Assembly (NCBI GenBank): GCA_019117125.1
Contig: DXAL01000049.1
Span: forward strand, 1-36,364
Direction: 5' to 3'
DNA length: 36,364 nucleotides
From: Candidatus Mediterraneibacter merdipullorum
GTDB taxonomy: Bacteria; Bacillota; Clostridia; Lachnospirales; Lachnospiraceae
The notes under the pieces were generated by a model. The model searched no databases. It was not told the origin of the DNA and saw only the letters and a program-made list of their open reading frames with translations. The position numbers and the translations under genes are program-made. This document shows positions 1 through 36,364 of the stretch, one piece after another; positions within the stretch are counted from its first letter, which is position 1, and each line of letters starts with the position of its first letter.

Positions 1-35
1 TATATAGACTACTACAATAACGAGAGGATCCAGGT

Positions 36-80
36 TAAAACAAAATGGATGCCACCCGCTAAGTACAGGGAAGCATCCAT
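36..80 (-). terminator. Intrinsic terminator downstream of the sugar operon
   Basis: On the minus strand an 8-bp stem ATGGATGC/GCATCCAT (positions 73-80 and 45-52) encloses an inner CCC/GGG pairing and is followed by TTTTGTTTT. It lies about 250 bases past the xylulokinase stop codon and is the first good terminator after it. The rest of 1-326 holds no ORF I can support. A second hairpin at 164-195 (GCCGG..GATAG / CTATC..CCGGC) has no T tract on the proper side. Confidence 0.6.
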
Positions 81-326
81 GTGTTAGTCGTAACCATAAA
101 TCAATGTGTCCAGGATTCTGGGTACATATCAAAGATAGGCGGCTTGCTTAACTAATTATTTTTGCCGGGCGGATAGGTGTGTTCTATCTTCCGGCTGTCT
201 TGCTGAGTATATTATAGGCAATATTTTCAGATATGTCAAATGATATCCCACAAGATAACGCTGATTCATATCCCATAAGACAACTCCAATCCATCCCTGA
301 TAAGACTTCAGATTCCTAAAGCCCCC

Positions 327-1787
327 TCAGCTCCGGCAGGATTTCAGCGCCGGATACAGCTTCTGAAACTCCCGGTACCGTTCTTCATACTTCTGCACCA
401 GTTCTGTTTCCGGCTCTTCGGTCCCGACGACTTTCACCAGTTTCTTCGCCGCTTCTTCCACGGATGCATACACGCCGCATCCGACAGCGGCGAGGATGGC
501 TGCACCGTACCCCGGTCCTTCCTCACTCTCGATCAGGTCAATCTTCATATCCATCACATTTGCGATTATCTTCCGCCACAGCGGGCTCTTCGCCCCGCCG
601 CCGCAGATTTTCGTCCGCTTCGGAGCCACGCCGATGCTCCGCGCCACTTCCAGGGAATCCCGCAGACCGAACGCGACGCCTTCCAGCACCGCAAGAGTCA
701 TATCTGCCCGGGTCGTATCCATGCTCATGCCGATGAAGGCAGCTCTTGCATCCGGATCATTGTGCGGGGAGCGCTCCCCCATCAGATAGGGCAGATAAAA
801 GACCCGGTTTTCTCCCAGCTTCATGATGTCCGCCTGTTCTCCGGCGTAATCTTTTGTCTTCAGGATATCGTCCATCCACCATTTGTTGCAGGATGCCGCG
901 CTGAGCATACAGCCCATCAGATGGAAATGCCCGTCCGCGTGCGCGAATGAATGAAGCGCGTTATTCTCATCCACGCCGAATCGCCTGCTGGAGATGAACA
1001 GCGTCCCGGAAGTCCCGAGAGAGATATTGCATCCGCCGTCTCCCACGGTCGCCGTCCCCACCGCCGCAGCCGCATTATCTCCCGCGCCTGCGATGATTTT
1101 CACACCGGACGGAAGACCGAGTTCCTCTGCGAGTTCCGGCTTCAGCTCCCCTACAGGCTCCCAGCTTTCATGAAGCCTGGGGAGCTGTTCTTCCCGGATG
1201 CCGCAGATATCCAGCATCTCTTTGGACCAGCACCTGTGCTCCACATCCAGGAGCAGCATGCCGGAGGCGTCCGAATAATCCGTGCAGAATGCTCCGGAGA
1301 GCCTGTATGCCAGGTAATCTTTCGGAAGCATGATTTTCTTTATCTCCGCAAAATGTTCCGGCTCATTTTCTTTCAGCCAGAGTATCTTCGGCGCGGTAAA
1401 GCCTGCGAAAGCAATGTTCGCTGTATACCGGGAAAGGGTTTCCTTCCCGATGACCTGGTTCAGATATTCGACCTGCTTTCCCGTCCTCCCGTCATTCCAG
1501 AGGATTGCCGGGCGTATCACCCGGTCCTTCGCATCCAGCGCCACAAGCCCGTGCATCTGACCTCCGAAGCTGATGCCTTTCACCTGGCTTTTCTCGCATC
1601 CGCTGACCAGTTCTTTGAGCCCTGCAATGGTCTGCTCCATCCAGTCTTCCGGGTTCTGCTCCGACCAGCCGGGCCGGGGGAAATAAAGCGGATATTCCTT
1701 AGAGACAATGTGATGTATCGTCCCCTTCTCATCCATGAGAAGGAGCTTCACTGCCGATGTCCCTAGGTCGATTCCGATAAAAAACAT
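327..1787 (-). CDS. xylB: Xylulokinase-like FGGY carbohydrate kinase
   Basis: ATP-dependent sugar kinase of the FGGY family, 486 residues, the usual length for xylulokinase. The N-terminal phosphate-binding motif GIDLGTSAVK is at residues 5-14. It is followed by the PGWSEQNPEDW segment and by QMHGLVALD and AILWNDGRT, which are typical of xylulokinases. The second ATPase half carries GAGDNAAAAVG and NISLGTSGTLF. The start ATG at 1787 has the ribosome site AAGAGGTGG, which touches the stop codon of the isomerase 12 bases upstream, so the two are co-translated. It is the last gene of the operon. The family also contains ribulokinase- and fuculokinase-like enzymes, so the true substrate may be D-ribulose, L-ribulose or another ketopentose delivered by the neighbouring isomerase. 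Family is certain, substrate is inferred. Confidence 0.88.
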   Translation of the reverse strand: MFFIGIDLGTSAVKLLLMDEKGTIHHIVSKEYPLYFPRPGWSEQNPEDWMEQTIAGLKELVSGCEKSQVKGISFGGQMHGLVALDAKDRVIRPAILWNDGRTGKQVEYLNQVIGKETLSRYTANIAFAGFTAPKILWLKENEPEHFAEIKKIMLPKDYLAYRLSGAFCTDYSDASGMLLLDVEHRCWSKEMLDICGIREEQLPRLHESWEPVGELKPELAEELGLPSGVKIIAGAGDNAAAAVGTATVGDGGCNISLGTSGTLFISSRRFGVDENNALHSFAHADGHFHLMGCMLSAASCNKWWMDDILKTKDYAGEQADIMKLGENRVFYLPYLMGERSPHNDPDARAAFIGMSMDTTRADMTLAVLEGVAFGLRDSLEVARSIGVAPKRTKICGGGAKSPLWRKIIANVMDMKIDLIESEEGPGYGAAILAAVGCGVYASVEEAAKKLVKVVGTEEPETELVQKYEERYREFQKLYPALKSCRS

Positions 1788-1799
1788 GTCGCCACCTCT

Positions 1800-3284
1800 T
1801 TAATGAAACGGATTCTCTGTCGGGTATCTCACGCCCGCCGGCTGATTGTATCCAATCTCTTCCACCGGCACACCGATGTACTTAAATACTTCAAAGAGCG
1901 TCTTTCCGTAATGACCGAACGCCACCGCGCCGTGATGCGGATAGTTTTTCTCCACCAGCACATGGCGGTAGAACCTGCCCATCTCCGGTATCGCAAAGAC
2001 GCCTGCGGAACCGAAGGATTTGGTTGCCACCGGAAGAATCTCGCCCTCTGCCACGTATGCGCGGAGGAGATTGTCCGATGTGCTCTGCAGGCGGTAGAAA
2101 GTAATCTCGCCGGGCTTGATGTCTCCTTCCAGAGTGCCCTGGGTCACCTCTTCCGGCAGGGACCTTGCCATAATGAGCTGGTAGCGCATCTCGCAGGACG
2201 TCAGTTTTCCGGAAGCAGTGTTTCCGCAGTGGAATCCCATGAAGGTGTCCTTCTGTGTATACGGGAACTTCCCTTCGATACTCTCTTTATACATATCCGC
2301 CGGCACGGTATTGTTGATATCCAGCAGGGTCACTGCATCCTGGCTTACAACAGTGCCGATGAACTCGCTCAGGCATCCGTAGATGTCCACTTCACAGGAG
2401 ACCGGGATGCCCTGTCCCGTCAGGCGGCTGTTCACATAGCAGGGAACGAAGCCGAACTGGGTCTGGAACGCCGGCCAGCATTTGCCCGCGATTGCCACAT
2501 ATTTCCGGTAGCCTCTGTGCTCCTCGATCCAGTCTTTCAGGGTGAGCTCATACTGCGCCAGCCTGGAAAGTATCTCCGGCTTCTTGTTGCCGGCGCCCAG
2601 CTCCGCCTCCATCTCTTTCACTACATCCGGGATGCGCGCGTCGCCCGCATGCTGATTATATGCCTCAAAAAGGTCCAGTTCGGAGTTCTCTTCAATCTCC
2701 ACACCCAGGTTGTAGAGCTGCTGGATGGGCGCGTTGCAGGCAAGGAAGTTCAGCGGTCTGGGTCCGAAGCTGATAATCTTCAGGTCATGGAGCGCCACAA
2801 CCGCCCTTGCGATGGGCTCGAACTCGTGAATCATATCTGCGCACTCTTCCGCAGTCCCGACCGGGTACTCCGGGATGTACGCCTTTACATTTCTCAGTTT
2901 CAGGTTATAGCTCGCGTTGAGCATGCCGCAGAACGCATCGCCGCGCCCCTGTACCAGGTCGTTCTGTGTCTCCTCCGCGGCCGCGATGAACATCTTCGGT
3001 CCGTCAAAATGTTTCGCCAGCAGCGTCTCGGATATCTCCGGTCCGAAGTTGCCAAGATAAACTACAAGGGCGTTGCATCCGGCAGCCTTGATATCCTCCA
3101 GCGCCTGCACCATATGGATTTCGCTCTCTACGATGCAGATGGGACATTCATACACCGTCCCCTCTCCGTACTTCGCCGTGTAGGCGTCGATGAGCGCCTT
3201 CCTCCGGTTCACGGACAGGCTCTCCGGGAAACAGTCGCGGCTCACCGCGACAACTCCAATCTTCAGTTCCGGCATGTTGTTCAT
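1800..3284 (-). CDS. L-fucose/L-arabinose isomerase family protein
   Basis: Predicted aldose-ketose isomerase of the FucI/AraA fold, 494 residues, cytosolic, Mn-dependent by family knowledge. The N-terminal part has the alpha/beta fold with VVYLGNFGPE. Candidate metal ligands are the Glu in SCEVDIYG, the Asp in TLLDINN and the His residues in GFHCGNT and YPHHGAVAFGH, matching the Glu-Asp-His pattern of FucI. It is shorter than Escherichia coli FucI (about 590), which fits the broader fucose isomerase-like group in Firmicutes. The start ATG at 3284 has AGAGAGG nine bases upstream. It lies between a DUF4867 gene and a xylulokinase-like gene, so the ketose product is probably phosphorylated by the latter. 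D-arabinose, L-arabinose or L-fucose could be the substrate and the sequence does not decide. Confidence 0.82.
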   Translation of the reverse strand: MNNMPELKIGVVAVSRDCFPESLSVNRRKALIDAYTAKYGEGTVYECPICIVESEIHMVQALEDIKAAGCNALVVYLGNFGPEISETLLAKHFDGPKMFIAAAEETQNDLVQGRGDAFCGMLNASYNLKLRNVKAYIPEYPVGTAEECADMIHEFEPIARAVVALHDLKIISFGPRPLNFLACNAPIQQLYNLGVEIEENSELDLFEAYNQHAGDARIPDVVKEMEAELGAGNKKPEILSRLAQYELTLKDWIEEHRGYRKYVAIAGKCWPAFQTQFGFVPCYVNSRLTGQGIPVSCEVDIYGCLSEFIGTVVSQDAVTLLDINNTVPADMYKESIEGKFPYTQKDTFMGFHCGNTASGKLTSCEMRYQLIMARSLPEEVTQGTLEGDIKPGEITFYRLQSTSDNLLRAYVAEGEILPVATKSFGSAGVFAIPEMGRFYRHVLVEKNYPHHGAVAFGHYGKTLFEVFKYIGVPVEEIGYNQPAGVRYPTENPFH

Positions 3285-3381
3285 AGTTATATCCTCTCTT
3301 TCTTTTTTGTTTCCTGTTCTTCTTGTTTTCTCTGCTTTTTTTCGCGCGTCGCCCCGTTTCTTCCGCAGCCGCAGCGCTCTT

Positions 3382-3996
3382 TTACGCCGTCAGGTTTTCC
3401 CCTCTGAGCCCGCAGCAGGCGCCTTCGATCCCGGCTTCCTCATGGGCGATGAGCCATTTGTTGACTGCAGTCAGGAGACGGCTCTCCCCTTCTTTGTCCG
3501 GTACAAACGTCAGTTCCGTGTTCGTCCCTCTCGGAAGGATGATGACACAGCGGAAACCGCTCTCTTCCACGGAACAGGGGGCATAGTGGAGCGTTGTCCC
3601 GTAAAGTTCCACCGCCGTTCCGGCAGGCACGAAGAACGCTTCCGCCTTCGCCGTATCGTATGTATCATCCGGTCCGATATCCTGCTGGCATCCCAGGATA
3701 AGGATCAGGTCCGTGACCGCGATATCGATTTCCGAACAACGGTGGTACTCCAATGCATTCAGCTTGTGATTGTTCCCGTTGCAGTACCCGATCTGGACCG
3801 GCAGACCGCCGAACCCTTTCCGGCACACATCAACCGCTTCCGGCAGGACTTCCATCGCCTCCACGGACGGCACATAGACAACATCCTCCGGCAGCGGAGT
3901 GTGTTCCATCTCTTTCAGGATTTTCTCATAGGAAAATCCTGTGACCACTTTCCCGTATCTGCCGAAGGATGCATCGGTTGCATTTTGAATTTTCAT
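3382..3996 (-). CDS. DUF4867 family protein
   Basis: Soluble protein of about 204 residues that I recognise as DUF4867, a family of unknown function seen next to fucose isomerase-like and xylulokinase genes in Lachnospiraceae. The central part (TVxxYHRCSEID, FFVPAGTAVELYGTTLHYAPC) looks like a cupin barrel: a conserved turn with AGT, then a LHYAPC strand. I infer a sugar-binding or mutarotase/epimerase-like role but cannot prove one. A GTG codon at 4002 is possible, but the GAGGAGG site is only 2 bases from it and 8 bases from the ATG at 3996, so the ATG is preferred. It is probably the first structural gene of the isomerase-kinase operon; 97 T-rich bases separate it from the isomerase. Confidence 0.72.
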   Translation of the reverse strand: MKIQNATDASFGRYGKVVTGFSYEKILKEMEHTPLPEDVVYVPSVEAMEVLPEAVDVCRKGFGGLPVQIGYCNGNNHKLNALEYHRCSEIDIAVTDLILILGCQQDIGPDDTYDTAKAEAFFVPAGTAVELYGTTLHYAPCSVEESGFRCVIILPRGTNTELTFVPDKEGESRLLTAVNKWLIAHEEAGIEGACCGLRGENLTA

Positions 3997-4073
3997 CTTC
4001 ACGACCTCCTCACTGCGGAAGGAACCTCTGTAACGGGGCGCATTGCACGCTCCTCCTCCGCGTCTGTAAGGTC

Positions 4074-4079
4074 ATTTTA
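4074..4079 (-). promoter_or_regulatory. Possible extended -10 element for the DUF4867-isomerase-kinase operon
   Basis: Reading the minus strand, TGATAAAAT (extended -10, TGnTAAAAT) lies 130 bases downstream of the AraC gene end and about 80 bases before the DUF4867 start. No convincing -35 hexamer is visible at 17 bases, which would fit an activator-dependent promoter controlled by the adjacent AraC-type protein. The 4003-4132 gap holds nothing else clear. Confidence 0.35.
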
Positions 4080-4132
4080 TCATCTTTTTTATCCCTTTAC
4101 GACCAAAAAATTAGCTATTTCATGTCCATTTC

Positions 4133-4978
4133 TTATCTTTTTACAGTTTCCGAGCCCGAACCGAACCGCATGCGGTATTCACTCGGAAGTATCCCGTACT
4201 TTGCGCGGAATGCCCGGGAAAGCGCCTTGCTCCCGGAAAATCCATTTTTCAGCGCTGTCTCCGTTATACTCAGGCGTCCGCCCTCCAGGTCTTTGAGGAC
4301 ATATTCCAGCCGGATGCTCTGCACGTATTCTTTAAACGTGATTCCGGCGTACCTGCGGAACATGCGGGAGAGATAATTGGGAGAATAATCAAAAATGCGG
4401 GCGATGGTCTCCAGCGAAAGGTCCCCTGTATAATTTTCTTTCATATAAGAGGTAATGGCGGACAGCCTGTTCAGGTTCCGGTTTCTCCGCAGGAATGTCC
4501 CGTCCACCTCCGTCAGGCGGTAATCCTTCACAAGCAGGTACATAATCTGATAGAAGATGCTCCGCATCTTCATATCATAGCCGCATTTTCCCTCCTGATA
4601 TGTCTCGTACAGTTCCCGGACAAGCGCCATGAAATGCTCATCCCGCCTGCCCGGCTCATGGGAAAACCAGATGAACTGCTCGCCGGTAAAATAATCCTCA
4701 AACAGTTTCAGCGGTATCTGGAGCACGATAGTCTCATTCGGTCTGGAAGAATCTACGGAGTGGACCTCATTGGAATTCACAATCATGAACTCTCCGCCGG
4801 TGAGCGGACACAATTTCTCCCCAATATAGAATCCGATCCTGCCCCGGCATACCGCAAATATCTCCACGGACCTGTGCCAGTGTTTCTCTCTGTAATAATT
4901 CCCCCGGCTCCCCTCAAAGAGAAACAGTTTAAAGGGGAACCCCGTCTCCGGGACAATGAGCTCATGCGAAACGCTCAT
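4133..4978 (-). CDS. AraC-family transcriptional regulator with cupin sensor domain
   Basis: Regulator of about 281 residues. The N-terminal half is an AraC-type cupin with EKHWHRSVEIFAVCRG and GGEFMIVNSNEVHS, the usual sugar-sensing barrel. The C-terminal hundred residues hold two helix-turn-helix units: LSLETIARIFDYSPNYLSRM, followed by the second HTH with ITETALKNGFSGSKALSRAF and the family signature YGILPSEYR. An ATG at 4999 is possible, but the GGGAGG site lies 7 bases before the second ATG at 4978, so that start is chosen. It precedes the DUF4867-isomerase-kinase operon on the same strand and most likely activates it in response to the sugar. Regulation of that operon is inferred from position. 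Confidence 0.9.
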   Translation of the reverse strand: MSVSHELIVPETGFPFKLFLFEGSRGNYYREKHWHRSVEIFAVCRGRIGFYIGEKLCPLTGGEFMIVNSNEVHSVDSSRPNETIVLQIPLKLFEDYFTGEQFIWFSHEPGRRDEHFMALVRELYETYQEGKCGYDMKMRSIFYQIMYLLVKDYRLTEVDGTFLRRNRNLNRLSAITSYMKENYTGDLSLETIARIFDYSPNYLSRMFRRYAGITFKEYVQSIRLEYVLKDLEGGRLSITETALKNGFSGSKALSRAFRAKYGILPSEYRMRFGSGSETVKR

Positions 4979-5013
4979 CCGCTGTCCTCCCGTATCCAAA
5001 GCATCTATTTCCG

Positions 5014-5922
5014 TTATGCGCCGCTGTATCCGAAGTAGGCATCGATTCCGTCTGCAATCCCCCGGCTCAGCTTCTCCTGATACGCTTCTGTCGCCATCTG
5101 ATCGTCTTCCTGCGGATTTGTCATATAGCCCATCTCCACTATCGTCGCCGGCACCTGACTCCAGTTGTTCCCGCTCATGCTGTCCGTCTCCCAGACGCCG
5201 TCATTTTCACAACCAGTTTCCATACAGAGCCGGTCAATGATGCAGTCGGAAAGTTCCCGCGACCGGGAGTACAGTTCCGGATAAAACGGATTGTCCGGAG
5301 TGATGCAGATTGTCATGGCTCCCTGTGCGGAAGCGTCCTCGCTCCCGTTTGCGTGGATGCGAACAAATGCATCGGCCTGCGCATGGTTCGCCGTCTCAGC
5401 CCTCTGCACACAGCTCACCGGCACGTCGTTGGAGTTCCTTGTGAGCACCACGGTATAGCCCCGCTCTTCCAGTTCCGCTTTCAGTTTCCGGCTTACCTGG
5501 AGCGTCAGTTCATACTCCGGGATGCCGGTAGACGTGCCGCTCGTACCGGACGTATCTGCAGCTTTCTGCTCGGAAGAACCAGGACCCAGCGGTTCTGTCC
5601 CCTCCGCCACCACGGAAGAATGTCCGGGGTCCAGCACGACCACTTCTTCCCGGCGCTCCGCTTCCTGCGTCTCGCCGGAGCCGTCCGGAGCATCTCCGTC
5701 CTGACTGCCGTCTGCGGCGTCCGGAACCTCAATTTCCAAATCGGGGACTGTCTGCTCCTGCGCTGCATCCCCGTCCTGTCCTTCCTGCACATCTGACTGG
5801 TCCTGCTCCTCACGGGCGGACGTCCCTTCCTCTTTCCCGTCTCCAGAAGAGCATGCCGCTGCGGTCATCACCACCGCAAATGAAACGCCAAGAAGCACTG
5901 CTGTCATTTTCCCCTTTTTCAC
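5014..5922 (-). CDS. Lipoprotein N-acetylmuramoyl-L-alanine amidase (Amidase_3)
   Basis: Zinc amidase that cuts the bond between MurNAc and L-alanine in peptidoglycan, acting outside the membrane. The N-terminus is a lipoprotein signal: KKGK, a hydrophobic stretch, then lipobox TAAAC with the Cys near residue 24. A long acidic, Gln/Asp/Glu/Ser-rich linker follows to about residue 95. The catalytic domain starts at VVVLDPGHSS. Zinc ligands are the His there, the Glu in PEYELTLQ and the His in RIHANG, with the catalytic Glu in TIVEMGYMTN. The GGAGG site is 8 bases before the GTG at 5922, but only 2 from the ATG at 5928, so the GTG is preferred; a GTG at 5937 is also open. It ends a three-gene envelope cluster with the YARHG and zinc-ribbon proteins. 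Confidence 0.88.
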   Translation of the reverse strand: MKKGKMTAVLLGVSFAVVMTAAACSSGDGKEEGTSAREEQDQSDVQEGQDGDAAQEQTVPDLEIEVPDAADGSQDGDAPDGSGETQEAERREEVVVLDPGHSSVVAEGTEPLGPGSSEQKAADTSGTSGTSTGIPEYELTLQVSRKLKAELEERGYTVVLTRNSNDVPVSCVQRAETANHAQADAFVRIHANGSEDASAQGAMTICITPDNPFYPELYSRSRELSDCIIDRLCMETGCENDGVWETDSMSGNNWSQVPATIVEMGYMTNPQEDDQMATEAYQEKLSRGIADGIDAYFGYSGA

Positions 5923-5940
5923 TGCCATCCCCTCCACACT

Positions 5941-6498
5941 TTACTGGTCCAGCTGATAGCCGCCCGGCTCCAGCTCATTTTCCGCGTCGCTTAGAAATTC
6001 CGCGTTTTTCTTCTCATTCTCGTTCAGGATAGAGCCGCTCTGTGCATCAAACTCCTCCGCCGTGTATTCCCCCTCGTACCACGATTTGCTCTCAAAGTAT
6101 TCCCGCAGTTCGGGGGAATCAAAGATTCGTCCGTGCCTTGCGTATATCTCATTCTTTGCATAGTTCAGCTCCCGCGCAGACAGTCCCTCGATGTCTGCAT
6201 CCGTCAGCAGACGGCTGCTGCTGTCCGGAAGGATATAGTCCCCGTCCAGCTCCTCTTCTTCCTCATCCACCGGTTCTCCGGTCCCGCTTATCTGTATCTG
6301 GTCTTTTATCTTCTGCTCCGCTTCCAGCGGTCCGGATGCCTGGAGTTCCTCTTTTTCCGTCCGCACAGAGGACTTTCCTCCATTTCCGTCAGGCCACAGG
6401 AGCAGAAGGACAAGCCCCGCGAATGCCATCACGATGAGCACTCCGAGCACTGCCGCCGCACATTTCCATATCGCATGATTATCCGAATGATTCGCCAT
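5941..6498 (-). CDS. YARHG domain membrane protein
   Basis: Protein of 185 residues with a single N-terminal membrane segment (about residues 13-36, rich in Leu, Val and Ala) and the rest predicted outside. A low-complexity acidic stretch (EEEEELDGD) leads into a YARHG domain: LSARELNYAKNEIYARHGRI followed by LREYFESKSWYEGEY. YARHG is an extracellular domain of unknown function, often found in proteins that bind or act on peptidoglycan. The start ATG at 6498 has a GGAGAT site. The gap to the amidase is short and that to the zinc-ribbon gene upstream is 26 bases, so the three are probably one transcript. Confidence 0.82.
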   Translation of the reverse strand: MANHSDNHAIWKCAAAVLGVLIVMAFAGLVLLLLWPDGNGGKSSVRTEKEELQASGPLEAEQKIKDQIQISGTGEPVDEEEEELDGDYILPDSSSRLLTDADIEGLSARELNYAKNEIYARHGRIFDSPELREYFESKSWYEGEYTAEEFDAQSGSILNENEKKNAEFLSDAENELEPGGYQLDQ

Positions 6499-6524
6499 AA
6501 TTTCTATCTCCTTCCCACACAGGA

Positions 6525-7979
6525 CTACGTCCAGAATACGATTGAATAGGGTATGGAAATCCCCTGCAGCTTATAAGTCCCGTCCTCATATACAAATCCC
6601 GCGCTCATACCGGTCTCGCCTTCCGCGGTATCCCGCTTGCTGCCTCCGCCGAACATCGCATGATAACTGTAATCCACCACATAGCGGAAGTCCATTGTCG
6701 CCGCGATCACGCCGCCGCTCATGGCAAATCCGCACTGGAAATCTTCAAACTGAAGCCCGGTGAGCGTATAATAATCATCCGGTTCGCTGCTGAGGTACTC
6801 TTTCATATCATTGTAGTACTCTTCATTGCTGTACCCCTCATATGCCTCTCCCGCATCCGACGCGAACAAATCCGCCACCTCGCTGTAATCTTTCCCTGCG
6901 ATTGCCGCGTCAAAAATGGTTTCCAGCGCCTCCTGCATCTTTGCCTGGAATGCCGCTTCCCCCTCCTTCGTCGGTGTGAGGATGGAAACAACCGTCCCGC
7001 TGTCCGCAGATGTGTCAAAATCCATCTGCGTCACTTCACACCAGGGCGCTGTCACAGAGAGGGTATGGCTTCCGTTAAACAGGGAAATCTGATACGTATC
7101 CTCCCAGGCGCTTTCCGACGGGACCTGGTATTCTTCCGTCAGGCGCACGCCATCTACCGCTGCCTGTGCTCCTTTCGGAACTGTGACCGTATATCCTTCC
7201 GTGATGAACCCCTCCGCGGATATCTTCCACTGGTCGAAAAGGAACAGCGCTTTTTCACTCTTCTTTACCGCAGAAACAGGCAGTTCCGCCACGCCCTGTC
7301 CTTTCACCGAATACTCTACATGAAACACCCGCGCAATATCCTCGTTCACTCCGGGCATCTCACTTATCACATAGTTCGTAATTTCCGGAAGCTCCATCCG
7401 TTCCATCGTATCTGTAAACTGATCTTCCTGCAGGAAATCCCCGTCCGGCAGGTCCATCAGTCCGTATACTTTCTCCCAGTCATGCGCCGCATAGGCTTTG
7501 AAATAATCTTCCGCCACTCCCTGTGCGCTGTAGCGGGTCCGCCCCACAAGGAAAAATGCGGCGATGATGAGCACCAGACACACCGCTTCCACAAGAACAG
7601 CGATGTGTATCGCGGCAATCCCTTTCCGCGGCGGCGCCTGCATCCGTGCACCCGCCTGTCTCTGCGGGCGCGGCGGCGTCTGCGCCTGCGGTCCCGTCTG
7701 TCTCTGCGGGCGCGGCGGTGTCTGCCCCTGCGGACCCATCTGTCTCTGTGGACGCGGCGGCGTCTGCGCCTGTGCATCCGTCTGCCCCTGCGGGCGCGGC
7801 GGCATCTGCGCCTGTGCATCCGTCTGCTCCTGCGGGCGCGGTGCTTCCTGCACGGATGCCTCATCCGGAGGCGCCGCTCCCATCGTCTGTACGGACGCTC
7901 CTTCCAGTCTTGTACCACAGTTTTCGCAGAATCGTGCAACGTCTTCATTCACCATCCCGCATGATGGACAAATCTTCAT
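6525..7979 (-). CDS. Zinc-ribbon, TcaA-like membrane protein with Pro/Gln repeat
   Basis: Protein of 484 residues in four parts. An N-terminal zinc ribbon has two CxxC pairs (CPSCG, CENCG; residues 4-22). A cytoplasmic low-complexity region has five 14-residue units rich in Pro, Arg and Gln (residues 45-114). A single TM helix lies near 120-145. A large outside part includes a PEGA/TcaA-like beta segment (VTVPKGAQAAVDGVRL) and a C-terminal NTF2-like domain. This layout is that of TcaA/YvbJ-type proteins, linked in Firmicutes to envelope stress and antibiotic tolerance. The ATG at 7979 has GGAGG 7 bases upstream; an upstream extension in frame has no ribosome site. It begins the envelope cluster and has its own promoter at 8041-8069. 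Confidence 0.75.
   Translation of the reverse strand: MKICPSCGMVNEDVARFCENCGTRLEGASVQTMGAAPPDEASVQEAPRPQEQTDAQAQMPPRPQGQTDAQAQTPPRPQRQMGPQGQTPPRPQRQTGPQAQTPPRPQRQAGARMQAPPRKGIAAIHIAVLVEAVCLVLIIAAFFLVGRTRYSAQGVAEDYFKAYAAHDWEKVYGLMDLPDGDFLQEDQFTDTMERMELPEITNYVISEMPGVNEDIARVFHVEYSVKGQGVAELPVSAVKKSEKALFLFDQWKISAEGFITEGYTVTVPKGAQAAVDGVRLTEEYQVPSESAWEDTYQISLFNGSHTLSVTAPWCEVTQMDFDTSADSGTVVSILTPTKEGEAAFQAKMQEALETIFDAAIAGKDYSEVADLFASDAGEAYEGYSNEEYYNDMKEYLSSEPDDYYTLTGLQFEDFQCGFAMSGGVIAATMDFRYVVDYSYHAMFGGGSKRDTAEGETGMSAGFVYEDGTYKLQGISIPYSIVFWT
7638..7847 (-). repeat. Five 42-bp in-frame repeats in the zinc-ribbon protein gene
   Basis: Five consecutive units of 14 codons, each built on PPRPQxQxxxQxQ, encode residues 45-114 of the zinc-ribbon protein. 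The third and fourth units are almost identical, while the outer ones differ more, as expected for unequal crossing-over. The repeat gives the basic, proline-rich cytoplasmic linker between zinc ribbon and membrane helix. Copy number may vary between strains. Confidence 0.85.
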
Positions 7980-8040
7980 AATCGTACCTCCATTCCCCCA
8001 GATATAACCATCGTATGATGCCGGAACTTCTCTATCCCCT

Positions 8041-8069
8041 ATTATAATTTTCCCGCCCCTGTTTTGCAA
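8041..8069 (-). promoter_or_regulatory. Promoter of the zinc-ribbon/YARHG/amidase cluster
   Basis: On the minus strand TTGCAA (8069-8064), 17 bases, TATAAT (8046-8041). The -10 is perfect and the -35 matches 5 of 6. The start of transcription would fall about 55 bases before the zinc-ribbon protein ATG. Confidence 0.7.
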
Positions 8070-8112
8070 GCGAAACGGCGCTTACTGCCACACCGGAATA
8101 CAGGGGCTTCTT

Positions 8113-8139
8113 CACCGCAGGTGCAGACACCTCCCGGTG
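8113..8139. other. Strong hairpin between divergent envelope genes
   Basis: CACCG-C-AGGTG / CAGA / CACCT-CC-CGGTG folds into a ten-pair stem with a small internal loop. There is no T tract on either side, so it is not an intrinsic terminator. It lies between the divergent zinc-ribbon and GH25 lysozyme genes and could be an operator or an RNA leader structure. No confident promoter for the lysozyme gene is seen; TATATT at 8150-8155 is a possible -10. Confidence 0.45.
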
Positions 8140-8252
8140 CGGTCGTGCATATATTAAAACCATAGCTCCCTGCCGGATATGTCTGCTGCGGCAGCATCCA
8201 AAGACAGGAGCGCAGAGCATTTTGCAATGCAGTAGAAAAGGAGGTTACATCT

Positions 8253-9077
8253 ATGAGTATAAAAGGACTGGACGTCAGTCAGTTTCAGGGAGAGATTGAC
8301 TGGGAAAAGGTCAAAGCCGCAGGCTATCGGTTCGCCATGCTGCGCGCAGGTTACGGCTACAACACGATCGATAAACAGTTTCGGAGAAACGCCTCCGAGT
8401 GCAACCGTATCGGACTTCCCATCGGAGCCTACTGGTTCTGCTATGCATACTCTCCGGAAAAAGCCGTCCGGGAAGCGGACGGATGCATGAAGACCATCGC
8501 AGATTACCGGCTGGATTACCCGGTCTGCTATGACATCGAACAGGCAAGCGCAGATTATGTGAAAAAACAGGGCGTATCGTTCACCCCTTCGCTTGCGCGG
8601 AGCGTCGTGCGCAGCTTCTGTAATCGTCTGGAAGAAAAAGGTTGGTTCGCCATGTTCTATACAAACCGGAATTTTCTGGACACTTATCTGGATCAATCCC
8701 TCATCCGGCGCTACGCCTTCTGGTACGCGCGCTATACGGACAGTTTCGACGGAACGGACTGCGGCATCTGGCAGTATATGAGCACCGGAAAAGTGCCGGG
8801 CATCTCAGGAAACACGGACCTGGATATCGCCTACATCGATTATCCGTCCGTCATCCGCAGAGCCGGGCTCAACCACCTGTCCGGAAAGCCTCCCAAACCG
8901 GACCCGGCGCCAACGCCCCAGTACATCACCTACGTCATCCAGCCGGGGGACACTCTGAGCCATATCGCGCGGAAATATCACACAACCGTCGCAGCCCTTA
9001 TAAAACTGAATCACATCAAAGACCCTGACCGCATCTATGCCGGGGATACGCTCCGCGTTCCGGAGAGCAGCAGATGA
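8253..9077 (+). CDS. GH25 lysozyme with C-terminal LysM domain
   Basis: Muramidase that cuts the MurNAc-GlcNAc bond of peptidoglycan. The GH25 barrel covers residues 1-200: the first strand KGLDVSQFQG with Asp7, the catalytic DxE pair in CYDIE (Asp94 and Glu96), and the closing part GIWQYMSTG ending with DLDIAY. A Pro-rich linker leads to a LysM domain at about residues 227-272 (YVIQPGDTLSHIARKY ... YAGDTLRVP), which anchors it to the wall. There is no signal peptide, so release would need lysis or a non-classical route. The ATG at 8253 has a near-perfect AAAGGAGG. It stands alone and is divergent from the envelope cluster. It resembles phage endolysins in form, but no phage genes are nearby. 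Confidence 0.92.
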   Translation: MSIKGLDVSQFQGEIDWEKVKAAGYRFAMLRAGYGYNTIDKQFRRNASECNRIGLPIGAYWFCYAYSPEKAVREADGCMKTIADYRLDYPVCYDIEQASADYVKKQGVSFTPSLARSVVRSFCNRLEEKGWFAMFYTNRNFLDTYLDQSLIRRYAFWYARYTDSFDGTDCGIWQYMSTGKVPGISGNTDLDIAYIDYPSVIRRAGLNHLSGKPPKPDPAPTPQYITYVIQPGDTLSHIARKYHTTVAALIKLNHIKDPDRIYAGDTLRVPESSR

Positions 9078-9172
9078 CCCGGAGCGACAGCTTCATATTT
9101 TCATAAGTATTTTTCTTTTTCTTTAAGAGTTTAAACATACTTTTGACACATTTTCTCCTTATACTGGGTACC

Positions 9173-9196
9173 AGATAGTTGATAAGACAACTATCT
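9173..9196. other. Perfect 9-bp inverted repeat
   Basis: AGATAGTTG / ATAAGA / CAACTATCT, a perfect 9-bp stem downstream of the lysozyme gene, followed by CCCCCC rather than T. It is the first of four hairpins in the 9078-9417 gap between the convergent lysozyme and ATP synthase operons. That gap has no gene I can support. Confidence 0.6.
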
Positions 9197-9208
9197 CCCC
9201 CCTCATAA

Positions 9209-9247
9209 AGTAAAGACATCCCGGGGAACCGGGATGTCGCACTTTAC
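9209..9247. other. Long hairpin after the lysozyme gene
   Basis: Stem GACATCCCGG/CCGGGATGTC (9215-9224 and 9229-9238) with GGAA loop, extended outward by AGTAAAG/CTTTACT with a short bulge. It is a likely transcript end for the lysozyme gene, although the following sequence is only T-moderate. Confidence 0.55.
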
Positions 9248-9275
9248 TCTCATTCCTTTAGATAACGATAAAACA

Positions 9276-9311
9276 CGAAACCCGCTAACTTTTGTGGTTG
9301 GCGGGTTTTCG
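9276..9311 (-). terminator. Bidirectional intrinsic terminator of the ATP synthase operon
   Basis: CGAAACCCGC-T-AAC / loop / GTT-G-GCGGGTTTTCG forms a stem of about 13 pairs. On the minus strand it is followed by GTGTTTTATC after the TTTC of the stem foot; on the plus strand the right arm itself ends in TTTT. It lies about 110 bases past the atpC stop and probably ends the operon, and may also stop lysozyme transcription. Confidence 0.65.
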
Positions 9312-9317
9312 CCGTCT

Positions 9318-9346
9318 GCGGGAGCAAAAGTCCTTTTCGCTCCCGC
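9318..9346. other. Hairpin next to the atpC end
   Basis: GCGGGAGC-AAAAG / TC / CTTTT-C-GCTCCCGC pairs over 13 bases with one bulge and a tight loop. With the neighbouring terminator it forms a double hairpin downstream of atpC that could protect the 3' end of the long ATP synthase mRNA. Confidence 0.5.
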
Positions 9347-9417
9347 TCAGTCTGTCAGGTCATACAGCCTGTACATGGACAGCATATTCTGGTACTGCAG
9401 TATGTTTCTGCATTTTC

Positions 9418-9843
9418 TTATCCCAGCCCGTTCCACTTTTTATCCTGCGCCACTCTGAGCCTGTTCATTGCTCTTGCCAGCGACGCCTGCGTATGGTAGT
9501 ATTCCTGGATGCTCTGCTTCTGCCGCATCTGTTCCTCCGCCCGTTCCTGCTGTTCCCGGGCGCGGCGCACGTCGATATCCTCCGGGCGCTCCGCCGTATC
9601 CACAAGCAGGGTCACGCGGTTGTTGACAATCTCGGCGAAGCCGGAGCCTACCGCCAGGTCCTTCCATTCGTCCTCTCCTGCCAGCTGGACTCTCGCCGTG
9701 CCGACAACGATGGCGATGACCATGTTCTCATGGTTTGCAAGGATTCCCTTTTCCCCGTCGGGCGCCGGGATAATGAGCTTTCTGCAGCGCCCTTCGTAAA
9801 ACACTTTATCGCTCGCTATGATTTTCAGACCAAATGTATCCAT
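9418..9843 (-). CDS. atpC: ATP synthase F1 epsilon subunit
   Basis: Central-stalk subunit that couples rotation to the catalytic head and can inhibit ATP hydrolysis. It has 141 residues, normal length. The N-terminal beta sandwich (FGLKIIASDKVFYEG, PAPDGEKGILANHENMV) is followed by a C-terminal helical hairpin rich in Arg, Glu and Gln. The segment GEKGILANHENMV is the classic epsilon signature. It is the last gene of the operon, 31 bases after atpD. Confidence 0.95.
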   Translation of the reverse strand: MDTFGLKIIASDKVFYEGRCRKLIIPAPDGEKGILANHENMVIAIVVGTARVQLAGEDEWKDLAVGSGFAEIVNNRVTLLVDTAERPEDIDVRRAREQQERAEEQMRQKQSIQEYYHTQASLARAMNRLRVAQDKKWNGLG

Positions 9844-9874
9844 AATGCATACACTCCTGTTCTACCCGGCGGTC

Positions 9875-12194
<2,320 letters not shown>

Positions 12195-12198
12195 GTTA

Positions 12199-13704
12199 TC
12201 ACCTGTTTTCCTTAAAGTCCTTCGCAGCCTTTACGATGCGCTCTGCCAGGTCGTCGGACAGGACCTTCTTCTCCTCGATCTCACGTCCGATTTCCGGATG
12301 TACGGAATCGAAGTAGGTCAGCATGTCTCTCTGGAACTGTTTGACCTGTTTTTTATCCACTCCGAGAAGCACCTTATGTGTCGCCGCGCACAATGTGATG
12401 ACTTTCTCATGCAGCGACAGCGGATGATACAGGGGCTGTCTGAGGAGTTCCATCAGACCGCTTCCGTATTCCAGCTGCTCCTTGGTCGCCGCATCCAGGT
12501 CTGAACTGAACTGGGTGAACACTTCCATCTCCCGGTACTGTGCCAGGTCGATACGGATGCTTCCCGACGCCTTCTTCATAGCCTTTGTCTGGGCTGCTCC
12601 GCCCACACGGGACACGGAGAGCCCCACATTGACCGCCGGTCTCATCCCGGAAGCGAACAATCCGCTCTCCAGGAATATCTGACCGTCCGTGATGGAAATC
12701 ACATTGGTCGGAATATATGCAGATACATCTCCCGCCTGGGTCTCGATGATGGGCAGCGCTGTGATGGAACCTCCGCCCTTCTCATCGCTTAAACGGCTGG
12801 AGCGCTCCAGCAGCCTTGAGTGGAGATAGAACACGTCTCCCGGGTACGCCTCGCGTCCCGGAGAGCGTCCCAGCAGCAGGGAGAGGGCGCGGTATGCCAC
12901 CGCATGCTTGGACAGGTCATCGTACACGATGAGCACATCCTTTCCCTGGTACATGAAATATTCCGCCATGGCTGTCCCCGCATAGGGTGCGATATACTGG
13001 AGCGGCGCGCAGTCGCTGGCCGTGGACGACACGACGATGGTATAGTCCATGGCGCCGTGGGTCTTCAGCGTGTTCACGACTTTCGCCACAGTGGATGCCT
13101 TCTGTCCGACCGCCACATACACGCAGATAACATCCTTGCCTTTCTGGTTCAGGATGGTATCCAGCGCGATGGATGTCTTGCCGGTCTGCCGGTCCCCGAT
13201 GATAAGCTCGCGCTGTCCGCGCCCGATAGGGAACATGGCGTCAATGGAAAGGATACCGGTCTCCATGGGGACGCTGACCGATTTGCGGTCCACGATGCCC
13301 GGAGCCTCCTGCTCCACCGGACGGTAATCATCCGCCTCGATGTCCCCTTTTCCGTCAACCGCCTCGCCAAGCGCGTTGACGACTCTTCCGATGTAGCCCT
13401 CGCCCACCGGCACGCCGGCTTTCTTTCCGGTCCGGGACACTTTGGTCCCCTCGCGGATTTCCGTATCGCTCCCGAACAGGATGCAGCCCACGGTATCTTT
13501 GCGGATATCCTGCACCATGCCTTTTAATCCCGTCTCAAATGTGACGATTTCCCCGTACATGGCGTGCCCGATGCCGTAAATCGCCGCGATGCCGTCGCCG
13601 ACCGATACGACGGTGCCAACCTCGCTGTCTTTGCTCATTGTATCAAAATTCTCGATTTCCTCCCGGAGGATCGAGATAATCTTATCTGAGTTTATCAAAC
13701 TCAC
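12199..13704 (-). CDS. atpA: ATP synthase F1 alpha subunit
   Basis: Non-catalytic nucleotide-binding subunit of F1, about 501 residues. The P-loop is GDRQTGKT, with the arginine-finger region in [15 protein letters not shown]. The ATG at 13719 is possible, but GGAGG lies 8 bases before the GTG at 13704, and starting there gives [18 protein letters not shown], matching the family N-terminus. It lies between atpH and atpG in the normal order. A complete and ordinary alpha subunit. Confidence 0.97.
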
Positions 13705-13752
13705 CTTGTCCACCTCCATGTGATATTAAGAGTATGACAGACGCTCCTGCCT

Positions 13753-14286
13753 TTACTTTGCGCCCAGCGTCTGCGCAAGCCTGTCAAGACCGCCCCGTAT
13801 GCTCCGGTCATACTCGTCGCTGCCCGCGCGGAGGATGAATCCTCCCAGCAGGGAATCGTCCCGGCGCACTTCGATGCGCACCTCTTCCGCGCCGTATTTC
13901 CTGCGCAGGAACGCTTCGAGCCCCTGCATCTGCTCTCCGTCCGGAGGCGTTGTGCAGGTGAGCACCGCATGGAGTATCCTGTTTTTTTCGTCCATGCACT
14001 GTCTGTACGCTGCAAATATCTCCGGCATCAGGTCCATCCTGTGGTTTTTGCACACGGTCTTCAGGAAATTTCTCATTTCCTCCGGAAAGACCCGGTCGAT
14101 GACCGCATACTTTTCCTTCACAGGCACCACGGGATTTCGGAACAGTTCCAGAAGCTGCGGGACTTCCCGGAATATCTCTTCTGCTTTTTCAACGCTCTCA
14201 CAGGGGCACTCCATCCCGAAGAGGACTTTCCCGTATGTGACCGCAGGAGCAGGACACCGGATTTCCTTATCTGTCTGCATTGTCAT
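13753..14286 (-). CDS. atpH: ATP synthase F1 delta subunit
   Basis: Peripheral stalk subunit linking the b subunit to the top of F1, about 177 residues. The helical N-terminal domain holds YGKVLFGM and the FRNPVVPVKEKYAVID segment. The C-terminal part has the DDSLLGGFILRAGSDEYDRS signature. Its 5' end overlaps the 3' end of atpF, so they are translationally coupled. Starts at 14295 (GTG), 14286 and 14280 (ATG) are all open; 14286 has AGGTG 6 bases upstream. Confidence 0.93.
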   Translation of the reverse strand: MTMQTDKEIRCPAPAVTYGKVLFGMECPCESVEKAEEIFREVPQLLELFRNPVVPVKEKYAVIDRVFPEEMRNFLKTVCKNHRMDLMPEIFAAYRQCMDEKNRILHAVLTCTTPPDGEQMQGLEAFLRRKYGAEEVRIEVRRDDSLLGGFILRAGSDEYDRSIRGGLDRLAQTLGAK

Positions 14287-14767
14287 CTTCTTCACCTGCT
14301 TCTTTCAAAAACCGGTCATACGCATCCCTGTCCGCTTCCTGCCCCGCCTGTCCGGCAAGCATCTTCGCCGCCGACGCCGCTGCGAGTCCTGCAATCTGCG
14401 ACTTCAGCTCTTTCATCGTCTGCTCACGCTCCATGCGCACGCTTTCCTTTGCAGATTCCAGCATGTGGTCCGCTTTCTCTTCCGCTTCGGTGACGATGCG
14501 GTCGTATTCCGCTTTTGCATTCTTCCTTGCATCCTCGATCAGCTTCACAGATTCCTGTTTCGCCCCGAGCAGGGAAGACTCATACTCCTGTTTCAGGCGG
14601 TCCGCTTCCGTCTGCGCTGCCTGCGCGTTCTGAAAGCCCTCTTCTATTATCTTCCGCCGCCTGTCCATGACCGCTGTCACGGGACCGATGAGGAAATGTC
14701 TCAGCAGGAAGTAAAGGACGATGATGTTGATCACGGTCCAGACAAGGTTCAGATCTATTGAAATCAC
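14267..14767 (-). CDS. atpF: ATP synthase F0 b subunit
   Basis: Peripheral stalk subunit of F0, 166 residues. One N-terminal membrane helix (LVWTVINIIVLYFLLRHFL, about residues 8-26) is followed by a long charged coiled coil rich in Glu, Lys and Ala. GTG start at 14767 with AGGTGG about 9 bases upstream. It overlaps atpH by about 20 bases and follows atpE. Confidence 0.94.
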   Translation of the reverse strand: MISIDLNLVWTVINIIVLYFLLRHFLIGPVTAVMDRRRKIIEEGFQNAQAAQTEADRLKQEYESSLLGAKQESVKLIEDARKNAKAEYDRIVTEAEEKADHMLESAKESVRMEREQTMKELKSQIAGLAAASAAKMLAGQAGQEADRDAYDRFLKEAGEEDDNADR

Positions 14768-14813
14768 CTTTTCAGCCCACCTTTCATCTTATCGTCTCTG
14801 AGATTCTTCTCCC

Positions 14814-15035
14814 TTACAGGAGGATGATGATAAGAAGTCCGATGATAAAGCCGTAGATGGCTGTCGCCTCTGCCAGCGCACATCCGAGGATAAGGTTCTT
14901 GCTGATTTTTCCTTCTGCCTCAGGCTGTCTTGCAATGGCTTCCGCTGCTTTTCCTGTTGCGATGCCGATGCCCACGCCGGCTCCGATACCTGTTAATACT
15001 GCGATAGCTGCTCCGATAGCAATGATTGTTTCCAT
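14814..15035 (-). CDS. atpE: ATP synthase F0 c subunit
   Basis: Ring-forming ion-carrying subunit, 73 residues, two membrane helices joined by the polar loop ARQPEAEGK. The ion-binding carboxylate is Glu56 in [10 protein letters not shown]. In sodium-dependent c subunits a Gln sits in the first helix and a Ser follows the Glu; here those places hold Ile23 and Ala57, so proton coupling is more likely. The first helix is very Gly-rich. Strong GGAGAGAC-type site upstream. Confidence 0.96.
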
Positions 15036-15101
15036 GTTGTGTCTCTCCTTTTCCTTCTCTGATTGATATGATAGTTTATCCAGACTGTATTCCCGTGCCT
15101 G

Positions 15102-15761
15102 TCACTCCATCTCTTCGGTCATAAAGAGCGCTGTCAGGAATACGAATACATACGCCTGCAGCAGACCGTCAAAGATGTCAAAATAAAAGCTGACCGGGAT
15201 TGGCACGATGAGCGGCACGAAGAACTTCAGAAGTTCCAGCACCACGAACCCGGCGAGCATATTTCCGAAGAGCCGCATACAGAGCGACAGAGGACGTATC
15301 ACGATCTCCAGGACTGTGATAGGCGCCACGACCGGGACCGGCTGAGCGAAATGCTTTACCCAGTGGACGATCCCGTTCTTTCGGATGCCCGAAAATTCGA
15401 TGAGGCACATGCTCATGACCGCAAGCGCCGCCGTCACGTTCAGGTCTTTGGTCGGCGGCTTGAATCCGAACAGCGGCGCTATCGTGTTCGACGCTGCCAG
15501 ATAGATGAGCACGGTGATGAGATACGGCGTGTACCGCCTGCCCTCTTTCCCGATGATGCCCTCGAAGAAATCCTGCGCCCAGCTGATGCCTGCCTCAAGG
15601 ACAAGCTGCACTTTTCCGGGATTTTCCACTCTGAGCTTCCGGGTCAGTATCACGGACACGATGACCAGGACCGCCATAATAATCCATGTGACGACCACGG
15701 ACTCCGAGATGCCGCCCACCACAGGAAGGGTGAAAAGCGTCTCACAGTTCAGCTCTTCCAT
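15102..15761 (-). CDS. atpB: ATP synthase F0 a subunit
   Basis: Stator channel subunit of F0 with about five membrane helices, 219 residues from the ATG at 15761. The essential Arg lies in RPLSLCMRLFGNMLAG, followed by the last helices with AYVFVFLTALFM. The frame is open upstream to a GTG at 15920, but that extension reads through a T-rich hairpin and has no family likeness. A strong AAAGGAGG site lies about 31 bases upstream of the ATG with no ordinary start codon at the right distance, so the true start is unsettled (see findings). First gene of the operon; no atpI is seen. Confidence 0.9.
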   Translation of the reverse strand: MEELNCETLFTLPVVGGISESVVVTWIIMAVLVIVSVILTRKLRVENPGKVQLVLEAGISWAQDFFEGIIGKEGRRYTPYLITVLIYLAASNTIAPLFGFKPPTKDLNVTAALAVMSMCLIEFSGIRKNGIVHWVKHFAQPVPVVAPITVLEIVIRPLSLCMRLFGNMLAGFVVLELLKFFVPLIVPIPVSFYFDIFDGLLQAYVFVFLTALFMTEEME

Positions 15762-15873
15762 CAGTGTTTCTGTCAGATTTTCCGTATTGCTCCCTCCTTT
15801 GCTGATATCGATATGTATGCCGGAATTCTTTTTCTGCGGACGATGAAGGGTCGGCAGAGCCCGATTTAGGTAT

Positions 15874-15891
15874 AAAAAAAAGAGCTGCTCT
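15874..15891 (-). promoter_or_regulatory. Possible attenuator in the atp leader
   Basis: On the minus strand AGAGCAGCTCT, a 4-bp stem with a 3-base loop, is followed directly by seven T residues, between the promoter and atpB. The stem is short, so termination may be weak. It is compatible with control of the operon by leader attenuation. Confidence 0.3.
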
Positions 15892-15989
15892 CCATTGAAC
15901 CCCCTGATATCCGTTTTCACTTTTCAATTCCGGTCGGCTTTTCGGTATTCCTTACTTATTATATATAGGCGCTCCGAAAAGCTGAGTAA

Positions 15990-16018
15990 ATAGTACGCCC
16001 CGCGTCAAAATTTGTCAA
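15990..16018 (-). promoter_or_regulatory. Promoter of the ATP synthase operon
   Basis: On the minus strand TTGACA (16018-16013), 17 bases, TACTAT (15995-15990): a perfect -35 and a good -10. A second, weaker pair TTTACT-N17-TATATA lies just downstream (starting about 15992). The leader before atpB is about 220 bases. Confidence 0.75.
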
Positions 16019-16175
16019 TCACCATTATGTACAAAACCCACAATTTTTGCATTAATTTTTGTATGTTTTGCACAATATTTTCTGTGTTTTGCCATTTTCA
16101 CAGAACACGCAGAAGGATGGGCGTGCTGCCGGCCGTCCGGATGAAAAAGCGTCGTCCGCATGAAAGAAAAAGCGC

Positions 16176-16207
16176 TGTCTGCATGTCCGGTTGTCTGCAT
16201 GTCCGGG
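16176..16207. repeat. Two tandem 16-bp repeats upstream of the TIGR02206-like gene
   Basis: TGTCTGCATGTCCGGT and TGTCTGCATGTCCGGG stand directly next to each other about 50 bases before the start codon. It could be an operator or a slippage product. The rest of 16019-16253 has no gene. Confidence 0.5.
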
Positions 16208-16253
16208 TATAAAGTTTCCTGAATCTGCGTTATAATAAGAAAGAGGTGCATCG

Positions 16254-16991
16254 ATGAAAAACAGGAATTCTTTTATTTCAACCCATTTTACCAGCCGGAC
16301 AGACGTCTTTTTCTTCGTCTGCGGCATCCTCATGCTCGCAAGTGAAGCGTGGAAACAGTTCACGCTCACCTTCGCCATCGGGCACGGAATCTATAACTGG
16401 TGGTACTTCCCGTTCCAGCTGTGCAGCATCCCCATGTATGTGCTCGCCGCATACCCCTGGCTTCGCGGGATGCGCATCCGCCGGGCGGCGCTCTGCTTCC
16501 TCATGACTTACTGTCCCCTCGGCGGCATTGCGGTCTTTGCCGACACGACAGGACTCCACTATCCCCTCGCCGCCCTCACGGTCCACTCCTATGTATGGCA
16601 CATCCTCCTTATCCTCATCGGCATATCATCCGGCGCCGCCTTTCTGCGGGCTGCCGCCGGAGATGAAAAAAGGACGCTGTTCGCCCGCGCCCGCACTGCG
16701 CTCCCACTGCGTCCTTTCCTGTATGGCACTGTATTCTATCTCATCTGCTGCCTGACCGCCGTGCTCTTAAACCTGACCTTTGACCGGTACGGCGCGGTCA
16801 ATCTGTTCTATATCAATCCCGACTATCGTATGCAGCAGGTCGTATTCCGGGACTTTGTGCCCCTCCTCGGGAACACCGGGACCATCCTGCTCTATATCGG
16901 TTCAACCATCCTCGGTGCGTTCCTCCTCTTCCTGTTCTGGACGCTCCTCTTCCGGCTCTTCTTCACCCGCCGCAGGTCCCGGCGCCCCTGA
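16254..16991 (+). CDS. TIGR02206/YwaF-like integral membrane protein
   Basis: Membrane protein of 245 residues with about six or seven hydrophobic helices. The pattern IYNWWYFPFQLCSIPMY near residue 47, followed by MTYCPLGGIAVF and by HSYVWHILLILIG, matches the TIGR02206 (YwaF) family, whose role is unknown. The conserved His and polar residues within the membrane suggest an enzyme or transporter, but none is proven. ATG at 16254 has AAGAGGTG 6 bases upstream. Its last 90 bases overlap, head to head, the 3' end of the minus-strand membrane protein. Confidence 0.7.
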   Translation: MKNRNSFISTHFTSRTDVFFFVCGILMLASEAWKQFTLTFAIGHGIYNWWYFPFQLCSIPMYVLAAYPWLRGMRIRRAALCFLMTYCPLGGIAVFADTTGLHYPLAALTVHSYVWHILLILIGISSGAAFLRAAAGDEKRTLFARARTALPLRPFLYGTVFYLICCLTAVLLNLTFDRYGAVNLFYINPDYRMQQVVFRDFVPLLGNTGTILLYIGSTILGAFLLFLFWTLLFRLFFTRRRSRRP

Positions 16992-17891
16992 TGCGGCCGT
17001 CTCCCGGACAATCTTGAGGAAATCCCGGTCCTTCTCCTTGCGCCTGGGAATGAAACGCCCTGCCAGCGTCCCTTTGCCGCGGTTCTTTACATAGAAGAAT
17101 CCGATGACCGAAAATACGGACGCGCCGATAAAGTTGACGATAAGGTCCTGCATCGTATCGATGAGCCCGATGTCCAGATATCCGCCCAGTCCGAGCTCCC
17201 GTCCGTTCACCGCAGTTTCGGTGATGCCGCTGAGTTCATAAGGCACATTGTGCCCTGCCGGGTCCAGCATCACAGAGCGTATCGAATGGACGACGGTGTC
17301 CTTCTGCATATCAAATCCGCCCAGCTGGTCCATCCCGAATTCAAAGAACTCCCACATCACCCCGATGGTCATGGAGAAGCAGAACGCCACGATAGCGGTA
17401 AAAAGCGGCGACAGATGAAACACCGTCTTCTCGCTGCGGTTCAGCAGGTCCACAAGGGAGAAGCCGATGGCCGCGGCAAGGAACCCGTTCAGCGTGTGCA
17501 GTGCCGTATCCCAGAATGGGAACACCAGGTAAAACTCACTGATTTCTCCCAGTATCTCCGCCGCAAAGATAAAGATAAGGATGATGATTTCCAGCGTCGT
17601 CGGGAGCTCCACCTTGAACGTAATCTGCAGCAGGCTTGGCATGATGAGAAGGAGAAGCGTGAGCGCACAGAGGAACACATTCTCATAATTGCGGTTCAGA
17701 AGCTGCAGGACCATCGTCACGATGACGAGCAGCCGGAGCGTAAAATATACGATAAAAGAGCTCCTGTGCTCCCGCAGTTCCATGTGCAGCGCCCTTCCCA
17801 GATTCCGGAGCGGCCGCTTCCCGTCCTTCTCCCGGCTGTCCTTTTCCCTGCTGTTCTTCTCCACGCTGTCCTTTCCGTTTACGTCCTTCAT
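16902..17891 (-). CDS. Multi-pass membrane protein, DUF2238/YjdF-like
   Basis: Protein of 329 residues. The N-terminal 35 residues are highly charged with a repeated SREKD unit. About seven or eight hydrophobic helices follow. Polar motifs sit inside or next to helices: FWDTALHTLNGFLAAAIG, GVMWEFFEFGMDQLGG and DTMQDLIVNFIGA. The Asp-His, Trp-Glu and Asp-Asp pattern is like YjdF/DUF2238 membrane proteins of unknown function. The C-terminal tail is a Glu/Pro-rich acidic stretch of about 25 residues, encoded in the stretch that overlaps the convergent gene. Promoter at 17951-17980. Family assignment is moderate. Confidence 0.6.
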   Translation of the reverse strand: MKDVNGKDSVEKNSREKDSREKDGKRPLRNLGRALHMELREHRSSFIVYFTLRLLVIVTMVLQLLNRNYENVFLCALTLLLLIMPSLLQITFKVELPTTLEIIILIFIFAAEILGEISEFYLVFPFWDTALHTLNGFLAAAIGFSLVDLLNRSEKTVFHLSPLFTAIVAFCFSMTIGVMWEFFEFGMDQLGGFDMQKDTVVHSIRSVMLDPAGHNVPYELSGITETAVNGRELGLGGYLDIGLIDTMQDLIVNFIGASVFSVIGFFYVKNRGKGTLAGRFIPRRKEKDRDFLKIVRETAASGAPGPAAGEEEPEEERPEQEEEERTEDG

Positions 17892-17950
17892 GATATCCTG
17901 CCTCTCCTTCTGTACGAAACCGCCATTAGCGTCAGTGAAAACTGTTATTT

Positions 17951-17980
17951 ATTGTAGCATCCGGCGCTGTGAAATGTCCA
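17951..17980 (-). promoter_or_regulatory. Promoter of the YjdF-like gene
   Basis: Minus strand TGGACA (17980-17975), 18 bases, TACAAT (17956-17951), about 60 bases upstream of the ATG at 17891. Confidence 0.6.
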
Positions 17981-18037
17981 CCAGAACGTCATTTCTTAAT
18001 ATTTTATGTAAAATTCTTTACGTTTTGTGTAACCCTC

Positions 18038-18066
18038 TTGCATCGTCCCTTCAGACCAAGTATAGT
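18038..18066 (+). promoter_or_regulatory. Promoter of the polysaccharide deacetylase gene
   Basis: TTGCAT (18038-18043), 17 bases, TATAGT (18061-18066); a leader of about 85 bases follows before the ATG at 18161. It is divergent from the YjdF-like promoter about 60 bases away. Confidence 0.65.
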
Positions 18067-18160
18067 AAAGGCGCAGGAAGACCGGCAGACAGACATTTCC
18101 ATCCCGGATTTTTCTGCACGAGGGGTTGTTTCAAATAATGAATATACAAAAGAGGGGACT

Positions 18161-19612
18161 ATGACAGAACACAGAAGAAAAAACATCCGCGCCCGCAAAA
18201 AGCGGCGCAAAAAACGGATACTCCGGTGGGTGTTGCTCCTGCTGGTGCTTGTTCCATGCCTCACCGCAGGCGGCATCGCACTCCACTATTATATGAATCC
18301 CATCGAACTGAAGGATACCGTCATCCGCCATGAGCTGATGGAGCCTTTCGACCCGTGGGAAAATGTAAAAGAACTGTATTTCGCAGAAAAGGATGACGTC
18401 GATATCCAGTCAGCAGCTGACATCGAAAAGCTCGGCAGCTACACCGTCACCTATACATGCCGGGACCATGAATATCAGGCGACCGTCCGCGTGGAGGACA
18501 CCACGCCTCCCACGCTGAAATTAAAACCGTATACTACCGACCTGGTGGAAGATATCACGCCGGAAAAATTTGTGGAAGAGGCGTCCGACCTGACCGAAGT
18601 CACCGTCCGGTTCAAAAACCCGGCGGCATGGGAGAGCGAAGACACTCATAGCGCAGGCACCTATAACGTCGAAGTTGCAGCCGTGGATACTTCCGGCAAT
18701 GAAACCGTCCAGACAGCCACGCTGACCCGGGAAGAAGACACCCACGCCCCGGTCGTACAGGGAGTTGCAAATGTGGAAGTCCTCCAGGGACGCACCGTCG
18801 ACTTCGAGGAAGGCATCACCGTGACCGACAATATGGACCCGGACCCGCAGTTCTCCGTGAACTCCGACAGCGTGGATTTCGCCACCCCGGGCACTTACGA
18901 AGTCATCTACACCACAAAGGACCGTTCCGGGAACGAAGGCACCACTGTCTGCAAGGTCACGGTCAGAAAGGACCGGGACTACAACCGCAAGGTCGTCTAT
19001 CTCACCTTTGACGATGGTCCCTCCGCGCACACGGACAAGATTCTGGAAATCCTGGACAAATACAATGCGAGAGCCACCTTTTTCGTGACCGGGAACAATC
19101 AGAAACACAACGACGTGCTCAGGCGCATCGTGGACCAGGGAAGCGTCGTTGCGCTCCACACTTACACTCATAATTACGCGGAAGTCTATGCCTCGGAAGA
19201 AGCGTATTTCGCCGACCTCCAGAAGATTTCCGACATGGTCGAGGAAGCCACGGGCGTAAAGTCAAAACTCATCCGCTTCCCCGGCGGCTCCAGCAATACC
19301 GTGAGCGCCGAGTACTGTCCCGGACTCATGACAAAGCTGACCCAGGCTGTGCAGGACAAAGGCTATCAGTACTTTGACTGGAACTGTGACTCCACGGATG
19401 CCAGCGGGAACAACATCCCCGTGGACACCATCATAGACAATGCCACATCCAGCACAGCGCAGCACATCAATATCCTGATGCACGATACCGACGCGAAAGG
19501 CACGACTGTGGAAGCCCTGCCTGACATCATCGAATATTACCGTGACCAGGGATATGCATTTGAAGCGCTGACCGTGGATTCCTACGGGGCGCACCATTCG
19601 GTGAACAACTGA
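18161..19612 (+). CDS. Membrane-anchored polysaccharide deacetylase with Ig-like domains
   Basis: Predicted cell-surface deacetylase (carbohydrate esterase family 4) acting on peptidoglycan or another N-acetylated glycan, 483 residues. A very basic N-terminus (RRKNIRARKKRRKKR) precedes one membrane helix at about residues 22-44. Two Ig-like beta domains of the DUF5011/HYR kind follow (TYNVEVAAVDTSGNETV; GTYEVIYTTKDRSGNEG). The NodB domain begins at VVYLTFDDGPS (catalytic and metal Asp residues), with metal ligands in ALHTYTH, then RFPGGSS, DWNCDS and ILMHDT, so all five motifs are present. The frame is open upstream, but ATG 18161 with AGAGGGG is the proper start. The next gene follows after one base. 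Confidence 0.9.
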   Translation: MTEHRRKNIRARKKRRKKRILRWVLLLLVLVPCLTAGGIALHYYMNPIELKDTVIRHELMEPFDPWENVKELYFAEKDDVDIQSAADIEKLGSYTVTYTCRDHEYQATVRVEDTTPPTLKLKPYTTDLVEDITPEKFVEEASDLTEVTVRFKNPAAWESEDTHSAGTYNVEVAAVDTSGNETVQTATLTREEDTHAPVVQGVANVEVLQGRTVDFEEGITVTDNMDPDPQFSVNSDSVDFATPGTYEVIYTTKDRSGNEGTTVCKVTVRKDRDYNRKVVYLTFDDGPSAHTDKILEILDKYNARATFFVTGNNQKHNDVLRRIVDQGSVVALHTYTHNYAEVYASEEAYFADLQKISDMVEEATGVKSKLIRFPGGSSNTVSAEYCPGLMTKLTQAVQDKGYQYFDWNCDSTDASGNNIPVDTIIDNATSSTAQHINILMHDTDAKGTTVEALPDIIEYYRDQGYAFEALTVDSYGAHHSVNN

Positions 19613-19613
19613 C

Positions 19614-20192
19614 ATGACGGACCATCCATTTGACTATGAAATCATATACAGCAGCCGACGCACCATTGCCGTCCAGGTGACCCGCGACGGGAAGGTCATC
19701 GTCCGTTCTCCTCGGGGCTGCTCCCGGACCTTTATCCGGAACTTTGTATCCAGAAACGAAGACTGGGTGCGGAAACACCTTGCCCGTGCAAAAGAAGAAG
19801 CGGACAGGCGGGAAGCCGCAGCACCCCCGGACCGGGAGCCTCTGTCGGAAAAAGACCGCGCCCGCTATATCCGCATCGCCCGGGATATCTTTACCCGCAA
19901 GGTCGGATACTATGCCCGCATCATGGGCGTCTCTTACGGGCGCATCGCTATCCGGGAACAGAAGACACGCTGGGGAAGCTGCAGCAGCAAAGGAAACCTC
20001 AACTTCAACTGGCGTCTCATCCTCGCTCCGGAAGAAGTGGTAGATTACGTTGTTGTCCACGAGCTTGCACACCGGAAAGAGATGAACCATTCCAGGGCAT
20101 TCTATGCCATCGTAGCATCCGTACTCCCGGATTATCAAAAATCCCGGACCTGGCTCCGGGATAACGGACAGAAACTGTGGGACGCCGTCTGA
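19614..20192 (+). CDS. YgjP-type (M48/DUF45) metallopeptidase
   Basis: Protein of 192 residues of the YgjP/SprT-like metal-dependent hydrolase family. The signature RWGSCSSKGNLNFNWRLILA is followed by the zinc motif VVHELAH (Glu catalytic, two His ligands), with a third His in EMNHSRAFY. The function of the family is not settled. The ATG lies 1 base after the deacetylase stop, so both are on one transcript. A terminator hairpin begins inside its last codons. Confidence 0.9.
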   Translation: MTDHPFDYEIIYSSRRTIAVQVTRDGKVIVRSPRGCSRTFIRNFVSRNEDWVRKHLARAKEEADRREAAAPPDREPLSEKDRARYIRIARDIFTRKVGYYARIMGVSYGRIAIREQKTRWGSCSSKGNLNFNWRLILAPEEVVDYVVVHELAHRKEMNHSRAFYAIVASVLPDYQKSRTWLRDNGQKLWDAV

Positions 20193-20215
20193 TGCGCTAT
20201 ATCAGGCGGCGTCCC
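20179..20215 (+). terminator. Terminator overlapping the YgjP gene stop
   Basis: A 15-bp stem (GGGACGCCGTCTGAT / ATCAGGCGGCGTCCC, one T-G pair), loop GCGCTAT. A modest T tract (GGTCTGTTTTCTG) follows. It lies between the convergent YgjP and Maf genes and includes the YgjP stop codon. Confidence 0.7.
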
Positions 20216-20229
20216 GGTCTGTTTTCTGT

Positions 20230-20883
20230 CTATACAGCCTCATCTTTGCAGCTGCATCCTGCGCCGCCTGCCGGGCAGGCGCCCAGCTCCTGCAGCGTCC
20301 GGTACACTGCGGATACCGGAAGTCCCACCACATTATAGTAATCTCCTTCGATGCGGTCGATCCAGGCGGCGAACCTGCCCTGTATCCCGTAGGCGCCCGC
20401 CTTGTCCAACGGTTCCTTTGTCCGGACATACGCGCGGATTTCCTCCTCCGTCATTCCATGGACAAAGACTTTTGTCCCCACGGCATAATTCGCCGTCTTT
20501 CTCTGCCCTTCCCCGTCCATATCCAGCACTGCCGCACCGGTATACACCCAGTGGGCGCGTCCCTGGAGACGCGTCAGCATACGGACTGCGTCTTCTTCAT
20601 CCGCCGGCTTCCCGAGGATGTCCCCGTCCAGCACGACCACCGTGTCCGCTCCGATGACAACTGTATCTCTGAGCAGTCCTCCCTTTTGTCTCTCCTCCGC
20701 TTCCAGCTCGGACGCCACATGCTCCGCCTTCATAAGAGCGAGCTCTTTCACGATTTCCTCCGGTGTGCTGCTCTCATAGCGCTCTTCCTGTTCACTGACC
20801 CGCACCGCAAACTCCACGCCGACCTGCGAGAGCAGTTCCCGCCTGCGCGGAGAAGCGGATGCCAGGATGATTCTTCTTCCCAT
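20230..20883 (-). CDS. maf: Maf-family nucleoside triphosphate pyrophosphatase
   Basis: Hydrolyses non-standard or noncanonical NTPs (dTTP/UTP-type Maf in Firmicutes) to NMP and PPi. It has 217 residues from the ATG at 20883, which has GGGAGG 8 bases upstream; the frame is open further but without a ribosome site. Motifs ILASASPRRRELL, VIGADTVVVLDG, VYTGAAVLD, DKAGAYGIQG and YYNVVGLPV are all present. The C-terminus has a small Cys/Gly-rich tail (CPAGGAGCSC), unusual for Maf. Last gene of the M20-MATE-Maf group. Confidence 0.94.
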   Translation of the reverse strand: MGRRIILASASPRRRELLSQVGVEFAVRVSEQEERYESSTPEEIVKELALMKAEHVASELEAEERQKGGLLRDTVVIGADTVVVLDGDILGKPADEEDAVRMLTRLQGRAHWVYTGAAVLDMDGEGQRKTANYAVGTKVFVHGMTEEEIRAYVRTKEPLDKAGAYGIQGRFAAWIDRIEGDYYNVVGLPVSAVYRTLQELGACPAGGAGCSCKDEAV

Positions 20884-20932
20884 GACCTGTTCCTCCCGAT
20901 GATTTCCTGTTTGATTTTCTGCTGCAGCGCCG

Positions 20933-22342
20933 TCAGTCCGGCTGTTCTCCATGCCGCGCCGTCTTCTGCTGCACTGTCTTTTTCTGCCACTTCCCGTATT
21001 TTCGGAAAATATGCCGCAGCATCACTACAGCGCAGATGCTCAGGATGAATTCCGCCGCGAACTGGGCATAAGCAAGTCCGTAGAGCGGGAAGAGACGGTT
21101 CAGTATGAACAGCGCCGGTATCTCCAGCACGATTTTTCTCATGACCGCAAATACGAGGGCATACCTGCCAAGCCCCAGCGCCTGGAACACGCCCACTGCC
21201 ATAAAGTCCACACTGAGGAAGATGATGCCGAGGCAGAATCCCCGCAGGAAGGCGGAACCGTAGTCGATGATGGACACATTCTGCATAAAAAGTCCGATCA
21301 GAGCGTCCGCCCCCGCATAATATCCCACCGTCACCACAAAGAGCGCCGGGACGATCATCTTCAGCGCAAACAGGATGGTCTGTTTCATCCTCCTGATATT
21401 GCCGGCTGCAAATGTATAGCTCACCAGCGGCATGACGCCCTGGGAAAACCCGAGCGCCACCTGCATCGGCACCATATATATCTTGTATGTGATGCCCATG
21501 GCTGCCACCGCGTCGGCTCCGTATGCGGATGTAAAATTGTTCAGAATCGTCATGCCCGTCACATTCAGCAGGTTCTGGATAGACGCCGGGACGCCCACCC
21601 CGCACACTTCCAGGATGATGCGCCGTTTCAGGCGGAATTTCCTGGGGTCGATGCAGACAAAAGTATGCCCCCGCTTTTGATAGAGCAGGACAAAGAAATA
21701 CAGGCACGCCGCACAGTTTGAGAGAAATGTGGCTGCTCCTGCGCCTTCCGCGCCCATATCAAGCCCCCATGGCAGAATGAAGATCGGGTCCAGTATGATA
21801 TTGAGCATGCATCCGCTCATCGTCCCGATGCTCGCATGAAGCGACGCGCCCTCCGAGCGCACCAGATATGCCATGACTACATTCAGTATCGCGGGAGCCG
21901 CGCCCAGATACACGGTCCAGAACAGATAACCCTGAGTTGCCCCTGCCGTGGTCGCATCCGCTCCAATGAGGGAAAGGAGCGGGCGGTGCATCACCCCGCA
22001 GAGAAACCCGAAGAGCAGCCCGCATATCAGGGAACAGTAAAATCCAAACGCCGAACTTTCCGACACGGTCCTGTAATCTTTCCGCCCCAGCGCCCGGCTC
22101 ATCATGCTGGATGTACCCACGCCGAACAGGTTGTTGACGGCATTGAACGCCAGCAGCACCGGCGCCGCCAGAGACACCGCCGCGTTCTCCACCGGATTGT
22201 TCAGCATCCCTACGAAGTAAGTATCCGCCATGTTGTAGAGCACCATGACAAGGGAACTGAATATCATGGGGACCGAAAGTTTCGCCACCGCTTTCGGGAT
22301 TGCCATTTCTTCAAACAGTTTTATCTTTTCATTCTCTTCCAT
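20933..22342 (-). CDS. MATE-family efflux transporter
   Basis: Integral membrane antiporter of 469 residues with about 12 helices in two MATE halves. The first half carries KLSVPMIFSSLVMVLYNMAD (typical MATE start), and the second half has the corresponding GVPASIQNLLNVTGMTILNN. It exports drugs or metabolites using a cation gradient by family knowledge; substrate unknown. It lies between an AbgB-like amidohydrolase and Maf on one strand with gaps of about 50 bases, so one transcript is likely. Confidence 0.92.
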   Translation of the reverse strand: MEENEKIKLFEEMAIPKAVAKLSVPMIFSSLVMVLYNMADTYFVGMLNNPVENAAVSLAAPVLLAFNAVNNLFGVGTSSMMSRALGRKDYRTVSESSAFGFYCSLICGLLFGFLCGVMHRPLLSLIGADATTAGATQGYLFWTVYLGAAPAILNVVMAYLVRSEGASLHASIGTMSGCMLNIILDPIFILPWGLDMGAEGAGAATFLSNCAACLYFFVLLYQKRGHTFVCIDPRKFRLKRRIILEVCGVGVPASIQNLLNVTGMTILNNFTSAYGADAVAAMGITYKIYMVPMQVALGFSQGVMPLVSYTFAAGNIRRMKQTILFALKMIVPALFVVTVGYYAGADALIGLFMQNVSIIDYGSAFLRGFCLGIIFLSVDFMAVGVFQALGLGRYALVFAVMRKIVLEIPALFILNRLFPLYGLAYAQFAAEFILSICAVVMLRHIFRKYGKWQKKTVQQKTARHGEQPD

Positions 22343-22399
22343 TCTGTCAGAAGCCTCTCTTCCTGCCGCATCTTTCTTCCTGCCGCATCTTTCTGTTTC

Positions 22400-23740
22400 T
22401 CATACCTGCTGACGGAACTCTTCCCACGCCCGGTCCAGCAATTCCGGCTCTGTGACCAGCCGGTATGCCCCCGCTTCCATACATTCCGCCGCATAGACCA
22501 TGCCCTTTTGTCCAATGCTCATTCCGACCTGTGCGGCAGCAGCCCAGTGATGCAGGGGTGTTTCTCTGCACATCGCCGCAGCGCTCAGCATGACGGTGGG
22601 CACCGTGTGGCTCACATCAGATACATCCGTGCCGATTGCCAGCGGGACGGGCTCATCTTCCAGCGGCTCCAGCCCGGTGAAATATCTCCCGTTATTGTGA
22701 AATCCTGCGGCTTCGGATATCTCCGCCGCGAACCGGAGCTCCTCCTCCGTATAGGAAGGCGCCGGTATCTTCTGCATCTCTTCATAAAACAGCTCCGCCA
22801 GCGTCCGGCTGACTTTCATTTCCTTATTGCAGGTCACGCGCTCAATCTCCACCCGCGTTCCGGTCATGAGCGCTGCTCCCCTGGCACAGTCGTCCACCCG
22901 CTCTGAGGCGTCCTTCGTCCGCTTCCACTTGTTTGAGCGGATAAAATAATTGGTCGACGCATACGCCGGCACGATATTCGCCGGACCGTCCGTGTTCGTG
23001 TAAGTATAGTGCATCCGCACATCCACCGGGACGTGCTCCCGCAGGTAATTGACGCCCACGTTCATCAGCTCCGCCGCGTCCAGGGCGCTTCTGCCCGCCT
23101 CCGGGTGTTTCGAGGCATGGGCAGCCGTCCCGTAGAACTTATAATTTTTGATGTCCTGCGCCTGCCAGATATCATAGCTCACCCGGTTCCGGTCAAAAGG
23201 ATGCCAGGTCACCGCCGCCGACAGGTCGTCAAAAACACCCTGCTCATTCATGCGTATCTTGCCCACGACCGTTTCCTCCGCCGGACAGCCGTACACACGG
23301 ACCGTTCCCGGAAGATGTTCCGCCGCCATCCGCTCTTTCAGACCACACGCTGCTCCGGCGCAGGCAGCCCCCAGCAGATTGTGCCCGCATCCGTGTCCGG
23401 GTCTTCCGTCCTGCGCCTGCCTGGGGATGCATTCCTGTCCGAGACCCGGCAGGGCGTCGTACTCCGCCAGGAATCCGATGACCGGGGGCTTCCCGCAGTG
23501 CGGACTGCTCTGGCCCGCGCTGCAGCTATGCGCCGCCTCTGGCGCCTGCCCTTCCCCGCCGGTCCACTCTGCAAGAAACGCCGTCTCAAATCCGGCGATG
23601 CCCCACGTCACACGGAAGCCTTCTTCCTCCAGGAAACGCGCCAGCGCCCGGGAAGATTCGTGTTCATTCATCGAAAGTTCCGGATGGCGGAAGATAAAAT
23701 CCGCCGTCTCCTTCATCCGCTCTGTTATTTCCCGTCTCAT
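22400..23740 (-). CDS. AbgB-like M20 family amidohydrolase
   Basis: Zinc- or manganese-dependent peptidase/amidohydrolase of the M20D group, 446 residues. It shows EYDALPGLG, GHGCGHNLLG (metal His), the catalytic PAEE motif, WHPFDRN and GTDVSDVSHTVPT near the C-terminus, all of which match AbgB, the p-aminobenzoyl-glutamate hydrolase subunit. A dimerization domain lies about residues 200-320 (KFYGTAAHASKHPEAG). Substrate could be p-aminobenzoyl-glutamate or another acyl-amino acid. No AbgA partner is seen here. Probably co-transcribed with MATE and Maf. The only likely promoter is an extended -10 (TGATACAAT) in the AT-rich region upstream. Confidence 0.87.
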   Translation of the reverse strand: MRREITERMKETADFIFRHPELSMNEHESSRALARFLEEEGFRVTWGIAGFETAFLAEWTGGEGQAPEAAHSCSAGQSSPHCGKPPVIGFLAEYDALPGLGQECIPRQAQDGRPGHGCGHNLLGAACAGAACGLKERMAAEHLPGTVRVYGCPAEETVVGKIRMNEQGVFDDLSAAVTWHPFDRNRVSYDIWQAQDIKNYKFYGTAAHASKHPEAGRSALDAAELMNVGVNYLREHVPVDVRMHYTYTNTDGPANIVPAYASTNYFIRSNKWKRTKDASERVDDCARGAALMTGTRVEIERVTCNKEMKVSRTLAELFYEEMQKIPAPSYTEEELRFAAEISEAAGFHNNGRYFTGLEPLEDEPVPLAIGTDVSDVSHTVPTVMLSAAAMCRETPLHHWAAAAQVGMSIGQKGMVYAAECMEAGAYRLVTEPELLDRAWEEFRQQV

Positions 23741-23842
23741 ATCATCACTTCTTCCTGCTTCTTTTCTTTTCAGTCATCCGTTTTTGCTAATTTCAGATTG
23801 TATCACATTTTCCCGATTTATTCCATCACAATAAAATCTATG

Positions 23843-23884
23843 TGTGGTTTTATGTGGCTTTTGATTTTGTTTTTTGTGGTTTTT
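23843..23884 (+). promoter_or_regulatory. Three phased TGTGGYTTTT repeats upstream of the diol dehydratase promoter
   Basis: TGTGGTTTTA at 23843, TGTGGCTTTT at 23853 and TGTGGTTTTT at 23875, all on the plus strand and spaced 10 and 22 bases, about one and two helix turns. They lie 33-65 bases upstream of the -35 hexamer, the usual place for an activator. The regulator is unknown; AraC-type proteins often use such direct repeats. Confidence 0.5.
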
Positions 23885-23907
23885 TGCCATATTTTCCGAT
23901 TCTTGTG

Positions 23908-23936
23908 TTGCCATTTCCCTGTGATTATAGTATAAT
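23908..23936 (+). promoter_or_regulatory. pduC promoter: Promoter of the diol dehydratase operon
   Basis: TTGCCA (23908-23913), 17 bases, TATAAT (23931-23936). The leader is about 120 bases and contains a possible hairpin (GCCGGAT at about 24004 pairing with ATCCGGC near 24035). No cobalamin riboswitch consensus is visible. Confidence 0.7.
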
Positions 23937-24066
23937 AGATAGCAGAAATGCCCGATTGCGCATATTTAGCATACGGGACTGCGAAAATACCAATATATTG
24001 GGCGCCGGATGTGTCTCTTCTATAAAGGATGCATATCCGGCTCAAACCGCAAGGAGAGAGAAGCAT

Positions 24067-25731
24067 ATGAAACGTTCAAAACGAATCGAAGCACTGGACG
24101 CCCGCCCGGTCAACCTGGACGGCTATATCAACGAATGGCCGGAGATGGGCTTTATTGCGATGAGCAGCCCCTACGACCCGAAGCCTTCCGTAAAGGTTGA
24201 GGACGGCAGGATCGTGGAACTGGACGGAAAGACCCGCGATGAGTTCGACTTTATCGACCAGTTCATCGCCGACTACGCCATCAATGTGGACCGCGCTGCA
24301 GCGTCGATGGCTGTTCCGTCGCTGGAAATCGCACGGAAGATTGTCGATATCCATGTTTCCAGGAAGGAGATACTGGACCTCATCGCCGGCATCACACCGG
24401 CGAAGATGACAGAAGTCCTCAATCAGTTAAATGTCGTGGAGCTCATGATGGGCATGCAGAAAATGCGCGCCAGGAAGGTCCCGGGCAACCAGGCACATAT
24501 CACGAACTTAAAGGACGACCCGGTCCAGATTGCAGCGGACGCTGCCGAAGGCGCACTGAGAGGATTCTCCGAGGAAGAGACGACCATGGGCGTGGCGCGA
24601 TACGCACCCTTAAGTTCCATGGCACTCCTCATCGGTTCCCAGACCGGACGCCCGGGCGTGCTGACCCAGTGCTCCGCAGAGGAAGCGACAGAGCTCGAAC
24701 TGGGCATCCGCGGTCTGACGACTTACGCAGAGACCCTTTCCGTATATGGTACGGAGAAAGTGTTCATCGACGGCGATGACACGCCGTACTCAAAAGCATT
24801 CCTGAATTCCGCCTACGCGTCCCGCGGTCTGAAGGTCCGCTTCAGTTCCGGTTCCGGCTCCGAGGCGCTGATGGGAAGCAGCGAGAAGAAATCCCTGCTC
24901 TATCTGGAATGCCGCTGCCTGTACGTGACGAAAGGCGCCGGAAGCCAGGGCACACAGAACGGTTCCGTGAGCTGCATCGGCGTGACCGGCTCCGTACCCG
25001 CGGGCATCCGCGAAGTGCTCTCCGAGAACCTGGTCGCAGCGCTGCTCGGTCTGGAATGTGCTTCTTCCAATGACCAGAGCTTCTCCAACTCCGATATGCG
25101 GCGTACCGCGCGGACGATGCTCGAGTTCCTCCCGGGAACCGACTTCATCTTCTCCGGATATGCGGCTGAGCCCAATTATGATAATATGTTCGCCGGATCG
25201 AACTTCGATGCGGAGGATTTTGACGACTACAACGTACTCCAGAGAGACATGCAGGTGGACGGCGGTCTGAAGCCCGTCTCCGAGGAGGACGTCATCCATG
25301 TAAGGAACAAGGCCGCACGCGCCGTGCAGGCTGTCTTCCGCAATCTGAACCTGGCTCCGGTATCGGACGAGCAGGTAGAGGCGGTCACCTACGCACACGG
25401 CAGCAAGGATACGCTTCCCCGCGACGTCACCGCTGACCTCGCCGCTGCAGAAGATGTGCTGAAACGCGGCATCACAGGAGTCGATGTGGTGCGGGCGCTG
25501 GCGGAGACCGGTTTTGAAGACATTGCCTCCAGTGTCCTGAACATGCTCAAACAGCGGGTTGCAGGCGACTACATGCAGACTGCCGCCATACTCGACCGGG
25601 ATTTCCACGTGCTCTCCGGAGTCAATACCCCGAACGATTACACGGGACCGGGCACCGGCTACCGCGTCAGCGGCGAGCGCTGGGAAGAGATAAAGAATAT
25701 CCCGCACATCATTGACCCGCAGGATATATAG
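24067..25731 (+). CDS. pduC: Adenosylcobalamin-dependent diol/glycerol dehydratase large subunit
   Basis: Catalytic alpha subunit that converts 1,2-propanediol to propionaldehyde or glycerol to 3-hydroxypropionaldehyde by a B12 radical mechanism. It has 554 residues, the normal length. Active-site residues appear at the expected places: His144 in NQAHITN, Glu171 in EEETTMGVARY, and the segments GSQGTQNGSVSC and SSNDQSFSNSDMRRTARTML. The ATG at 24067 has AAGGAGAGAG upstream; the open frame further 5' has no ribosome site. First gene of a six-gene operon. The sequence alone does not separate a diol from a glycerol dehydratase. Confidence 0.96.
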   Translation: MKRSKRIEALDARPVNLDGYINEWPEMGFIAMSSPYDPKPSVKVEDGRIVELDGKTRDEFDFIDQFIADYAINVDRAAASMAVPSLEIARKIVDIHVSRKEILDLIAGITPAKMTEVLNQLNVVELMMGMQKMRARKVPGNQAHITNLKDDPVQIAADAAEGALRGFSEEETTMGVARYAPLSSMALLIGSQTGRPGVLTQCSAEEATELELGIRGLTTYAETLSVYGTEKVFIDGDDTPYSKAFLNSAYASRGLKVRFSSGSGSEALMGSSEKKSLLYLECRCLYVTKGAGSQGTQNGSVSCIGVTGSVPAGIREVLSENLVAALLGLECASSNDQSFSNSDMRRTARTMLEFLPGTDFIFSGYAAEPNYDNMFAGSNFDAEDFDDYNVLQRDMQVDGGLKPVSEEDVIHVRNKAARAVQAVFRNLNLAPVSDEQVEAVTYAHGSKDTLPRDVTADLAAAEDVLKRGITGVDVVRALAETGFEDIASSVLNMLKQRVAGDYMQTAAILDRDFHVLSGVNTPNDYTGPGTGYRVSGERWEEIKNIPHIIDPQDI

Positions 25732-25749
25732 GAAGGGAGGAGAACCGTT

Positions 25750-26430
25750 ATGCAGATAAGCGAAGAATTGATCAAACAGATTACAAATGCAGTCGTGAGC
25801 CAGATGTCACAGTCCGGCCGCGCCTCCGGTCCCTCTGCTTCCGGCAGGAAAGCCCCCTCCATGGCTGGGAAGGCACGCATCAATGAGGAAAAGACTTCCT
25901 ATAAAGACTATCCGCGGGCTGCCAAGGGCACCGACCCGAAGGAAGTGGTGATCGGCGTGGGCGCCGCGTTCCAGAAAGAGATACAGAGGACCATCGGCGG
26001 CATCCCGCTGGACGATGTCCTGCGCAATGTCAAGGCAGGCATCGAGGAAGAGGGCATGATACCGAGGGTTGTAAAGATACTCGACACATCCGACGTCTGC
26101 TTCATGGCGCTGGAAGCGGCAAAGCTCTCCGGTTCCGGCATCGGCGTCGGCATCCAGTCCAAGGGGACCACGGTCATCCATCAGAAGGACCTCTATCCCC
26201 TCTCCAATCTGGAGCTGTTTCCCCAGGCGCCGCTCATGACCCTGGAGACATACCGCCAGATCGGACAGAACGCCGCAAAATATGTGAAAGGCGAGCAGGT
26301 CGTTCCTGTCCCCTGTACCAATGACCCGATGTCCCGGCCGCGCTATCAGGTAAAGGCAGCTCTCATGCACATTGCTGAGACCGAGCAGCTCGACCCGGAA
26401 GTCGGCGCTGTAGAATGGGAGGGAAGATAA
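25750..26430 (+). CDS. pduD: Diol dehydratase medium subunit with encapsulation-peptide-like N-terminus
   Basis: Beta subunit, 226 residues, part of the B12-binding region. The core carries [19 protein letters not shown] and [20 protein letters not shown], both highly conserved in PduD. The N-terminus, [17 protein letters not shown] (residues 3-19), is an amphipathic helix followed by a Ser/Gly/Ala-rich linker to residue 40. In Klebsiella and Salmonella PduD such an extension targets the enzyme to the Pdu microcompartment. ATG at 25750 has GGGAGG 9 bases upstream. No shell genes are in the window. Confidence 0.95.
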
Positions 26431-26823
26431 ATGAGATATCCTTTTGCAGAATATGAAAAAGACGCCATATCATCCAAGACCGGCAAAAAATTCACGGACA
26501 TCACTCTCGAAGAAGTGATGAAGGGACATATCGCCCCGGATGACATCAAGATATCCAAGGACATGCTCAAAGCCCAGGGTCAGGTCGCAAAAGAAGCGGG
26601 CAACGACCCCATGGAGAAAAACTTCGAGCGCGCTGCCGAACTGGTAGATGTCCCGGACGATGTAATCCTGAAAATGTACGACAAGCTGCGCCCCAACCGC
26701 TCCACCAAGCTGGAGCTTGTGATGATGGCGCAGGAGCTTCTTGAGAAATACAATGCAAAGAACTGCGCGCGCCTTGTGATGGAAGCCGCAGAAGTGTATG
26801 AAAAGAGAGGAATCTTACTTTGA
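26431..26823 (+). CDS. pduE: Diol dehydratase small subunit (short form)
   Basis: Gamma subunit of 130 residues. The conserved core (FERAAELVDVPDDVILKMYD, RPNRSTKLELVMMAQELLE, AEVYEKRG) is complete. Compared with the Klebsiella protein (about 172) it lacks the roughly 40-residue N-terminal extension, so the core begins almost at once. The ATG directly follows the pduD stop (TAAATG). Its TGA overlaps the TTG start of the reactivase gene. Confidence 0.94.
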   Translation: MRYPFAEYEKDAISSKTGKKFTDITLEEVMKGHIAPDDIKISKDMLKAQGQVAKEAGNDPMEKNFERAAELVDVPDDVILKMYDKLRPNRSTKLELVMMAQELLEKYNAKNCARLVMEAAEVYEKRGILL

Positions 26824-28634
26824 GTTATATCGCAGGAGTTGACATCGGTAATTCTACAACTGAAGTCTGCGTCGGAGAAGTGACGGGCAAAGGCAGCGTC
26901 ACTTTTCTTTCCAGCGCGTCCTGCCCCACAACGGGCACGAAAGGGACCATCGAGAATGTCCATTCGGTCAAAAATGCACTCCGCATGGCAATGAGCAGGA
27001 TTGGACGGGACACATCCGACATCGACCTGGTCCGTCTGAATGAGGCGGCCCCCGTAATCGGCGATACTGCCATGGAGACGCTGACCGAAACCGTCATCAC
27101 GGATTCATCCATGATCGGGCACAATCCGTCCACGCCCGCCGGAGCCGGACAGGCAGTGGGCGAAACACTGCTCATTGAAAACATTTCCCGCGCTGTTCCG
27201 GATAAGCCCTATATCCTTGCAGCGTCTTCCGCACACAGCTATGAGGAAGTAGCCGCTGTCGTCAATCAGCACGAGGAACTGGATATCGCCGGAATCATCC
27301 TGCAGGCAGACGAAGCGGTTCTCGTCGAGAACCGCATCCGCCGGGAAATCCCCATCATCGATGAAGTGCGCCGCATTGACCGTCTTCCGGACGGCGTGCC
27401 TGCTGCCATCGAAGTAGCGCTTCCCGGACAGACCATCCGCATGCTCTCCAACCCGTACGGCATCGCCACGCTGCTCGGGTTAAATGCGGAAGAGACGCGC
27501 ACCATCACTCCGATTGCAAAGAGCCTCATCGGAAACCGCAGCGCGGTCGTCCTCAAGACGCCCGGCGGCAATATCCACGAGAATATCCTGCCCGCCGGCG
27601 AGATTTATTTCTACGGAGACAAAAATGTCACCATCAGCCTGGATGAAGGCGCCGACAAGATTATGGCTGCTGCTTCGGAAGCAGGCGATATCCGCGACAT
27701 CAGCGGTCAGCCCGACACAAATGTCGGCAATATGCTCGCCCGCATCCGCACCGGCATGAGTGAGCTTGACAAGAGTTCCGAGGCAGATATCCGCATCACG
27801 GATATCCTTGCCGTAGACACTCTGGCGCCGGTCCTGATCTCGGGCGCCCTGGCAGGCGAGACCTGCCTGGAAAAAGCCGTGGGCATCGCGGCCATGGTAA
27901 AGACTCAGAAACTCCCCATGCAGGAGATTGCCGCGCGCCTTACGACAGAGCTGGGAACCGAGGTAAAAGTAGCGGGCGTGGAAGCCGTGATGGCAAGTCT
28001 CGGCGCACTGACGACGCCCGGCACGAAGCTGCCCCTCGCCATCCTCGACATGGGCGGCGGCTCCACAGACGCAGCCATCATCAATGAAGAGGGACATGTA
28101 AAAATGACCCATCAGGCAGGAGCCGGGGAACTGGTATCCATGCTCATCCAGACGGAACTCGGCCTCGGAGAGCGCCGCATCGCGGAGGAAATCAAAAAAT
28201 ACCCGCTGGCAAAAGTGGAGAGCCTGTTCCACATGCGGATGGAGAACGGTCAGATGACATTCGTAGACGAATCCATCGACCCGCGCTTTTTCGGACGCGT
28301 CGTCCTGCTCACAGAACATGGTCTTGTCCGCATCGAAGAGGACATCCCCATGGAAAAAATCGTCCAGGTCCGCCGCGAGGCAAAACGAAAAGTCTTTGTC
28401 ACCAACGCGTTCCGCGCGCTCCGCAAAGTGGCGCCGGACCACAATCTGAAAAATATTTCTACCGTCGTCCTCGTAGGCGGTTCGGCGGAAGATTTCGAGA
28501 TACCGGAAATGCTCATGGAAGCATTTACCGATTACCGCATCGTCTGCGGGCGCGGCAACATCCGCGGCAGCGAAGGTCCGCGCAACGCCGTCGCCACCGG
28601 ACTCGTGCTCTCCTATATCGGGGAGATGCAGTAG
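26820..28634 (+). CDS. pduG: Diol dehydratase reactivase large subunit
   Basis: ATP-dependent chaperone-like factor that exchanges damaged cobalamin for fresh cofactor in diol dehydratase, 604 residues. It belongs to the actin/Hsp70 fold: phosphate motif YIAGVDIGNSTTEV near residue 3 and DMGGGSTDAAI beginning at Asp410. The start is TTG at 26820, with AGAGAGG 8 bases upstream, and TTG overlaps the pduE stop (TTGA), giving tight translational coupling. It works with the small subunit downstream. Confidence 0.95.
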   Translation: MSYIAGVDIGNSTTEVCVGEVTGKGSVTFLSSASCPTTGTKGTIENVHSVKNALRMAMSRIGRDTSDIDLVRLNEAAPVIGDTAMETLTETVITDSSMIGHNPSTPAGAGQAVGETLLIENISRAVPDKPYILAASSAHSYEEVAAVVNQHEELDIAGIILQADEAVLVENRIRREIPIIDEVRRIDRLPDGVPAAIEVALPGQTIRMLSNPYGIATLLGLNAEETRTITPIAKSLIGNRSAVVLKTPGGNIHENILPAGEIYFYGDKNVTISLDEGADKIMAAASEAGDIRDISGQPDTNVGNMLARIRTGMSELDKSSEADIRITDILAVDTLAPVLISGALAGETCLEKAVGIAAMVKTQKLPMQEIAARLTTELGTEVKVAGVEAVMASLGALTTPGTKLPLAILDMGGGSTDAAIINEEGHVKMTHQAGAGELVSMLIQTELGLGERRIAEEIKKYPLAKVESLFHMRMENGQMTFVDESIDPRFFGRVVLLTEHGLVRIEEDIPMEKIVQVRREAKRKVFVTNAFRALRKVAPDHNLKNISTVVLVGGSAEDFEIPEMLMEAFTDYRIVCGRGNIRGSEGPRNAVATGLVLSYIGEMQ

Positions 28635-28675
28635 CGCGCATCCGCACGCCGCGGCAGGAACAAGGAGGAGGAACA

Positions 28676-29020
28676 TTGATTATCAAAAGACCTTCCATAT
28701 TCATCTATACACATGAAGCGGACCCTGCTGTCGTCAAAGACGTCTGCGCCGGCATCGAGGAAGAAGGCATCTTCTACGACATCACGGAAATGCCGGATGA
28801 ATGTATGGAAAAGCTGGCGTACAAAGCCGCCCGGGATTCCATGCTCGGCTCAGGCGTGGGCATCTACGGCACCGCCGTGTGCCTGAAGATGCGCGGTCTG
28901 GAGAAAGGGCGCAATATCGAGAGCTATCTCACACCCACCCGCGCCCAGTGCCGCACTGTCGGCTCCAACAGCGCCCGCGCCATCAAGAAGCTGCCCTTTA
29001 AGGAGGAATACAGGATATGA
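28676..29020 (+). CDS. pduH: Diol dehydratase reactivase small subunit
   Basis: Beta subunit of the reactivase, 114 residues, normal length. It shares the fold of the dehydratase beta subunit, which fits its swap mechanism. Recognised by IFIYTHEADPAVVKDVCAGI, by the ARDSMLGSGVGIYG segment and by the position after pduG. TTG start at 28676 with a strong AAGGAGG site 8-9 bases upstream. Its stop overlaps the start of the adenosyltransferase gene (ATGA). Confidence 0.9.
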   Translation: MIIKRPSIFIYTHEADPAVVKDVCAGIEEEGIFYDITEMPDECMEKLAYKAARDSMLGSGVGIYGTAVCLKMRGLEKGRNIESYLTPTRAQCRTVGSNSARAIKKLPFKEEYRI

Positions 29021-29577
29021 ACATCTACACAAAAAACGGAGACCGGGGCACCACTTCCCTTATGAACGGCATCAGCGTATCCAAGGCAGATGACCGCATC
29101 GAGCTCGTAGGCACCATCGATGAGCTGAACAGCTTCATCGGGCTTGCAAAAGTCCTCGCTGACAGCTCGCTGAAGGAAAGCCTCTCCCATATCCAGAAAA
29201 ACCTCATGCAGGTCATGGCAGGAGTTGCCGACCCGAGGAATATGGATTACCGCTTCTCAGCCGGTGAAACGAAAGCGCTGGAAGGGGAAATCGACCGGAT
29301 TGAGAACTCCTTCCCCCGCATCAAAGACTTCGTCCTCTACGGAGGCTGCGAGCTCTCCGCCCGTCTGGACGTGGCAAGAGCCGTGACCAGGCGCGCCGAG
29401 CGCCGTTTCCGCAAGGTAGAGCAGAATTACGGAGCGGACCCGAAGGCCGTCCAGTATATCAACCGCCTGTCCGATTACCTGTACATGTGCGCACGATACG
29501 CAGACTACAAGGTCGCCAACGGAAAAACCGACGGGATACAGGACCAGGTGGTAAAAAACATCCTTGGAAATCTGTAA
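29017..29577 (+). CDS. pduO: PduO-type cob(I)alamin adenosyltransferase
   Basis: Transfers adenosyl from ATP to cob(I)alamin to make adenosylcobalamin, the cofactor of the dehydratase, 186 residues. The signature MNIYTKNGDRGTTSLMNG with KADDRIELVGTIDELNSFIG at the N-terminus is typical, followed by SARLDVARAVTRRAERR and the C-terminal helix YLYMCARYAD. Last gene of the operon, overlapping pduH by 4 bases (ATGA). It lacks the C-terminal heme-binding part of enteric PduO. Without it the operon would depend on a separate enzyme. Confidence 0.94.
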   Translation: MNIYTKNGDRGTTSLMNGISVSKADDRIELVGTIDELNSFIGLAKVLADSSLKESLSHIQKNLMQVMAGVADPRNMDYRFSAGETKALEGEIDRIENSFPRIKDFVLYGGCELSARLDVARAVTRRAERRFRKVEQNYGADPKAVQYINRLSDYLYMCARYADYKVANGKTDGIQDQVVKNILGNL

Positions 29578-29587
29578 AAAAGCCTGT

Positions 29588-29621
29588 AAAAGGAAGCGCC
29601 GCAGCCGGCACTTCCTTTTTT
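29588..29621 (+). terminator. Terminator of the diol dehydratase operon
   Basis: AAAGGAAG-C-GCCG / CAGC / CGGC-A-CTTCCTTT with one mismatch, followed by TTTTTTC, 11 bases after the adenosyltransferase stop. A clean intrinsic terminator. Confidence 0.85.
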
Positions 29622-29640
29622 CATCCTCCTTCGCATCCTT

Positions 29641-30189
29641 CTATTTATATCCCTCCGCCACTTCACCAAACCGGACGGTCAGCCCTTCCAGCACACCGGA
29701 AGGCACCGGTTCCGTGTATGCATACTCGCAGCTTTTCTGCGGGTCTTCAAAATTGAACACCGTAACAACCTCCTGAAACGGGTCCACAATCCAGTACTCC
29801 CGCACTCCCGCTTTCTGATACAGCATAAGCTTTCTCACATAATCGTGGGAAGAACTGCCCTTCGAGACAATCTCGATCACCCAGTCCGGCACCCCTGAGC
29901 AGCCTTTCTCCGTCAGGATGTCCCGATTGCATACGACCAGCAGGTCCGGCTGCACGATCGTGCTGTCGTCTCCGAAAAGGCGGACGTCAAAAGGAGACAC
30001 ATAAACTTCGCATTTCCCTTTCTTTTTCCGGATATAACTTTTAATCTCAAAAAGCAGTTCGCTCACGAAATACTGATGAAGTCTGCCCGGCGCGGAAAGC
30101 ATGTAAAGTTTCCCGCTGATGAGTTCCGCCCTGTCGGATTCAGAAAGCTGCTCCATATCTTCTCTGCCGTAATCCCTCGCGGAGTACAT
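29641..30189 (-). CDS. Uma2-family (DUF820) putative restriction-like endonuclease
   Basis: Protein of 182 residues in the Uma2 family of PD-(D/E)XK-fold proteins. The conserved run AELISGKLYMLSAPGRLHQ, VQPDLLVVCNRD, GVPDWVIEIVSKGS and GVREYWIVDPFQEVV includes the usual Asp (QPDL) and the Glu of VIEI with Lys in the next segment. The real function of the family is unclear and many members are probably not nucleases of foreign DNA. The ATG at 30189 has no good ribosome site; the frame is open upstream past an AAAAGGAGGAG site at about 30230, but no ATG, GTG or TTG follows that site at a normal distance. It stands alone. Confidence 0.82.
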   Translation of the reverse strand: MYSARDYGREDMEQLSESDRAELISGKLYMLSAPGRLHQYFVSELLFEIKSYIRKKKGKCEVYVSPFDVRLFGDDSTIVQPDLLVVCNRDILTEKGCSGVPDWVIEIVSKGSSSHDYVRKLMLYQKAGVREYWIVDPFQEVVTVFNFEDPQKSCEYAYTEPVPSGVLEGLTVRFGEVAEGYK

Positions 30190-30371
30190 ATAGGGCGCGG
30201 TCTCTTCCCGGAGGATTTCCGGCTCCTCCTTTTGGCGCTTGATTTTATCCGTATTCGGATATTTTTGTCGGTTTTCCGATTCATTTTCTGTTATTTTAAA
30301 CCGAATTCCACTTATTTACAAGCCAAAAACGGATATTTTATAAAACCCGAAACCACAATCCGGATATCGCT

Positions 30372-30401
30372 CTGGCACGTCTTTCAAAAATGCGGTATAA
30401 T
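30372..30401 (+). promoter_or_regulatory. Promoter of the second MATE gene
   Basis: CTGGCA (30372-30377), 18 bases, TATAAT (30396-30401), about 87 bases before the TTG start of the MATE gene. The -35 is weak, the -10 is perfect. Confidence 0.5.
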
Positions 30402-30487
30402 ACTCTGGCAGACACATCCAGGCACCTGCTTCCACAGATGTGCGGCGCGATACGAAAACAAATGAAAAAAGAAAGAAGTGACTGATT

Positions 30488-31885
30488 TTGACACAGACAA
30501 GTGCCGTCCTGAAAGAGCACCAGAACCCTCTCGGATATAAAAAAATCTCCTCTCTGCTGAGGAGTTTTGCCATACCGAGCATCATCGCCATGCTCGTGAG
30601 TTCGCTTTACAATATCGTGGACCAGATTTTCATCGGACAGGGCGTCGGCTACCTCGGAAACGCCGCCACAAACGTCTCCTATCCCCTCACCACGATCTGC
30701 CTTGCCATCGCGCTCCTCATCGGCATCGGGAGCGCCTCCAGATTCTCGCTCCACCTGGGCGCAGGGGAAAAGGATATCGCGCAGAGAGTCGTCGGGAACG
30801 GCATCTGTATGATGGTTGTCTTCGGCATCCTGTACGCAGTCCTCGTAGAGCTCTTCATGACGCCGCTTCTGACCGCCTTCGGGGCGACGCCCGACGTCAT
30901 GCCCTACGCGCAGACCTATTCCCGCATCGTAGCGCTTGGCATGCCCTTTCTCATCGTCACAAACGGCATGAGCAATCTGGCGCGCGCAGACGGAAGCCCG
31001 AAATATTCCATGGTCTGCATGCTCATAGGCGCTGTCATCAACACCATCCTCGACCCGGTTTTCATCTTCATCTTCCACCTGGGCGTTGCCGGCGCGGCAT
31101 GGGCGACCATTATCGGGCAGTTTTTCTCCTTCCTGTTCGCCCTGCTGTACATAAAGAAATTCAAAAATATCACACTGAAAAGAACCGACATCCGGCTCTC
31201 TGCAAAAGAAAGTCTCCAGACTGCCTCTCTCGGGATGAGCAACAGCCTCAACCAGGTTGCCATCACGTTTGTGCAGATCGTGCTGAACAACTCTCTTACC
31301 TATTATGGCGCCATGTCCGCATACGGCAGGGAAATCCCTCTGGCAGCCTGCGGCATCGTGATGAAGACGAATGCTATTCTGCTCGCTGTCATCATCGGAA
31401 TCTCACAGGGCTCCCAGCCCATCATCGGATTTAACTACGGCGCGCGGCAATATGACAGAGTCCGGAAGACTTACCGGCTTGCGATTACGGCAAATCTTGC
31501 CATATCGGCGGTCGGATTTATCCTGTTCCAGTTCTTTCCGTACTATATCATCGCGCTGTTCGGCACAGGAGAAGCTGCTTATTTTGAATTTTCGGTAAAA
31601 TTTATGAGGACCTTCCTCTTCATGGTAATTTTAAACGGTGTGCAGCTCATCTCCTCCAACTTTTTTGCCGCCATCGGCAAACCGGTCAAGGGGCTGGTGC
31701 TTTCCATGACAAGGCAGGTCATCTTTCTCATCCCGCTGGTACTCATCCTCCCGCATTTCTTCGGGCTTAATGGCATCCTTTATGCAGGTCCGGCAGCGGA
31801 TGGCATTGCGTTCCTTGTCACCGTCTCGCTCATCATGCTGGAGATGAAGAAGATGAAGGGGATGGAACAGAAGCAGTCCTGCTAA
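30488..31885 (+). CDS. MATE-family efflux transporter
   Basis: Second MATE antiporter, 465 residues with about 12 helices. The first half starts with SLLRSFAIPSIIAMLVSSLY and NIVDQIFIGQGVG, the second with LGMSNSLNQVAITFVQIVL. It is not a close copy of the MATE protein at 20933-22342. The start is a TTG at 30488 (TTGACACAGACA), with a weak AGAAAGAAG site upstream; no ATG is nearby. Its end is 12 bases from the end of the convergent RyR-domain gene, leaving no room for a terminator. Substrate unknown. Confidence 0.9.
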   Translation: MTQTSAVLKEHQNPLGYKKISSLLRSFAIPSIIAMLVSSLYNIVDQIFIGQGVGYLGNAATNVSYPLTTICLAIALLIGIGSASRFSLHLGAGEKDIAQRVVGNGICMMVVFGILYAVLVELFMTPLLTAFGATPDVMPYAQTYSRIVALGMPFLIVTNGMSNLARADGSPKYSMVCMLIGAVINTILDPVFIFIFHLGVAGAAWATIIGQFFSFLFALLYIKKFKNITLKRTDIRLSAKESLQTASLGMSNSLNQVAITFVQIVLNNSLTYYGAMSAYGREIPLAACGIVMKTNAILLAVIIGISQGSQPIIGFNYGARQYDRVRKTYRLAITANLAISAVGFILFQFFPYYIIALFGTGEAAYFEFSVKFMRTFLFMVILNGVQLISSNFFAAIGKPVKGLVLSMTRQVIFLIPLVLILPHFFGLNGILYAGPAADGIAFLVTVSLIMLEMKKMKGMEQKQSC

Positions 31886-31897
31886 GCAAAATAAAAT

Positions 31898-33355
31898 CTA
31901 CTGCCATTGAAACATACAGCGCACCGTCTCCCTGTCCTTTTCCTTCTCTGTCTCAGACAGTTCCCGATAGGGAATCAGGGAGCGGTGGATGCGCTGTTCC
32001 GTATCTTTCGCCTTTCCGCTTTCCGGAATGCCGTATGTCCACCCGTTCAGGAGATGATACCGGCACCAGCGGATATGCTCAAGTTCTGCAAACAGTTCCA
32101 GATACGGCTGATAAGCCGACTCATCTGTCCGATCGCTTCCGGTCAGTTTTTGCAGCATCTGCTTCCTTATCTCATGATAATCCACGGAGCTGACATTGGA
32201 ATATCTCGTGAACCCGTCCAGCTTTCTCCATTCCGCTTCTCTGACCGCTTCATTTGACGCCGACGCCTCCCCGGCAGCGGCACTCCCGTACATCACCGCG
32301 TAATTCAGGTTGAGCTGCTTCGCCTGTTCAAAGAGTTTCTCATTTAAGATATTTTCAATCTTTCTCCCTTCCCGCTCCGCATCGTACACATGGAGATTTT
32401 GGCTGGCAAACAGCATCTTCAGCACATTCTTTTTCCTGCTGAAGAAGTCGATGCGTTTTTGGGGAACAACAGCGAGCAGGTCGTTCATAAATTCTACTTC
32501 CTTTTCCTGGTCTGCAACAAGGATGCGGTCAGCCTGCCGGATGCAGTCCATGCACTGATACCATGCTTCCCCGTGAAAAATGACCGGGTCTCCCATATCC
32601 TGAAATCCGGGATGACAGGCGGTGAATTTTTCTCCCGCATCAAACACATGATACGCTATCTTCTGGTCCGGATGGAAGATATTCTTCTGCACCCCTTCCG
32701 TCAGAAGCGCTTCGCACAGTTTCCCGCCGCCGATGAGCACGATTTTCAGCTTATAATCCGATGCCGCAGCTTCTTCCAGCAGGGAATGTTCTTTCCAGTA
32801 GGTCCTGGCTTCCGCCTCTTCATACTGAAAGAAATGCAGGTTCCTGCACTTCGCATCCTGCGGCCGCAAAGCGGCAGACTTCACATACACCTGCTTTTCC
32901 TGCAATCTGTCCATGTATCTGCAGTAGAAATCATAATTCTTCTCTTCCTCTGCATACATCAGGATATAGCGCTCCGCGCGGACCAGTTCTCCTTCCGGTC
33001 CCCGGATGCCCCTGCTCCCAAGCTGAGCGAGCATTTCCTCCGCATCCCTGCCATCTCCGTAAACGCAAATACTGTTTCCGCTCAGGTATCTCAGGCCCCG
33101 GCGCGCACGTTCCCGGATGCTCACAAAAGCCATGACCAGCCCGCTCGCCGTCGCAAGAGGCGCCAGCCACCGGGCGATCTCCACCCAGATATTGGGCGGC
33201 GTATCCCCGTAATTCATGAAATACAGGATAACTCCCTGAAACGCCGCGTCCGCAAATGACATCTCATGCGTCGATAAAAACCCGAATAATGCCAGCACGA
33301 ACGGGACAAAAAACGCGATGACCTTTATCGGTCGTTTTATTTTTTCTGCTTTCAT
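31898..33355 (-). CDS. Membrane protein with TrkA-N-like Rossmann domains and C-terminal RyR domain
   Basis: Protein of 485 residues with an unusual build. Two hydrophobic helices (about residues 9-28 and 58-80) frame a loop with FADAAFQGVILYFMNYGD, a layout shared with 2TM/TrkA-N proteins of many bacteria and loosely like an ion channel. Then comes a Rossmann-type segment, SICVYGDGRDAEEMLAQLG, and a second one, LKIVLIGGGKLCEALL, in a long cytoplasmic part. The C-terminal 65 residues form a RyR domain: AELEHIRWCRYHLLNGWTYG and SLIPYRELSETEKEKDRE. RyR domains occur in bacterial conflict and nucleotide-signalling systems. Divergent from a TIR-NB-ARC-TPR gene with a shared promoter region, so a link is inferred. 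ATG at 33355 has GGGGGA upstream. Confidence 0.78.
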   Translation of the reverse strand: MKAEKIKRPIKVIAFFVPFVLALFGFLSTHEMSFADAAFQGVILYFMNYGDTPPNIWVEIARWLAPLATASGLVMAFVSIRERARRGLRYLSGNSICVYGDGRDAEEMLAQLGSRGIRGPEGELVRAERYILMYAEEEKNYDFYCRYMDRLQEKQVYVKSAALRPQDAKCRNLHFFQYEEAEARTYWKEHSLLEEAAASDYKLKIVLIGGGKLCEALLTEGVQKNIFHPDQKIAYHVFDAGEKFTACHPGFQDMGDPVIFHGEAWYQCMDCIRQADRILVADQEKEVEFMNDLLAVVPQKRIDFFSRKKNVLKMLFASQNLHVYDAEREGRKIENILNEKLFEQAKQLNLNYAVMYGSAAAGEASASNEAVREAEWRKLDGFTRYSNVSSVDYHEIRKQMLQKLTGSDRTDESAYQPYLELFAELEHIRWCRYHLLNGWTYGIPESGKAKDTEQRIHRSLIPYRELSETEKEKDRETVRCMFQWQ

Positions 33356-33383
33356 GATAATCCCCCGTCATTTCTTTTCTGAT

Positions 33384-33413
33384 ATTGTAACACGCACGCC
33401 CGGAGCCTGTCAT
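33384..33413 (-). promoter_or_regulatory. Promoter of the RyR-domain gene
   Basis: Minus strand ATGACA (33413-33408), 18 bases, TACAAT (33389-33384), close to the ATG at 33355. Its -35 lies about 38 bases from the -35 of the divergent TIR gene promoter, so one regulator could control both. Confidence 0.6.
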
Positions 33414-33450
33414 GCGATATGAAAAAATGCATGATGAAAATCACAGTGAA

Positions 33451-33479
33451 TTTACAGCAAAATGCGGTTGTGATAAAAT
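33451..33479 (+). promoter_or_regulatory. Promoter of the TIR-NB-ARC-TPR gene
   Basis: TTTACA (33451-33456), 17 bases, TAAAAT (33474-33479). Transcription would start near 33486, just before the GGGAGGTG ribosome site at 33502-33509. This rules out the longer reading frame that begins at 33412. Confidence 0.65.
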
Positions 33480-33513
33480 CGTCTTAGACCAACATATCCC
33501 CGGGAGGTGTCTT

Positions 33514-35838
33514 ATGCATCGCGAAGTCTTTATCAGTTACCACAGAAATTCATCAGCTGAACTTGTAGAACATATAGTAAATGTACTGGAGGAGAGCGGA
33601 ATAAAATGCTGGTATGCCCCGCGCGACGTTGATTCCAAATACGCCGGCGATATCGTCCGGGCGATTGACGACTGCCGCATCTTCCTGCTGATTATGAACG
33701 AATATTCCACGCACTCCGAACATGTGCTCAATGAAATCAATTACGCGTTTAACCGCTTCCATCAAAAAGAAGCCATCCGGCTCCTCCCGTTTCGGACCGA
33801 CAAAAACGAACCGTCTGATGACGTCAAATATTATCTCGGACGCATCCACTGCCTGGATGGCTCTGAGCCGCCGGAGGACGAGCGGATAGACGCTCTCGTA
33901 TCCCGGATTTCCTATCTGCTCCAGAGCGACAGCGAACGGACAGATGCCCCCGGTCCCTGCGCTGCGCCCGCAGGCTTCCCTTCCGCCATCCGGAGCACTG
34001 CGCTGATACACAATACAAATTTCACCGGGCGCACGAAAGAACTGGAAGAGATGTACCGTCTCCTCCATTCGGGCAATAACAAACTGTTCCTTTCCGGTCC
34101 CGGCGGAATCGGGAAAAGCGAGCTTGCCCGCCAGTACGGCATCCGGTTCGGAGCAGAATACCGGACCATTGTCTGGTTTTCCTACAACACGGATATCGAA
34201 GATATGATTGTCACCGACCAGTTCCTCCTGATACACGGACTGGAAAATGACCGGCAGGACCTGACAACGCCGCAGGCAAGGGAAGCATACTATTATAAAA
34301 AACTGAATTATCTGAAAGACCACTGCGACCAGAACACCCTTCTCATCGTCGATAATTTCGACGCGGAAGACGGACGCCTCACAGAACTGCTGGAGGGGCG
34401 GTATTCCGTCATCCTTTCTTCCCGGATAAGCCGGGAAAAAGACGGGTATCAGGAAATGTCCATCCATCCGCTGGACGACCCTCAGGAACAGCTTGCGCTC
34501 TTCTGCAGGTTCTACAAACGCCCTCTGGATGACAGCGGAAAAGCTGCTGTATTCCGGCTGTTGGAAAAGATAGGGTCCCACACATACGGCATCGAACTGC
34601 TCGCAAAACAGATGCAGGCATCCCGGATGTCCCCGGAAGGCATGCTGGACTATTTCAGCGGGAAATCCGCTTCTTCCGAAAGACGCTCCAGGCTTGTCGT
34701 AGACCATATCATGGAAGTCATGACACAGATTTTCCGGCTGAGCGCTCTTTCCGATGAGAAAGTCTCCATCCTGAAAAATATGGCGCTCCTGCCTGTAGAG
34801 GGTGTAGAGACAGAACTGTTCTTCGACCTGACAGAACTGGAAGACTTTATGCTCATCGACGAGCTCATTGACAGCAGCTATATCCAGTACAACTATATTT
34901 CCGACGTTATCTCGCTCCACCCGCTTATTGCCAGTACGATATCCCGCGCTTATCCGAATTTCGCGAAAAGCTGCGGGACTTATGTGCGCAGCCTGACAGA
35001 GCGGCTTTCCCGGTTTACGCAGTTTCGGTACAACGAGAAGATGACGCTTCTCTCCCTTGCGGAAAACTATTATCTGAAATGGTGCGCACCGGATACTGCT
35101 GATGACATTTCCTTTATGGAGCGTCTTGCCGAAGCATATGCCGAATATTTCATGCGCGATAAGAGCATCGCCATCATGGAACGGCTCATCGGTCTCCACC
35201 CGGAGCCGCTAAAGGAAAGCTGGTATCACTATTATATCGCCAATCAGAGACGATGCCTCTCCCAGTATGAGGGACTCGCAAAAGAAGCCTCCATTTCCCT
35301 GGAACTGGTGGAAAAACTTCCCCCATCCCCGCAAATGAAACAGCAGCTCTCTCTGTCCTGCTCCATGATGGGCTGGGCAAAATACCACGAGGACCGGCTG
35401 GAAGAATCCGCAGATTATTTTGAGAAATCTCTGCAGCTGCGAAAAGAAATCCTCTCCGACGAAGATGTACTGCTCGCATGGGCTTACTATAACAGCGCCA
35501 GCGTCCTGTACAAGGCGGGCGACATCCAGAAGGCGGTGCAGTATTACGAAGAGGCGATACGCCGATTTCTCCAGTGCGGGGAGACCGGCATCTGCGTACC
35601 GGCATATATCAGCATTGCGGAAGCATACCTCTCTCTGGATGACTTTGAAAAGGCAGAGCAGGCTCTTGAACAGGCATTCATCTGCGAATATGAATACTAT
35701 GGGGAAGAAAACTGCCGAAAATACTGGCTTTACGAAGTAAAGGCAAAAATCCTCGCCAGGAAAGGGATGACAGAGCAGGCGGCGGAATATGAGCAGCGCT
35801 CCAAAGAGGAATACGAAAAATATATGGGAAGAGCCTGA
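33514..35838 (+). CDS. TIR / NB-ARC ATPase / TPR protein (NLR-like)
   Basis: Predicted NLR-like sensor of 774 residues. The TIR domain at residues 1-140 opens with REVFISYHRNSS and has CWYAPRDV; Glu74 in VLNEINYAF lies where NAD-cleaving TIR domains carry their catalytic Glu. The NB-ARC ATPase runs from about 170 to 450: NFTGRTKELEEM, Walker A GPGGIGKS (195-202), Walker B LLIVDNFD (276-283), SSRISRE sensor, and a GIELLAKQM segment. Helical repeats follow, with clear TPR units from about 600 (GWAKYHEDRLEESADYFEKS, ASVLYKAGDIQKAVQYYEEA, AEAYLSLDDFEKAEQALEQA). Start ATG 33514 has GGGAGGTG 6 bases upstream. By analogy with TIR-NLR phage defence proteins, the TPR part senses, the ATPase oligomerises and the TIR depletes NAD or makes a signal. 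Confidence 0.88.
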   Translation: MHREVFISYHRNSSAELVEHIVNVLEESGIKCWYAPRDVDSKYAGDIVRAIDDCRIFLLIMNEYSTHSEHVLNEINYAFNRFHQKEAIRLLPFRTDKNEPSDDVKYYLGRIHCLDGSEPPEDERIDALVSRISYLLQSDSERTDAPGPCAAPAGFPSAIRSTALIHNTNFTGRTKELEEMYRLLHSGNNKLFLSGPGGIGKSELARQYGIRFGAEYRTIVWFSYNTDIEDMIVTDQFLLIHGLENDRQDLTTPQAREAYYYKKLNYLKDHCDQNTLLIVDNFDAEDGRLTELLEGRYSVILSSRISREKDGYQEMSIHPLDDPQEQLALFCRFYKRPLDDSGKAAVFRLLEKIGSHTYGIELLAKQMQASRMSPEGMLDYFSGKSASSERRSRLVVDHIMEVMTQIFRLSALSDEKVSILKNMALLPVEGVETELFFDLTELEDFMLIDELIDSSYIQYNYISDVISLHPLIASTISRAYPNFAKSCGTYVRSLTERLSRFTQFRYNEKMTLLSLAENYYLKWCAPDTADDISFMERLAEAYAEYFMRDKSIAIMERLIGLHPEPLKESWYHYYIANQRRCLSQYEGLAKEASISLELVEKLPPSPQMKQQLSLSCSMMGWAKYHEDRLEESADYFEKSLQLRKEILSDEDVLLAWAYYNSASVLYKAGDIQKAVQYYEEAIRRFLQCGETGICVPAYISIAEAYLSLDDFEKAEQALEQAFICEYEYYGEENCRKYWLYEVKAKILARKGMTEQAAEYEQRSKEEYEKYMGRA

Positions 35839-35881
35839 GCGTCTCTTCCTCCCGCCGTCCGCAATGAGCCGGACGCACCTC

Positions 35882-36032
35882 GGTCGCGGCATTCGCCGCT
35901 CCGTCCGCAATGAGCCGCTCGCACCTCGGTTCCGCTTCGCTCCACCTTGGTCGCGGCATTCGCCGCTCCGTCCGCAATGAGCCGCTCGCACCTCGGTTCC
36001 GCTTCGCTCCACCTCGGTCGCGGCATTCGCCG
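35882..36032. repeat. 67-bp tandem repeats
   Basis: Units start at 35882, 35949 and 36016 (the last is partial), period 67, nearly identical. A shortened unit, lacking 21 bases, precedes them from about 35855. Each unit holds the hairpin GCGGC-ATTC-GCCGC and the words GTCCGCAATGAGCC and CACCTCGGT. Confidence 0.85.
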
Positions 36033-36047
36033 CATGGAATCGGTGCC

Positions 36048-36086
36048 AAGAGGCGGGGGAAATGCAAGCACTTCCCCCCGCCTCTT
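36048..36086. other. Strong hairpin within the repetitive element
   Basis: AAGAGGCGGGGGAA pairs with TTCCCCCCGCCTCTT (one bulged C) around a loop near ATGCAAGCAC. It may stop transcripts arriving from the TIR gene, but only short T runs follow. Confidence 0.6.
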
Positions 36087-36118
36087 GTTCCCCTCTTCCG
36101 CGCGGCTCATTGCTACAC

Positions 36119-36143
36119 GAAAAAAAACCGCCGTCCCCGCGGC
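36119..36143 (-). terminator. Terminator of the tRNA-Lys gene
   Basis: On the minus strand CCGC-GGGGACG-GCGG is followed by a run of nine T residues, about 30 bases after the tRNA 3' end. The stem is short but GC-only and the T tract is excellent. Confidence 0.6.
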
Positions 36144-36173
36144 TCCAGCGTCCACGAAAACAGCGATTTCAAG

Positions 36174-36246
36174 TGCGCCATCAGGGGCTCGAACCCTGGA
36201 CACCCTGATTAAGAGTCAGGTGCTCTACCAACTGAGCTAATGGCGC
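36174..36246 (-). tRNA. trnK: tRNA-Lys (anticodon CTT)
   Basis: Reading the minus strand: acceptor GCGCCAT pairs with ATGGCGC, followed by discriminator A. The D arm holds TAGCTCAGTTGGTAGAGC. The anticodon stem CCTGA/TCAGG frames the loop CTCTTAA, anticodon CTT. The T arm is CCAGGGTTCGAGCCCCTG. CCA is not encoded. All arms fit, so this is a complete tRNA for AAG codons. Confidence 0.97.
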
Positions 36247-36282
36247 TTATCTGGCGTATCTCTAACGGATAACGCAAGAGCT

Positions 36283-36311
36283 ATTATATATGACAGATAA
36301 TAAAAATGCAA
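36283..36311 (-). promoter_or_regulatory. Promoter of the tRNA-Lys gene
   Basis: Minus strand TTGCAT (36311-36306), 17 bases, TATAAT (36288-36283), giving a start about 30 bases before the tRNA 5' end. AT-rich sequence to the window end holds nothing else I can support. Confidence 0.8.
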
Positions 36312-36364
36312 GCATTTTTTTACTTTTTTTGTCCGAATCTCCCATTTTTTGTTTTTTACCTGCT

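What the first reader, a model, noticed from the sequence alone, without database searches (positions are those of the whole stretch)
31898..35838. Divergent pair: RyR-domain membrane protein and TIR-NB-ARC-TPR protein, a candidate two-gene immune or NAD-signalling system
Seen: a TIR / NB-ARC / TPR gene with an intact P-loop and a candidate catalytic Glu74, back to back with a 2TM / Rossmann / RyR gene. The 158-base gap has two good promoters whose -35 boxes are about 38 bases apart. Known: TIR-NLR proteins act in phage defence by NAD depletion or signal making, and RyR domains occur in bacterial conflict and nucleotide-signalling systems. Inferred: the TIR protein makes a nucleotide product that the RyR/Rossmann part binds, opening or disrupting the membrane. 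I do not recall this exact pair as a named defence system.
Basis: partly seen in the sequence, partly recalled or inferred. Interest (0 to 1): 0.82.

Follow-up and report, generated by a model that had tools for sequence, protein, structure and literature searches.

The report
TIR enzyme paired with RyR channel
A bacterial gene pair probably works as an alarm: one protein makes a chemical signal from NAD when it senses trouble, and the other is an ion-channel-like membrane protein that carries the ryanodine-receptor domain, so it may let bacteria test how such signals open channels.

Summary
A 485-aa RyR gene (31898-33355, -) and a 774-aa TIR-STAND-TPR gene (33514-35838, +) stand back to back, 158 bases apart. 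The RyR protein is modelled confidently (pLDDT 94) as TM1 - pore-helix - TM2 - two Rossmann (RCK-like) domains - RyR. A sister family has the same cytoplasmic part behind a canonical K+-channel pore; here the filter is degenerate (NYGD). Its RyR domain keeps the four residues with which phage RyDEP holds cADPR isomers. The pairing is not chance: 34 of 74 homologous loci have a TIR gene within two genes (about 0.2 expected), in three orientations, with varied sensor modules (NTPase-TPR, TPR, Sel1, WD40, MORN, LRR); 3 have a DUF4062 gene instead. The effector stays, the sensor swaps. Best reading: a Thoeris-like system in which an activated TIR makes an ADP-ribose-type signal that gates a RyR-domain channel. 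Ligand, ion flux and phage defence are inferred, not shown. Against: 34 of 74 loci show no such neighbour by my model (one of them has a TIR it missed), and pore homology by sequence is weak. The open library showed no description, but a key TIR survey preprint could not be read.

The parts
31898..33355 (-). RyR-domain channel-like membrane protein, 485 aa, putative effector
   Evidence: ORF; Pfam RyR 39.1 bits; AF2 pLDDT 94.1, pTM 0.89
33083..33352 (-). TM1 (res 2-27), pore-helix-like (34-46), TM2 (56-91)
   Evidence: AF2 helices; invariant R62, near-invariant N55, E59, W63, P66 in 70 sequences
33203..33214 (-). NYGD (res 48-51), at the position of the K+-channel selectivity filter
   Evidence: profile alignment sets it on GYGD of the sister family, weak score; column make-up
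32816..33073 (-). first Rossmann / RCK-like domain (res about 95-180)
   Evidence: AF2
32366..32755 (-). second Rossmann / RCK-like domain (res about 201-330)
   Evidence: AF2; GsuK and KtrA fold matches
31907..32122 (-). RyR domain (res 412-483) with H427, W430, H457, D474 = RyDEP H75, W78, H100, D117
33356..33513 (.). 158-base divergent intergenic region; promoter-like sites 33384-33413 (-) and 33451-33479 (+), not above chance
33514..35838 (+). TIR-STAND-TPR protein, 774 aa, putative sensor and signal maker; Shine-Dalgarno-like 33502-33509
33526..33897 (+). TIR domain (res 5-128)
   Evidence: Pfam TIR_2 60.4 bits; the only TIR_2 match in this genome at E 0.01
33733..33735 (+). Glu74, candidate catalytic Glu
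34096..34119 (+). P-loop GPGGIGKS (res 195-202)
   Evidence: read from the translation; G195, G197, G198, G200, K201 invariant
35356..35808 (+). TPR region (res about 615-765)
   Evidence: Pfam TPR_12, TPR_MalT

Best explanation
The pair is a two-gene TIR signalling system, Thoeris-like in logic, with a new kind of effector. Step 1 (inferred from architecture): the TPR/STAND part of the TIR protein senses an infection cue and oligomerises. Step 2 (inferred; residues present): its TIR domain converts NAD+ to an ADP-ribose-type nucleotide, possibly a cADPR isomer. Step 3 (inferred from the conserved RyDEP pocket and the recurrent neighbourhood): the C-terminal RyR domain of the partner binds this molecule. 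Step 4 (inferred from fold and homology): binding is passed through two RCK-like Rossmann domains to a two-TM pore derived from a K+ channel, which opens and collapses ion gradients, halting growth or killing the infected cell. Shown by computation: the architectures, the conservation of the pocket and of the catalytic Glu, the non-random and repeatedly re-formed pairing, and the same two genes at unrelated sites in two species. Rough odds: functional pair 0.93; TIR is an NAD-using enzyme 0.85; RyR is the receptor of its product 0.7; output is an ion channel 0.65; anti-phage role 0.75.
For: Pairing: 34 of 74 loci have a TIR gene within 2 genes (30 adjacent), 3 more have an adjacent DUF4062-type gene; chance about 0.19 of 74 (loci not independent). 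Orientation of the 34: 24 tandem, 5 divergent, 5 convergent. 41 TIR partners fall into 17 full-length clusters, two of them short pieces (L116, L154); on the RyR tree the two commonest partner types each need at least 4 changes that starred branches force (quick tree). In the window's own clade the three effectors pair with TIR, TIR and DUF4062-type. 34 of 35 proteins (window plus 34 partners) match Pfam TIR_2; modules include TPR, Sel1, WD40-type propellers, AAA_16, LRR and MORN. Pocket: H427, W430, H457, D474 align with RyDEP H75, W78, H100, D117; kept in 70, 70, 70 and 67 of 70 sequences. RyDEP binds and cleaves 2'/3'cADPR (PMC13232231, text parts 1-2 of 6 read). Channel: AF2 topology; GsuK matched over 472 columns; sister family joined at E 1.5e-60 over res 152-481, 13 of 13 of which carry Ion_trans_2 plus RyR. 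Mobility: the fetched G056 locus shares with the window only the two genes; in 4 of 10 congeneric stretches, those with both flanks in view, the MATE-tRNA-Lys interval holds other genes.
Against: 34 of 74 loci have neither a TIR within 3 genes by my model nor a DUF4062-type gene (8 of them within 1 kb of a contig end). One of these, L157, does have a TIR_2 gene two genes away that the model missed (29.7 bits), so the count is a slight undercount, but most remain. 3 of 34 carrier genomes have no TIR_2 at all, so some of these channels do without one or use another partner. The K+ filter is not conserved: position 48 is N in 38 and G in 10 of 70. Ion_trans_2 is not hit by the window protein and by only 1 of 70 sequences (E 0.0064); the pore-only profile match is weak (probability 4%, P 0.0098; score 18.3 against at most 17.3 in 40 shuffles) and the global alignment failed. 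Generic dehydrogenases outrank GsuK in Foldseek and its TM-score is 0.33. 69 of the 70 sequences were picked by a pattern that contains H427 and W430, so their conservation there is partly built in; in the set of 22 found without it H427 is invariant and W430 at 90% or more. The RyDEP catalytic pair is kept too, so the domain might cleave. Defence genes were not sought in the rest of the window; of the two neighbours scanned one is a MATE exporter and one a Uma2-family putative nuclease.
Confidence: 0.55

Rival explanations
1. Signal off-switch: the TIR protein is the toxic NADase or signal maker and the RyR membrane protein removes the product as a RyDEP-like glycosidase or sponge, as a built-in brake or antidote.
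For: RyDEP's catalytic dyad H75/D117 is present as H427/D474, and RyDEP cleaves 2'/3'cADPR (PMC13232231).
Against: A brake does not explain a conserved two-TM pore-like part, two Rossmann domains and an invariant R62. The dyad does not force cleavage: PMC13232231 reports that the other tested phage homologues did not degrade the signals while six of eight bound them, and that animal RyR keeps the same residues.
Confidence: 0.15
2. The TIR protein acts alone by NAD depletion; the RyR protein is a K+ channel that answers falling NAD or rising ADP-ribose for ion homeostasis and merely travels with TIR genes.
For: GsuK, a fold match with tandem Rossmann domains, has been solved with NAD and with ADP (titles of 4gx2, 4gx1); many loci lack a TIR gene; sister channels are mostly not next to TIR (1 of 13).
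Against: Rare and patchy (2 of 58 in the genus, 3 of 398 in a phylum sample, the window's genome counted in both) rather than housekeeping; neighbourhood far above chance and repeatedly re-formed.
Confidence: 0.15
3. Membrane disruption without a selective pore: ligand-driven clustering of the two TM helices permeabilises the membrane, as proposed for TM-macro ThsA.
For: Filter is degenerate; TM-macro ThsA is modelled to cluster its TM domains on nucleotide binding (PMC11204291, passages read).
Against: AF2 places a short helix of pore-helix type between the TMs, and the cytoplasmic part is homologous to that of a true channel family.
Confidence: 0.12
4. Chance neighbours.
For: Divergent orientation, each gene with its own promoter-like site in the window.
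Against: Expected 0.19 of 74, seen 34; the same pair lies at an unrelated site in G056.
Confidence: 0.02

Closest known systems
Thoeris (ThsB TIR + ThsA effector)
   Same: TIR protein beside a separate effector that has a nucleotide-binding domain
   Different: Effector is neither SIR2-SLOG nor TM-macro (the two types in PMC11204291, passages read); it is 2TM - two Rossmann - RyR. The TIR partner here is a STAND-TPR protein. A type VI is mentioned in PMC13232231; I could not read the full list of types
RyDEP, phage RyR-domain anti-Thoeris protein (PMC13232231; PDB 35tm)
   Same: RyR domain with H75, W78, H100, D117 all kept
   Different: RyDEP is a small phage protein (138 aa) that destroys the signal; here the domain caps a host membrane protein encoded with the TIR
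GsuK-type 2TM K+ channels with RCK gating rings
   Same: TM1 - pore helix - TM2 - tandem Rossmann (GsuK over 472 columns)
   Different: Filter degenerate (NYGD), extra RyR domain, weak pore sequence similarity
Bacterial K+ channel - Rossmann - RyR sister family (L061-L072, L075)
   Same: Same cytoplasmic part, E 1.5e-60; pocket His/Trp/His kept at 90% or more
   Different: Canonical TVGYGD-type pore, mostly not next to TIR (1 of 13)
Bacterial TIR-STAND (NLR-like) proteins (recalled as defence proteins)
   Same: TIR + P-loop NTPase + TPR
   Different: Paired with a dedicated RyR membrane partner
Swarozyc (DUF4062 TIR-like NADase; PMC13174449)
   Same: DUF4062-type proteins replace the TIR partner in 3 of 74 loci (Pfam-confirmed for L082 and for L041, the same contig as L099; L080 by motif only)
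   Different: Reported there to deplete NAD; the word RyR does not occur in that paper (0 occurrences)

Membership tests
Thoeris | TIR-domain protein encoded with a separate effector | tested here: met
   (that the partner is an effector is inferred)
Thoeris | effector of a described ThsA type (SIR2-SLOG or TM-macro) | tested here: not met
   no SIR2, SLOG or macro match in the window protein or among the 25 of 31 families shown for 70 sequences; other published types could not be read
Thoeris | TIR recognised by curated ThsB models | tested here: inconclusive
   PADLOC ThsB E 0.0025 only, SAVED-TIR scores better at 1.2e-5; Pfam ThsB_TIR matches 7 of 35 TIR proteins, not the window's
Thoeris | TIR makes an ADPR-type signal that activates the effector; phage defence | not testable with these tools
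   E74 conserved; pocket conserved
Pfam RyR (R12 domain) | profile score over cut-off | tested here: met
   39.1 against 27.4 bits; 70 of 70 sequences, window included, match at E up to 1
RyDEP-type ligand pocket | H75, W78, H100, D117 | tested here: met
RyDEP-type enzyme | cleavage of cADPR isomers | not testable with these tools
2TM K+ channel | Ion_trans_2 profile | tested here: not met
   no match in the window protein, 1 of 70 sequences at E 0.0064
2TM K+ channel | TVGYGD-type selectivity filter | tested here: not met
   NYGD; column 48 N 38, G 10 of 70
2TM K+ channel with RCK domains | TM1 - pore helix - TM2 - tandem Rossmann fold | tested here: met
   fold of one chain only, tetramer not modelled, GsuK TM-score only 0.33
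TIR-STAND-TPR (NLR-like) | TIR, P-loop NTPase, TPR in one chain | tested here: met
   NTPase by P-loop and weak AAA_16, NB-ARC model itself not significant

The most novel reading that the evidence does not exclude
A TIR-made cyclic ADP-ribose isomer directly opens a bacterial RyR-domain ion channel as an immune output. This would be a ligand-gated channel effector in TIR immunity and a prokaryotic counterpart of the disputed cADPR - ryanodine receptor link of animals, with one channel effector shared by many exchangeable TIR and DUF4062 sensors.
Probability: 0.38. Interest if true: 0.92.

Novelty: new variant of a known kind. Interest (0 to 1): 0.75.

Why it matters
If right, it adds an ion-channel effector with a ryanodine-receptor ligand domain to TIR immunity. 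It would also explain why phages carry RyR-domain proteins that bind the same signals: they would share the receptor fold of their target. Whether cADPR acts directly on RyR is an old question in animal calcium signalling (recalled; PMC13232231 says cADPR has been implicated in RyR modulation and that its structure supports future studies of a direct interaction). A 485-residue bacterial protein that can be expressed with or without its signal maker makes the principle testable.

Tried and rejected
Rejected: a canonical K+ channel (filter and Pfam model fail). Rejected: chance neighbours. No support for a plasmid- or phage-borne system: no plasmid record matches at E 1e-10, and 39 pattern hits in viral contigs gave no relative. 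Rejected as support: the two promoters. Pore-only global profile alignment gave nothing useful. A weak pPIWI_RE_Y match in 10 of 70 sequences (best E 0.00048) was not followed.

Literature: 10 searches. Of the papers listed I saw none whose title or shown abstract describes a bacterial TIR + RyR membrane pair; several lists were mostly off-topic (nearly all TrkA receptor papers). 'Not found in print' covers only this open-licence library, these terms and these listings. The Yirmiya 2025 TIR survey and a 2015 nucleotide-systems paper that I looked up by a DOI from memory are not held.

Bias notes: the TIR model was home-made from 10 TIR domains, the window's and neighbours already seen; Pfam TIR_2 matched 34 of 35 of its proteins at E 0.001, and Pfam found one that it missed (L157). 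The DUF4062 label rests on a short motif. Genes were called by longest ORF, not a trained caller. Six of 80 loci were dropped for lack of a full ORF (L106, L110, L118, L121, L123, L156); five more (L087, L128, L130, L131, L138) were left out of alignment A2 and hence of the tree for length. In the tree TIR at three genes' distance counts as none, and 8 loci at contig ends were not given a state. L055's partner was left out of the clustering. The baseline used 35 of the 80 loci (34 genomes) and one gene per kb. The printout was cut in the middle, so not every TIR-less neighbour was read.
Full report
What is there. The window is contig C29 of genome G000 (2.31 Mb, 55 contigs). The minus-strand gene 31898-33355 codes for a 485-aa protein with a C-terminal RyR domain; the plus-strand gene 33514-35838 codes for a 774-aa protein with TIR, P-loop NTPase and TPR parts. 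The gap is 158 bases. An ATG at 33412 would lengthen the TIR protein, but 33514 has a Shine-Dalgarno-like GGGAGGTG upstream and begins where the TIR fold begins. It is the only TIR_2 match in the genome. The closest named genome found with the pair is Ruminococcus turbiniformis (L079; its contig has the length of G056:C6).

Anatomy of the RyR protein. With 70 aligned sequences AlphaFold2 gives mean pLDDT 94.1 and pTM 0.89: helix 2-27, short helix 34-46, long helix 56-91, one Rossmann-like domain at about 95-180, a second at about 201-330, a helical linker, and RyR at 412-483 (the domain names are mine). Both ends of the membrane part are rich in Lys/Arg (read from the sequence), which fits cytoplasmic termini. 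Foldseek ranks generic Rossmann dehydrogenases first (best E 2.2e-4). The only channel with a K+ pore among the 50 rows shown is GsuK (E 1.3e-3, probability 1.00, 472 alignment columns with gaps, TM-score 0.33 by query length; the aligned range is not printed); the K+ transporter entry 5but (KtrAB) has TMt 0.56.

A sister family explains the membrane part. The search also found proteins of 519-550 aa that match only from residue about 95-180 on. Thirteen of these (A5) all carry Ion_trans_2 and RyR (13 of 13 each), with the canonical filter: V62-G-Y-G-D66 invariant in A5, seen as TTVGYGD, TSVGYGD or STVGYGD. Profile comparison joins the two families at E 1.5e-60 over residues 152-481. For the pore alone the match is weak (P 0.0098, probability 4%), but it sets NYGD on GYGD and scores 18.3 where 40 column shuffles reach 17.3 at most; the global alignment failed. 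So the cytoplasmic half is homologous to that of a true K+ channel family; homology of the pore is inferred from position, topology and this weak match. The filter itself has drifted: position 48 is N in 38, G in 10, E in 10 and D in 7 of 70, so ion selectivity cannot be predicted.

The RyR pocket. In the 2026 preprint PMC13232231 (outline, text parts 1-2 of 6, first part of the reference list and passages read) a mycobacteriophage RyR protein, RyDEP, binds and hydrolyses 2'cADPR and 3'cADPR; H75, W78, H100 and D117 contact the ligand, H75/D117 being the catalytic pair. I fetched this gene (L160), found that PDB 35tm holds the same sequence, and aligned it: the four residues fall on H427, W430, H457 and D474 of the window protein. 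They are kept in 70, 70, 70 and 67 of 70 sequences. H427 and W430 are part of the pattern by which 69 of these were found, so only H457 and D474 are free of that bias; in the 22 sequences found without the pattern H427 is invariant and the other three are at 90% or more. In the sister family the two His and the Trp (H469, W472, H494) are at 90% or more; the near-invariant Asp there, D512, lies one column off the profile match to D474.

Is the pair more than chance? Three views. (1) Genus: 7 of 58 genomes match the RyR protein, but only 2 full length (G000 and G056); G056 has the same divergent pair, 69% (RyR) and 76% (TIR) identical. (2) Family sample: 55 of 397 genomes match. I fetched 40 places wide (38, 2). 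Of 21 full-length homologous loci (L039-L059; one from the genus, 20 from the family sample; two of them, L047 and L050, end close to the gene) 10 have a TIR gene within two genes, and L041 has a DUF4062 gene next door. (3) Named genomes: one scan gave 80 loci (the best of 259 relatives), 74 with a full ORF. TIR is the next gene in 30, second in 4, third in 3; 3 more have an adjacent DUF4062-type gene; 34 have neither, 8 of them within 1 kb of a contig end. One of these 34, L157, has a TIR_2 gene two genes away that my model missed. With 63 TIR_2 matches in 34 of these genomes about 0.19 loci of 74 would have a TIR within two genes by chance; 34 do (loci are related, so the nominal P is not to be taken at face value). 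The sister K+ channels serve as a control: 1 of 13 has a TIR gene within four genes against 10 of 21 (Fisher P 0.024). TIR_2 is found in 31 of 34 carrier genomes (several families of Bacillota) and in 66 of 150 genomes of the window's family, so these are not matched samples.

The sensor changes, the effector stays. Of the 34 partners within two genes, 24 are in tandem, 5 divergent, 5 convergent. Forty-one TIR partners (window, 34, and 6 of the earlier set) fall into 17 full-length clusters, of which L116 and L154 are short pieces. Among 35 proteins scanned, 34 match TIR_2; TPR_12 is in 17, Sel1 in 9, AAA_16 in 8, a WD40-type propeller model in 5; LRR and MORN partners are in L052 and L053. 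On a quick tree of the RyR proteins the window's partner type (T4) needs at least 4 changes forced by starred branches and the next type (T3) at least 4, though both are somewhat more clustered than shuffled labels. In the window's own clade (support 100) the three effectors pair with TIR-STAND-TPR, TIR-STAND-TPR and a DUF4062-type protein; DUF4062 was reported as a TIR-like NADase (PMC13174449, summary and passages). Seen from the TIR side, 5 of 397 family genomes have a protein aligned to the window's from the TIR start to residue 485 or beyond; 4 of the 5 carry the full-length RyR protein, adjacent in 3 and about 70 kb away on the same contig in G212; G211 has only partial RyR matches.

Mobility. 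The fetched G056 stretch (18 kb) shares with the window only the two genes (31901-33225 and 33503-35815). Of 10 congeneric stretches around the MATE gene, 4 have both flanks of the window (MATE gene and tRNA-Lys) in view, and the space between holds other genes, by eye among them a two-component system and transport-like proteins; in the other 6 the tRNA was not in the stretch. The RyR protein is rare: 3 of 398 genomes of a phylum sample at E 1e-30, the window's included, no plasmid record, no viral contig.

Mechanism. The best reading is given above: sensing by TPR/STAND, NAD-derived signal by TIR, binding by RyR, gating of a two-TM pore through RCK-like domains. Glu74 of the TIR is on the catalytic column (one search sets it on a Glu of a TIR-STING fusion in a weak match, E 0.033). 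Every biochemical step is inferred. The main rival is a brake, since the RyDEP catalytic dyad is present; but the preprint reports that its other tested homologues did not degrade the signals, and six of eight bound them, so the dyad does not force cleavage.

Known or new. Logic and genes resemble Thoeris, in which ThsB TIR proteins signal to ThsA effectors of SIR2-SLOG or TM-macro type (PMC11204291, passages). The partner tested here is neither, so it is not filed as a described Thoeris type. In ten searches of the open library I saw no RyR-domain membrane partner of TIR; one key preprint could not be read. Hence 'new variant of a known kind'.

Noticed in passing
L044:10871-12532 (-), L078:7918-9594 (-), L077:7558-9261 (-): A second RyR architecture of 553-567 aa, with no ion-channel match (RyR Pfam 57.9-64.2 bits) and an HD-like motif by eye. 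In L078 it is next to a TIR-TPR gene; in L044 it sits beside the RyR channel gene and one gene away from the TIR gene.
   Followed up: partly
L051:5310-10275 (+): Three-gene run: small TIR protein with Sel1/TPR repeats, STAND ATPase with N-terminal hydrophobic segment (by eye), RyR channel; L133 looks similar.
   Followed up: no
L058:7244-8482 (-): The RyR channel homologue lies beside a protein with a weak Card1-like (CRISPR-ancillary type) match, Pfam E 0.0029, under its cut-off.
   Followed up: no
L080:6218-7018, L082:9459-13715, L099:3214-7044: DUF4062-type proteins take the place of the TIR partner; in L082 with NPHP3/NTPase domains. L099 is the same contig as L041; L080 was identified by motif only and its ORF nears the contig end.
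   Followed up: partly
window 35876-36033: 67-base G+C-rich tandem repeat, 2.4 copies, 97% matches, between the TIR gene and tRNA-Lys.
   Followed up: no
window 29641-30189 (-): Uma2-family putative nuclease gene (Pfam 107.4 bits); DNA similar to it lies next to the MATE gene in 5 of 10 congeneric stretches (L240, L241, L242, L243, L245).
   Followed up: no
G085:C1, G137:C8, G144:C4, G115:C15: Other RyR-domain ORFs lie within a few kb of TIR_2 matches in these genomes (coordinates), so RyR-TIR neighbourhood may be wider than the channel family.
   Followed up: no
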